From positions 295,338,349 to 295,402,348 of the forward strand of contig NC_089493.1 of assembly GCF_036850765.1 (NCBI RefSeq): DNA of 64,000 nt, given 5' to 3'. The translations under genes were made by a program, and so were the position numbers. This stretch comes from Saccopteryx bilineata. Lineage: Eukaryota; Chordata; Mammalia; Chiroptera; Emballonuridae. Positions within the stretch are counted from its first letter, which is position 1; the number at the start of each line of letters is the position of its first letter. The notes beneath the pieces are model-generated. The model saw only the letters and a program-made list of their open reading frames with translations, was not told the origin of the DNA and searched no databases. This document shows, piece after piece, positions 1 through 64,000 of this stretch.

Positions 1-969
1 GTTACATGTGACACGCTTCCTATGGTGCCTGGCACACAGGGAGTGGCCCAGAAATTGATAATAGGAATGATTAATAATAATAATAAAATTCGTAGCATTC
101 CCATGGTCATTTCCCCGCTTCTGTGACAATAGTTACGGTCCCCTTTCAGCCTCAGTCGGCAGTTTTCCAACCCGCGGTGAAGTCACCGGGTCTCCGCTCT
201 ACTTAATCTAACAAAGCCATACCCCCCCCCGCAGCGGCATCACCGATCTGATTAATTCCGGTGCTGCCTCGTCTCCCTGATGAGTCTCTGGGGACGGGAC
301 ACCCTCGTGCGTGCACGGTGGTGGGAAGACGAGACTCTCCCCCGTCACGGAAGTCATCTCCACGTCCTAGCTGCACCCAGAGCCCCCGGGGGGGTCCGTG
401 AGCCAGTCAGCTCCTGCTTCCTTTCCTCTCCCTTCGGGGGCAGCGGGGGGGGGGCCTCCCATGGACTGCCCGAGACAGTGTGCGTTTCAGAATTAAATTT
501 AAATACTGTCGAGACAAAACAACATGACCTTTTCAATGTCAGTCTGAAGAGAAAATGATACCGTGGAACCAAGAAAAGAACAAGGGGCCGAATTAGATAC
601 CCCCCCCCCCGGCCCTGCCCCCCCCAGGCCCCTCCTCCCGTCTGAAAGTGGGTCTGAATGCCGCTCGCCAAAGAACCAATGCCCGAAAGCCTCCAGCAAA
701 GACAGTGACAGTAATTGAATTGATGAAAACAAAAACTCAATAGTTATCGTCTTTCCCACATTGCGAGCCGCCAGGCTGCATGGAGGAAATCTACATTTTT
801 TTTCTTTTTGGTTGCAGTGACTTTGTGCTGAAATGCGAGCAAGCCCAGCGGCTGCGTCCACGTCCACGCCCACCCCTCCCAGCGCAGGGAGGGCGCAGCG
901 AGGGGCCGGGGGAGGGCGCGTGGCGCACAGTGTGGCCGGCGGTCGGGGGAGGGGAGCTGGTCTACTTAC
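1..969 (-). other. PRKCB: PRKCB intron 15 (partial)
   Basis: Non-coding. It holds a short AAT-rich stretch near 66-87, preceded by GTGCCTGGCACACAGG, which resembles the end of a MIR or L2 element. C-rich runs lie at 221-229 and 600-627. A GC-rich stretch at 840-955 adjoins the exon 15 donor. No second PKC tail exon was found on the minus strand. Confidence 0.7.
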
Positions 970-1110
970 GGCCTTGGGCTTATACGGGGGCTGAATCTCC
1001 TTGCGCTCCAGCTTCTCCCAGTCGATATACCGGAAGAAGGCGTGCTCCTTGATGTCCCGCTCACCTTCGGGGCCGCAGCCCAGACGTTTGCCCGGGTGTT
1101 TGGTCATCAG
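970..1110 (-). CDS. PRKCB: PRKCB exon 15: end of kinase domain, last common exon
   Basis: 141 bp, 47 codons in phase 0. The acceptor is CTCTGCAAG (the tract upstream is CT-rich) and the donor is GTAAGT. It encodes residues 575-621, [19 protein letters not shown] onwards to IQPPYKPKA. The conserved Arg of subdomain XI (KRLG) is present. It ends at the point where the published beta-I (671 aa) and beta-II (673 aa) forms diverge, so it must splice to either of two alternative tail exons carrying the turn and hydrophobic phosphorylation motifs. Neither tail exon is found in positions 1-969; both must lie beyond the window. Confidence 0.97.
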
Positions 1111-1226
1111 CTTGCAGAGAGAGAGAGAAACGTTTGATTTAATGCACTTCAGAAGAGGACGTGGAAGGCAGAAAAGTCCTCCTCTAATAAACTAGGGAGG
1201 AGAGTGTGTTCAAGAGCCCCCAACCG

Positions 1227-1522
1227 CCTGACCAGGTGGTGGCCCAGTGGATAGAGCGTCGGACTGGGACGTGGAGGACCCAGGTTCGAGACCCCGAGGT
1301 CGCCAGCTTGAGTGTGGGCTCATCTGGTTTGAGCAAGGCTCACCAGCTTGAGCCCAAGGTCGCTGGCTTGAGCAAGGGGTCATTCGGTCTGTTGTAGCCT
1401 CCTGGTCAAGGCACGTTGAGAAATCAATCAGTGAACAATCAATGAACGCAATGCTTCTCATCTCTCTCCCTTCCTGTCTGTCTGTCCCTATCTGTCCCTC
1501 TCCCTGTCTGTCACAAAAAAAA
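1227..1522 (+). mobile_element. tRNA-derived SINE, type II
   Basis: Full-length. The tRNA-like head has CAGTGGATAGAGCGTC (A box) and GGTTCGAGACC (B box). Then come repeated CTTGAG/CCAAGGTCGC motifs, GGTCAAGGCACG, and a CTCTCTCC/TGTCTGTC tail ending in an A run. The same family occurs on both strands elsewhere in the window. Confidence 0.88.
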
Positions 1523-1572
1523 GAGTCCCAACTCAAACTAATACAGAAAAGTACTGAATGTAAGTAAACTAT

Positions 1573-1646
1573 CTTGCTCACAAAAATGAGGGATTTTATA
1601 GCTTCATATTCTTTTTGAAATATCCCCTCATTTTTGTGAGCAGTAT
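1573..1646. mobile_element. Palindromic MITE, copy 1
   Basis: TTGCTCACAAAAATGAGGG at the left is mirrored by CCCTCATTTTTGTGAGCA at the right, around a central AGCTTCATATTC loop. It is a near-perfect hairpin of about 74 bp followed by TATA, matching the copy at 32617-32691. The form (terminal inverted repeats, TA flank, no coding) fits a Tc1/mariner-derived MITE. Confidence 0.8.
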
Positions 1647-3194
1647 ATAATTAAGCAATAAAAGATTCTGAAAAAGAAAAAGAGCTTCCCCCCCTCCCAA
1701 CTAATTTTTAATTTTTTTTGCTTTTCATCCCAGCAATAACTTCCCGGCCAGGGCGTTATAATAAGAGGTTCCGACAATAACACCTGCGGTCACGCATCTC
1801 AGAGCAAGATCCCTACGGTTCATCCGAGCCCCAAACTTCGAGTCAGAAATGTCACACGATGAATTCCGGCTTAAGGAGAAGTCTTAGGCAATTACGGCTG
1901 CATTTAATTAAAACAGATTCAATATCCTCCCATGTCCCCACCACCACGAGGAAACTGGAGTCTAACCCGGGCAAAGGCCACATCCGTTCGGACAATATTT
2001 GCATTTCTCAGTTAAAGCCCTTGTGCAAATAACAAAACGGAAGAAGAAAAAGATTACCCAGACGGACTCGCGTTTCAAGTCATTACTTTCTGAAAGCTGA
2101 TTAAACAGGCAAAACCTGGCCAGCGGCCTGCTCTGGTATCACCCACCTACCGGGCTCCACCGAGGTTGCCCTGACGTTCCAGGTAAATTACTTAATTATC
2201 AGACCCCTGCATCTCGGGGTCTCTGAGCCCTGTGCTTCAGAACAAGAACAGATGCTCCACGAGGCAACCAGACTGGCTCCCCTCTCGTCAACGGATCCAG
2301 AGCAGCTCAAATGTATCTGCACCTCAGAACAGCACGCAGCCAACGCCCGGAGTGGAAAAGGGGGAATGGTGAGGAGAAGAAAAAAAACAACCAAAAAATA
2401 AAGAACCCATGAGAGTTGCATCAAGGGATGAAACAGAAGTGACTGAGGCAGACAAGGTCCCAGACGCTGCCCAGGGCTGACCCGACCCTGAGCAGCCCGG
2501 GCGACGTCAGAACCTGTAGTTTAAATTTTTTTTTCACCCAAGATTTGCTGACCGCGGGGAAGGGAGGAACCCAGCCAGTCACACCTACTCTGGGGACATT
2601 CGGCCTGGCTGACGCCTGCTCAGCAGGTAGTTTACCATCAGAAACCGCCCACATCCACACTGGGACGACTCCTCTGTGCCTCGTCCGCCGCGGGAAAAGA
2701 ACTGGACACCTGACGTTCTAAGCTACTTCTTTCTTGAGGGGCATGGTCTTTCCTGATTCTGACAATAGCCCCGTGAGCTGCGGATGTGATTTTGGTGTTT
2801 TTTTTTTCCCATTTGAAGGACAAGGCAGTGGACACTCATCCAGAGCTTAAGCAACGAGCAAGGACTCAGGGACGGTGTGAGTGGCAGAGCTGAGATCGGA
2901 GGCTATCTCTCTGCCTAACTCCAAAATTTGGGCTTTTAAAAGAAATGAGAGTCGTTGGGTTTTTTTCCCTGAGATAGTTGGGGCTCAGCTTGGTCAGGAA
3001 GGGTCTACGAAGGGTGAGCAAGCTGAGCCACGCCTTGATATCCGTGCGGGATTAGGAGGAAGGGAAGACAGGGCTGGGATGTCGTGGCCACGGGTCCCGC
3101 CACCACGAACGCTCACGCCCGCGCCTGGTCTGCGCGCCGCGCAGGCTCTGAGCCCACGGCTTCCCAGCCATCGGCCCGCCCGTCGGCGTCATCA

Positions 3195-3320
3195 CAACAA
3201 CACTTCAAGGTCTTAGCAACTGTGACCCTCACCTTCCAGACAAAGAGACGGAGGCCAGGAACGTAGCTCTTTGTCCCAAGTAACAGAGCGAAGCGGCAGA
3301 GAGCCAGGCCCGGCCTTGAG
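3195..3320 (-). repeat. MIR-like remnant
   Basis: Antisense MIR signature: CAGACAAAGAGACGGAGGCC followed by an AGTAACAGAGC stretch and AGCCAGGCCC. Eroded; boundaries approximate. Confidence 0.45.
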
Positions 3321-4039
3321 CAGGTGGGCCGGACCCAAGGCTTCGCAGCCCTGCCCTGCGCCGTCCGTCCCCGCTGGTGCTGCATGCCGAGGTGTGGCCC
3401 GTTGGGCTTCTCCCTGCCTGATGTGTGTTCTCAGTGGGAGTGGCCATCGGAGCAAATATATATACAGGCCCCCCCATCCCCACCCCCTTGGCAGAAAATA
3501 GGGTCTTTCATAGGATGGATACAGAGAGAGCATTTTCCACGGGATTGGGACTGTAGGAAAAGGCAGGCTCATTTTTCATGTTAAGGAGAAGGATGCCAAG
3601 CCAAGGAAAGGCGGTGCAGAAATACCCAGCACCAATGCCTGGCTCTGCCCGGGTCCTGCCTTCCTGCCACGTGCCCGCAGCTACGCAGACAGCTGGAGCT
3701 CATCAGGGCTCCCACGCTTCCGATGGCCTCCCGGACGACTCCCCTGGGGCCGGCCGTTCAGGAGGCGGGAGCCATGCCTTCCTTCTGTGGAGGCTCACAC
3801 CTTGAAGAAAGGGGCCCCTCCTGGACTCAGCCCACTCAACTCAGTCTTCAGAAAGTCACCCCGGTGAACCCTGACAGTGACGGTCCCACACGAAGAGGAA
3901 TCTGCTCTCTCCCGGGGAAAACTGCTAATTGGAGCTGAAACCGAAGGCAGCTGACCTGGAAAACCGCCTCTCCTCCCTGACCCACTTAGAGCCCCCAGCT
4001 GTCCAGGCCGGGTGGGGAGGAGGCGTGGCCTGACGGGGA

Positions 4040-4250
4040 AGGCCCCGAGCGCGCACTGAGCACCTACTGTGTGCCGGCACCACCCAAGGAGCTTCCTCTT
4101 CTGCTCCGTCCTTGCACACTCTCACACACTCTGTTCAATGAATACCGTGCTTCCTTTTTAGAGGTAAAGACACAACACCCCAGAGATACAAAGACAGCAA
4201 CTCGCTCAAGCCCACACACCCAGGAAGCAGAGGGTCTAGATTTGCAAAGG
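4040..4250 (-). repeat. MIR/L2-like remnant
   Basis: CACTGAGCACCTACTGTGTG followed by a GAGGTAAAGACAC stretch and CAACTCGCTCAAG resembles the antisense of an old MIR-type repeat. Boundaries approximate. Confidence 0.45.
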
Positions 4251-5811
4251 TGGCTCCTGATCTCCAAAGCCCCCTCCCCCATCCAAAAACTCCTGCCACG
4301 GAGGGGATGCAAATTTAAATGCCAAAAAGGGCCTGGCAGGTCACACAGCCGTGCCAGGGTCCCTAACAGGAATAGTTATAGCTCAAGGGTGTGCGAGCAG
4401 AGCCCCGGGCTCTAGGCTGAGCGATTCACATATCCTAACTTCTTTGACCACCACGGAGGCTGTGTGCTGTCAGTCCCACGGCTCACTTTCCCTGATGCAC
4501 CCAGGAGGTCAGCCCGCTTCCCTGTGGTCAGAGGGTTCATCGTGCCAGCATCAGGACTGGAAGCCAGGCAGAACTGGGCCGGACGGGGATTTTCGCGACT
4601 GGAGAGGGCTCGCTCTAGCTGAAGGGGGCACCGGCCTCCCAGCCGGCCGGCCGATGCTTCGCAGGGATGTTGGGTCAGGATGGCGAGGCTGCATCTTTTT
4701 TCAGAGAAACCAGAAAGCTGCAAGTGTACGGGAAACCCCAATTTTTGAACGTTGGCGACCACCACACAAACTGGAAGCTCAGAGCATGCCCCCCTCCGTC
4801 CCCACGTGGAATGCACAGGGTCTGTGCTGTGCTGGGGTCCCCCCTGGGCTCCCCGCCCTGTACCCACTCCATTCTGCAACAAGCGGCCCTTCAGCTCCGG
4901 CGCACCAGCGGGTCTCAATCCTCTGCCCCGCCCCCTCCCCTCGAAGAAACTGTTCCTAACCAATGCACTTGCAGGTGTTAGAGGAGGAGAGTTTCCCTGG
5001 GGCTGCCCCAGGGTGTCTGCATGGTCACTTAAGGCAGCTGAGACGCCAAGCTTAGGTGATTGGCTTAGAGTAGGAATTTCAGTCTAACCCAGTGGCTTCC
5101 AGACTGAGAGGCTGGGCCACACTGCCCGACTCTCCTGTTTTCCTTCCCCCTGGCCGGCCGGCCGGCTCGCCGGGCACCCGAGGGCTCAGGAGGAGCAGGG
5201 CTGGGTGGGGCAGTGGTAACTCTGCCAACACCCCGGGACGCAGGACCCGCAGGCCTGCGCGATTCAGGGGCGCAGCTGGGAACTCGTGAGGAGGCCCAGC
5301 CGCGCTCCGGCCTGAGGCCCGCCCGCACCCCGGACCGCGCCAGAGTAAGCGAGCCCTTCAGACGGGGCGGGCGGCATTTCTGGGCCGTATTCCCCGAGGT
5401 CTCACCGTGTGGCTGACACCCTCTCGTCACCGTGCGGGAGTCACCCCATTTGGATAACCTGTCTAAAGGCACGCGGTTTTCAGGCCACGTGGGGGCCTTT
5501 TCAGAACACAGAAGCACGTGAGGTCACCCCGGCGGCAGCCCCAGGTGAGGCCCACTGGCCCCAGGGACTCGCCGTCCCGGTGAGCGCGCGTCCTGGCCGA
5601 GCCCCAGACGCACAACAAGCTGTCCCTACGGGTGTCCCGCCTTCCTCACCCCTGCGATTTGCCTCTGCTGCACGCAAACGTGCGTGCTCTCCACCGTGTG
5701 TGTGTTGGGGGTGGAGGTCACTGAATTTGGGTCAGCTCATCTACAGAGTCCCTCAGAAGCAACACCGCCTGAGAGTTCTCGCAAACAAAAGCCGCGTACT
5801 CTTAGTATTAA

Positions 5812-5907
5812 CCACACACACGCGTGCACACATACACACACACACACACGCACGCGAGCGCACACACACATGCGTGCACACACACACACACACACGCACG
5901 CACACAC
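5812..5907. repeat. Compound CA/CG microsatellite
   Basis: About 96 bp of alternating purine-pyrimidine sequence, CA runs broken by CGCG and TGCG steps. Confidence 0.95.
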
Positions 5908-6172
5908 GGGGCAGCGCCAGATCCGTGCCACCACGCTCCCTCCCACACCTTCCTGTGGGTTCCAGCTCCCGGGCACAGCCTATGCCCTTCCCGCCTCCTT
6001 CACTCCAGTCCGTGTCCCCCAGTGTGGGCCGGGCCGGGGGCTGCAGCCTGGTCACCAGCAAGCTGCTGTCCTGGGCGGGCGGGCTTCTCTAGGCAAAGAC
6101 CCCTTTCCCTGGGAGGCAGCAGGTCCGAGCCAGGGCTTGGCGAGTGGGGTGAGAGTGGGGCTCAGCCCCTGC

Positions 6173-6191
6173 TCCTCCTCCTCCTCCTCCT
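6173..6191. repeat. CTC trinucleotide run
   Basis: Six contiguous CTC-type triplets in intron 14, about 100 bases downstream of exon 14 in transcript order. Confidence 0.85.
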
Positions 6192-6288
6192 CCCTGGGTG
6201 CGGCCTAGAGCAGGGCCTGGCCTGAAGCACCCCACCCCCACACCCCCGCATGTGGAGGTCCCGGCCCGAGTGTGAGGAGCGCGCTCAC

Positions 6289-6396
6289 CCCTTTGCAGAT
6301 GGCCACCGCCTCCTTGGACATGGACTTGGGATAAGCCACGTTGTGTTCCATGATGGACTGGAAGAGCTCGTCCTCGTCCTCCCCTTCGAAGGGCGC
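6289..6396 (-). CDS. PRKCB: PRKCB exon 14: helix G region
   Basis: 108 bp, 36 codons in phase 0, with acceptor GTCCTGCAG and donor GTGAGC after GGG. It encodes residues 539-574, [19 protein letters not shown] followed by [27 protein letters not shown] and the [13 protein letters not shown] run are beta-specific relative to alpha (PPFDG, SYPKSLSKEAVSI). No damage is seen. Confidence 0.97.
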
Positions 6397-6882
<486 letters not shown>

Positions 6883-9214
6883 TCACCTGCCTCTTGTGGA
6901 AGATTCAACGGACCGTTACAGCCCCAGATGCTGGCCACTGTCTAGAAACAGTGGACAGGGAGCCTGGTGTCCACCCTGGCTGTCTCCTCACCCGCAGGAA
7001 CAAGGATGTCCTTTACAAAGCTCCCTGCAGGTGGGGACACACCTGGGGTCGTCACCTGGCCTTTCTGAGCCGCTTAGTATGGTGTGTGATTTTAAAAACT
7101 TTCAATACACTGACTGCTACCTTTTTAAGGAGAAAACCTGCCTTCGTTGATTGTTATAAAAGTAATAGCGTTGATACAACGTGAAGATACATATCACTAC
7201 TGAACTGTACATTTAGACATGGTCGATTTCCTGTTTTTTATTTACCAAAATTTTTTAAAAAGCCTTAGGTTGAAAAAACGTAATAGCAATTATTAGTATT
7301 TTACGATTTGTTTTAAAGTATCAACAAGTTCAGGAGAATACAATGAAAATCGCCCACAATTCTTTATCAAGAGAATAATGACGACTGCTATTTGGTCTAT
7401 TTCTGTCTAGACTCTCTTCTATTGATACATATTAAACTCTGCGTGCGTGTCTGCGTTTTACATAAACAGTCTGATGCGTGGGGTGCGAATAAAGTACTTG
7501 ATTCACTTGAAATTCCCATGTTAATATCAGTCTAGCAACATAACCAGGTTGACCTTTATATAACATCCCATTAAATGGCTATACAACACCTATTTATATT
7601 TTATCAATTCCCAATGGATTGAGGTTTCTTCTGATGCTGCAGGACCGGTCCTTACAACTAGACATTTCGACATTTGTCCAATTATTTTTCTAAGATAGAA
7701 CCCTAAGATGGAAGACGGCATGGAAGGTAGCCCCTCCCTCTTCCCTGAGGGTGCTTCCAGCTTTACAGAACTCCGTTATAAGTTTCTATGGACATTTTAA
7801 GTGCACAAATAAAGTGATACATTATTTCCCTCCTTCCCCCCCCCAAAAAAGATAAATTCCCAGAAGTAGAATGGGGAGATCCAATGCTACAGTTTTCATT
7901 GCTTGTGATACTTATTAGCAAATTGCTAGGGCAGGGCAAAATCCAGAACTGCCGTGACCCTCGGTATTTCAGGATGTAGCATGTAAAAGTATCTATCTTA
8001 GGAGCTCAGAGGTGAGAGGGCAAAGGTGTGACAGGCCACCCAAGGTCCGAGGGTCGACCGTCCTGACTCTGGACCCCAGCTGCCGCTCCCGGTGGTGTGG
8101 CCTGGGAAGATGTGACCTCACTTCCTTCTGTCTCCGCTTCCTCGTCTCCCGAGCCACGAGGGGACGTCACGGGGTTTCGTGGGGCGGGCAGAGAAGTGTG
8201 TGCCTGCAGCGTGGGAGCCCTCCAAGCGTCTGCTATTACTCAGCAGTCCTCTGACTCAGCCATGCTCGCTGGGCTCCGTCCACGAGACCGAATGAACCCG
8301 GACTGTTCTCGAACGCCGCCTGCCCCCACCCCAGCCTCCTCCGCTTGCTCACTCGGATCAGAAATTCAGAAATACCCACGAGGAGAATGAACTGTCTGGA
8401 GGACCCAGGGGAAGCCTTTTATGAGCATGGACGCCTCTCGTGGAAAGTGTTTTCACACTTTTAAAGAGCTTCCTGTCTCACTTGGTCCTGGGGCACCCTA
8501 AGGACTTAACCCTTTTTACAAAGGAAAATGGAGCCTGAGGATGTGAATGCGCTTGCCAAGGGCGGTGAGGTCAGTGGGGGATGGCGAGGCCAGGACGAAG
8601 GCAGGACCTGTGGCTGACCCTGTCCGGGAGGCTTCCCGGGACACAGCTCGGGCTTCTCGGCACGCCCACCAGCCTCGCAAGCACCCAGAGGCGGCTGGCG
8701 GCCACGGGCACGGTGCCACCCCGCAGGGACTCCAACTCAGGTGACCCAGGATGATGCCCGGGCATCCTGCAGTCTAGAAGCTCTTCAGGGGACGGTCAGG
8801 TGCAGCCAGAGCTGAGAACCAGGGGTCACTGAGCTCATGGTGGCTGCGGCTGGAGAAACTCTCTCTGCCGTCCTGACTGGCGAGCGAATTGTCAAAACAC
8901 CGGGGTCTGCCACGTAGGGGGAAACTCCATGGGGTCCTAAACAGGGATGAATCCTTCTCAAGGATGGCTTGTTAATGCCCCCAGTAATGCACAAATACAT
9001 TTACACTGTGAAAACTGTAAACAGCACACCGATCGAGCTAGATTTCCCGTCACCGTCCCCTTAACCTCCGTGGTGGCCCGTGCTATACAACCTGTCACCT
9101 TCACAATGTTCTGTGCGGTGTCTTTCCCACAAATGGTATCCCGGTACGTTCACCAGTCTGTACCTTGGTTTAATTTCTCTCTTAGCTGTATGTCTCCAAG
9201 ATCTTTATTTATTC

Positions 9215-9237
9215 ATATATATATATATATATAATAT

Positions 9238-9272
<35 letters not shown>
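9215..9272. repeat. AT microsatellite
   Basis: TA dinucleotides with two AATA interruptions. It is self-complementary. Confidence 0.95.
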
Positions 9273-10291
9273 CTAACTCACTCTTTTGAGCTGCTGCCTG
9301 GTGGTATTCCACACCACAAATAATTCAGTCTGGGGCCCATTCCCCGACCAACAGCCGCGGGTCAAGTCCATACACACAGCTGAACTCTGAGCTTCATAAA
9401 AGCTGGGTAGTATTTCCTACCATGAATCGACGTGGTAGCTAACCATTCCTTGATTGGCAGTGGTAGAGGATGTCTGCCAACAGCAGTGCTTCAGGGAAGA
9501 AAGAATTGTGAATACATAGCCTTCCACCCATGTGTGCATGTATGTGTGTGTGCACACACGTGCGTGCACATGTGTACACGGGCATTGTAAACTAGGCTCC
9601 TAGAAGAGGACCTGCTTTGGTAAAAAAAAGAATGCAAGTTTTAAATTTTGTGCCAAGTTATTTAGTTACATGGGGCCTTCTGTCACCATTGTTCTGTATC
9701 CAGTGACAGTCAAGAAAAGGAATTCTAGAATGTCCATTTCCAAGAGTCTGTGCCACCCTCTCAGTTCCGTTCCTTAAAGAGCCCAGTAACAGATGGCACA
9801 GAAAGTAACCTTTCTGGGCACCAATCCAAAAAAAAAAAAAGAGCACTATCCTCTGGCACAAATTTTTTTATACCATGACGCATCGGGGAAACTCGTTCTG
9901 CAGCTGACCACTTCTTTCGGGAAGAGGGGGACTCTAGAATGAAACCTCTCCCCTATCGTTTGTATCTTTGGCACCAGGGGTGGGGGGGCTGCCAAGTCCC
10001 CCCCAGGATTCAGCACAACTAGCGCATTCCTCTTAGGACACATTCCGTGTCACCTGTCAGCCCAGGGGACCTCCCTCTCTCTTCTCCCTCCTCTGAACAA
10101 GCATGTCAACGTCACAATTAGGAGGTATCACATGGCCGTGAGTCACAGCAGCTTGACGAAGAATGTTACTGATGTGTGTGTGTGTGGTGGATGGTTCTGA
10201 ATAGTTTTATTTAAATTTTCTCCCAGAACTTGATGTATTTTGGGCCCGAGCTTCTGGATGTGTGCTAAGTCCATTAGCATGTGTGATCTCA

Positions 10292-10819
<528 letters not shown>

Positions 10820-10894
10820 CTACAGAACACGGGGCTCAGTGTTGTGGGGGGAGGGGAAGAGAAGTGAGTATAAACCTCCGATAGCTCAGAATGT

Positions 10895-11107
10895 GGCAGG
10901 AAGATCAAGACAGTTGCCAGACCAGGCGCTGAGGATGGCTCTGTGGCCTCCGCCTCTGGCGCTAGAGTGGTTCTGGTTGCAACGGAACAATGTCCCAGAT
11001 GGGCAGAGCATCGCCCCCTGGTGGTTGTGCCAGGTGGATCTCGGTCGGGCGCATGTGGGAGTCTGTCTCTCTGCCTCCCCGCTTCTCACTTCAGAAAAAT
11101 ACAAAAC
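10895..11107 (+). mobile_element. tRNA-derived SINE type I, 5'-truncated
   Basis: Only the 3' half remains, from GCGCTGAGGATGGCTCTGTG through GCATCGCCCCCTGGTGG to the CTTCAGAAAAATAC end. The tRNA head is missing. Another type I SINE is inserted into its A-rich tail. Confidence 0.85.
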
Positions 11108-11539
11108 GCCCTGGCCGGTTGGCTCAGCAGTAGAGCGTTGGCCTAGCGTGCGGAGGACCCGGGTTCGATTCCCAGCCAGGGCACACAGGAGAAGCGCCCA
11201 TTTGCTTCTCCACCCCTCCGCCGCGCTTTCCTCTCTGTCTCTCTCTTCCCCTCCCGCAGCCGAGGCTCCATTGGAGCAAAGATAGCCCGGGTGCTGGGGA
11301 TGGCTCTGTGGCCTCTGCCCCAGGCGCTAGAGTGGCTCTGGTCGCAACATGGCGACGCCCAGGATGGGCGGAGCATCGCCCCCTGGTGGGCAGAGCGTCG
11401 CCCCTGGTGGGCAGAGCGTTGCCCCTGGTGGGCGTGCCGGGTGGATCCCGGTCGGGTGCATGCGGGAGTCTGTCTGACTGTCTCTCCCGGTTTCCAGTTT
11501 CAGAAAAGAAAAAAAAAAAAAAAAAAAAAAAAAAAAGAA
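11108..11539 (+). mobile_element. tRNA-derived SINE type I, full length, nested
   Basis: Starts GCCCTGGCCGG, with A box TTGGCTCAGCAGTAGAG and B box GGTTCGATTCC. The body includes CTCCATTGGAGCAAAGATAG and two extra GGGCAGAGCG repeats, and the tail has a run of 20 or more A. It is flanked by the 15-bp duplication AGAAAAATACAAAAC (11093-11107 and 11540-11554), showing insertion into the tail of the preceding SINE. Confidence 0.93.
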
Positions 11540-12014
11540 AGAAAAATACAAAACAACAACAACAAATAAACCCAAACAAGAAGGGGGGCCACAGACCAGC
11601 TCTGAGAAGAGAGACCCACAGGCCGCTGTGTGAAGCGCAGAGGGTCCACAGGAGCCTGGCACGCACGGACGTGTGTAACCGACGGACCCCTTCTCGCCCA
11701 TGGGAAGATACAGTTTTCACAAAATTACTTTCTGTGTGTATCTCAGAGGATCACAGAGGAGGAACCATGGCAGAGAGAATGTGACTGCAGTCCAAGTGCT
11801 CCAAGCTCTCCCAGGCCAGTCCTAAGACAGAACCAGGAGTTCCCCTGGATCCTTCTGGTCAAAAACTACTTGTTGCACACCTCCTCCATGGCAGGTCCTA
11901 CGCCTGGAGCTGGGCACATGTATCGCGAGCGAGATAAACGAGCAGCCTGTTCTCGCTCAGATTCAAGTCCAGTATATGGAGAAAGACAAGTGTTCAAACC
12001 TATCAACAGAAATA

Positions 12015-12259
12015 GACTGCTCACAAAAATGAGGGGCTATTTCAAAATGAATACAAAGCGATGAAAAAAAAAAGAAGCATTCTTTTTTTTTTTAAACAAG
12101 AACATCAGACAAGCCAACGACAAGTCAAAGAAACTTGTTGGATTATGCTAATGAGATGCAAACCCCACGCTGATCTCGTTGGTGACAACGCACCACACAC
12201 AAGGCTGAACGACTGGAGGGTCCACCCCTTCCCTGAGCCCCTCATGTTTGTGAGCAGTG
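12015..12259. mobile_element. MITE-related element, 245 bp, TA-flanked
   Basis: ACTGCTCACAAAAATGAGGG at the left is matched by CCCTCATGTTTGTGAGCAGT at the right, with TA on each side. The ends are those of the 74-bp palindromic MITE, but the interior is different and longer, so this is probably closer to the parent Tc1/mariner-type transposon. No transposase frame is visible. Confidence 0.8.
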
Positions 12260-15200
12260 TATTACAGGCTTTGCTGGCTGGTAGTAAGTGAAGAAAAAAG
12301 GACAAGGAGATGTGAAGCGGAGGAGGTCATCGGGAGCTTTAACCGAAAGGGTGTGCGCTATACTGTCGTTCTTTTACGTCATCTGTGTGGATGAGCAGAG
12401 CGAGATGTTTCGGGGAGCCCTGCACATTCCCAGCACGCTGAATCACACCCAGTGCCAACACACTTTCCTCCTCCCTTAAAATACCTCTGCCTGGTCAAGA
12501 CGGTGGGCCCGACGGCCTTCAGACCAACAGAAGTCCGACCGGCTTCCTGAGACGTCAGGGGACCCACCGTTCAATTCAGATCTCCCCCTCCCGTCGTCTG
12601 CCCCGGGTGGGGGAGTGAGGAACAGCGGGGGTTTCTGCCTGCTCCGGCGTGCCTACTCTGGGGCGCACGAGGGCCTCCTCACATTCCTCCGAAGGACCCG
12701 CCCTCCTCCCTCCCCTGATTCTCCAGTCATACCACGTTGTTGGTAGTGCTGACCCTAACTCCCGGCTCCAGGTCGTGTGGGCCGGCCCTGGCCAGTGGGA
12801 AGACCCCCACCTACTCGGTGGGTCACAGTGCTTGTTTTCAGAAGGGCCACATGACCCAGTACCGGCTCATCAAAGGCACTGCGCCTCCGCTCCGGCAGGC
12901 TGGGTGTGCCATCGCGAAAGACATCGTCTTCCATGGGGACTGCCCAGGTGACAGGATGTACGTCTAGGGGCGCCGGGGGTGGGGGGCCACCAGACTGCGG
13001 GAAGACAGCTAGAACAGACGAAGCAAGGCCCAGCTGGAGGGTGACACAGTGAACGTCCTAACGTCATCTGAGCCTCTGGCTCCGTCCAGGCTGAAAGTCA
13101 GGTCTGCCCCCTTGGACTTCTCAGGATGTCAGCCCCAGAAAGCCTCTCTTCGTTTGAATTGAGTTGCTGCCACCATTTTTGAATTAAAAAAAACCCACAA
13201 AACAACACAAGCTGAAAATATATACTGGCATCTCCTATATTCGAATCTGTGAGGTCTCCTCTTCCAAGGGGGGGGGGTCGCTTGTACCCGCTGTTGGCTG
13301 ATGGCCACGTTCCTTCCCTGGGGCGCTGTCCAGGGCACCACCCACTTTCCCGCCTGGTGCTTCTCCTGCAAGCCAGGTGGTCTCGAAAGGCTGGCTCAGA
13401 GCTCAGAACAACTGACTGTGCAGAAACTCACTTCCCCCAAACACACCGTCTCTATGTGATTTGATTGACAGTGACCCTCGGCATTCTCCTCACCAGGACC
13501 CCATTCTCCCAAACAAGTAGCCAGGGCAACCGGAGAAGTGATCCGTTTCCATCTGCTACACACAACAAGCTTCAGGGGCCAAGCGGGTCTCAGGATGGAG
13601 GATACCTCAGTGATAGTCACTGGCACACAGGAGTGTGTTTTGAGAGCCTACTGCATTCTTTGTTCAATGTAAAAACAAACAAAAAAACCCCAAAAAACAA
13701 CCCTCATCTGATGCTAACTGGCAGGAAGGCTCTTCCGTCTTTCCGCCCAGCCAACCTCACCAGCCGCGGTCCTCAGACAGGGCAGATCGGACACACTTCC
13801 TCATCCTCTTTACCTAAGATCTGGCCGTGTAAGCAGAGGTCTTAAATGAAAGAGGGCGGGGTCTGTCACATTCCAAAGGACCTGTCCACTCCTTCGGGCA
13901 AATCTCAATGAAGTTAGGAAGCCGGACATCTTCCGTCACGCAATGTTTCTTCACGGTTTTAATTTCGTCATCGATTTCAAAAACTCTTGTCTCCACCGAG
14001 ATTCTTACATGCGAGCCACAAAAGCCAACTCTATTTCCACCTAAAAAGGAATCTTCTAAAGGGGGAAGGGTGGCTCACAGAGTCTCCGAGGAGGCCGAGA
14101 ACCAGAGCCGGAGTGCTCTGAAGCCAGGAAGAGCGCCTAACTGCAACAGCACAGAGCCGGCCAGCCAGGCCCCCGCCGATGCTCCCGCGGGGCTCAGACG
14201 CCGCCCCTGGTTCCCAGGGAGCCCTAATGTGGGAGTCTGAACGTGGTTACTGAGAACCACTGCCCCTGTGGCCCCTGGGAACTAGAGACAGCGGACGACT
14301 GCGGCCCGGCCTGATTCTGCAGTCTCTGCTTGCTTCCTGGGTCACTAACTCCCGATTCACGGTCTTGGCTGAAGGTAACAAGAGTCAGGAGCTGGGTTGT
14401 GTGCCTGACCTTCCGTTAGGGGGCCTCTGAAAGTGTCTGCATTTTAAATCCGTTCAGGAGGACACGGACTGTGTTCCCACACACCAACGAAAGGGGTTCA
14501 GAGGTGGAGTGGCTGACAAGCGTGATGAATACCCCCCTAAAAACACGTAAAACGTGGAGGAAGAACGAAGGCCTGTGTCCTGAGGAGAGAACTCTGGGGG
14601 TGAGCATGGTCTCAGCGCCTCAGATGCTGGTCTTCGTGTAGTCTGACCTGCATCTCAGATCCCCGCCAGACGGGAAACCGAACCCTGGATCCCAACTCAG
14701 CGGACGACGATTCTTATTTCTCTCCTGGGTTCTCCCCTGGGAGGAGACTTTCTTGCGAGAAGCCTGCAGTCCCACGCTCCGTCCTCTCGGCGGCCCCGAG
14801 CGCTGGTTCTGATCCCGGGGAGGGCGGTGCGTCCCGCACGGGACTTGGGCTCTGACGTCAGCAGCAGGTCAGGTGAAGATGACGTGGCCTGAACGATTGC
14901 CCATCAGCCCTGCTTCTTCGGTGAAACCAGAGGAAGCCACTGGCTTGAATTCAGGGGTCACCATGTCCCCCAGAAGAGAATGTGCACCTGCCGGTGCCAG
15001 AATGACACCCACCCAGCACAGGAGGCTCCCCCCACGATGGTCACAGGGGACACTGAGGGAGCCAGAGGCCCCCAAGTCCCGCCTCGCGCTCACACGGTCT
15101 CAGACGGCCACTGAGGGCGCACACAGGCAGCGTGGCCACACTCCTCGGAGCTGGCGTTATTGTCATGCTCTCTGTCCCCACGTCCTCGCGAGACCCTCCC

Positions 15201-16454
15201 CCCCGGGCCGGTGACTCCACTGCTCTGTCCGGCCTGTGTCCTTTCATCACCAGGGTGAGCGGGGACTCGACGCATTCCGGATCTGAGCACCCCTCCCCGA
15301 CTAGACTTCGTATCGCCACTTTGAGGGATGCGGAGATCCCCAGGGCTCTGCAGGCTCTCTGGCCAGGCCCCCACCTTCCATCACGCCACCCACCCGCTCC
15401 CCACCCAACCTGCCTTGAGGCCCCAGGGCTGACCCCTGTTAGTCCCACGTCCTTCCATTGCTCTACGGGGTCCGGGACACAGAGGTCCCCTTAACTCCTC
15501 AGACCCCCTAGTCCCGAGCTGTCTGCAGAATGACGGGCAGCCCGTCCGCCCGGCACACGACGCTGCCCCAGGATGTGGCTCTGTTCCCCACGGCAGTTGT
15601 CACTCCCTGACCAACTGCATCTCGACTCGTGGGTCTGTCTCCCAGCACTAGAATATCAGCTCTACAAAGGGAGGAGGCTTTGCCTATTTTTTTTTTTCTC
15701 TCACAGCTCTATCCCTACCCCTTAGAACAGTGCTTCGCTCATCATAGCAGGCTTTTGATAAATGTTTGTCAAATCGATGAATAGAATGGACTTCTGTGGC
15801 TCGCCATGGCCTTTTCAGTAGACCTCCCACCCACGCCAAGTGCCCTCCGGAAGCCCCTGGCCCCTGCCAGCCTCTCCTGCATGACAGAGCAGCCCAGGCC
15901 GACGCTGTCGGTGCTGTCTGCATCCACGTGGTGTGACTGTGCACCTCAGACTTACTGACAAGCCGCGGCCTGGGGCTCGCCCGTCTGCCTGGCATGACAC
16001 ATCAACCGGGATGACTCACACGGCCATGGTCACGCACCAGCTCCTCCCACACCAGGCCTGTCCCGAGCCCCAGACCTAATCCTGCCGTGGAGGGCCAGCT
16101 CCTCAGAAACCCATTGCTAAATGGTGGCTGCCTAGCGAAACAACCCAGTTCACTTCCTCACGAACAGGATCTACCCTCCTCTTCACTGGCTCCCCGAGGG
16201 TGGGGTCTGGGGTCGGCGGGCGAGCCTCCTCCTCTTAGAGCAAACCGGCTCGGGCCAGAGGTGCCACACTGCCTCCCCCCCCCTCGCCCCCGTCGGTGGG
16301 GGTCCAGCGAGATCTCCCCTCAGCGCACAGAGCTGCCCGAGCTCTGCCAGGGGCAGTGGGCGGCGCTGCCTGGGAGAACACATGCCCGAGTTAGCACCGG
16401 AGGGTTCCTCCCCCACCGCCGGGTCTAATTTTAAAAGCAGTCAGAGGAAGAGGT

Positions 16455-16498
16455 AGGGGAGGGGAGGGCGGGGGGGGGGGGGAGAGGAGGGGGCGGGT
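16455..16498 (+). repeat. G-rich tract beside exon 11 donor
   Basis: Several G runs (GGGGAGGGGAGGGCGGGG then a run of G, GAGGAGGGGGCGGG) could form a G-quadruplex on the plus (template) strand. The PRKCB transcript is C-rich here, about 22-65 bases into intron 11. Confidence 0.85.
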
Positions 16499-16519
16499 CG
16501 CCCGGCCGGGCTCACCTAC

Positions 16520-16582
16520 CGGTAAATGACACCCTTGCTCTGTAAGAAGAACAGACCGATGGCGATTTCCGCAGCGTAAAAC
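16520..16582 (-). CDS. PRKCB: PRKCB exon 11: C-lobe helix E, start of catalytic loop
   Basis: 63 bp. It begins with the third base of Val444 and ends two bases into Arg465, with acceptor AATTCCAG and donor GTAGGT. It encodes FYAAEIAIGLFFLQSKG and then VIYR, the helix leading into the YRD catalytic loop. The human protein has Ile-Ile where this sequence has Val-Ile before Tyr464, a conservative change. FLQSKG separates beta from alpha (FLHKRG). A long homopurine/homopyrimidine tract begins about 20 bases beyond the donor and may affect transcription or splicing of this very short exon. Confidence 0.95.
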
Positions 16583-17127
16583 CTGGAATTAAAATAAATA
16601 AATAAATAAAATAAAGAACACACAAAAAAACACAAAGTCCATGGAGAAGTTCAAGGACACCATACGCTTTTGGCAGCTCTCAGAATTCAACACAATACGG
16701 AGCTGGAGACGGGAAACCGATGTCCCTCCAAGGGTGGTCAGCCACCCACCTCATAGAACAAGGCGTGGGCGTGTGGAGGGAGCGGGTCCGGAGAGCTACG
16801 AGGCTGCCCGAGGGCCGGGGGTGGGGGTGGGCAGGGGCTCGGCCACTGTCCAGTGGGAAGGAGGCCAGGGGAGCCGATGGACTAGACAGAGAAGAATTGT
16901 TCCAGATGACACCAAGTCCAACTACCTCCCTCCATCATGACCACAAGCACAGCGGCCACCTGTGGGAGGCTGGCCATCGACCGTGGAGGCCACGGTCATG
17001 ATTTAATAATCATTTGGGGTTGTTATCCGATTTCATCTCAGTAACAATCCTATGGGGTGGGTCCTGCTCTTACCTCCCGCTCCTCCAATGAGGACCCTGA
17101 GGCTCAATGACATAAAATAACTCGGCC

Positions 17128-17500
17128 GTGGCTAAGCGGTAGAGCGTCGGCCTGGCGTGCGGGGGACCTGGGTTTGATTCCCGGCCAGGGCACATAGGAG
17201 AAGCGCTCATTTGCTTCTCCACCCCCCCTCCTCCTTCCTCTCTGTCTCTCTCTTCCCCTCCCGCAGCCAAGGCTCCATTGGAGCAAAGATGGCCCGGGCA
17301 CTGAGGATGGCTCCTTGGCCTCTGCCCCAGGCGCTAGAGTGGCTCTGGTTGTGGCAGAGTGACGCCCTGGAGGGGCAGAGCATCGTCCCCTGGTGGGCAG
17401 AGCTTCATCCCTGGTGGGCGTGCCGGGTAGATCCCGGTCGGGCGCATGCGGGAGTCTGTCTATCTCTCCCCGTTTCCAGCTTCAGAAAAATACAAAAAAA
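17128..17500 (+). mobile_element. tRNA-derived SINE type I
   Basis: The head is slightly shortened (starts at GTGGCTAAGCGGTAGAG). The B box GGTTTGATTCC, full body and CTTCAGAAAAATAC end are present. A 16-bp duplication, ATAAAATAACTCGGCC, flanks it (17112-17127 and 17501-17516). Confidence 0.93.
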
Positions 17501-17660
17501 ATAAAATAACTCGGCCGGGTTACACAACTGGTGAAGGACACAGCGGGTAGGGGAAAGCTCCCCCAGAGCGCCCAGGGTCCGGGGAGAACCAGAAAGCCCA
17601 GCCAGTTACACCATGGGGGCTGGGCAGGGCTCTGGGTCACTGGGTCATGTATCCTAATAA

Positions 17661-17702
17661 TGTGAGTGTGTGTGTGTGTGTGTCAGAGAGAGAGAGAGAG
17701 AG
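17661..17702. repeat. GT then GA microsatellite
   Basis: A GT run passes directly into a GA run. Confidence 0.9.
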
Positions 17703-18656
17703 AATGGATCGGGACCTTCAGACCTGGAATCCATTCGCTGTTAGAAGTTAAAGAACAGAAGCAGCCCTGTTGTCTGGCTGGAATTGTGCTGTGATCTACG
17801 CAGGGCAGGATTTGGCAGCCCGGAACTGCAAACCCTGCCAAAATGTGGCGTTCACACCCTTGGCGGAGGGGGGATGGCAGCCCCGGGAGGGACAGGATGG
17901 GACCCTGGGGGCTTGCTGCAGGGACCATGAGGTCTTAGCCAATGTCCTGAGCGAGGTGACCACCGCTCATCCTAGGACATGCCACGTTCCTGTTCACCCA
18001 CAGCAGGGGAGAAACACGAGGACACTATGTTCTTACAAGACCAGACGGCGGCCTTGTGGGCTGAAGGGGACAGAATGGACGCAGCAGGGGAGACAATATT
18101 TCTGAAAAGCTGACTCGACTTGGTCTCCCCACAGAGTGCAGCCACCACACGGTCTGGTCCTCAGCCCCAGGAGCAGGACAGGTCAGGGGACAGCGGTGTA
18201 GGACACCAAACAGGAGCAGAGGTTTGGGTCAGAGTTCTGCACCTGCCTCCCACCAGCTCTCTGACCTTGAGCCAGTGTCAGAAAACCATTTGGGCCGAGC
18301 ACAGAGCGAGCCCTCAAGTTGCACTGACAGATGGATCATGAAACAAAAGTCACAGGGGTGGCCCCCAAGGGAGCTAGAGGCCTCTCCTTCCTGAAGAGCC
18401 AGGAGCAAGCGCGAGGCAACGAGCAACAGCTGTGGTTTTCCGAGCGCGTGTCAGGAGAGAACGCAGCACCCACACCCGTGAGGCAGAGCGCCCCCCCTCC
18501 CTGCAGGCCACACCCTCCCTCACGAACAAAGCGCAAATCCCTATTCGGCTACAAATGCAAAGAAACGAACAACTCCCCACCCCCCACCCCTGACCTCCGG
18601 CCGCAGCCACCCTCCTGTGAGTCCCAAGGGAAAAGGCACAGCGAGGTTCCCACTTA

Positions 18657-18788
<132 letters not shown>

Positions 18789-19458
18789 TCACCCGGTCCC
18801 CAGCACGGAGCGGGGACGGGCTGGGGTGGATGATCAGAACCGCCAGGACTCCGTGACAGGCCCAGGGGTTCCCCACACACAGCGTCCGTGCCACGGGACA
18901 GACGTGGGCGAGAGCGCACAGGTGCTACGTGAATCTTCTTCTCAAGTTTCTATTCGTTTGCACTAAAAAAATATAATGAGCCCATGAGTTCTTTTGGGAC
19001 CTGATGGGTATTATCATTTAGGAGAAATTTTAGTAAAACATGGGAGATATTAAGTAAATCCTATTAGAGTTAAGAGGCGGCCTACTGAGGCCCTCCACCT
19101 GCCCCCCCACCCCCGCCCCCATGATTTTCATGTCCTGCTATTCACAAGCTCGTGTCGTTCCTTCCCAGAAGTGACAGGACCGACTTGTGACACTACCTGA
19201 CTTCCAAGACTGGGTCATACAAGACAGGACAGTTTCCACTTTGCTCTCTGTGAAGTTCCTGGCTCTGGAGGGAGCCAGCTGCCCAGCCAAGGGGGGCACT
19301 CGAGCAGCACCATGGACAGGGACACGCGGCGGAGAGCCGGGACCTCCTGCCAACAGCCAGCGCCAACATCCAGCCACGTGCAGGCGCCATCTTTGGAGGC
19401 GGAGCCTCCAGCCCCGTCAGCCCGTCCCATGGCGACAGCCCAGCTGGGAACGGGGCTG

Positions 19459-20150
19459 CAATTTTTTTTAATTAAATGTATTGAGGTGACGTGGGTTAAT
19501 AACATCACACAAGTTGGACAACTGTATCATGCATCTTCTGTGTGCTGCATTGTGTGCTCACCCCCCCAGTCTCTTTCCATCAGCACCTGTTTGACCCCCC
19601 TCACCCTCTGCACCCCCTCCCTTCCCCGTCGCTCGGCAACCACCATACTGTCGTCTGTGTCTATCAGTTTGTTTTGTTTTTTCATTTGTTGCTTCCTTTT
19701 CTTACATCCTATGTGAGCGAACTCATAGGGCTCCTGTCCTTTCCTGTCTGACTTCACTGAGCACGATCAAGACCTAACTATACGTAGGAGACCCAACGTC
19801 CACGGAAGAAAACATAGGGAACTGAATTTGTGGGCCTCGGTCTCAGAGAGGATTTTATGAATTTGACCGCAAACACCAAGAAACTAAAAGCAAATATATA
19901 TATGGGGTTACATCAAGCTACAAAGCTCCCGCCCGCCCAGAGGATATCAACAAAATAAAAAGACCACCCACCAAACGGGGAGAAGAGATTTGCTAACAAT
20001 ACCACCAATAAGGAGCTAATATTCAAAATCTATAAAGAACCCATACAGCTCAACAACAACAACAAAAAAAACCCAAAATGAGCCAATTAAAAAATAGGCA
20101 GAGGACCTAAACCGACATGTTCCCAAGTCGAAAGACAACACCGAGACCCC
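19459..20150. mobile_element. L1 LINE remnant with inverted halves
   Basis: 19459-19775 starts with a T run and AATTAAATGTATTGAGGTGA, typical of an L1 3' end lying on the minus strand. 19800-20150 reads on the plus strand like the end of L1 ORF2 (ATCAACAAAATAAAAAGACC, then CCCATACAGCTCAACAAC and AATAGGCAGAGGACC). One insertion with 5' inversion (twin priming) would explain both. Frames are broken. Confidence 0.65.
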
Positions 20151-20612
20151 CGAAGCCAGAGCCACCCAGGGAAACCACTACTGACCTTCCAGCTCAGACA
20201 CTGCGACATCACAAATGTTTACTGCCTTTGTAAGACACTGAGTTTTTAAGTGCTTGATAATAAATAACAGTGACTGTGAACCAGTCAAGTTTGAAAAGCA
20301 GTGCTGCTTTTAGGAGTGCACATCTAGAACTAAAGAACTTGGGCCAGAAGAAGAACTCTATATCCCAGAACAGGGGAAATGTTTCAGCCTGTCTTGCAAA
20401 GGAGACGTGAACGGCTCCCAGTCACTGTGTTCACCTCGGCTGCCTCAGCCTCATTCCTGCACCGGGACCAGCATGGAGGAGCTGCCCAGAGAGGGGAGCC
20501 AAGAGACTTTATCTGGGACCCAGCGCTGCTCCCTGGTCGCTGGGTGTACTCGCAGAAGTGATCAAACCCCTGGGTCTCCGTATTTGGGAAACGGAGATAA
20601 TAACTGAGCACT

Positions 20613-20975
20613 GCCCTGGCCAGTTGCAACACTCAGTGGTTAAGAGGGTCGACCTGGCATATGGACGTCTTGGGTTCGATCCCCAGTCAGGGCACACAGG
20701 GGACACAACCATTTGCTTCTCTCCTCCTCCCTCTCTCCCTCTCTCTCATCTCCTTCCTCTCCCGTAGCCAGTGACTCGGTTGGTTCGAACATTGTCCCCG
20801 GGTGCTGAGCAGAGCTTGGTTGATCTGAGTGGGTCAGCCTCAGGCACTTAAAATAGCTTGGCTGATTGGAGCATCGGCCCCAGGTGGGGGTTGCCAGGTG
20901 AATCCCAGTCAGGGTGCATGTGAGAGTCTATCTCACTGTCTCCCTTCCTCTCATTTTTTTTAAAAAAAACAAAAC
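20613..20975 (+). mobile_element. Older tRNA-derived SINE related to type I
   Basis: GCCCTGGCCAGTTGC head, GGTTCGATCCCCAGTC B box, GCACACAGGGGACAC, and a CT-rich body with CATCGGCCCCAGG and GCATGTGAGAGTC near the end. It differs from the young copies at many positions, so it is an older subfamily. Confidence 0.8.
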
Positions 20976-21389
20976 AACAACTCCTGAGCCCCAGTGTAGT
21001 TGCTGGATTCAGTGAGACAGACATGTGTTTGGTCCTTGGGCAGCGCCTGCATGAAATCCACCTTCTCACCCTCCATCTAAGGGTGTTTGCTTCTCCTCTT
21101 CCCAGAGACTGCCCCTTGGGTCAAAGCACTCTTTTCTATCACGTGATCAACTTGGAAAATAAAAGAAAGGAGCGGAAATGATTAGAGTGCCCTACACAGC
21201 ACACGAGGTGTCGTTCTGTGAAAGGTGCTTCTAGGTGACACATATTTATGTGTCCATGTGGCTGGGTTGCAATGTAACAACAGGCTTGCTGTCCAAAAGT
21301 TGCAAAGAGACTGAGCTGGGCTGTAAGACCAAGAGCAAGGGGAGTGAAGAAGTACATTGTGACATCAGTAAAGCACCTGAAGTCCTTTT

Positions 21390-21560
21390 CCATTACTCAC
21401 TAGCTGTGTGACACTGAGCGGTCACCGACCCTCTTGAACCTGCCAGCCGTCTCCTCATCTGTAAGTGGACACTGCTCACCGGCCCCGCAGAGTACGAGAT
21501 GACACAGGGAATGTGTCTAAGAGGATGTCGGATGTAACCAAATGTTTAAGTCGCCATTTA
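21390..21560 (+). repeat. MIR element
   Basis: CTAGCTGTGTGACACTGAGC, then TCCTCATCTGTAAGTGGAC, is the classic MIR core in sense orientation. Confidence 0.75.
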
Positions 21561-21689
21561 AAAAACAGCCTCCTAACGGGGCACAGACCGTCACCGTCCA
21601 CAGAACATCAATGCGAGCATTTGTTCAGTGTGCGCCGAGTTTCTAAGAAGTAAAGTGACCGCCATCGTGAGATCAAGTCACCCTCGTGG

Positions 21690-21900
21690 AAGCACTTCCT
21701 GTGTGACTGAGCTAAGCGCTTTATATCGTTGATCTCACTTATCTTTCTGAACAGCTCGCCGTGACCGGTGTTACCTTCTGCCCCGTCAGGACACGCACGT
21801 TGACGCTCAGAAAGAACATGACCCAGGACCCGTGGCACATAAGCGGCAGACCCAGGGTTGAACCCAGGCAGATCGGTTCCAGTGTCTACACTTGGAATCT
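21690..21900 (-). repeat. MIR-like remnant
   Basis: Antisense MIR-type sequence: GGCACATAAGCGGCAGACCC followed by AGGGTTGAACCCAGGCAG. Boundaries approximate. Confidence 0.6.
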
Positions 21901-23094
21901 CTCAGTCCGGGCCTGGTGTGTAAGGTTCTGAGCTAGACACTGTCCAGACGCGTGGGCACGCCCTCCCCTCTCGGGGGGTCCAGACCAGTGGGGGCGAGAG
22001 GACGCAGGGGAGAGACTGGCGGGTCTCAGGGAGCAACACAGGAAAATCGATTATTTTTGAAACGCTGGGACTTTCTCAGACCAATACGACTTCACCCCCT
22101 CTTGACACCTCTAATGGGAGACTGAACGATCAGTTTTGTTCCCAGATTTAAAAAAAAAAAAAGGGGTCCCGTACAAGTTAGTGATGGAGAGGAGACAGCC
22201 AGCCAGCACTGTGGACATCCAGATCCTGCTTCTTTGGGGGTTGGGTGGGGTGGGGTGTTTGATAGAAGTTAAGCCTAAAAATAGCATCTGTCTTTGCTGC
22301 CTGTCGAAAAGAATCAACACTCTTGCTTTTAAAAATTATTTTTAAAACGAGCAGATGGACCGACCACCCAGAGAGACACGAGGGAGAGATTGCACTTGCT
22401 GGCTTTCTGATTGGGGAGAACTCGACTCCTCAGTCAGAAGTCCAACATGGGGGCTCCGTGTGGGCAATGCCACGCTCCGTGGCCTTTCTCTCCCCCTGAG
22501 CGGATGCAGGGAAACCCGAGACCCATCGTCGCTGGGTTTTACACCGAGTCTGACGCTGGCACACCCGGGCTCCAGCTACGAAACGTTACCACCGGCATCT
22601 CCCAGTCCTTTCATCATCCGAACAGAGGCTGAACGATGCCCACTCGACGCCAGGCACCACGCCCCTGCCGGGGACGCCGCCGTGAATTATCCCGGATGCG
22701 AGGGAGTCCCCAGAGGAGCGGGGAGACCGGCCACGTCCCCCACAGCAACGTTCTCCCACGCGGGACGGGGAGGTCACTGTAGCTGGGCTACGGCTGCACA
22801 GGACTTGGCTGGGTCCTGCTGTGTTTATTTAAACGTGTCCCGGGGAAGACAAGAACCAGCGTGCGGGGCCCCTGGCTACAGGGAGACTGTGGCTGAGAGG
22901 AGAGGGCAGGTCGGGTGCCCGGACGTACAGAGGGCAGGAAGGAGGAAGGCAGGGCTGACCGGATGACGCCTCATTGGTACAACCGCCCACCCACACTTCA
23001 CTTTCTCTGGGACCGACTTCATGGTCTTTCTTGCATCTGTCAGCCCCATTTACGGAAATTTACTTCTTTTTAAAGTATTTTTATTAACTTGCTT

Positions 23095-23423
23095 TCTTTT
23101 TTTTTCTTTTTTTGTGACAGAGACAGAGAGAGAGAGAGAGAGGAACAGATAGGGACAGACAGACAGGAATGGAGAGAGATGAGAAGCATCAATTCTTCAT
23201 TGTAGCACCTTAGTTGTTCATTGATTGCTCTCTCATATGTGCCTTGACCATGGGCCTTCAGCAGACCGAGTGACTCCTTGCTCAAGCCAGTGACCTTGGG
23301 CTCAAGCTGGTGAGCTTTGCTCAAACCAGATGAGCCCGTGCTCAAGCTGGCGACCTCGGGGTCTCGAACCTGGGTCCTCCACATCCCAGTCCGACGCTCT
23401 ATCCACTCACTGCCTGGTCAGGC
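23095..23423 (-). mobile_element. tRNA-derived SINE type II
   Basis: Reverse complement of the family: T-rich tail, GACAGAGACAGAGAG, GGAGAGAGATGAGAAGC, GTGCCTTGACC, CTCAAGC repeats, and B box GTCTCGAACC. It ends CGACGCTCTATCCACT then TGCCTGGTCAGGC. Confidence 0.88.
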
Positions 23424-23880
23424 TCTTTTTCGTTTTGTTTTTTTTTCTTAATGTAAACACAAATATTGACAAGTTCTAAAAGTGAAAATGTTCTAGAGAA
23501 GTCATAAATAGAAGTCTGTTGTTTCCGTAGGATGTGAACACACGGCTGGAGCCCTCTGCTCCTGGCTCCGTCCAGCCTGGCTTTGGCACATCGATCCCCA
23601 AAAGGACTTGTTATTATTATTATTATTACTATTATTTTACTAATGTTGTTTGTCTGTGGCCCATCGACTTCATCTCCCACTCAAAAGTAAGGAGAGTTTT
23701 CACTTTGGAAAATGCTGTCAGAGAGGGATCTCGAGCCAACGGGGAGCGGAGAAGTGAATTCTAGAACTTTCATTGAGCATTTGTTTTTGCAAGTCATGCC
23801 TGAGGTGTCAAAGGGGCAACACTGATGAGTAAGATGCAGGCTTTGCCCTCAGAATTTTGGTTAAAAAAAAAGTAAATAAA

Positions 23881-23901
23881 TTATATATATATATATATAT
23901 T
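23881..23901. repeat. TA microsatellite
   Basis: About 20 bp of alternating TA. Confidence 0.9.
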
Positions 23902-24130
23902 ATACACAATGAACTCAAGTCATGATATGAAATAGAACGGGTTAAAGACACTACCTGAGACACAGGGAGCTTCCTGGGGCTCCGGCCAGTGAAACTTTTG
24001 GCTCACTCCCCGCCTCTGAACCTCACATAATGTCCACAGCACCCTGGAATCAGACTGACACCCCCTCTTCCTAGAAAGTTACTTCAAGGTCTCAAAGGAC
24101 CTTTCTTACAGTCGCATGCAGCAGCTCTTG

Positions 24131-24338
24131 TTTAGGACCTGTGTGTCGTATCTCACGAAGATCAGAAAGTATCTGATGAGTATTTAGGACCTGTGTGTCG
24201 TATCTCACGAAGATCAGAAAGTATCTGATGAGTATTTAGGACCTGTGTGTCGTATCTCACGAAGATCAGAAAGTATCTGATGAGTATTTAGGACCTGTGT
24301 GTCGTATCTCACGAAGATCAGAAAGTATCTGATGAGTA
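24131..24338. repeat. 52-bp tandem repeat, four identical copies
   Basis: The unit begins TTTAGGACCTGTGTGTCG and ends CTGATGAGTA, starting at 24131, 24183, 24235 and 24287. All four copies read identically. No similarity to the neighbouring GC-rich array. Confidence 0.96.
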
Positions 24339-24430
24339 TCAAGGCGTCTGTCTCTCCCCCACCTGCCCACTTTTCTAAAGGGGACCTGTCACAAGTTCAG
24401 AACCTCAGCTCTCATCCCTCTGGGCTGACG

Positions 24431-24915
24431 GGTGTGGACTTCCACGGCTATCCTTCCTCCCTCCCTCGGGAGCGCCAGGCTGCTCCGGCCGGCTACAGGA
24501 CCTTCCCACGCGGGTGTGGACTTCCACGGCTACCCTCCCCCCTCCCTCGGGAGCGCCAGGCTGCTCCGGCCGGCTACAGGACCTTCCCACGCGGGTGTGG
24601 ACTTCCACGGCTACCCTCCCCCCTCCCTCGGGAGCGCCAGGCTGCTCCGGCCGGCTACAGGTCCTTCCCACGCGGGTGTGGACTTCCACGGCTATCCCCC
24701 CCCTCGGGAGCGCCAGGCTGCTCCAGCCAGCTACAGGACCTTCCCACGCGGGTGTGGACTTCCACGGCTATCCCCCCCCCTCCCTCGGGAGCGCCAGGCT
24801 GCTCCAGCCGGCTACAGGACCTTCCCACGCGGGTGTGGACTTCCATGGCTATCCCCCCCCTCCCTCGGGAGTGCCAGGCTGCTCCAGCCGGCTACAGGAC
24901 CTTCCCACGCGGGCG
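24431..24915. repeat. About 81-bp GC-rich minisatellite, six copies
   Basis: GGTGTGGACTTCCA starts at 24431, 24513, 24594, 24675, 24751 and 24832. Each unit has a CCTCCC run, CGGGAGCGCCAGGCTGCTCC and ACAGGACCTTCCCACGCG. Unit lengths are 76-82 bp because the C run varies. A seventh unit is only a stub. Confidence 0.95.
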
Positions 24916-25952
24916 TTCCCCCAGCTGCCGGCCGTTGCACGCTCAGGACGGCACGCTCACCAGCCTTCTCTTCCAACCAGCCGCCTGCCGAGATCTCAGC
25001 GTTCCTGCCCTGGGGTCATCGCCACTGCTGTGACTCCTCCTGACACGTTGTCCTCCGCGGCCCAAGCACAACCTGACTGGCTGCTTTTAAATCTCCTTTC
25101 TTCTTTCTCTCTCTCACGTTCAATCAGCAAACAAATACAATTCGTGTCCGTCCGTCACTGCCTGGTGCGTAAAGCTTGGGACAGAATTTCCCGAATTTGG
25201 AGCGTGAGTGTGAGGACGGCCTGATTTAAAACACGGACGGCGGCGTGGTTGAGTGCGGAGTTCACACGGGAGCCCAGGATGGGGCAGGGAATCCAGATGG
25301 TCATCCTTCCTCCAAGACAGCGGAGAGCGGGCTGGGACAGCACTGCCCATGCAACTGCCAGGGGACACCTGCCACTCTAAGACGCCGCGGACAGAGAAAA
25401 TGAACCACGGGCAACTCGGAGAGCAGGCGCCATGCTCTGAGGTGGGTGGCCACACGTCTGTACCGACTGAACGATCTTTAATGACCTCCCATGCGGGCCG
25501 GTGAATTAACCCTCTATGTAAGCTGTTCCTCTTACCGCTCAGATCCACCTGTTTCTCTCAGAAAGCTGTGCAGTGCGGCGGTTAATGTGAGCGAGTCCTG
25601 GGTTCAAGTCCCAGCAACCCTGTTTACTCTCCCTGAGAACTTGCATCAGAAACTTGAACTTCCTCTGCCTCCCCGAAGGAGGTGGCAAGGACTTTCTCCT
25701 TCATACGGGTGCTGCAAAGACACGTCAGATGATGCACGTCAAACCCAGGCACACCCCTTTCTTTCCTCTGTGGCCCACAGCCTCAGCATCACTATCAGAA
25801 CTGGTGCCCCTGGAACTTGCTTCAGCTTTCAAAGCCTTGACCTTCCACACAGAGAGCAAGGTTCTCAAGAAGCTCATCTCTCTTCTTTAGAATTCCATGG
25901 ACCTTTGATTACTGAACGCATGTGCAAGGGCCACCAATAAGAAAGCAGAGAG

Positions 25953-26326
25953 GGCCCTGGCCGGTTGGCTCAGCGGTAGAGCGTCAGTCCGGCGTGTGAA
26001 AGTCCTGGGTTCGATTCCTAGTCAGGGCACACAGGAGAAGCACTCATCTACTTCACCCTTCCCCCCCTCCTTCCTCTCTGTCTCTCTCTTCCCCTCTTGC
26101 AGCCAAGGCTCCACTGGAGCAAAGTTGGCCCGGGTGCTGAGGATGGCTCCATGGTCTCTGCCTCAGGTGCTAGAATGGCTCTGGTTGCAACAGAGCGACT
26201 CTTCAGATGGGCAGAGCATCGCCCCCTGGTGGGCATGCCGGGTGGATCCCAGTTGGGCGCATGCGGGAGGCTGTCTGTCTGCCTCCCTGCTTCTCACTTA
26301 AGAAAAATACCAAAAAAATAAAAATA
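25953..26326 (+). mobile_element. tRNA-derived SINE type I
   Basis: Full-length: GGCCCTGGCCGG head, GGTTCGATTCC B box, CTCCACTGGAGCAAAGTTGG, and a CACTTAAGAAAAATAC end with A-rich tail. A 14-bp duplication AAGAAAGCAGAGAG/AAGAAAGCAGTGAG flanks it (25939-25952 and 26327-26340). Confidence 0.92.
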
Positions 26327-27589
26327 AAGAAAGCAGTGAGAACGGGGCTGTGTCTCCTGCCCACCCCAGATCTATATGCCTTGGTTGCATTCTTGGGTAC
26401 TTTCTTGCATCCAAGACCCCCGAGTGGTGCTCGCTGCCGAAGGCGCTGACCCCGCGAAGCCCTCCCGGCCTCCTGTCCCCCTCCTTCCCTCTCCGAGTGC
26501 CGTGTCGGCCCTGCTGCAGCGGGCGACGTCCCGATCCAACTCAGTCTCCTCGGACTCAATGGCGCCTCCCGCCTGCTACGAGAAGCAATGACTCCTTCCC
26601 TGTGGCTACGGCCCTTCCGGAAGGTTCCTGCCGCGTCAGCAGTGGCCAGCTACCAGCGGACGGTGGCAGGAAGAAGACATCTGACCTGCACGGCAGTGAC
26701 CAGATTCTCTTTCTTCTGAGAGTGTCTCAGAAGCCCGGGAATCCGGCAGCTAAGGCGAGCTGCCCAGGGCTAAGGAAAGCCATGTCACCATGACCGGAGA
26801 GACACACAGACCAGGGGGCAGCAATGGAGATCTATTCCAGAAAACTCCGGAGTTACAGATTCTAGTTCTTCCTGAGGCTCAGGTGTGTCTTTGCCTTTGG
26901 GTTGGTTCCTTCCAACAAAACCCTTTTTTACCAAAAAAAAAAATCCAGGAGAAAGTCTGGAGGAGGGTGTGTTCTGCTTCTGGCCACCCGCCCGTCACCG
27001 ACGGAGGCTGTTGCCAGGGCCGTCCCCAGCAGCGCCCACACAGCAGCCCGTATCCTTGGAAACCTCTGCCCACCCCAGCCCACCCTGAGTCGCCGGGACT
27101 TTCTCGGACACTCTCAACAGACGGGCCCTCGAGGGGGCCAGCTCAACAAAGGGCCACCCTCCTCTCCCCCGACACCACCGGTCTGTCCCCTCCGGCAGGC
27201 AGGGTGGCCATCCCTCCCAGCATGCCTTGCAGCTGAGTTCTCGCTGGGCCACGGCTGCCAATTTGGGAAGTAACTGCTGTCGTCCTTCAATGACTCATAC
27301 AATCTAATTCTTTTTTCTTTCTTTCTTTCCTTTTTTTTTTTTTTTTTTCCCAAGAAGTGCATATGTTCGATTGAAAAGAAAACATTTAAAATAGATGTTT
27401 TTGCCAAGGAGAGTCAACCGGCTGTGCCCACTGGCAGTTGGGACGTTGCGTGAACGTGCCGGGCCGACCACGGCCCCGGGGAGAGCGTCATCCCGGGGTG
27501 TGCCCACGTGCCAGGCAAGGGGCTCTCTGGCCGGGCTCTGATACCGCCGGTAAACCCCCCCCCCCCAGTTAGCGTGACTTGTCTTTTCT

Positions 27590-27700
27590 AACCCCCACTT
27601 ATTAAACCCACTTGACGAATGATGGAGCCGGTATCCAGAGCGATTAGGTGACTTCCTGGAGGTCACTCACCCAGCCAGGTGTCACACAGAACCAGAACAA
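27590..27700 (-). repeat. MIR-like remnant
   Basis: Antisense MIR-type phrase: GATTAGGTGACTTCCTGGAG then GTCACTCACCCAGCCAGG. Boundaries approximate. Confidence 0.5.
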
Positions 27701-28494
27701 TTCCCCGAAGCCTCCCTCACCCAAGACCAGCTCATTGAATGACCAATCCTCTCAAAACCCAAAGCTGCATCGACCCGGGTACTAACGTCGGCCGGCTCAC
27801 GGCACACTCAACACGGGAAAGTGTTCTGCGGTAGACACGTGTGGAAACCAGGGCATTCACCCGCGGTCCCCTCCCTGGATCAAATCGATGTTTTCGTGGG
27901 TCTGTGTCTCTCTCTTTTTGATTCTCTCGCATATGCACGTTCGATTTTAACACATTTAGGATCATCTCTCAAACAGAACTTAATATCCTACATCTCCTGT
28001 TAAAAGTGCGCCGTGCGTCTATTTTTCAGAGGTGTTTTCATCCCATGGTCTAAGAATACATCTGGTGTTAACTCTGCTTTTCCAAACAAGTTTTTTTAGA
28101 AATTAAATCTGCATCATTCTACGAACGACAAATGTTGTTTTCTCTATCGGTAGGTTCTTGTGTTCCCTTCTATCGACTCTGACTGACTACCTTGAAGATT
28201 TTTTTTTTTTATCCTACAGAGGATCTTTTTATCTTTCGAATTCTAAGTCTCCGGCAAGACACACGTTATGAAATTTGCCACATTATTCCAGATTTGTCCA
28301 GTGTTTTTCAAGGTAGCTGATTCATAAAGAGATTCTGGGTCACAAAATACAAAATGACAATCCACTCAGACTACAGTAACCTCTTCGCTGCTCCGGAGAC
28401 ACGGGACCCGTGCTCCCCGCCTGGGGCGCCGACACGCGGTCCTCCCGCTGTGGCGGGCACTGCGGTGGCCCCAGATGCTCAGAGGCGTCGCTGC

Positions 28495-28680
28495 CCTACT
28501 TGCTCTGCTCTCTGCTCAAATGTCACCCTTACCAGAAAGACCTTCCCTGATCATCCTATCAAAAAATAGCATCTCCCCGTCCCAACCCGTCCATCTCCGT
28601 TCGTTTTATTTAGTTTCGTTCTTGTTGTTGTTGTTGCCCTCTCTGTCTCCCCTGTTAGGACAGGGGCTTTCTCTCGTTTT
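28495..28680. repeat. L2 remnant
   Basis: CTCAAATGTCACCCTTACCA then GAAAGACCTTCCCTGATCAT is the familiar L2 3' region. Confidence 0.65.
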
Positions 28681-30024
28681 GTCCACGGATGGACCCCTCA
28701 AAAGGAGGCGGCTGGGTCCTGGCACATTTCTGTCAACAGAAAGACTCGCTGACGGAGTCAATAAGCGTTAGCGTTCTCTGGATACTGGCGGTGACAACCA
28801 GAGTTCTAGGGACACCGGCTGTAGAGATACTGCCTCTTTCAGCCCGGCTGCCTCCTCGGGGGACCCCACCTGGGACGCAGAGAATGTGCAGTTCTGGAAG
28901 GTGAGGGTGACCCGGATGACGGCCTTCACAGGCCTTTCCCAAACAAGGGGTGTCCCCTCCCTGCTCCCCCGAGCTACACTAACAGTGGTTGCTCAACACG
29001 GGCGGCGCTCCCTACATTTCACAGTCTCTCCCCCACAGATCTTTCTGGCACGACCGTATCCTCATGGGGTAAGGAGGGGACTCCTTCACGGCGGAAAGCA
29101 CGCTGGCAGGGGCCCTGGGGACACCTGTCACTTAGCGATCGTGTCACTTAGCCCGAGCCTCTTCATCTCTCTGAGGGTCCAATTTCCTCTGTGCAGAAAT
29201 GCGAACGGTCATCGCCGTGTGTAGTCTTCTTGTAAAAAATCAGGTGGGATGGTGAAGGTAAAAGTAGTTTATAAACTAGAGAAAGGAAGGTGGAGTTCAG
29301 GCAGAGCCCGGGTGGCACGATGTCTCTGGGTTTGGGGTCCTCACGTCTCACGCAGCCCAGGCCAGGGCCGCCACCACCTGTGTGACGCGCAGGAGGCCCC
29401 GAGCGGTCTCTGTCACCGGAGGACAGTGGCAGGGCCCACCCGGGAGCGGTGTCGGGAGGCCAGCAGGAGGCTCCGTGGGCAGAGCTCTGCCCCTGCTCCG
29501 CACGCCGGGACACCGCTGGGCTGGCTGTGCCTCTGCTGTGGTTTCTACACCACCGGGAAGGCCGTCGTGGTGGCCACTCAACGTCCAGGCGGAAGCGTGC
29601 GGCTCCGAGTTCGGTGGGCCTGAGACCCTGCGCCGTGTTGAGGAAAAACGACCCAACACCCCCAGACCTTCAGTCTTTCCACCTGCAAAGCAGGGGTGAC
29701 AGACCGTCCCCCTCGGATGCCATTATTTTGGGGGAGCCCAGAAAGAAACAATGTTTTTGAAGGCCCACAGGATGGCAGACACTCAGACGGGCAGTCAGCT
29801 GCCCTGAGAGATGGGAACACTGAGGGGTGCAGCACCACCCACCTGCCTTCACGAGCAGGTGGGACATGAGCATGCCCCCCCCCCCGAGAGCTCGGGCCCC
29901 GACTGAGCCCGGAGATGGCAGGCTGGTCCTGGGGCGCCTGCCCACGAATGCCAGGGGGTGCCTACGGGGTGACTCACACTCAGCACCGTCACAAACCTTC
30001 TAGTCGAGGCTACTGTAAAGCCTC

Positions 30025-30180
30025 TTGGGAGCCTGGCTTGCTGGGTTCAAATCCTGGCCCTGAAATACCAGCAGTGTGGCCTCAGTCTCCTCATCTGTGG
30101 AATGGGGATGATGACAAGCCCGTCCGAGGCCTGGCATACGGCTGCTGATCGTGAGTCCTGTGCCTCACAAGTAGCAGGTG
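30025..30180 (+). repeat. MIR element
   Basis: GGGTTCAAATCCTGGCCC, then TCCTCATCTGTGGAATGGGG and CCTGGCATAC; sense MIR. Confidence 0.7.
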
Positions 30181-31064
30181 TATGTCTTCCAAACCAATTT
30201 ATATGCAGCTCAGCTATACAGACTTAGCCAAAACAGAACGGCGCCCGCCCCTGGGTGAGGGGGGCACGGAAGGGGCATCGGCTCCTCCCTCTCCTATTGC
30301 CAGTTCCCTCTCCACCCCGGACAGCACAGCCCCTGGACACAGGGTGACTGCACGGCGGACCCTCCCCATGAGAAAGCACCGTGTCCCACCCAACCCCCGC
30401 TGGTCTGCAGCCTGCGCATCAGCCCCAGCACGGGCTCCGTCCCCACGCAAGACGTCCCCACGGCTGCACTCGCACGTCTGGGCTCTCCCCGGAGCGTGAC
30501 AGCTCCCCGAGGGGGACCCGCGCTCACGCCGCAGTTTCCACGGGAACCCAAGCCCCCCTGCCTCCTTCCGGGCGGCTCAGTGGTCGAGGGGTCTCCTCCC
30601 GTTTCACTGATCGTGGGCAACACAGTCGGTTACAAACGAAGAGACGGAATGTCCACACATAGGCGTCACGGAGGACTCCATCCTCCCATCTCAACGCAGC
30701 TAACGGAAACGGAACACAGGCTCCCCGCGAGCCCCGCCCCCACCTCGAGAACCAGACCCCTCTGTCTGCGCCCCGGGCGGAGACCGCCCTCCGCCTGCCA
30801 CGGCCGCTGAGTCCACTCGGGGACCGGCGATGGGAAAGGAGAAGGCTGGGCGGAGGGGTCTCGAGGTGGGAGGGTCCGGTCCAGTCCTGTCTCGGCCCCC
30901 CCACGGGAACGCCTCAAGGCCTTGGCCGCCCAGACGGGGGCGAGAACACCCTCTCCCGTCCTTGCCAAGTCCCCGCACGACGCGAGTCCCTGCTGGTCAC
31001 GCCGTATTTTCCTTCGCCTCGACGCTCTGACTCAGAAACTTAATTTTATTGTAAAAGCACACTT

Positions 31065-31458
31065 GGCCCTGGCCGGTTGGCTCAGTGGTAGAGCATCGGC
31101 CTGGCGTGCAGGAGTCCCGGGTTCGATTCCCGGCCGGGGCACACAGGAGAAGCGCCCATCTGCTTCTCCACCCCTCCCCCCCTCCTTCCTCTCTGTCTCT
31201 CTCTTCCCCTCCCACAGCCGAGGCTCCATTGGAGCAAAGATGGCCCGGGAGCTGGGGATGGCTCTGTGGCCTCTGCCTCAGGCGCTGGAGTGGCTCTGGT
31301 TTGCAACAGAGCAACGCCCCAGAGGGGCGGAACATCACCCCCTGGTGGGCGTGCCGGGTGGATCCCAGTCGGGCACATGCGGGAGTCTGTCTAGACTGCC
31401 TCCCTGTTTCCAGCTTCGGAAAAATGAAAAAAAAAAAAATTAAAATGAAAAAAAAAAA
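31065..31458 (+). mobile_element. tRNA-derived SINE type I
   Basis: Full-length with TTGGCTCAGTGGTAGAG and GGTTCGATTCC. The body has CTCCATTGGAGCAAAGATGG, and two A-rich tail blocks follow. A 13-bp duplication TAAAAGCACACTT flanks it (31052-31064 and 31459-31471). Confidence 0.93.
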
Positions 31459-32036
31459 TAAAAGCACACTTTAGCCACCTTTGGAGCATAATATTGAAGC
31501 AATTCATGGAAACCAGTAAATAATGGGAAAAGATCAGGCATGTGTTCTAGCCTGAACCGGGAGCTACACGAGAGAATCTCATGCTGTGTCATCCAAGGAC
31601 TCAAACTAATAAACAGAAACGGGCCTAGAGCTCGGGCCTCGACCCCCTCCCAGCGTTAATGAACGAATGGACGCAGCCCCCCAGCATCAGGGCTGCCAAC
31701 CTCACACAGAGGGAGGAAGCCAGACACGGCTGGCCTGCAGAGGAAAGAACACCCAGCGACCTGCAGTCTTTGCCAAGGACACCAAACCGGAGTCTGACCA
31801 AGTCTCTGGGTCCAGCCCCCGGTCTGCAGGAAGCTCGGGGGGCCGAGGATGCACGTGGAGGGGCCCCGGCACCCTGCGATCGGCGAAACCCAGGCTGTGA
31901 GGCCAGGCAAGGGGTCAACAGCCTGGACCGCAGGCAGGCAGGGAGCAGGGCCAATCAGAGAAAAGGAGGGATGGGATGGAGCACGTGGTCACTCCAGGAA
32001 ACCAAGTATAGAACACGTCTGATTTTCTTTTCTTTT

Positions 32037-32326
32037 TTTATAGGAACAGACAGACAGGAATGGAGAGAGATGAGAAGCATCAATCATCAGTTTTTCATTG
32101 CGACACCTTAGTTGTTCACTGATTGCTTTCTCCTATGTGCCTTGACCACGGGCCTTCAGCAGACCGAGTAACCCCTTGCTCAAGCCAGCGACCTTGGGTC
32201 CAAGCTGGTGGGCTTTTGCTCAAACCAGATGAGCCTGCGCTCAAGCTGGCGACCTTGGTGTCTCGAACCTGGGTCCTCCGCATCCCAGTCCGACGCTCTA
32301 TCCACTGCGCCACCGCCTGGTCAGGC
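32037..32326 (-). mobile_element. tRNA-derived SINE type II
   Basis: Reverse complement, ending GCGCCACCGCCTGGTCAGGC. A probable duplication CACGTCTGATTT/CACGTCCGATTT lies at its two sides (one mismatch). Confidence 0.9.
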
Positions 32327-32616
32327 CACGTCCGATTTCTAAAGACAGAAGAGATCCGACCACAGCGATACACGAGAAGGACACGCAAGGCGGTCAAGCG
32401 ACCCCCTGGGGAAGATGGGGTGAGATCGCTGAGACACTTCGCGAGGGGCTGCCAGGTTCTCCTGCTCAGCCTGGGCGGTGGCCTGAGGAACTTAACCTTA
32501 TTCCTCATTCCTAACGTCGATGATTCAGCATCTATTTGGTGTGGTTCTCTGTATTTTTTTAATAGTGTTTTAAAATTAAGACTTTGTACACTGCTGTCAT
32601 AAATTGAAGAAAAAAA

Positions 32617-32691
32617 TTTCACAAAAATTAGGGGATATTTCATAGCTTCATATTCATTTTGAAATATCCCCTAATTTTTGTGAGCAGTATA
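32617..32691. mobile_element. Palindromic MITE, perfect hairpin copy
   Basis: The arm at 32620-32642 is exactly complementary to 32660-32682 (23 bp), with a 17-base loop. GCAGTATATA follows on the right. It belongs with the copy at 1573-1646. Confidence 0.88.
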
Positions 32692-32702
32692 TATATATAA
32701 CA

Positions 32703-33402
32703 TGCCTGGCCAGTGGTGCTGCAGTGGATAGAACATCAGCCTGGGACGCTGAAGACCCAAGTTCAAGCTCTGAGGTTGCCGACTTGAGCGCGGGCTCACC
32801 GGCTCGAGAGCGCATCACTGGCTTGAGTGTGCGATCATACCCATGACCCTGTGGTCACTGGCTTGAGTGTGCGATCATACCCATGACCCTGTGGTCATTG
32901 GCTTGAGTGTGCGATCATACCCATGACCCTGTGGTCACTGGCTTGAGTGTGCGATCATACCCATGACCCTGTGGTCACTGGCTTGAGTGTGCGATCATAC
33001 CCATGACCCTGTGGTCACTGGCTTGAGTGTGCGATCATACCCATGACCCTGTGGTCACTGGCTTGAGTGTGCGATCATACCCATGACCCTGTGGTCATTG
33101 GCTTGAGTGTGCGATCATACCCATGACCCTGTGGTCATTGGCTTGAGTGTGCGATCATACCCATGACCCTGTGGTCATTGGCTTGAGCTCAATGTCAATG
33201 GCTTGAAGCCCAAGGTGACTGGTTTGAAGCCCAAGATGGCTGATTGAGGAAGGGGTCACTGGCTTGGCTGGAGCCCCCCCATCCCATCAAGGCACGTATG
33301 AGAACCAATCAATGAACAACTAAACTGCAGCCACTACGAGTTGGAGCTTCTCATCTCTCTCCCTTCCAGTTTGTCTGTCTGTCTATCTCTGACTCTTTCT
33401 CT

Positions 33403-33405
<3 letters not shown>
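32703..33405 (+). mobile_element. SINE type II with internal 40-bp amplification
   Basis: The head (GCCTGGCCAGTGG, then GCAGTGGATAGAACATC) and tail (CATCAAGGCACG, CTTCTCATCTCTCTCCC) are those of a type II SINE of usual length about 290 bp. Between them a 40-bp unit containing GGCTTGAGTGTGCGATCATA is repeated nine times (32818-33177). The element is followed by an AT run. Confidence 0.93.
32818..33177. repeat. 40-bp tandem array, nine copies, within a SINE
   Basis: Exactly 360 bp of 40-bp units starting at 32818 and every 40 bases after. The only visible variation is CACTGG versus CATTGG at the unit junction. There are no spacers. Confidence 0.97.

Positions 33406-33406
<1 letters not shown>

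Positions 33407-33444
<38 letters not shown>
33407..33444. repeat. AT microsatellite
   Basis: Follows the 3' end of the amplified SINE directly. Confidence 0.95.
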
Positions 33445-33446
<2 letters not shown>

Positions 33447-34194
33447 CATAAAAGCAAAACAATGACTTAGAAACTGCTGTTTGCCAAAGCTCGGGACCTA
33501 AAGCTGGTATTCTCTCTGTTAAAAAGGTGTTAGGAAAATGCTGTGGGTAGGGTAGCACCAAACAGAAGCCTCCTCCTGAGGTCCTCAGAGAAACGTCAAG
33601 TGAACTAACTGCGAAGGGGAGCATCACCAAGCTCCCCCCCAGATCGCCTCCATATTTCCTGGAAGCACCTTGCCCAGCGGCACCGGCTGCTCACGTCGCC
33701 AAACAGGACCCCAGCTCCTACCCCTGCCGCAATGGAGCGAGGGATGTTCTTGTAGCTCCTTGTCACCCAGCAGACCCCAACAAGAGGCTGGGGGACCAGT
33801 CCCCACGGGGAGTACTGTACACATCTGCATAAAACATTTCCTCCCCGGAGCCCCTGTGGCCAGGAGGCTCCCCGGGATCGGGAGAAGCCGGCTTTTGGCA
33901 GAAAATCCTCCCGTCACCCAAACGCAGACACCGTGTGGCCATCAGGCTACAATCTGCAGACCCACCCCCTCTCCAGGTCCTGTGGTCACATGGTCACAGC
34001 CCCTGTTGCATTATTATTTTTTTTAATTATTATTCTGTTCTATGACCACAACTTCTCAAGAACAGCAACGAGCTCACGCAGCTCCACACGACAGGACTTG
34101 GGCGAGGCCCAGGCTGAGGCTTGTGGAATAAACCACTAACAGCCATCAAACACCAGCTGGCGCGTGTTGTGTTAACGTCTTGCTCACCTGTAAG

Positions 34195-34365
34195 CTCATT
34201 TCCTCCTCGCAACAACGTAGCCTGTAGCGACTATTACCTCATCCATTTCTACAGATGAAACCAAAACGGTAGCCCAAAGAGGTTGTATCATCTGCCCAAG
34301 GTCATTCATCCAGTCTGTGACGGAACCAGATTTGAACCCAGGTCTCTATGACCTCAGAATGTATC
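34195..34365 (-). repeat. MIR element
   Basis: Antisense MIR: ATTTCTACAGATGAAACC, then CTGCCCAAGGTCATTCATCC and GATTTGAACCCAGGTCTC. Confidence 0.75.
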
Positions 34366-35364
34366 AAAAGACCGTTCAGAACCTAGAAAAGCAGCTCCAG
34401 CTCCGCCCCTTTTCCGCAGGGCAGCTCCGTGCCTGCCGTGCAGTCTGCACCGAGGAGACCTCCCCGCATCCAGGTCAGGGTCTCCAGAGGCTGGTGAGCT
34501 CAGCCTGGCCTCACAGAGCACAGGAGGTGGTGACGGTGGACAGAAGGGGAAGCCTCCGTCTCAAACCACGCGTCACATCGCGCACGGGGGTCGGACTCCA
34601 AGATCAGCCCGGAGGGGGAGAGCTGGATGGAGTCAAAACCATCTTGGAAACTCCCTTAAAGCATCTTTAAGTCACAGGGCCACCAGTCCTCTGAAGTCCC
34701 ACCGGCAAGGATTAACTTTGTCCTCTTTGCAATAGGGGCTCTGGCCTCCCCACCTCCTTCAGTATGGAGGCCGACATCTGACTTCAAAAGGGACAAGGCT
34801 AAGAGGTTTGGCTAAGAGGTTTTTAAAGGGACGTCCCTTGTTCTCACAGCATCACAGTCAGTCAGCTGGAGTCACAGTCACAGTCAGCTGGAGTCACAGT
34901 CAACAGCAGAGAGTGCACAAACGTCCCCTTCTCGGGAGCCCCAGCTCTGAGCTCACTAGCCCCTGCCTCGGACCCCGTGCCCCCTGCCCGAGCTGGGCTC
35001 CAAGGGCTGTGTTCTCGGGCAATCCCTCCTCCAAGGAGGTCCGTGCTCCCTGCAGAAGGCACTGGAGCATTTAGCCAATGGGCCGCCCGGGACCACGGAC
35101 AGGAATGACGTGGGGACCTCTGCCCCATCTGCTGTGACATCTCATATCGTGAGACCCAAGTCTCGAGTTCCTGTCCCCGGCTCACCTCTGGTCGTCAGCG
35201 GAAGGCCCTGCTCTGCAGGTTATAAAACCAACTGCCCGAGCCCCTTCATCTCTCTGTTGAAAGAGCAGCTTCCCAGCGGCCACCTCGGAAGTTCTCAGCG
35301 GCCTCTCCCGGGCCCCAGCTCTCCCTGCCGCTATAATGGGAAGGACCCGGGTGTCTCTTTCTCA

Positions 35365-35706
<342 letters not shown>

Positions 35707-36498
35707 TCACGTGCCCCGTGCCCCCCCACCCCGCAGAGCCTCTCCAGGCCTCCTCTGCACACACGCCTCCCGCTGACGCTAAAACGAGAGAGGACATTTT
35801 CCAGAGACCTCGCACGGGTCAGCGCTGGACCCCAATCAAGAGAGGCGGTTCCAGGGGCAACGACTGAGGATGGATCCCTTTGGGGAGAGGAATCCACGCC
35901 CAGCAACCCAACTGGAATACAGACCCCCCACGAGGGCAAGTTCCTCTGCCCGTTCTGTTCCCTGGAGTAACCTAAGACCCTGGAACACCACCGGGCACAC
36001 AGGAGATGTTCAATAAATATTTGTCGAAGGAGCTTATTCCTGGGGCTCTTGTTCCCGTATTCATTCAACTGTTTAATATTCGCTAGGAGCCCGGTGAGCA
36101 CTGGGGATGCAGCAATGAACAAGCAGGAACACTCTCGACTCTGCACTGCAGAGAGGAAGAAAGACTTCAGGCAGAATGACGGGGGTGCTGAATGTCTTAC
36201 TTCCACCTCCTCTCCGATGGTCCTGGGGTCCCCTCTGTGCAGCTGTGGTCACAGTCGGGGCAGGATAGTCAGTGGGGCTCACGACACATCACTCTTTCCA
36301 CTGGCTGTGGCTAGGCCAGAGGGGACCCTGACCAGCAGGTACCATTCCTCTTGGGAAGAACCTTCTGATTGGCCAGTGGACCCACTTGGCCACAGCTGAT
36401 TGGTAGATAACTGGCCTAAGCTGAGCCAATCAGACCCTCTCCCTAAGAACTGGCAATTCGGATAGTCCCAAGTTGTCAGTCCCGAGGCCCTGAGCAGA

Positions 36499-36500
<2 letters not shown>

Positions 36501-36539
<39 letters not shown>
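36501..36539. repeat. CA microsatellite
   Basis: Uninterrupted CA run of 39 bp. Confidence 0.97.
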
Positions 36540-36542
<3 letters not shown>

Positions 36543-37094
36543 CCGCCTATGGCTTGTTTTTTGCCACACACAGCGCAGAATGGAACAGAGGTGCGAGGAC
36601 AGAACGGAGGTCCGAGAATGAGCAGAGACCCTGCTGTCCAGTCTCTCAGGCTCGGCTGTTCCCCATTAGAAAGCTCCCTGTCCCTCCAATAAAACCATCA
36701 CTGATATCGAAGTGAAATTGGTTTGAGTGGATTTATGTTCCTAGAAACAGCCCATAAGACAAAAATGACAGCTTGCGTAGCTCAAACCCTTAAAATAAAC
36801 ATACTGCTTAAAGAATAATCATAAAAATAGTATAAAATTTTATCAAGGTCACCCCAATAAATCCAATGAAAAAAATAAAATCAATGAAAAATTCAGGAAG
36901 CCAAATATCATGAGGTAACTTAACAAACAAGGCACATTCCGTGCTCAACCCGGCAGCAGAAACCCTACACGCAGGGCAGACTCCTCGCTCTATAGGAAGG
37001 GCAGTGCCTCCTGCCTGGGTCGGAACCGCTGGGGGCGCTGGTTTGGGATACAGACACAGACCCCACGGCCCCCTCTCATTGAGAAGCAGCGCTG

Positions 37095-37301
37095 CGCCTG
37101 ACCTGTGGTGGCGCAGTGGATAAAGCGTCGACCTGGAAATGCTGAGGTTGCCGGTTCGAAACCCTGGGCTTGCCTGGTCAAGGCACATATGGGAGTTGAT
37201 GCTTCCAGCTCCTCCCCCCTATCTCTCTCTCCTCTCTGTCTCTCTCTGTCTCTCTCTCCTCTCTAAAATGAATAAATAAATAAAGAATTAAAAAAAAAAA
37301 A
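37095..37301 (+). mobile_element. tRNA-derived SINE type III
   Basis: A shorter SINE: GCGCAGTGGATAAAGCGTC, B box GGTTCGAAACCC, GGTCAAGGCACATATGGGAG, a CT-rich tract, and AATAAATAAATAAAG plus an A tail. A perfect 15-bp duplication TGAGAAGCAGCGCTG flanks it (37080-37094 and 37302-37316). Confidence 0.93.
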
Positions 37302-37554
37302 TGAGAAGCAGCGCTGGGCGGCCGCCCAGGAGCCAGCCTTCTAACAGTCTCCTCCCTCCTCTCAAGTGATTCGACAATCACTGAACGTGGAGTTGGGAGG
37401 AACTCCGAGGTGCTGTCAGAACTGATCCGTTTACTCCGGTGCTTGGGAGCTGTAAGTTGAACCATCCTCCTAATGATTTCTCAGCAGTCATTCATGGGGT
37501 GAGAAGGGAATTTTCCTTTGCCCCTTAATAGTCTAATCAGGCTTTCTTTTTTAT

Positions 37555-37792
37555 GTTTAAATTAGAGTTGACATACAGTATCATTTCAGTTTCTGGTATA
37601 GCACCTAGTGACTCAACATTTCTATACCTTACGACGTGACCCCCAGTGAGTCCAGTGCCCAGAGGTCTGCGTACAGAGTCATTAGGAAATTACTATCTTC
37701 CCTATGCCGCACTGGACATTCCCGTGACTTCTGTATTTTATAACGGGAAGCCTGGATCTCTTATTCCCCCTTCAACTTTCTCAAAGAAGTTG

Positions 37793-37834
<42 letters not shown>

Positions 37835-37870
37835 GATATGACTCAGCTATAAAAAGAATAGAAGTTAGTC
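37555..37870. mobile_element. L1 remnant with CA run
   Basis: GAGTTGACATACAGTATC, then GACTCAACATTTCTATACC, is L1 3'-region sequence. After a CA run (37794-37832), ACTCAGCTATAAAAAGAATA then ATGGACCTAGAGG also matches L1. Fragmented. Confidence 0.55.
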
Positions 37871-38116
37871 GTCTGTGGCAGCACAGATGGACCTAGAGGG
37901 AGTCGGGCTGAGTGACAGAGAAAGCTCTCCTTTTCGACAGGAACCTCCCTGCCCTTCCTGGACAGCTGCCCAAGAGCTTCCCCGGATCAGAGAGGAACCG
38001 ATATTCCGTGGTGGTCTTAAAACATGCCTGTAGATACTTTTCTGAGGCCCTTCCCCTTGAACCTGGGCGGGGCTTTGTGATGGGCTCAGTGAACAGAACA
38101 CAGTGCAAGTGACCCC

Positions 38117-38118
<2 letters not shown>

Positions 38119-38157
<39 letters not shown>
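38119..38157. repeat. CA microsatellite
   Basis: Uninterrupted AC run of 39 bp. Confidence 0.97.
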
Positions 38158-38158
<1 letters not shown>

Positions 38159-38920
38159 CTTCGAAGGCAATAGCTTCTGTCAGTTTCCCTTGGGACACCT
38201 GCCTTTGCAGGCCTGAGGTCACCAGGCTAGGAGGCCACAGAACGAGACCACATGGAGAGGCCCTGAGACCGCGTGGAGAGCTCGGTGCCTGGACGGCTCC
38301 AGGTGCTCCAACCGCAGCTGCCCCAGGTCCAGCCCCTGCAGGAGGGACCTGAACCACACCATCCGCCAGCAGGCACCCCAGTTTTCTGACCCACAGGGAC
38401 GAGGAGAGATGACAGGCGACAGTGAGTGGTTTCAATGTCTGAGTTAGGGGGGTGATCTGTGAGTGCGGCAACAAACATCTAAGGTCATCCTGATGCCACC
38501 CAACACTGTCAGCTGTGACCCCTGTCACCTTGGTTTGTTTAATTCTTGGGTTTGGTTTTGTACTTTTTTTTTTCTTCAATTAATTTAAAAAAAAAAAAAA
38601 AAACTTCAATTGAGTGAGACACCAGAGAAAGAACTCACTCTGTCTTCTAAATGTGTCACCTTTCCGGGTCTTTCCATGCTGTGAAAGGCTGACCGATTAA
38701 CCCATTCATTCAGCCAACACTGACCGGTGTCTGGGGTGAGCCAGGCACCGACCGGCATGGGGGAGGCAGGATGACAAGGTCCCTGTGTTCATGGAGCTCA
38801 CAGACCAGCCCAAATCATTACCTGCTTCAACTGCGACGAAACCCCTGAGTGAGAAGTGTGTGGTGTTCTCTGAGTGTTTAAACTGCAGGACTCAGTGGGT
38901 CAGTAAAAGACGTGATGGTT

Positions 38921-39177
38921 GCTTGACCAGGCGGTGGCACCGTGGATAGAGCGTCAGCCTGGGACGCTGAGGACCCAGGTTCGAAACCCCGAGGTCAGTG
39001 GCTTGAGCCCAAGGTCACTGGCTTGAGCAAGGGGTCACTCGCTCTGCTGGAGCCCCCCGGTCAAGGCACATGTGAGAAAGTAATCAATGAACAACTAAGG
39101 TGTCACTTCTCATCTCTCTCCTTCCCGTCTGTCCATCCTTGTCTATCCATCTCTCTCTCTCTCACTTAAAAAAAATA
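38921..39177 (+). mobile_element. tRNA-derived SINE type II
   Basis: GCTTGACCAGGCGGTGGC, then GTGGATAGAGCGTCAGCC, B box GGTTCGAAACC, CCAAGGTCACTGGCTTGAG, GGTCAAGGCACATG, a CTCT tail and an A run. Confidence 0.88.
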
Positions 39178-41019
39178 GGTTGACATACAGAAAGAACTCA
39201 ACACACTGTTCGTCCTGGTTGGTGAATACTTCACCTCCTGAGTTTTCTCCTAACTTTTAACTTTCACCCATTAAAGACACCCTACCATGTTCTAGGACAT
39301 CTTTTTTTTTTTTTCCTCCAACTTTGTAAAGTAATTTCTATCTAAGTTATCTTAAAGACCCTAAGTTTAATTCTCCAAAGTGTACTATTCCCATTCCAAC
39401 TCTGGATCACATTTTCTAGGCATATAGATATCCACACACATAGATGCAGTTATATTGTATTTATCCGGTGGTCCCACTGATCGAGTATGAAGTCATGCAG
39501 TTTGGGGAATCAAATGCACTGGTCTCCAGAAGCAATCCAATCAGCAGCCCAGAAGTGGTTTCTGGCTTCAAAGAGCTCGTTCTGGAGCAGGATTGGGCAG
39601 ACTGGCTATCGAAAGTAACTCAGGAAAAACCGAAATGCCATAGAATGGGGAAAAAAGACATTAGCTGGGGGTTCCTAGGGTGATCTGGGTAGGGCTGAGC
39701 ACTTGCATGGATACAGTCTGGAAGGTGGCTAGACAAAAATCAGAGCCACCTGCCACGGCATTCGGAGGATACAAATTGGTTATTTCATGATTTTATTACA
39801 TAAGGTTTTCCCGCACTTAGAATAAAAGCTCTTTACATGGTTACATATTGTATATCCTAGCTATATGACATTCTGGGAAAGGCACAGCCGTGGAGCCAGT
39901 GAAAAGATCAGCAGTTGCTAGGGGTTCGGGGGGGGGGGGGCGGAGGCATGAAGAGGCAGAGCTCAGAGCTCGGAGGGGTTTCAGGGCAGTGAACACACTC
40001 TCTATGACACTGGATACATGTCATTCTATATCTGTCCCGACCCACAGAATGTTGACCCACAGATCAACAGCGAACCTGAAGGTCAACTGTGGGCTCTGGG
40101 TGATCGCGATGAGTCAGGGTAGGTGGACGGATTGTAAAACATGGACCACTCTGGGGGGGGGGGGGTGTTGACAAGAGAGGAAGCGCGGATCTGTGTGATT
40201 TGATAAACTGAGTCTTCAGATCAGCGGTCAGGCTGACAGGTGTTCCTCGGAGTTCAATCTTTTTAAGCGGTGCCAAGATGAACTCACCCCTTCGATGTAA
40301 TCCGGTTGACTCTCTGCCCACTAGCAGCAGAGAAAGCCCACGGAAGTCCGAAACAGAGTTTAGGAGGGACGCCCTTTTTAGCCTAGTCATCGCTGGCTCT
40401 TGGGGACTTGCTCCCGGGAAGCAAATGTCACTACAGCCTGGGGAGAAATGACTCAGAGGACTATGGGGAAGAAGGAGGAGAGGCAGAAAGAGAGAGTTAC
40501 GCTGAAACGCCTAGCCCCTGTGTTTTAAATAAAGACGGCGAGCTGGATTCAATAAGAAACGTTTCACTGTTTGGGAAATGCAAAAACAACGGTACTCTTT
40601 CAAAATTCCGGGCTGTTATCACTTCTAAATATTCATATCACAGAACTGATAAGCACAGAAGTAATAGGTATCAATTCCAGTTATCGACCTGTTCTTTTCA
40701 GCTAAAATCAATGTCGCTGCACGTGCTGACTCAATTTCCTTTGAATCATATGTTATATAACACAAAACTAGATGGTTCAAATAAAAGCAGGTTTGACTTT
40801 TTTTTTTTTTTTTTGACAGTTCCCAGAAAAACAGACCAATAATTGATGCCTTTTTCCAACAGAAAATGCAATGAAGTTCTTAAGGACCCGTCATTCATTT
40901 CAACGAGGCTGTGCCAACAAAGCCGGTTTCCCTGCAGTCTGGTCCCCCGTGATTGGTGGGTGCCGCTCCGGACTCCGAGTGCCACGGGGGTCGTGCGGCC
41001 CCCAGGGGCCAGACTGCCT

Positions 41020-41120
41020 GGGTTTGAACCCGTATCCGCTGCTGCACAACCATTAGTTCCCACCTCTCTAGGCGTCCAGCTCCTCCTCCATAATGTGGAG
41101 GTAATCACGGCACCCACCTC
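41020..41120 (+). repeat. MIR-like remnant
   Basis: GACTGCCTGGGTTTGAACCC, then CTCCTCCATAATGTGGAGG. It is cut by the SINE that follows. Confidence 0.6.
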
Positions 41121-41135
41121 ATAAGATCATTGTGA

Positions 41136-41914
41136 GCCCTGGCCGGTTGGCTCAGTGGTAGAGCACAGGCCCAGTGTGTGGAAGTCCCGAGTTTGAGTCC
41201 TGGCCAGGGCACACAGGAGAAGCACCCATCTGCTTCCTCACCCCTTCCTCTCCCCCTTCTCTCTCTCTTTTCCTCTCCCACAGCCATGGCTCAAATGATT
41301 TGAGTGAGTTGGCCCTAGGCACTGAGGATGACTCCATGGCCTCTGGCCTTAGGTGCTAAAATAGCTCGGTTGCCAAGCAATGGAGTACTGTCCCCTAGTG
41401 GGCTTGCCTGGTGGATTCTGGTCGGGGCACATGCAAGAGTCTGTCTCTCGGCCTCCCCACCTCTCACTTAATTAAAAAAAAAAATTTTTTTTTTTTTGTA
41501 TTTTTCTGAAGCTGGAAACGGGGAGAGACAGACAGACTCCCACATGCGCCCGACTGGGATCCACCCAGCACGCCCACCAGGGGGCAACGCTCTGCCCACC
41601 AGGGGGCGATGCTCTGCCCCTCCGGGGCGTCGCTCTGTTGTGACCAGAGCCACTCCAGCGCCTGGGGCAGAGGCCAAGGAGCTATCCCCAGCGCCCGGGC
41701 CATCTTTGCTCCAATGGAGCCTCGGCTGCGGGAGGGGAAGAGAGAGACAGAGAGGAAGGAGAGGGGGAGGGGTGGAGAAGCAGATGGGCGCTTCTCCTGT
41801 GTGCCCTGGCCGGGAATTGAACCTGGGACTTCTGCACGCCAGGCCGATGCTCTACCACTGAGCCAACCGGCCAGGGCAAAAACAATTTTTTTTTTAACAA
41901 AAATAAATATATAA
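41136..41914 (+). mobile_element. Older type I SINE interrupted by a second SINE
   Basis: The plus-strand SINE runs 41136-41475 (GCCCTGGCCGGTTGGCTCAG start) and resumes as A/T-rich tail after 41879. A 15-bp duplication ATAAGATCATTGTGA/ATAAGATCATGGTGA lies at 41121-41135 and 41915-41929, enclosing both elements. Confidence 0.85.
41490..41878 (-). mobile_element. tRNA-derived SINE type I, inside the tail of another
   Basis: Full-length on the minus strand, from TTTTTCTGAAGCTGG to AACCGGCCAGGGC. It was inserted tail-to-tail into the A-rich end of the SINE at 41136, giving a long inverted pair. Confidence 0.92.
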
Positions 41915-42587
41915 ATAAGATCATGGTGAAGATGAAGTGAACAATGCATAGAAAACAGTTGGGACAGTCCTCAATGCACAAAATACATTCCCCACCCCTG
42001 CCGTGGTTTTCAGTGAGGTCAGCTCAGGATGAGAAACCAGACGGGGTGTGGAGGACCTGAAATAAACTAAGGCACGTTTGAGCATAGAGACCGCTTGCAT
42101 TTGCACATTCAGAATATTCACCACAGTATCAGACGATCAGAACCTGCAGGTTTCTGCTCGCTGGTTTGTTTCAGATTGCAGGTTACGCCGTTAGTGACCG
42201 GGGACTCATCTCGCCAGAGCTGTGTGTTTCGGGATCAGCACACAGAGATGCAGTGGAGGTGGGTGCGGAGGGCAGGAACCACGACAGCACAGTAATTGGA
42301 CCCGTGGCCATGAATTATCACCTGAGACGGGGCTCCCATGCTAACAGGCAGGCGCTTCTGGTCTTTCAACGAGAGGTCCAGATTTAACTCTGTATTATAT
42401 TATATTCCCCCCCCCCCAAGCTGCCAGACAGCGCTTTAAAGAATACGCAGACAGAGGCTGCCGCTCTGGCCTGGGTACCAGACGGGCCAATGTTCTTGTC
42501 TTTTCCTCAGGGAGACTGCGCCGGCCACACTGGCTTTCTGAGTCTGTCCTGTCACCTCCCCGATGGCTGCACAGAAAAGTGTCCCCG

Positions 42588-42945
42588 GGCCCTGGCCAGT
42601 TGGCTCAGCGGTAGAGTGTCGGCCTGGCGTGCGGGAGACCCGGGTTCGATTTCCAGCCAGGGCACATAGGAGAAGCGCCCATTTGCTTCTCCACCCTTCC
42701 GCCGCGCTTTCCTCTCTGTCTCTCTCTTCCCCTCCCGCAACCAAGGCTCCATTGGAGCAAAGATGGCCCGGGCGCTGGGGATGGCTCTATGGCCTCTGCC
42801 CCAGGTGCTAGAATGGCTCCAGCCGCAACGGAGCAACTGCCCCAGAGAGGCAGAGCGTCGCCCCCTGGTGGGCGTGCCGGGTGGATCCTGGTCAGGCACA
42901 TGCAGGAGTCTGTCTGTCTGCCTCCCCGCTTCTCACTTCAGAAAA

Positions 42946-42949
<4 letters not shown>
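42588..42949 (+). mobile_element. tRNA-derived SINE type I ending in CA repeat
   Basis: GGCCCTGGCCAGTTGGCTC head, GGTTCGATTTCC B box, full body and CTTCAGAAAAATATA end. The tail runs straight into a CA microsatellite (42950-42976), a common fate of SINE A-tails. Confidence 0.92.

Positions 42950-42976
<27 letters not shown>
42950..42976. repeat. CA microsatellite in SINE tail
   Basis: CA run grown at the 3' end of the SINE. Confidence 0.93.
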
Positions 42977-42980
<4 letters not shown>

Positions 42981-43500
42981 ATCAGAACCACAGATGAGAG
43001 GCTGGCTCTCTGGGACCCCAGTGACAACAGGGCTCCCTGCATGGGGCAGGGAGCTAGCGAGCAGGCTGGAGGAAAGCAAGGTGCTTGTCTGCAGGGACAC
43101 ACACACAGCAAGGTGCCTGTCTGCAGGGTCACACAGCCACAGCCGACGTGCCCATGTACACATGTGGATCCCCGCTGCTAACAAGGTTGAAATTAGGACA
43201 GACTCCCACCGTGGGAGCGCCAAGACCTTGGAAAAGGCTGTTGTCAGTGTTTAAAGTAAGCAGACTTTCATCTCCTCGGGCAGTTTCTTCCTGTGGAAAC
43301 TCAGTGCTGTGCTGCGTTCCAGCAGAAGGCGCTGTCATCGGGGGCTGTGAGCTCTGACTGCTGTCTTGTGCCCAAACCCAAAGCTCACGTGACTCGCCCA
43401 AGGAGGATTTATGGGGAGACATGTTTGGAGGTTCTGAGGGACATTCTGGTGGGGTGCTGGTGCCAGCATCCAGGACCAACCTCACCAAACACACTTAGCA

Positions 43501-43504
<4 letters not shown>

Positions 43505-43539
<35 letters not shown>
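43505..43539. repeat. GT microsatellite
   Basis: Uninterrupted GT run of 35 bp. Confidence 0.97.
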
Positions 43540-43543
<4 letters not shown>

Positions 43544-43581
43544 GGAAACATGATCATTTTAGGGGCACAGAACCCTGTTTT

Positions 43582-43973
43582 TTTTTTTCTTTTCATTTTC
43601 TGAAGCTGGAAACAGGGAGAGACAGTCAGACAGACTCCCGTATGCACCCGACCGGGATCCACCCAGCACGCCCACCAGGGGCGACGCTCTGCCCACCAGG
43701 GGGCGATGCTCTGCCCATCCTGGGCGTCGCCATGTTGTGACCAGAGCCACTCTAGTGCCTGAGGCAAAGGCCACAGAGCCATCCCCAGCGCCCGGGCCAT
43801 CTTTGCTCCAATGGAGCCTTGGCTGCGGGAGGGGAAGAGAGAGACAGAGAGGAAAGCGCGGCGGAGGGGTGGAGAAGCAAATGGACGCTTCTCCTGTGTG
43901 CCCTGGCCGGGAATCGAACCCGGGTCCTCCGCACGCTAGGCCGACGCTCTACCGCTGAGCCAACCGGCCAGGG
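43582..43973 (-). mobile_element. tRNA-derived SINE type I
   Basis: Minus-strand full copy. A perfect 14-bp duplication CAGAACCCTGTTTT flanks it (43568-43581 and 43974-43987). B box reads GAATCGAACCC. Confidence 0.94.
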
Positions 43974-44269
43974 CAGAACCCTGTTTTAATTTCTTTTAGA
44001 ATCACAAGAAATAGATATACATTTAGGTGGAAGAAAAGGCTCTCTAACAGAACATTAATACATTTGTCCCCATCATAACGCAATCAGAAGATAGAATTTT
44101 TAACTCTTTTTCCAAGTGAAAGGAGGTACCCACAGATGTCCTTACTCAGCTCTGTCACAGTTTTGAAATTGCTGTCTCAAAAAAAAAAAAAAAAAAGATT
44201 CGCAGTTGGTGGAGGTGAGTGGACCCCAAAGTAGAGAAGTGGGTGATGGGAAGAGGCCACTGGAATTCA

Positions 44270-44362
44270 CGAAGCTGAGGTTCAAGTCCCGGTCCTGCCT
44301 GTCCCCCGCTGCCTGGTCCTGGGGAGCTCGCTCAACCTCTGCGACTTACTGTTTCCACAGAG
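44270..44362 (+). repeat. MIR-like remnant
   Basis: GAGGTTCAAGTCCCGGTCC, then GCTCGCTCAACCTCTGCGAC. Weak sense MIR. Confidence 0.5.
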
Positions 44363-44365
44363 GCA

Positions 44366-45072
44366 CACAGGGTCCTCGGGCTACGAGTCTCAACATAGGA
44401 TATTTCCAGCTTACGATGCTCAGTCCCATAAAAACTTTAAAAAATTGAGATGTGAGTGTTCTGGCTTATGTCATTAGCGTCATACTCACAGACTATGTGG
44501 GTGAACCACTTTGGTTAGAAGATGTCATCAACCTTCCAGACGAGCCTGGAACAATTCTCTAAGAAGGTGGAGAGGCCTGCACCAGATCCTGCACCCTCTA
44601 TATCAGCTGCTTCTCGAAATGAAACACCTGTCGTACAGGTAGGATCATCCCCAGTGTCTCCTGCCTGTTCCTTAGACAATCCTGGTTCACCTGACCCAGT
44701 GTCTCCAGCACCTGCTGCAGGTTCTCCTGCCTCTCCAGCTCCCTCCTCCCCATAGGCCCCTCTCTCTCACCTTGCAGTGTCCCCTCTAGGGTGCCAGCCA
44801 ACCACAGGAATAAAGGGAAGGATGTTTTTTTATCACTCATTTTTTTTTGTCATTTTTTCTGTTACTACAGTATAGTGTACAGGACAGTATAATTATGTCC
44901 TTTTCCTTTTTTCTATGGCTTAGTTGTGTTTTTATATTCTAGATGATGATGTTACTACTGTGTTAGGATAGGTGAGTGACGTAGGCTAGGGCGTGTTTCG
45001 ACTTATACCAGAATTCAGGTTACATCACTGTCGCGGGAATGGAGCTGTGTCGTCACCTGAGGACCCCCTGTC
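44366..45072 (+). mobile_element. Tigger-like (pogo/Tc1-mariner) transposon, deleted copy
   Basis: The left end GGGTCCTCGGGCTACGAG is partly mirrored by the right end CGTCACCTGAGGACCCCCTG. The right part (TTCGACTTATACCAG, then ATTCAGGTTACATCACTGTC) matches Tigger termini as I know them. It is about 700 bp instead of the 2-3 kb of a full element. Confidence 0.7.
44522..44755 (+). pseudogene. Remnant of transposase C-terminus
   Basis: A 77-codon open frame inside the Tigger-like element, rich in Pro, Ser and Ala after residue 20 (for example PAPAAGSPASPAPSSP). This suits the disordered tail of pogo-type transposases. The DNA-binding and DDE domains are gone. It could also be a chance frame in a degraded repeat. 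Confidence 0.45.
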
Positions 45073-45754
45073 ATAGGGTTAATATCAGTAACTGCCTTGC
45101 AGAGCCGTGGTGAGAATTATTGTGATGTCATGAATGTGAATCCAGGCTCCCTGGCAGTTAGTATGAGCTCAATACAAGTCGGAGGCAACGGGGTGGGCGA
45201 GTGGGACGGGAGGCAGAGTTAGCGAGGGTTAGAAACAGGGAGGTGAGTGTAGAAGAGAAACCAGCAGAGGAGTCGCTGCACCCGCGAGGCAGGGCTGCCC
45301 CATGCCCCGGAGGAGCCCGTGAGCTGAAGCCTGCCCCGGAGGCACGAAGCGCAGAGACCAGAGGAGTGAAGCCCAGTCTCTCAGGATTCCTCCCAGGAAT
45401 CCCTGCTGACGGCTCCAGGTTCCAACGTGCGCTGACACACAGATGAGTGATGGGCAGGCGCAGGGGGTGAGGGAAGAACAGACAGCCCGGAGCTGCCATC
45501 ACCACCGGCATGCGGTTTGTCTCACAGCAGAGGCTCCGAGAAACACCAGGAGAGGCGTGAAAACTCTGCTTAGCACTTAAAAAAGGAAAACAGAGAGGGG
45601 AACGTGAGGAAATCAGAGGGCAAAAGAGTGGACCTCCCCAAATATATCTGCAGCACGGGGAGGTGACCACCGTGTGGACCAGGGTGTGTTCAGTGTCTGC
45701 AATCAGGAACCCACGAGAACACACACATCTGAGCACACACAGCTGGTCAGTTAA

Positions 45755-45900
45755 ATGCCACTCACTAGCTGTATGGTTTTAGCAAGTTATTTCCCCTTTC
45801 TGCATCTCACTTCTTCATCTGTAAAGTGGGGAGAATAGTAGCTACAGTATAGTTTAAGTAAGAGCCTGTGCAGATAAAGCACTTACAACAGAGACTGACG
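45755..45900 (+). repeat. MIR element
   Basis: CTCACTAGCTGTATGGTTTT, then CTTCATCTGTAAAGTGGGG; sense MIR. Confidence 0.75.
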
Positions 45901-45936
45901 TACACTAAGGACACAACACGTCAGATATTATCATGA

Positions 45937-46587
45937 CCATCACCACCACCATCATCACCACCACCATCACCACCACCACCATCACCACCATCATCAGCAT
46001 CACCACCACCATCAGCAGCACCACCACCACCACTATTATCACCATCATCACCATCATCACCACCATCACCACCACCATCACCATCACCATCATCATCACC
46101 ATCACCACCACCATCACCACTACCACCACCACCATCATCACCACCACCATCACCACCACCACCATCACCACCATCATCAGCATCACCACCACCATCAGCA
46201 GCACCACCACCACCACTATTATCACCATCATCACCATCATCACCACCATCACCACCACCATCACCATCACCATCACCATCATCATCACCATCACCACCAC
46301 CATCACCACTACCACCACCATCATCACCATCACCATCACCATCACCACCATCACCACCACCACCACCATCAGCAGTACCACCACCACCATCACCATCACC
46401 ATCACCACCATCACCATCACCACCACCATCAGCAGTACCACCACCACCATCATCACCACCACCATCACCATCATCACCACCATCATCACCATCACCACCA
46501 CTACCACCATCACCACCATCACCCCCACCACCACCATCATCACCACCACCACCACCACCACCATCATCACCATCACCACCACCACTA
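45937..46587. repeat. CAY triplet array with higher-order repeats
   Basis: About 650 bp built almost only of CAC and CAT triplets, with a few CAG, CTA and TTA. A 183-bp block is duplicated (the ATCATCAGCAT marker is at 45990 and 46173). A 60-bp block is duplicated further on (AGCAGTACCA at 46371 and 46431). All frames are open through it, which is trivial for this composition. Confidence 0.96.
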
Positions 46588-47245
46588 GGACATGTGGTCC
46601 AGGAGGACAGATCATTTTGAATGTTTTGTTTACAGTCATGTCCTTTGTACCTAGAAGAGTGCCCGGCACATAGTAGATGCTCAATAAATGCTTCTTAAGT
46701 GAACAAATCCTTACGTGTGCCCGTCAGAAGGCAGGTCCTATAAGAGTGGGGAAGTCCTCCCTGGAATGGGAGTCCAATCTTAGCCCCCGTTTCTCTCCCT
46801 CGTGTCTTCCCTCTGCTGTCATAAGCAGCCACCACACCTTGGATGCAGATTTGGGGTGTTAGGAGCTAGGCAGTCACTGATAACTGAGAGACAGGTGTTT
46901 CCAACGTGGCTGAGGGCAGAAGTCACAGTGCCAAAGGAGGGGCGTGGGCAGGAAGTGGACATTTGCAAACCCGAAAACAGCAGCTTGAGTCTCTGGATGG
47001 AGTCAAGGAATAAAGGACAGAGAAGGGAAGGTCAAGGTCACAGGAAAGATTCTTAAAGGAACAGGAAATGTTGAGTGTGCCCCTCACTTCGAGGAAAGAA
47101 TACGGGGGACAGAAAAGATCAGAGATGCTCTGTCCCTTCCAGAAACGAACAAAACCTGTAGCAAAAATACTTCATGTTCTGAGAAATACCACAGTCACTA
47201 AAATGCCAAATGGTCATTGTGAGCGGAAGACCTTAAGATGATTTT

Positions 47246-47295
47246 TCACAAAATGCGGTCCTTGGACCAGCAGCAGTATGAAGACAAAAATTACT
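47246..47295. repeat. MER5A-like hAT remnant
   Basis: CACAAAATGCGGTCCTTGG, then ACCAGCAGCAGTATGAAG resembles the conserved end of MER5A. Confidence 0.5.
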
Positions 47296-47731
47296 TTCCT
47301 TTTAATAAGCTCTTCGAAAGCTCATTAGAATGAATATATAACAGGCAGGTCAAGCCTGTGGGTCTCATCTAAGTCATTGCTTCAGGCAATGCTAGGAAGA
47401 AAAAAAAAGGAAGTCAACTAAATCAACTGAAAGAAAAATATTTAAGATAGTATAAAGCTGCTATATGTATGGCAAAAATTAAAAAATTAAAAAAAAATAC
47501 ACAGCTGCATGAATAACTAATACTTAGGAAACTTGGCCAAGGCTGGGCTCAACCCTGCCACACACTCTGAATTTTGAGCTCAAGGAATGTGTGTCAGCAC
47601 CTTGGAGAGCAGCACACAAGGTTCCATGTCTCTTAGGAGGGTCCCAGAGGAAGGGGCCCCAGCCTCACCCTCAGTGGCATGCTTAGCGACAAGCAGGCCC
47701 CCAAGCCTGAGCTGAGAAGGCTTAAGATTTT

Positions 47732-48092
47732 TGTTTGTTTGTTTGTTTTGTATTTTTCCAAAGTTAGAAGCGGGGAGGCAGACAGACTCCCACATGCGCC
47801 CGACAGAGATCCACCTGGCATGCCCACCAGGGGGCGATGCTCTGCCCATCTGGGACGTTGCTCCATTGCAACCAGAGCCATTCTAGTGCCTGAGGTGGAG
47901 GCCATGGAGCCATCCTCAGCACCCAGGCCAACTTTGCTCCAATGGAGCCTTGGTGTGGGAGAGGAAGAGAGAGACAGAGAGGAAGGAGAAGGGGAGGGGT
48001 GGAGAAGCAGGTGGGTGCTTCTCCTGTGTGCCTTGGCCGGGAATCGAACCTGGGACTTCTGCATGCCAGGCTGACGCTCTACTGCTGAGCCA
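47732..48092 (-). mobile_element. tRNA-derived SINE type I, head-truncated
   Basis: Minus-strand copy missing the first bases of the head (ends at CTGCTGAGCCA). Flanked by AAGGCTTAAG on both sides (from 47717 and 48093). Confidence 0.9.
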
Positions 48093-48753
48093 AAGGCTTA
48101 AGTTTTTGTTCTCACCCCTCGGCTTCCAATTTCACGGCATCTTAGAGGTACACTGGGCAACAGGCCTGAAGTGGGGCTTCCTGACGCGACGCATGTCACT
48201 CCTGGGCCGCCCAGTTTCTTTTAAAAGCTCCCCCCCCTTTTTTTTCTTTTAATTTCAGAAACTCACTTCTTCCTACTTGATTTATTTCTCGCTTTTGCTA
48301 GGCTTCAAGAAAAGCAGCACCCACCCCTGGAATGTTCCCCGATTGGAACACAGGAAAATATCACCGAGAGGAAAAGAGCTTGACGTCTTCTGTGTGTGCG
48401 CGCGGGGGGTGGGGGAGTGGGGGGGAGGAGATGGGATACATGGGGAGTTAGTTCTAAAGGGGAAGGTCAGAAGTTCTCTCGGGTCCCCAGGAAAAACTCC
48501 AGCAGAAGCTGAGAGCAGGGAGTGTGGCTGAGACCCCCTGGCTTTCCCCCCAAAACTCCTCTCCCGGCACCCCTGGCCCGAGGCTCGCCCCGAGGCACGG
48601 CAGTCTGACTAAACTCTAACCCCGGGGAGGCAGAAGCCATGGGTGCCACGTCCGAATGAAGACTTCGTTCTAATTCCATTTCATTTTAATTTTTTTTTAA
48701 TCATTTCTCTTTCTCCAAACCAAAGACTTGTAAGAAGCAACTTGTGCCTCCTC

Positions 48754-48786
48754 CACACACACACACACACACGCACACACACACAC
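48754..48786. repeat. CA microsatellite
   Basis: CA run with one CG interruption. Confidence 0.93.
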
Positions 48787-49233
48787 CCGCCCTCGGAATG
48801 CAGACAGAAATCAAGGCCACAGAGATCCAGGGAGGCACGCGAGATGGAGAGAGCTCGGGCCCCTGAACCACCATATGGGGAGTGTGGGCGAGGCCGGGAA
48901 CACCCACCCTGTCCTGGAACAGAGTGCGGATGAGCCGGATGAGCCGGTACACATGGGGGGTGGGGTGGGGGAGGAAGGGCAGGACTACAGCATCCAGCCC
49001 GGCTAACAAAGGAGCTCAGGCATCCCGGCTGCCACGCAGCTCTGCCAAGCCTGGACTAGGGTGCGGCCAGAGAGAGAGAGAGAGAGGAGACATTGGGAGA
49101 TCTTCACGGACTCCTCGCGTATTAGCGCGCCCTGGGCTCTGCTACGGGAACCTCCCCAGCCTCAGCTCCCGCGGGACCTCGTGCCACTCATCAACGCAGC
49201 AGCCCGTTAGAGCTGTGTGACTTTTTTTTTTTT

Positions 49234-49583
49234 TCAGAAGCTGGAAACGGGGAGAGACAGACAGACTCCCACATGCGCCCGACCAGGATCCACCCAGCAC
49301 GCCCACCAGGGGCGATGCTCTGCCCCTCTGGGGCGTCGCTCTGCCGCGACCAGAGCCATTCTAGCGCCTGGGGCAGAGGCCAAGGAGCCATCCCCAGCGC
49401 CCGAGCCATCTTTGCTCCAATGGAGCCTTGGCTGCGGGAGGGGAAGAGAGAGACAGAGAGGAAGGAGGGGGTGGGGGTGGAGAAGCAAATGGGCACCTCT
49501 CCTATGTGCCCTGGCCGGGAATCGAACCCGGGTCCCCCGCACGCCAGGCCAACGCTCTACCGGCTGAGCCAACCGGCCAGGGC
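49234..49583 (-). mobile_element. tRNA-derived SINE type I
   Basis: Minus-strand full copy from TTTCAGAAGCTGG to ACCGGCCAGGGC. GACTTTTTT/CACTTTTTT at the two sides is a probable short duplication. Confidence 0.91.
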
Positions 49584-50075
49584 CACTTTTTTCTTTTATT
49601 CATGTGTCCACCCCCATGGGGTTTCCAAGTGTGCGTTTTTCAATATGCAGAGGCTAGCGGGCTTATCTGTGCTCTTCACTGTACCAACGTGTGACCTGGC
49701 AGTGGTCAAAAACAGCGGATTCTGGTTTAATGACACATACGCTGAAGAGTGGAGGGGGCCACTGTGCCCGTATCCCCAACTTGCTCTGAAATGCATGAGA
49801 AACGGTGTTGGGGACCGAGTAAATAAACAGGGTATTTCTGCACTCTGGACAGAGGTGGCTGGGCCCAAACCCCACCTCACCTGCCTAGTTAACAAAGAGC
49901 TACACCTGGTTCTCATTTGTCTCACCCGGGTTCTCCAGAGAAGACTGGAAGCTACTTTCTTATGAGTGTAAAGTAGATTTGGATGGTATGGTGGGGGTTG
50001 TCTTTGAGTTGCCTTGGAAACTTAATTGAATTTCCAATGGACAACATTTTTTCTATGAATAAAAGTGGATGTGTT

Positions 50076-50447
50076 GCCCTGGCCGGTTGGCTCAGCGGTA
50101 GAGCGTCGGCCTGGCGTGTGGGGGACCCGGGTACGATTCCCGGCCAGGGCACATAGGAGAAGCGCCCATTTGCTTCTCCACCCCCCCTCCTTCCTCTCTG
50201 TCTCTCTCTTCCCCTCCCGCAGCCAAGGCTCCATTGGAGCAAAGATGGCCCCGGGCGCTGGGGATGGCTCCTTGGCCTCTGCCCCAGGCGCTAGAGTGGC
50301 TCTGGTCGCGGCAGAGCGACGCCCCAGAGGGGCAGAGCATCGCCCCTGGTGGGCATGCCAGGTGGATCCCGGTCGGGCGCATGCGGGAGTCTGACTGTCT
50401 CTCCCCGTTTCCAGCTTCAGAAAAATAAAAAAATAAATAAAAATAAA
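50076..50447 (+). mobile_element. tRNA-derived SINE type I inserted in 5' LTR
   Basis: Full-length with TTGGCTCAGCGGTAGAG and a CTTCAGAAAAATAA end. A perfect 15-bp duplication AAAAGTGGATGTGTT flanks it (50061-50075 and 50448-50462). It is absent from the same site of the 3' LTR. Confidence 0.97.
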
Positions 50448-50526
50448 AAAAGTGGATGTGTTTCTGGGAGCAGGGACCTTAAGGCTAAGGAAGAGTAGAG
50501 ACTGTTTGCCATGGCGTCCTCCTGAA

Positions 50527-50529
<3 letters not shown>

Positions 50530-50567
<38 letters not shown>
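50530..50567. repeat. GT microsatellite in 5' LTR
   Basis: 38-bp GT run expanded from a short GT/AT stretch that is still short in the 3' LTR. Confidence 0.95.
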
Positions 50568-50569
<2 letters not shown>

Positions 50570-50660
50570 CTTTATGTCCCTGCCTATCATTTATTTCAAT
50601 TCCATACCTTTTCCTGTTCAAAGACCCCGTAATAGACTCGTCGTGGCTGAACCGCGATAA

Positions 50661-50680
50661 TTGGCGCCCATACGTGTGGC
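50661..50680 (+). promoter_or_regulatory. Retroviral primer-binding site, lysine-tRNA type
   Basis: TTGGCGCCCATACGTGTGGC lies just after the 5' LTR. It resembles the complement of the lysine tRNA 3' end used by betaretroviruses, with small changes after GGCGCCCA. Confidence 0.75.
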
Positions 50681-50735
50681 CATCGAATAAGGGAAAGAGG
50701 AGAGGTGATGGAACTCCCCAGAAGTGTGCGCACGA

Positions 50736-50887
50736 AGTAAGTATTATATCTTCTAGAGAGTGAAGCTTTTAAGTAGAGTTTGGGGGAAGAGTATAATAAT
50801 AAAGTCACACGAAGTTAGTATAAAGCTTCTAGAGAGTGAAGCTTTTCAGTAGAGTTTGGTGAGAAAGTATAATAATAAATAATTCAA
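50736..50887 (+). repeat. 76-bp tandem duplication in proviral leader
   Basis: CTTCTAGAGAGTGAAGC occurs at 50750 and again at 50826, with matching flanks (TATAATAATAAA). The first copy begins GAAGTAAGTA, a good splice-donor consensus; the second has GAAGTTAGTA. Confidence 0.88.
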
Positions 50888-50900
50888 GAGAAAACTAAAT

Positions 50901-51395
50901 ATGGGAGTTGTAGGATCAAAAGTGAGGGACCTTTTTCTTGTACAAATGTTTTTATTTGAGAAGAAGCTGTTTGAACAGAATGAGGTAGAAACAGAGGAAT
51001 GTAAATATGAGAAAAACTCGGAGTCTGAGAATAACTCGGGAGATGAGACTATCACAGCTGTGGCCATTTTAAACTCTGTGCCTCCGCAGCTCTCTGCTCC
51101 CAAAGTCTTTGTCTCAGACCCCTGGAGATCCCCACTCCAACAAGCTTTGGATCAGGCTCGAGATGCAAGGTAAAAAATGGAGGAATTCAGCAATATTAGG
51201 CAAAGTCCTGATGAGCAGCAATATCAAGAATTTGTTCCACGGCTGATTCTGGCAGTTGGAAGAACAGTGATAGAAAAAGAAGTTTATATCAGAATATGCA
51301 TTGATGTTGGGACTTCATACATGCAAGGTCTTGCTTTTGCCACAGCCCTTAAGGTGAGGATTTCAAGAATTTTTGATAAAAGGCAGGACAAATGA
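50901..51395 (+). pseudogene. Betaretrovirus-like gag remnant
   Basis: An open frame starts MGVVGSK, as expected for a myristoylated matrix N-terminus. It runs 90 codons to an in-frame TAA (51171-51173), then continues in the same frame to 51395. The second part has QSPDEQQYQEFVPRL, which resembles the capsid major homology region of betaretroviral Gag. Most of matrix and the capsid N-domain are missing, so a large deletion joins the two parts. It is dead as a gene. The family is inferred from the short motif and the lysine-type primer site. Confidence 0.65.
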
Positions 51396-51716
51396 AAGAA
51401 AAAAGGTCAGGGAAATACTTCTGCCTGTGAATCTTGTTTCCAATGCAGCAGCTAGGTTGGGCCCAGACTGGCAGAGGCTGCAGCCCAGGGGAAGGTAAAG
51501 CAGGGAGGTGAATGGGGAAGCCTTCCCACCCTGGTAAACTAGGTCTGCTGCTCAGCTGGGGTTGAGGTGGAGGCTTTCGGCGGCCCACGACTCAGCATGA
51601 TTAGTCTAGGCCGCCAGTTGCAGCAGCTATTAGAATTTGGGATTTAGTAAATAAAAAGACGTAAGAGTTTGGGGAAATTACAACTTTTTCCCATTATTCT
51701 CTAACTCTCTCTAAAC

Positions 51717-52040
51717 CAGGGGTCTCAAACTCAACTCAGCATGTGGGCCGCAGAGCAAGATCACAGCCGTTCGGCGGGCCGCACTAGGTCTACAAAAGGC
51801 AACTGTGACGCAACACTTTTCAGTGTCACAAAACGACCAGAAACTGTAGTTCGCATCACAACTGCTGTTAACTAAGCTAATATCTAGCTAGGATGCTAGA
51901 GAAATGAAAAATACAAGTAGGCCCCTAGGCTTACTTAATTTTATCCAAAATATTTTGAACTTCGTGGATTAGTCTGTGGGCCGCACAAAATTATTCGGCG
52001 GGCCGCATGCGGCCCGTGGGCCGCGAGTTTGAGACCCCTG
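51717..52040. mobile_element. Non-autonomous hAT transposon
   Basis: 324 bp with perfect 16-bp terminal inverted repeats CAGGGGTCTCAAACTC, and GCGGGCCGC-rich subterminal sequence at both ends. A perfect 8-bp duplication CTCTAAAC flanks it (51709-51716 and 52041-52048), diagnostic of hAT elements. No transposase. It lies inside the provirus, so it is younger than the provirus. Confidence 0.95.
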
Positions 52041-52719
52041 CTCTAAACTATCATTTTATTTCTTTCCTGCTCCATGCCTGGAAAGAGGGCGAAGGGGAAG
52101 CCTGTTTGGACATGCCTAAACAAAAATCTCATACGGCCGACTTGAGATTTTTCAAGAGAGATTTCTGTTTAGTATTTATCCTTACCACACTGCTATTAAA
52201 ATAGCCCTCGGTAAGATCAAGCAGGCCACATGCTAATCTCTAAAAATCCCGGATTTCACTCTTGATTTGTGGAATTGTATGTGAAGTCTCTGTTTAATGT
52301 CCAAAGGTCTCTGTTTTGAAGGCCCGAATTAAGTTTATGCGTGCAAAAATTGGAAATGCCGGCTCTAATATTGTAAAAATAAAATATCATCCCTACAAAT
52401 TTAAAAAAAAATTTAATTAGAACAAGTAAAGCACGCTCATTAAAATTTAAATAAAATGAAACCTAGATCCTAAAGACTTCCTAATTCGGCCAAACTGCTC
52501 CCAGCTAAAGTTGCTGCAGCTACAAAGCTTGAAGCAGGGTGGATTTGCTTAACAAAGGTGTAAATTTTTTTTTTTACTCTTTGAATTGTCTGTTGACTGA
52601 TTGGGTGTGTTTTGATGGGTGTGGGAATGTTGCTTAAAAGTGCATTTGCTGTATTTTGTTAGAGGTTGGCATTGAGACGGGTGTTTCTTGCAGTTTTTGA
52701 GGTCAAGGTGTTGTGAAAT

Positions 52720-52760
52720 GTACTCAATAAATGCTTAAGGGTCAATTGTAAAAAAAAAAA
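52720..52760 (+). other. AATAAA followed by A run within the provirus
   Basis: CTCAATAAATGCTTAAGGG is followed some 18 bases later by a run of A and then G-rich sequence. It looks like the 3' end of a polyadenylated RNA copied into DNA, or it may be chance A-rich sequence. Confidence 0.4.
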
Positions 52761-52936
52761 TGGGGTGGGGGGGGGTCAGATCCTGGAACTCCTGCAAATC
52801 TATTTACTTTGAAGAATTTCTTTTGAATGCTGATGTACAGGAGATGCCAGGCCTCTTTCTTTTGCAAATTTCTACCCTCTTTTTTATCTCTTTCTGAATA
52901 GTTCCAGATGTACAGAAAAGATTTATATAGGCAGAT

Positions 52937-53284
52937 GTGGACTCTCAAAACCCTCAGCGAGATCTTCTGAGCATGGCTTCCGAGGTCTGTAATGACCAAG
53001 AGGAAAAGAAAAGGCAGACAGAGCCCAAAAGAGATCAGGAAAAATACCAGCTCCTGGCACACACCCTTAAAGGCTCCAACGCCCCAAAGGGGCCTCATAG
53101 GACTCATCAGGGCCCTGCTTCAAGAGTGAAAGGGAAGGTCATTGAGCTAAAGCCTACCAGGCTTCTCGGCCCCTACCAGGGCTATACCTTTGCTGTGGGA
53201 CACTGGAAAGGACACTGGAAGTTGCCCCCTCACTCCTCTAAGGGAGGGTTCAGTCTCTTCCAGCCCTGCTCCAGCTACCTGTGA
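52937..53284 (+). pseudogene. Gammaretrovirus-like gag (capsid end and nucleocapsid) remnant
   Basis: A 115-codon open frame. The first 50 residues are charged and include EEKKRQTEPKRDQEKYQLLA, the pattern seen at the capsid-nucleocapsid junction of gammaretroviral Gag (HERV-H/F type). Around residues 84-95, GHWKGHWK stands where a CCHC zinc knuckle would be, but the cysteines are not kept. The remnant differs in type from the beta-like gag piece upstream. It is non-functional. Confidence 0.6.
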
Positions 53285-53363
53285 CCTGACCTTGCCCAGC
53301 CTGCTGGGACTTGCCACTGAAGGCTAAAGGTGCCCAGGGCCATCAGCCTCATCTCATTTCACC

Positions 53364-53498
53364 ATGGATGAGCCTGGGTATTTCTTCCAAGTAGCAGGTA
53401 AACTGATCTCATTTCTTGTGGACATGAGGGCCACTTACAATGCCTTGCCTGAATATTTGGATTTTTATTCATCCCTCGAAGATCTTTGTGGGTGTTGA
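53364..53498 (+). pseudogene. Retroviral protease remnant
   Basis: A short frame, one reading frame off the preceding gag piece. VAGKLISFLVD is followed by MRATYNALPE, aligning with the gammaretroviral protease active-site region; the catalytic Asp is kept but the following Thr-Gly are changed. A stop comes after 44 codons. No flap region follows. Confidence 0.55.
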
Positions 53499-53898
53499 TA
53501 GTCTTTATTTTCTGCTGCTTTGTTTAATATATAGTGTTTCCTTTACTCCTCCTGCCTTAATGCCCCATGCCTATTTTAGGCTCAGACCTGCTCCTAATTT
53601 AGATGAATTTACCTCTGCCACCCAGCACAGTGTATCCCAAGGTTCTCTTCACCACTCTACGATTGCAGAGCTCCAGGGAAAGCACCCTGGGTTCATCTCT
53701 AAAACAGAAGCTCCATCTCCATACGTGCTGCAGATGGCTTCTCCAATCTATCTCAATCGTTATCAGCTAGAAGCAGTGGTCACTGGGACTTGGACTCTAG
53801 CTGCAAAGTGTGGCAATGTGACCACAACTCCAGTGCCTTGTGGACTTTTCCTGAATGTGTGTGACTCCCGCTCCTGTGTGGGACAGTTCTCAGACTGA
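53440..53898 (+). pseudogene. Unassigned proviral open frame
   Basis: 152 codons open between the protease remnant and the polypurine tract, overlapping the protease trace in another frame. There is one hydrophobic stretch (residues about 22-40). I recognise no RT, integrase or envelope motif. It may be decayed pol or env, or a chance frame. Confidence 0.3.
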
Positions 53899-54225
53899 AG
53901 TGGGGTTGGGTTACATTTACAAATAATATGAAGCGATGATGGTGTCAACATGAACTTGGTGAAATTACATTAACATGTTAAGGACATTTAAGACTGTAAG
54001 AATTTTATTAGAGATCCTGTTGAATTAGTTAAGACTTTGCTTGATAATCTAATAAGCTCTAATTACTTAATTGTATTAGGATACTTGTTATAGTATCTGT
54101 TAGCATTGGCTATTTCAATTTTGTTGTTTCTTTTAGAGTTTTCCAGTCTGCCTCCAAATCGGAACATGGGAATTCAGATGAGTATGAATCACAGCACACA
54201 AATTGAAGTTTTAAAAAATAAAAAT

Positions 54226-54238
54226 AAAAAGGGGAATA
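54226..54238 (+). promoter_or_regulatory. Polypurine tract
   Basis: AAAAAGGGGAAT directly before the 3' LTR, the usual plus-strand primer site of retroviruses. Confidence 0.75.
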
Positions 54239-54682
54239 TGTTGGGGACCAAATAAATAAACAGGGTATTTTTGCAATGTGGACAGAGGTGGCTGGGCCCA
54301 AACCCCACCTCATTTGCCTAGTTAACGAAGAACTACACCTGATTCTCACTTTTCTCACCCATGTTCTCCGGAGGAGGCTGGAAGCTGGTTTCTTATGAGT
54401 GTAAAGTAGATTTGGATGGTATGGTGGGAGTTGTCTTTGAGTTGCCTTGGAAACCTAATTGAATTGCGACGGACCACATTTTTCCTATGAATAAAAGTGG
54501 ATGTGTTTCTGGGAGCAGGCACGTTACGGCTCAGGAACAGTAGAGGCTGTTTGCCGTGGTGTCCTCCTGAACCTGTGTGTGTATATATATATCTTTAAGT
54601 CCCTGCCTATCATTTATTTCAATTCCATATCTTTTCCCGTTCGAGGACCCCATAATAGACTCGTTGCAGCTGGACCGTGACA
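54239..54682 (+). repeat. 3' LTR of the provirus
   Basis: 444 bp, TGTTGGGGACC to GTGACA. It aligns over its length with the 5' LTR once the SINE and GT expansion are removed, with scattered substitutions. The ATGAATAAAAG signal is kept. Confidence 0.9.
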
Positions 54683-56094
54683 AAACAGGTTAACCTAGTG
54701 ACATGCAGATGGACAGATGTGTCATAAAGCCCGTGTGGCCCCACGTTAACTGCAGAATCAAGGAGAGGAGTATTGTGGATGATCACTGTATCATTCTTCC
54801 AACTTTTCTGAACTAAAAATATATATATATATATTTCCATACTAAAATGTTGGGGGGGGGGAATTCAGTGAGGGTAGAAACCATAAATACATGATATCAT
54901 CAACCTAAACAGCACCTGTTGGCCCAATGACAGACTCAGAGCAGAACTGAACTCCGGTAATCACACGAAATCCCCGGAGGTAAATTCCGGAAAAGTGTCA
55001 TGTCCGGCAAAGCGGGAGTCCGTGGCTCACGGAAGCATCAGAAACTGAGAATGACGATAAAACTACAATATTTTAAAAAACAAACAAAAACACCCATTCA
55101 ATAAGGGAATAATGTATACATCTGAACACTCCGTAACAAAGGTTCTAGAAGGCATGAACCCCAAGGAAGCCAGACCTGCCGGCCAAGAAGCCCTGCTCTC
55201 GTAGGAGGACGCCTGCAGGCGCACCCGCTCCCCTGCCCGGGAGAGCCGGCTCCCCCCACAGTTCTCCTAGAAAACGGCTCTGGCCCAGGGCTCCCTCCTC
55301 CAGCTCTCTGGCTTTCACGCTGGCTCTCTCCCTTGCATTCCCCACAGGTCTTAGTTCACCAATGACCGCGGCGCCCCAGAGCACGTGTTTTCTGGGCCAG
55401 GTCTGATAACAGCGGACCTGAGGGAGGGCAGGGGTCAACAGACGACCCCCGAGATCATCTCCAAACCTTTGGAAGGGGACAGCGACAGCCCCGCGGAGGT
55501 CTTCCCTGGAAGGGGATGCGTCTACCTGCCTCGCGAGGCCGCCGGATGTTAACGGCGGGCCGTGGCATGGCGAAACCAGGGAGTGACAAAGGATTACCAC
55601 CTGGTTCGCAGGATCACACCGGCCGCCCAGTGGGAGGGACAGGAGCTACAGGTCACACGTGTGGAAGCAGTGACACCGCTCAGGGGCGCCCGCAGTGGTC
55701 CAGGTGCCGTATATGGTCCGGGTCAGGGTCGCATCGGTGAAGAGGCGGAGAGGACAAGTCGGTGAGTGACGTGCTTTGGAGAAGCACGTGTCAGGACTCG
55801 CTCATCGATTACGCGGCCCGGGGCACGAGCCAGGGAGAGGAACCCAAGGGCCCCTCTCAGATTTTCTCTGGAACTCCAGGAAATGGAGAAGCAATGTGTA
55901 TCTTTTGCCCATCTGAGTTCAGGGTAGGAGATTTATACTAGACATGTTTGCGGCACACAAAGGGATGAAAAGGCTCAGAACAATACTACACAAGTCAAGA
56001 ATGCTTATAACACCATCTCAGCTCCAGTCAAACGGCACCCCCCCGGGGTCTATAAACGCATCCGGAACCACAGTACGAGTCCCAGGGTCACCCT

Positions 56095-56520
56095 TTCCAA
56101 CTGTGCGGCTCTGTGAAAGGAGCTGGCTCCGTTCTCGGCTGCAAGAGCGAACTTTTCCAAAAGGCAAACCTGATCACGTTCCGTCTCTGCTTAAAAACTC
56201 CCAGCGGCTCCCCACGGCACTCATTGAGAATACAATCCAAACTCCCTATCACAACCCGCAAGAGGCTGTGTGCGACCAGGCCCTGCCCGTCTCTGCAACC
56301 TCACACCCGACTACCTCTCCCTCATTCATGACATCTTGGCCCCCATGGTGCCACATTCCACCACTGCTCATGGTGCCTGGAATGTGTGAAACCCCACCCC
56401 CACCCCAGGACCTTTGCACATGCTGCTCTCACTTAGCTCTCTGAATGCACAGCTGGCTCGCTCTCCTCCTCGGGGCTCAGCCTGCATGTCCCCTCCTCAC
56501 GCAGTCTAAGTGGGCCCCCT
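56095..56520. repeat. L2 remnant
   Basis: AAACTCCCAGCGGCTCCCC, then AATACAATCCAAACTCCC and AGGACCTTTGCACATGCTG are L2 3'-region phrases. It ends close to exon 8. Confidence 0.7.
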
Positions 56521-56696
56521 TCTGATGTGTTTGCAGCTCGCTAGTCTTTGCCCTCGGCGTTCACTACACGCAGTAGAGAAGACCTATTTCCTTTCTCCCC
56601 CTCTCCCTCACCGGACCGTAAACGCCACCTGACAGCAAAGGTCTCTGCCCGGTTAGCCCTTTCCTCCGGAGCGGGCGTGCCCCGGCCGCACCGTAC

Positions 56697-56843
56697 CTTG
56701 CCGAAGCTGCCTTTGCCCAGCACCATCAGGAAGTTGAAGTCGCTCAGCTTCATCCGGTCCCTGTTCCCATTGTTGTCAAACTTGGCGACGGTGTTGGTCG
56801 TCTTCTCCTCCGGAGCCTTGGTGCCCTGGCCGATCTTGGCCCT
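56697..56843 (-). CDS. PRKCB: PRKCB exon 8: hinge and glycine-rich loop
   Basis: 147 bp, 49 codons, phase 0 at both ends, flanked by CCTCCAG acceptor and GTACGG donor. It encodes human residues 307-355: the end of the V3 hinge (RAKIGQGTKAPEEK) and the start of the kinase domain, ending inside the ATP-binding loop LGKGSFGK. The hinge threonines 314 and 324, reported autophosphorylation sites, are both kept. Compared with the human protein as I remember it, Ser326 is Ala here and Thr340 is Ser; both are mild changes outside the catalytic residues. It is the most 5' exon of the gene in this window. The intron upstream of it runs off the window end. Confidence 0.97.
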
Positions 56844-57194
56844 CTGGAGGGGGAAGCACAGAGACGCCCCGTTAGGGCTCGAGGATGCCTTTGCAGGGAA
56901 GACACCCATAGACACCGCACACTGGGGTTCCTCCCCGCCTCTGCCCTGTGAAAAGCCTGCCCAACGTCGGCTCCGCAAGGCTGAGACCTGGAGGCCATCC
57001 TGGGTCCTCCACTGCTCCCACAGCCCTCGCATCTCACCAGGAACGGCCACTTCCTGCTGCTCGCGACCTCTAGAGTCCACCCTCTTTCTACACCTCCCCC
57101 TACAGCCAGCACCTGTCACCGCCTCTCCCACGGACAGTCCAGCTTGGTGCCCTCCGCTCTGGGCTTCACCTGCAACCAGAGGGAGCTCCCACTT

Positions 57195-57440
57195 CCGCAC
57201 AGCCAACCGAGGCAGTCACCAGCCACCTGCTTAAAAGACTGCAGGGGTGACCCATAACTTTTAGGATAAAGACCTCAAAATCAATATGGCCCAGCATGAT
57301 TGGGCCCTACCTGGCTCTCCAATCTCATCACTTCTTAGGGTCCTTCTTCTCTGCAACCCAGATTCAGGGCCTTTGTATGAGCTTAGTTGCCCCCCCGTGT
57401 CACTTCCTCAGGGAAGCCCTCCCTGATTTCCTATGTCTGG
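57195..57440. repeat. L2 remnant
   Basis: TTTTAGGATAAAGACCTCAA, then GGGCCCTACCTGGCTCTCC and GGGAAGCCCTCCCTGATTTC; L2-type. Confidence 0.65.
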
Positions 57441-57969
57441 ACAAGGTGTCTTCATTTGCTCCCGGCATCCTTTTCACTTCCCATTTATACTGGATGATAA
57501 TATGTCCATCCACGTGTTTCCCCCGGTGCACTGAACACTGCGAGGACACACACTGCATCTCATTCTCCACAGTTTCCTGGCCAACTAATATACATAGTTT
57601 CTGGCTAAATGAATAAATGAATGGGTGAGACCCCTGTCTGTCCCCAGTGCCATGGGGGAGGGACCTTCTCAGGCGAGCAGAAGAACGGTGACTCAGACGG
57701 CAGGGAGGGCTCTCAAGCAAGAAGGGAAGGGGAGACTCAGCAGTGAGATCTGCAGCCGCCAGGACCTAGTGACTGGATTTGCTTCCAGGCGTGAGAAAAC
57801 TGGCATTATGAACGCAGCTTAGACTCCCGACTCGGGCAGGGGACCAGCTGGACAAGCTGTGCCGTCTGGAGCTCTCTGTGCTTCTGTGCCCGACCTTCCC
57901 AGACCTCCCTGTCTCACAGAATCAATCACAGGCCACAGGTCACCTGACCCCTCTGCACCTGATGATTTC

Positions 57970-58150
57970 AGCCCCTTCCCCTTGCTACCACCACACTGGC
58001 CTCATTGCTGTTCTCTGAAAGCACCAAACACACTCCTGCCCCAGGGCCTTTGCACTTGCTGTCTCCTGCGCCTGGAGTTCTTTCCCCCAGAGCTCCATCC
58101 CCTCTAAGAGAGCTCTTCCCTAAGTGCCTGACATGAAATAGCCCTCAGCA
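57970..58150. repeat. L2 remnant
   Basis: CCCCAGGGCCTTTGCACTTG, then GCCTGGAGTTCTTTCCCCC; L2-type. Confidence 0.65.
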
Positions 58151-58476
58151 ATCTCCCTCCCCCATTCACTTCATTTTCTCTGTATCTCTTATCACCACCT
58201 TAAAAGCCAGGTATTTATATGTTTCTTAATTTATTCTTTCTTCTCACACTAGGAAAACAAGCTCCATGAGGGCTGCCCAGCACAGAGAGGCACCCTCTTT
58301 AAGAAAATGAGATCATAACATGAACTAATTAATGTATTGCAAAGTTCTCAGCACTATTCCTGCCACTTAGTAGATGCTTGGTGGATGGTCGATATTCTTA
58401 TTGTTGCATTATTCACTTGTCTTTTGAAGACAAAGAGGCAACAAAAATCTTTCCAAGGTTTCAACTATCAGGGAAG

Positions 58477-58508
58477 ATTCATTCATTCATTCATTCATTC
58501 ATTCATTC
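58477..58508. repeat. ATTC microsatellite
   Basis: Eight tetranucleotide units. Followed by CTTATTGAGTGCCTGCTAC, a common old-repeat phrase. Confidence 0.93.
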
Positions 58509-59318
58509 AAGAAATACTTATTGAGTGCCTGCTACATGCCGGGAACTGCCCTAGATTCTGAGGAGCCACCAGGGAGCAAAGCAGACACAGACACTGAACG
58601 AGCTTGCATTCCGGCAGGAACTGGAATGTGCCCATTCCTCTGCCCTGTGTCCAAACTGCACGGAGGAGTTATCCTGGTGAAGAACTGGAGTCAGCAGCAG
58701 AAACAGTCTTCACGGAGCAGAAAACAAGACCCAGTCCAAGAACTAAAGCGCTCTTGTGTCGGCCGGAGCACAGAGCACACACGGCAGACACGGTCTGGGC
58801 GGCAGCCAGAGGGTGAGAAGGACCTCGCCAACCCGTCCGGAAGCTGGCGCTGACTCTGAGCACCCAGGGTTCCCGGAGGGCCTGGGCTCATCCTATCACA
58901 CTGAGAAGGCCACTCTGGGTTCAGCAGAAACCCACTCAGAGGAGGCCAGTTTGGAAACCATTCGGAAGTGGCTCTGGTCACCGAGGTGAGAAATGGCGGG
59001 TCCTGCCCTCGGTGTCTGCAGTGCAGACGGAACGAAGTGCCCTAGTCAGGAGACGGATGTAACGGGCTGCATGTGGACAGGTCAGGAGGAAGGCTCAGCT
59101 TCCGTCTGAGCACCTGGGAAGACCGGGGCGCTTTCCACAGAGACGAGATGCGAAGTGGAGGAGGGGCAGGTTTGGGAGTGTGGGCCAGAAGGGAGGGGGG
59201 GCTAGTCTGATTTCAGAGTCAGTGGCTTAAAACGGCAAGGGTCATGTCTCCCATGGGTGTGGCTCCACAGTCTTCATTCCATTCGTCATGCTGACAACGC
59301 AGCCACTGCTCTTTCTTA

Positions 59319-59636
59319 GAGAGAGAGAGAGATACAGAGAGGGACAGACAGGCAGGAAGGGAGAGAGATGAGAAGCATCAATTCTTCATTGTGGCACCTT
59401 AGTTGTTCATTGATTGCTTTTTCATATGTGCCTTGACCAGGGGGCTACAGCAGAGTGAGTGACCCCTTGCTCAAGCCAGCAACCTTGGGCTCAAGCCAGC
59501 GACCTTGGGCTCAAGCCAGCGACACTGCACTCAAGCTGGTGAGCCTGCATTCAAGCCAGCGACCTTGGGGTTTCGAACCTGGGTCCTCAGTGTCCCAGGC
59601 CAACGCTCTATCCATTGCACCACCACCTGGTCAGGC
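59319..59636 (-). mobile_element. tRNA-derived SINE type II
   Basis: Minus-strand copy with GAGAGAGATACAGAGAGG tail, CCTTGACCAGGGGG, three CTCAAGCCAGCGACC-type blocks, and head ending CCACCTGGTCAGGC. The repeated blocks hint at slippage in the same region amplified at 32818. Confidence 0.88.
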
Positions 59637-59899
59637 CATCTTTTCTTTTCTTTTCTTTTTCTTTTTGTAACTCAGGTTTTAAAGACTGAGGTGGATACAG
59701 TAAAATGCCTAATTCTAAGGTGTTTAGTTCTGTGAATGTTGACAAATGGATACATGCAACTAATCCAAACCCCAGTCAAGATACAGAACACTTCCGTCAC
59801 CCCCGGGAAGTCTCGCGGGCCCCTCCCCACACAGGGGAATCCCTATCCTGACCTCTGCCCTCAGGGGTCAGTTCTGTTTGTTCTTGAACTTCACCTACC

Positions 59900-60740
59900 C
59901 GGGGTCAAGGCATATGACATAAGACATACATAGTTGGTCTCTGGCCAGTTTTCCTGAAACCTGTGGAATTTCCCGGGTGACAGCAGTTGCCAGGAGCACC
60001 TTTTGTTCTAGTATTTGGTCTTTGGTCCTGATTCTTAGCATAGAGCTCCTAAAGCCCTTGGAATTTCCTGGGTGATGGGAGCATCTCCTTCCTAATAAGG
60101 GGGCTCTTTCGTGGGCTCCTGACTGTCTCCTAAGTGGAGGCTGGTCCCAAACCATGACCAAATACTTGGAAGTTTCCGCCTCCACCTTTTGGGGCTGGAG
60201 GTCGAGTTAATAACTGAGAGCGCCTATATGATGAAGCCTCAGAGAAGTCCCTAGACAACGGGGTTTGCAGAGCTCCTGAGTCGGTGAGTACATCCCCACG
60301 CCGGGAGGGTGGTGTACCCCAACTCCACGGGGAAAGAGCACCTGCACCTGGGACCCTCCTGGGCCTGTGTAGCTCCTCAGCCAGCCGTTCGTCTGTATCC
60401 TTCTTCACCTCCTTTATCACATCATCAGCCAGTCTAACAAAAGTGGCCCCCTGGCTTCTGTGAGCCGTTATAGCAAATTACCAAACCGGGGGGGGGGGGG
60501 GGTCTTGGCCAAGCCAGGCAGAAGAGTGGGAGGCCTGAGACCCACTCTGTGTGATTGGAGCCTCACGTGGCTGCAGTCTCGTGGGACTACTCCCTTCACC
60601 TGTGGGGTCTGTGCTAACTCCAGGTAATGAGTGACAGAATTGAATTAAATTGTAGGACAGCTGGTCGGTATCTGCAGAGAAGGGGAGCAGTGCAGGCTGT
60701 GGAAAACCCACACTTGAACCAAAGCACTGGGAGAGTGAAA
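59900..60740 (+). repeat. Ancient ERVL-type LTR
   Basis: GGCTGGAGGTCGAGTTAATA, TGATGAAGCCTCAGAG, GGGGTTTGCAGAGCTCCTG, CTGTGAGCCGTTATAGCAA and TGACAGAATTGAATTAAATT occur in the order known from an old mammalian LTR family. The exact name is not certain. It is solitary. Confidence 0.6.
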
Positions 60741-60798
60741 CAAGTCTTCCTTTTTAGAGGAGGCTGCCTTTAGCATCTGGCTTCTTTGGCTCTCATGG

Positions 60799-60855
60799 TA
60801 ACATTGTTGAAATTCATCCCAGCTGTAACATTGTTGAAATTCATCCCCGGCTGCT
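60799..60855. repeat. 27-bp tandem duplication
   Basis: TAACATTGTTGAAATTCATC occurs twice in a row with an offset of 27 bases. Confidence 0.85.
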
Positions 60856-61616
60856 GCATGACTCAGGGGATTGCTCCTGGGGACTGCTGAGTCATGTTCA
60901 TCATTTGTGTTCAGTCCTGCTCCCTCGGACAGGTGTTCGGGTTACCTCCCTTTCTGGCTACTAACAAAACTGCTGGAGACAAACCTGGCCAAGTTATTTT
61001 CTAGTAAGATATGTTGAGATGGAAGTGTGTCTGGGCCAACCTAGTGTAAATACCCAGTAAGCAGTTGCCCAAGTGGGTCTGGCATTAAGAAACAATAGAT
61101 GGAGCAGAGACAGAGATCTGGGGCTTACTGGCACAAAGGGGGTAGTTAAAACCTTCAGCTTATCAGGGAGAATGAACATTAGCGCCTAAAGTAGAAGGGG
61201 ACTGCCGTTTGGGGCCGTGACCTCCCACCATCCCTAGACCTCGCCTTCCAGCCCCCGGAGCTTTCCCAGGCTGTCTGGAACAAAACACTCTCTCCCCTTC
61301 CCGCCCTACCATCTCCTTGCTGACTCAGGGCTCCTCGAATGCACACACTCCCTTCTCCGACCTGTGAAGATCCCGGTCCTGACTGTCCCTGGTCCCCAGC
61401 CCCCGTGCCAGCCCTTCGGTTTGCATGCCCATCCACCTGCGGGTCCCGGCATGCCCTGTAGCTGAAGCATGACTGAGGAGCTCAATAGCCCCCCAATTTC
61501 TCCGAATGACTTGGCTTAAAGAAAAAATTTTTTTTCCTGTCCTTCAAGGAGCAGCCAGTGGCCAACAGCTTCATCCCTTAGTCCTGCAGGTGACCCTGCT
61601 TTGCTCTGAACGTGGG

Positions 61617-61716
61617 GCCAAAAGTCCTCTCTCCATACTTCATTGCAGTTTGCTATTGTGACTTTTCTCATAGATACATGCTATAAACCTATAATGTTCT
61701 ATGGCCACCGCCCACA
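61617..61716. repeat. 100-bp direct repeat, copy 1
   Basis: Identical base for base to 62627-62726. It starts GCCAAAAGTCC and ends CCGCCCACA. Confidence 0.95.
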
Positions 61717-61880
61717 AAGTTCATGTTGAAATCTTGACCCCCCAGTGTGATAGCATTGGGGTGGGGGGCTTTGCAAGGTGAGTAGTTCATGAGGGTGGAG
61801 CCCTCATGAATGGGATTAGTGCCCTTATAAAAGAGACCTTGAAGAGAGCTCTCTCATCCCTTCCACCATGTGAGAACAAT
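61717..61880 (+). repeat. MLT1-like LTR remnant
   Basis: TCATGTTGAAATCTTGACCC, GTCATGAGG-like TTCATGAGGGTGGAGCCC, TGGGATTAGTGCCC and TTCCACCATGTGAG are in MLT1 order (ERVL-MaLR). Confidence 0.7.
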
Positions 61881-61899
61881 GGGAAATGTGTGTATGTAT

Positions 61900-62005
61900 G
61901 TGAACAAACACAGTATATATAGGGTTTTGTATGATCAAGTTTCAGGCATCCACTGGGGGTCTTGGACATACCGCCCACATCTAAGGGAGCACGACTATAG
62001 ATCTG
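61900..62005. repeat. Tigger/MER2-like remnant
   Basis: TATATAGGGTTTTGTATG, then TTTCAGGCATCCACTGGGG and TCTTGGACATAC; old pogo-type DNA transposon phrase. Confidence 0.5.
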
Positions 62006-62419
62006 GCAACACTGGGCCCATCCAGTAAGGCTCAGTGTCTCTGGATGGGACACGCCCTCTATAGGTTACCACTGTCCCCCACACGCCCTGCTGTCTTACA
62101 CCAAGCTTTTCCCCTTCTTCTTATCTGCCTGGCTCCTGAAAACGTGAGTTTGTGACCCCTGTACATGAGCCTTGGAGGACAAACACTCTGTCCTGTGTCC
62201 CCCTGAAAGTCCCCAGTGCGAACCCTAAGAAAAAAAGACACGTACTCAGATAGGCTCCTGGTAGCTAACGGGGCTCACAAACAAACAAACAAACCCAAAC
62301 AGAGCCTAGCCGCCATTTATGTACAGGGACCTCTCAAGCAAGCTGCAAACTGCACTGAACTGTGTTTCGGCCATGAGCTCACTCTTATAAAAAGAGTTCT
62401 TGGAGGAGTCCCAGTTCGA

Positions 62420-62602
62420 CCAATGGGATGGTGGCTCTCCCCACCCAATCAGAGCTGTGCAGCTCAGACCCAGCCAGAGAGGCCCTATTCTGACCAATCA
62501 GGACAGTGCCTTTAGACCAATCAAACTGTGAGGATTCCGAGTTCTTATCTGCATGAGGGAAAACCAATCAGGGGCCAGGGGCGGAGACTTCTGTCTTATA
62601 TG
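62420..62602 (+). promoter_or_regulatory. CCAAT-box cluster with TATA-like motif
   Basis: CCAAT occurs at 62420, 62445, 62494, 62517 and 62564, several as ACCAATCAG. CTTATATGAA follows at about 62595. This arrangement is typical of an LTR U3 promoter. Direction is opposite to PRKCB. Confidence 0.5.
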
Positions 62603-62626
62603 AAGCCGGCTCGCCTGGCTCTAGGA

Positions 62627-62726
62627 GCCAAAAGTCCTCTCTCCATACTTCATTGCAGTTTGCTATTGTGACTTTTCTCATAGATACATGCTATAAACCT
62701 ATAATGTTCTATGGCCACCGCCCACA
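62627..62726. repeat. 100-bp direct repeat, copy 2
   Basis: Identical to 61617-61716, offset 1010 bp. It follows the CCAAT/TATA block, so it could be the R-U5 part of a solitary LTR ending in CA. Confidence 0.95.
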
Positions 62727-63404
62727 GAACTTTCCACGGCAGACTCCCTGGGGCTAGAGCTGAACCACCAAAGAGATCTTGCCGAGCAGAGCAGAGCAGA
62801 CGACATCACTGTGTAGCTCTTTACACCAAATCCAGTTTCCTTCTTCTCTGCACCCCAGATTCTCGTTGAATCGGTGCCAATGGCCACTGGTTGATACCAA
62901 TAACCTCATGCCTAGCAACTGCTCCATCAAAGCAAACGTTTTTGAACGGAGGCTCCTGGTTAAAATCCTCCTCCATCTTGCTGGGCTGGCTCTGCCTTCA
63001 GAGACGAAGACCTCACGGTCGCCTCTCCCCGTCTGGGATTTGGAGGCCTACCTAGACCTGGGTGCTTAGAGAGAAAGCTGCACTTCTGAGCCTGTTTCCG
63101 GGCTGTGTGTGCTGGGCAGAGTGAAGGCCCCCCAGCAGCCTGCCTCCGGGGCTTCATTTCAGATAGCTAAGGCCTGTCCCGGCTTAAGCTGGACTCCTCT
63201 GCCATCCCCATCCCTGCAAGGGGCTCCCACAACGCGCCCGACCAAGCCGGTGGCGGTAGGGACCTCTGATGGCTCCGAGTCCCCACTAGATGTTCCCTGA
63301 CCCACAGGCAGCCCTTTCCAAGCCAGGCGCACGTCCCAAGCTGTATTTATCCCAAAGGGAACTGATCATAATGACAACCGGACACTTCAAGGCTATAACA
63401 CACC

Positions 63405-63595
63405 GGACGCTGTTCTAAGCGTATTACGTCATTCAATCCTCACATGACCTTACGAGGTAAGAAGCGTTGAGCCTCCATTTTACAGACGGAGAACTCAAAA
63501 GCTCAGAGCTCTATCAAGTAATTGTCGGTGGCACTCAGCGAGGAGTGGGCAGAGCCTGGGATTCGAAGCCAAGCAGCCCAGCTCTGAAACCACCG
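63405..63595 (-). repeat. MIR element
   Basis: TCATTCAATCCTCACATGAC, then CCATTTTACAGACGGAGAAC and GCCTGGGATTCGAAGCC; antisense MIR. Confidence 0.75.
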
Positions 63596-63608
63596 GCATA
63601 GAATAGGT

Positions 63609-63743
63609 CAATGGTTTTCAACCGCCGGTCAGAAGTTTCGTATAAACCCAATGATTATAGACTATAATCTTCATACGACATCAAGGTGGTTCACTCTTCC
63701 ACAGATCAGCACCGGTCTACAGATTGGCAGTGGAAAAACAGTG
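63609..63743. mobile_element. Short hAT remnant
   Basis: CAATGGTTTTCAACCGCCGG at the left is mirrored imperfectly by GGCAGTGGAAAAACAGTG at the right. GAATAGGT/GAATGGGC at the sides is a plausible decayed 8-bp duplication. Confidence 0.6.
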
Positions 63744-64000
63744 GAATGGGCAACACTGCACAGATGCAGTCCCATGTGTCCCGCCAAGACCCTGCGGCAC
63801 ACTCCTCCCGGCACCCGGGCTGCTATCCGGGACACCTGCGGCCTGCCTGTGCGCCCACCTCCTGGGTGCCTGGGTAAGCACAGCCCAGGGGCAGGGCACG
63901 TTGGAAGTGCTGGCGAGTTAATCTCCCTGCAAGCAGCTCCCGGCCACGAACAGAAGGGAGCAGGTGGAGTTTCAGCTTCCTGTCCCTCGACTAGAAAACC

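What the first reader, a model, noticed from the sequence alone, without database searches (positions are those of the whole stretch)
49806..54682. Mosaic provirus: beta-like ends and gag start, gamma-like nucleocapsid and protease
Seen: LTRs, a lysine-type primer-binding site, a 6-bp target duplication and a capsid-like motif (QSPDEQQYQEFVPRL) all point to a betaretrovirus-like element. Further on, the EEKKRQTEPKRDQEKYQLLA region and the VAGKLISFLVD protease trace look gammaretroviral. Inference: either an ancient recombinant retrovirus, a non-autonomous element packaged by several viruses, or a second retroviral fragment inserted into the first. If the same chimaera recurs elsewhere in the genome with one structure, it would be an undescribed non-autonomous ERV family.
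Basis: partly seen in the sequence, partly recalled or inferred. Interest (0 to 1): 0.75.

Follow-up and report, generated by a model that had tools for sequence, protein, structure and literature searches.

The report
Env-less mosaic bat retrovirus family
The element looks like an old, internally deleted member of a bat retrovirus lineage in which the place of the envelope gene is filled by a non-coding scrap of a different retrovirus; the same scrap is carried by a much younger, numerous family in the same genome.

Summary
The provirus is real (49806-54682): two LTRs, a lysine-type primer site, a 6-bp target duplication with one mismatch. Its chimaeric structure recurs: five other copies show the full order, two more its 3' part, and two best-40 lists give 63 loci. 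Nested insertion is rejected.

A longer copy with the same LTR (L029) has beta gag, dUTPase, protease, RT and integrase, then the window's 52050-54238 block, gamma-like piece included, directly before the 3' LTR. So the gamma piece sits in the envelope slot. The window copy is a deletion form: half the capsid lost, nucleocapsid-to-integrase replaced by 266 bp of unknown source.

A young family whose LTR does not align to this one carries the same block (69-80% by piece); in 37 of 40 scored places it lies behind a beta gag. One copy's LTRs differ at 1 of 431 bases; its block has 36-45 stops per frame. A hairpin at the block's start hints at an RNA element, but it is not seen in all copies, covariation is inconclusive and the NXF1-type motif is absent. 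No description was found in print, in limited searches.

The parts
49800..49805 (.). target-site duplication, left (aaacgg)
49806..50659 (+). 5' LTR, interrupted by a SINE
50076..50444 (+). tRNA-type SINE inside the 5' LTR
   Evidence: repeats elsewhere in the window
50662..50679 (+). primer-binding site, lysine type (TGGCGCCC...)
   Evidence: tRNA assignment recalled
50745..50879 (+). leader with a 59-nt tandem duplication
50901..51173 (+). beta gag start (matrix region); capsid N-terminal half missing after it
51174..51449 (+). beta capsid C-terminal part to start of nucleocapsid, with a further internal gap relative to L029
51450..51715 (+). 266-bp segment of unknown source, present in the 6 other short copies with this stretch held (one of them in part), not found in the long forms held
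51717..52040 (.). hAT-type DNA transposon with CTCTAAAC duplications, not found in the other copies fetched
   Evidence: type recalled from the termini
52050..52640 (+). envelope-slot block, first part: non-coding, with a candidate RNA hairpin near its start (about 52090-52240)
52640..52790 (+). approximate place of a degenerate integrase scrap, seen in 5 of 10 block copies at E 3e-4 or better, not in the window row itself
   Evidence: coordinates estimated from L021
52897..53700 (+). gamma-like capsid C-terminus, nucleocapsid, protease and start of pol; protease motif reads D-M-R instead of D-T-G
53701..54233 (+). rest of the block, unassigned, shared with L029 and L043
54219..54238 (+). polypurine tract
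   Evidence: by eye
54239..54682 (+). 3' LTR
54683..54688 (.). target-site duplication, right (aaacag)

Best explanation
The window holds one copy of a non-autonomous LTR element that arose from a betaretrovirus-like ERV by internal deletion, with a 266-bp segment of unknown source at the main gap. The parent had LTR - beta gag - pro (dUTPase, protease) - pol - [non-coding block with gamma-like capsid/nucleocapsid/protease scrap] - LTR and no envelope gene. The block most likely entered by template switching between co-packaged RNAs of a beta and a gamma element (inferred). It was kept while the lineage split, changed LTR and primer type, and expanded in the germ line. Short copies carry no enzymes and were presumably moved in trans by Gag-Pro-Pol of long copies with the same LTR (inferred). 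The block's role is not shown: either a passenger, or a cis-acting RNA element standing in for export functions lost with envelope.
For: Same order in L003, L015, L021, L024+L004, L026+L011, most pieces 83-94% identical to the window, 52741-52930 at 75-78%; 6-bp duplications at all 6 copies counting the window, 3 exact and 3 with one mismatch. Long form L029: Gag_p24 1.5e-39, Gag_p24_C 1.5e-24, zf-CCHC_5 1.8e-11, dUTPase 4.9e-24, RVP 1.9e-19, RVT_1 3.5e-10, and rve 2.7e-6 (below its cut-off), ahead of the block. Second long form L005+L028+L041 with RNase H (1.7e-14) and integrase (9e-10), then the block's first part. Young family: 37 of 40 scored block places lie behind a gag place, 36 at 4045-4062 nt and one at 3009; block directly followed by the 3' LTR in L043.
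Against: The gamma donor is not found: the best relative, L042rc (76% DNA), gives no Pfam or PDB hit for its own gag frame and shares the changed protease motif. The nucleocapsid piece of L029 scores no better against gamma than beta (z 2.2 and 0.7 versus 3.7), and L043's protease piece is undecided (1.1 and 2.2 versus 1.6). The 266-bp segment 51450-51715 is unexplained and is not in the long forms, so the short form is not a plain deletion of them. Only two long forms with this LTR were read beyond gag-pro, both damaged, and L041 only through the block's first part. No tree was built. Trans-mobilisation is inferred.
Confidence: 0.8

Rival explanations
1. The gamma-like piece is a secondary insertion into a beta provirus at this locus.
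For: None beyond the mosaic itself; a real secondary insertion (hAT) does exist at 51717-52040.
Against: The same order at many loci and in three groups of copies, one with another LTR.
Confidence: 0.02
2. The short form came first and the long forms gained gag-pro-pol by recombination with an autonomous beta virus.
For: The short form has segment 51450-51715 that the long forms held lack, so it is not a plain deletion of L029.
Against: The young long family shares the block at about 79%, and L029 and L043 also match (86.6% over 388 columns) from the integrase end to within about 50 nt of the block, so the pol-block arrangement is old.
Confidence: 0.12
3. The block is a pure passenger with no function.
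For: 36-45 stops per frame in L043; no AAGACA motif in the sense strand of 8 of 8 blocks; covariation 1 of 24 pairs, reached by 177 of 500 shuffles, and an unfavourable covariation term in RNAalifold; Rfam no hit near a gathering score; start of block not folding better than shuffles in L003 and L015; the window's antisense folds nearly as well as its sense strand (z -1.99 versus -2.74); in L021 another window of the block folds better (-3.2) than its start.
Against: Kept through about 21% divergence in replicating lineages; uneven conservation along the block (chi2 68.9, 15 df, p 7e-9); strong fold at its start in L043 (z -3.65, 0 of 200 shuffles; antisense 0.26).
Confidence: 0.6

Closest known systems
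Bat endogenous betaretroviruses of PMC3621094 (passages read)
   Same: bat hosts, lysine primer sites of both kinds, dUTPase in pro, and a group (VIII) with a gamma-type piece at the 3' end
   Different: there the gamma piece is an envelope gene; here it is gag-pro scrap and no envelope frame is left in the copy read
SERV-K/MER11 of macaques (PMC11379458; passages read)
   Same: beta ERV with a recombination-derived non-coding stretch before the 3' LTR; there it is a working RNA transport element
   Different: there it lies behind envelope and comes from another beta LTR; here it lies in place of envelope, includes gamma-like scrap, and function is untested
Mosaic or noncanonical human ERVs (PMC4724089; passages read)
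   Same: recombinants that reintegrated with one structure at several places
   Different: there mostly within one class; this one joins class II ends with a class I-like interior
Type D retroviruses with gamma-type envelope (passages of PMC3621094 and recall)
   Same: beta gag-pro-pol, gamma sequence at the 3' end
   Different: no envelope frame here

Membership tests
Betaretrovirus-like (class II) ERV | lysine primer-binding site | tested here: met
   TGGCGCCC at 50662; young family TGGCGCCCGAACAG; feature as stated in PMC3621094, exact tRNA recalled
Betaretrovirus-like (class II) ERV | beta-type gag and dUTPase in pro | tested here: met
   in long forms L029, L006 and the related copy L037/L042; absent from the window copy through its deletion
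Betaretrovirus-like (class II) ERV | 6-bp target duplication | tested here: met
   6 of 6 copies, 3 exact and 3 with one mismatch; class rule recalled
Non-autonomous LTR element | many copies, one structure, no pol | tested here: met
   a degenerate integrase scrap is present in some blocks
Non-autonomous LTR element | moved in trans by a helper | not testable with these tools
   long forms with the same LTR exist (L005, L006, L029)
Type D retrovirus with gamma-type envelope | gamma-type envelope gene behind pol | tested here: not met
   L043 has no frame over 133 codons on either strand between integrase end and 3' LTR; one copy read
Carrier of a constitutive transport element | NXF1-type AAGACA loop | tested here: not met
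   0 of 8 blocks, sense strand; motif from PMC4174252
Carrier of a constitutive transport element | RNA export or polysome activity | not testable with these tools
   needs a reporter assay

The most novel reading that the evidence does not exclude
The non-coding block is a working cis-acting RNA element, pieced together from gamma and beta retroviral scrap, that took over nuclear export or translation of unspliced RNA when the lineage lost its envelope gene, and so let an envelope-less retrovirus become a high-copy, recently active germ-line element in a bat.
Probability: 0.18. Interest if true: 0.72.

Novelty: new variant of a known kind. Interest (0 to 1): 0.52.

Why it matters
Known beta-gamma recombinants gained a gamma envelope. 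Here a beta lineage appears to have lost envelope and carried dead gamma gag-pro scrap in its place through an old and a very young expansion. That gives a natural series (old short, old long, young long) for asking what a retrovirus keeps when it turns into a purely intracellular element, and a defined 2.2-kb block that can be tested for RNA activity.

Tried and rejected
Captured host mRNA: the AATAAA plus A-run near 52745 suggested a transduced 3' end, but the other copies aligned lack it. Nested insertion: rejected by recurrence. Rfam and AAGACA searches of the block: nothing convincing. Covariation of the hairpin: inconclusive. Source of 51450-51715: its genome search did not complete. No phylogeny was built; identities, profile hits and shuffled alignment scores stand in for it. 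Counts from the genome search are lower bounds, since only the best 40 (DNA), 144 (protein) or 150 (family) places were scored. My note says 7 of 8 rows for the protease motif; the count is 6 of 8.
Full report
What is there. The window element runs from 49806 to 54682 between a 6-bp duplication with one mismatch. Its LTRs differ at 51 of 460 aligned bases (K2P 0.122), or K2P 0.105 over the first 269. At rates recalled for mammals (2.2e-9 to 4.5e-9 per site per year) the latter is roughly 12-24 million years. A SINE splits the 5' LTR and a hAT-type transposon splits the interior.

Recurrence. A search of the same genome with the LTR head, which included part of the SINE, gave 40 scored places of 2291 candidates. 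I fetched 20 stretches of about 10 kb around places of that list. Of these 20, 7 carry the gamma-bearing block (L003, L004, L007, L011, L015, L016, L021), 2 carry a beta interior (L005, L006), and 11 show only LTR pieces within the stretch fetched. With neighbouring stretches, five other copies show the full order leader, matrix, capsid end, 51450-51715, block, LTR: L003, L015, L021, L024+L004, L026+L011. Most pieces are 83-94% identical to the window; 52741-52930 is at 75-78%. L016+L027 lacks the gag part and L007 starts inside the block. The best-40 lists for two block pieces (40 of 1393 and 40 of 4227 candidates scored) share 17 loci at spacings of 735-1342 nt and together give 63 distinct loci, the window and L029 included. 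LTR divergence in the five other copies is K2P 0.031-0.100.

Where the gamma piece belongs. L029 has the same LTR (89% over its head), then beta gag, dUTPase, protease, RT and integrase by Pfam (the integrase match below its cut-off), then the block from 52050 to the 3' LTR. Its RNase H appears deleted, since RT thumb and integrase lie in one frame. Its capsid frame matches solved class II capsids, for example an ERV-K Gag at 4.3e-28 and a Gag-Pro-Pol chain at 3.9e-53, and its protease a 13-kDa protease (1nso) at 7.1e-20. L005+L028+L041 is a second long copy with RNase H and integrase ahead of the block's first part, riddled with SINEs; it was not read further. In both, the block starts within a few bases of window 52050. 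So the gamma-like piece lies in the envelope slot.

The short form differs from L029 by loss of the capsid N-terminal half, a further gap in the capsid end, and 266 bp (51450-51715) in place of nucleocapsid-to-integrase. That segment is in the 6 other short copies with that stretch held (one in part) and was not found in the long forms held.

The young family. Beta gag from L006 found 144 scored places of 2016 candidates, many with an open frame of 492 codons. The 3' part of one place of that list, L043 (C2:170383700-170388200), holds the integrase end, then the block at 72, 71, 75, 80, 74 and 69% identity to the window's successive pieces by local alignment, or 79.2% of 2003 aligned bases over the block, then the LTR. 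Using that block as query, 40 scored places of 4742 candidates match at 96-100%. For 37 of the 40 a gag place lies upstream on the same strand, 36 of them at 4045-4062 nt and one at 3009; 3 had none in that list. The two LTRs of the L043 copy differ at 1 of 431 bases. They do not align to the window's LTR at E 1 or better, and its primer site is of the other lysine kind (kind recalled). That the block is directly followed by the LTR was read only in L043 for this family.

Is the piece gamma-like? This genome has gamma gag in plenty (150 scored of 2062 candidates for Gag_p30). Against two of these (L044, L045), the window's protease piece scores z 7.2 and 8.2, versus 0.3 for the beta protease; L029's 9.7 and 6.0 versus 0.1. 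The window nucleocapsid piece scores 5.7 and 0.3 versus 0.8, and L043's 6.3 and 1.2 versus 0.7. But L029's nucleocapsid piece scores 2.2 and 0.7 versus 3.7, and L043's protease piece is undecided (1.1 and 2.2 versus 1.6). The closest DNA relative found is L042rc, 76% over 609 columns, itself gamma-like by score (nucleocapsid z 8.3, protease 7.0 against L044; beta 2.3 and 2.1) but without a Pfam or PDB hit. In the block the protease D-T-G glycine codon reads arginine in 6 of 8 aligned rows (window, L003, L004, L011, L021, L029); L007 has a one-base gap there and L043 a deletion just before it. L042rc also reads arginine at that place. The protease was thus probably dead early.

Second scrap. 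In 5 of 10 block copies (L015, L007, L021, L029, L003) the stretch before the gamma piece resembles integrase (E 1.3e-5 to 2.9e-4); reversed queries gave at best 0.07, and the best unrelated forward match was 0.010.

Does the block do anything? In L043 it has 36, 36 and 45 stops in its frames, the longest open run 105 of 734 codons. L029 and L043 differ unevenly along it (150-column blocks from 61 to 90% identity; chi2 68.9, 15 df, p 7e-9); the integrase-end stretch is 86.6%. The first 200 nt fold strongly in L043 (z -3.65, 0 of 200 shuffles; -3.89, antisense 0.26). For the window the z is -2.13 (7 of 200 shuffles) or -2.74, with its antisense at -1.99; for L029 -1.65 (15 of 200) or -1.92, antisense -1.16. 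L021 gives -2.78, L041 -1.41, L004 -1.38, L003 -0.24 and L015 0.22; in L021 another window of the block reaches -3.2. Covariation does not decide: 1 of 24 pairs has a change on both sides, and 177 of 500 shuffles do as well; RNAalifold's covariation term is unfavourable. The NXF1 loop motif named in PMC4174252 is absent from the sense strand of 8 of 8 blocks. A passenger is the more likely reading; an RNA element is open.

Literature. Full-text searches listed no title or abstract start that describes this arrangement. Passages of PMC3621094, PMC11379458 and PMC4724089 were read, and abstract, outline and passages of PMC4174252. The held library lacks most subscription papers and Repbase was not available, so 'undescribed' is a limited claim. 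The genome is 2.61 Gb, with at least ten contigs of 83-408 Mb; that would fit an emballonurid bat (recalled, untested).

Noticed in passing
window 50076-50444; L003, L004, L005, L006, L007, L008: A SINE sits at nearly the same LTR nucleotide (duplication AAAAGTGGATGTGTT in the window) in several LTRs, in the 5' LTR only in the window and L003, in the 3' LTR only in L024+L004: probably an insertion hot spot. The query held part of the SINE and so favoured such copies.
   Followed up: partly
window 51717-52040: hAT-type transposon with 8-bp duplication CTCTAAAC, not found in the other copies fetched.
   Followed up: yes
genome-wide: Many beta gag copies keep a 492-codon open frame, and the 40 scored envelope-slot blocks are 96-100% alike to L043: a very recent expansion.
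   Followed up: partly
L042 6349-8143 minus: A gamma-like ERV downstream of a beta copy shares the changed protease motif with the block and may be kin of the donor.
   Followed up: partly
window 50745-50879: 59-nt tandem duplication in the leader between primer site and gag.
   Followed up: no
L029 1221-1586 plus; window 52742-53119 minus: An antisense frame of about 120 codons over the gamma piece is open in both; it is not among the frames of 100 or more codons in L043.
   Followed up: no
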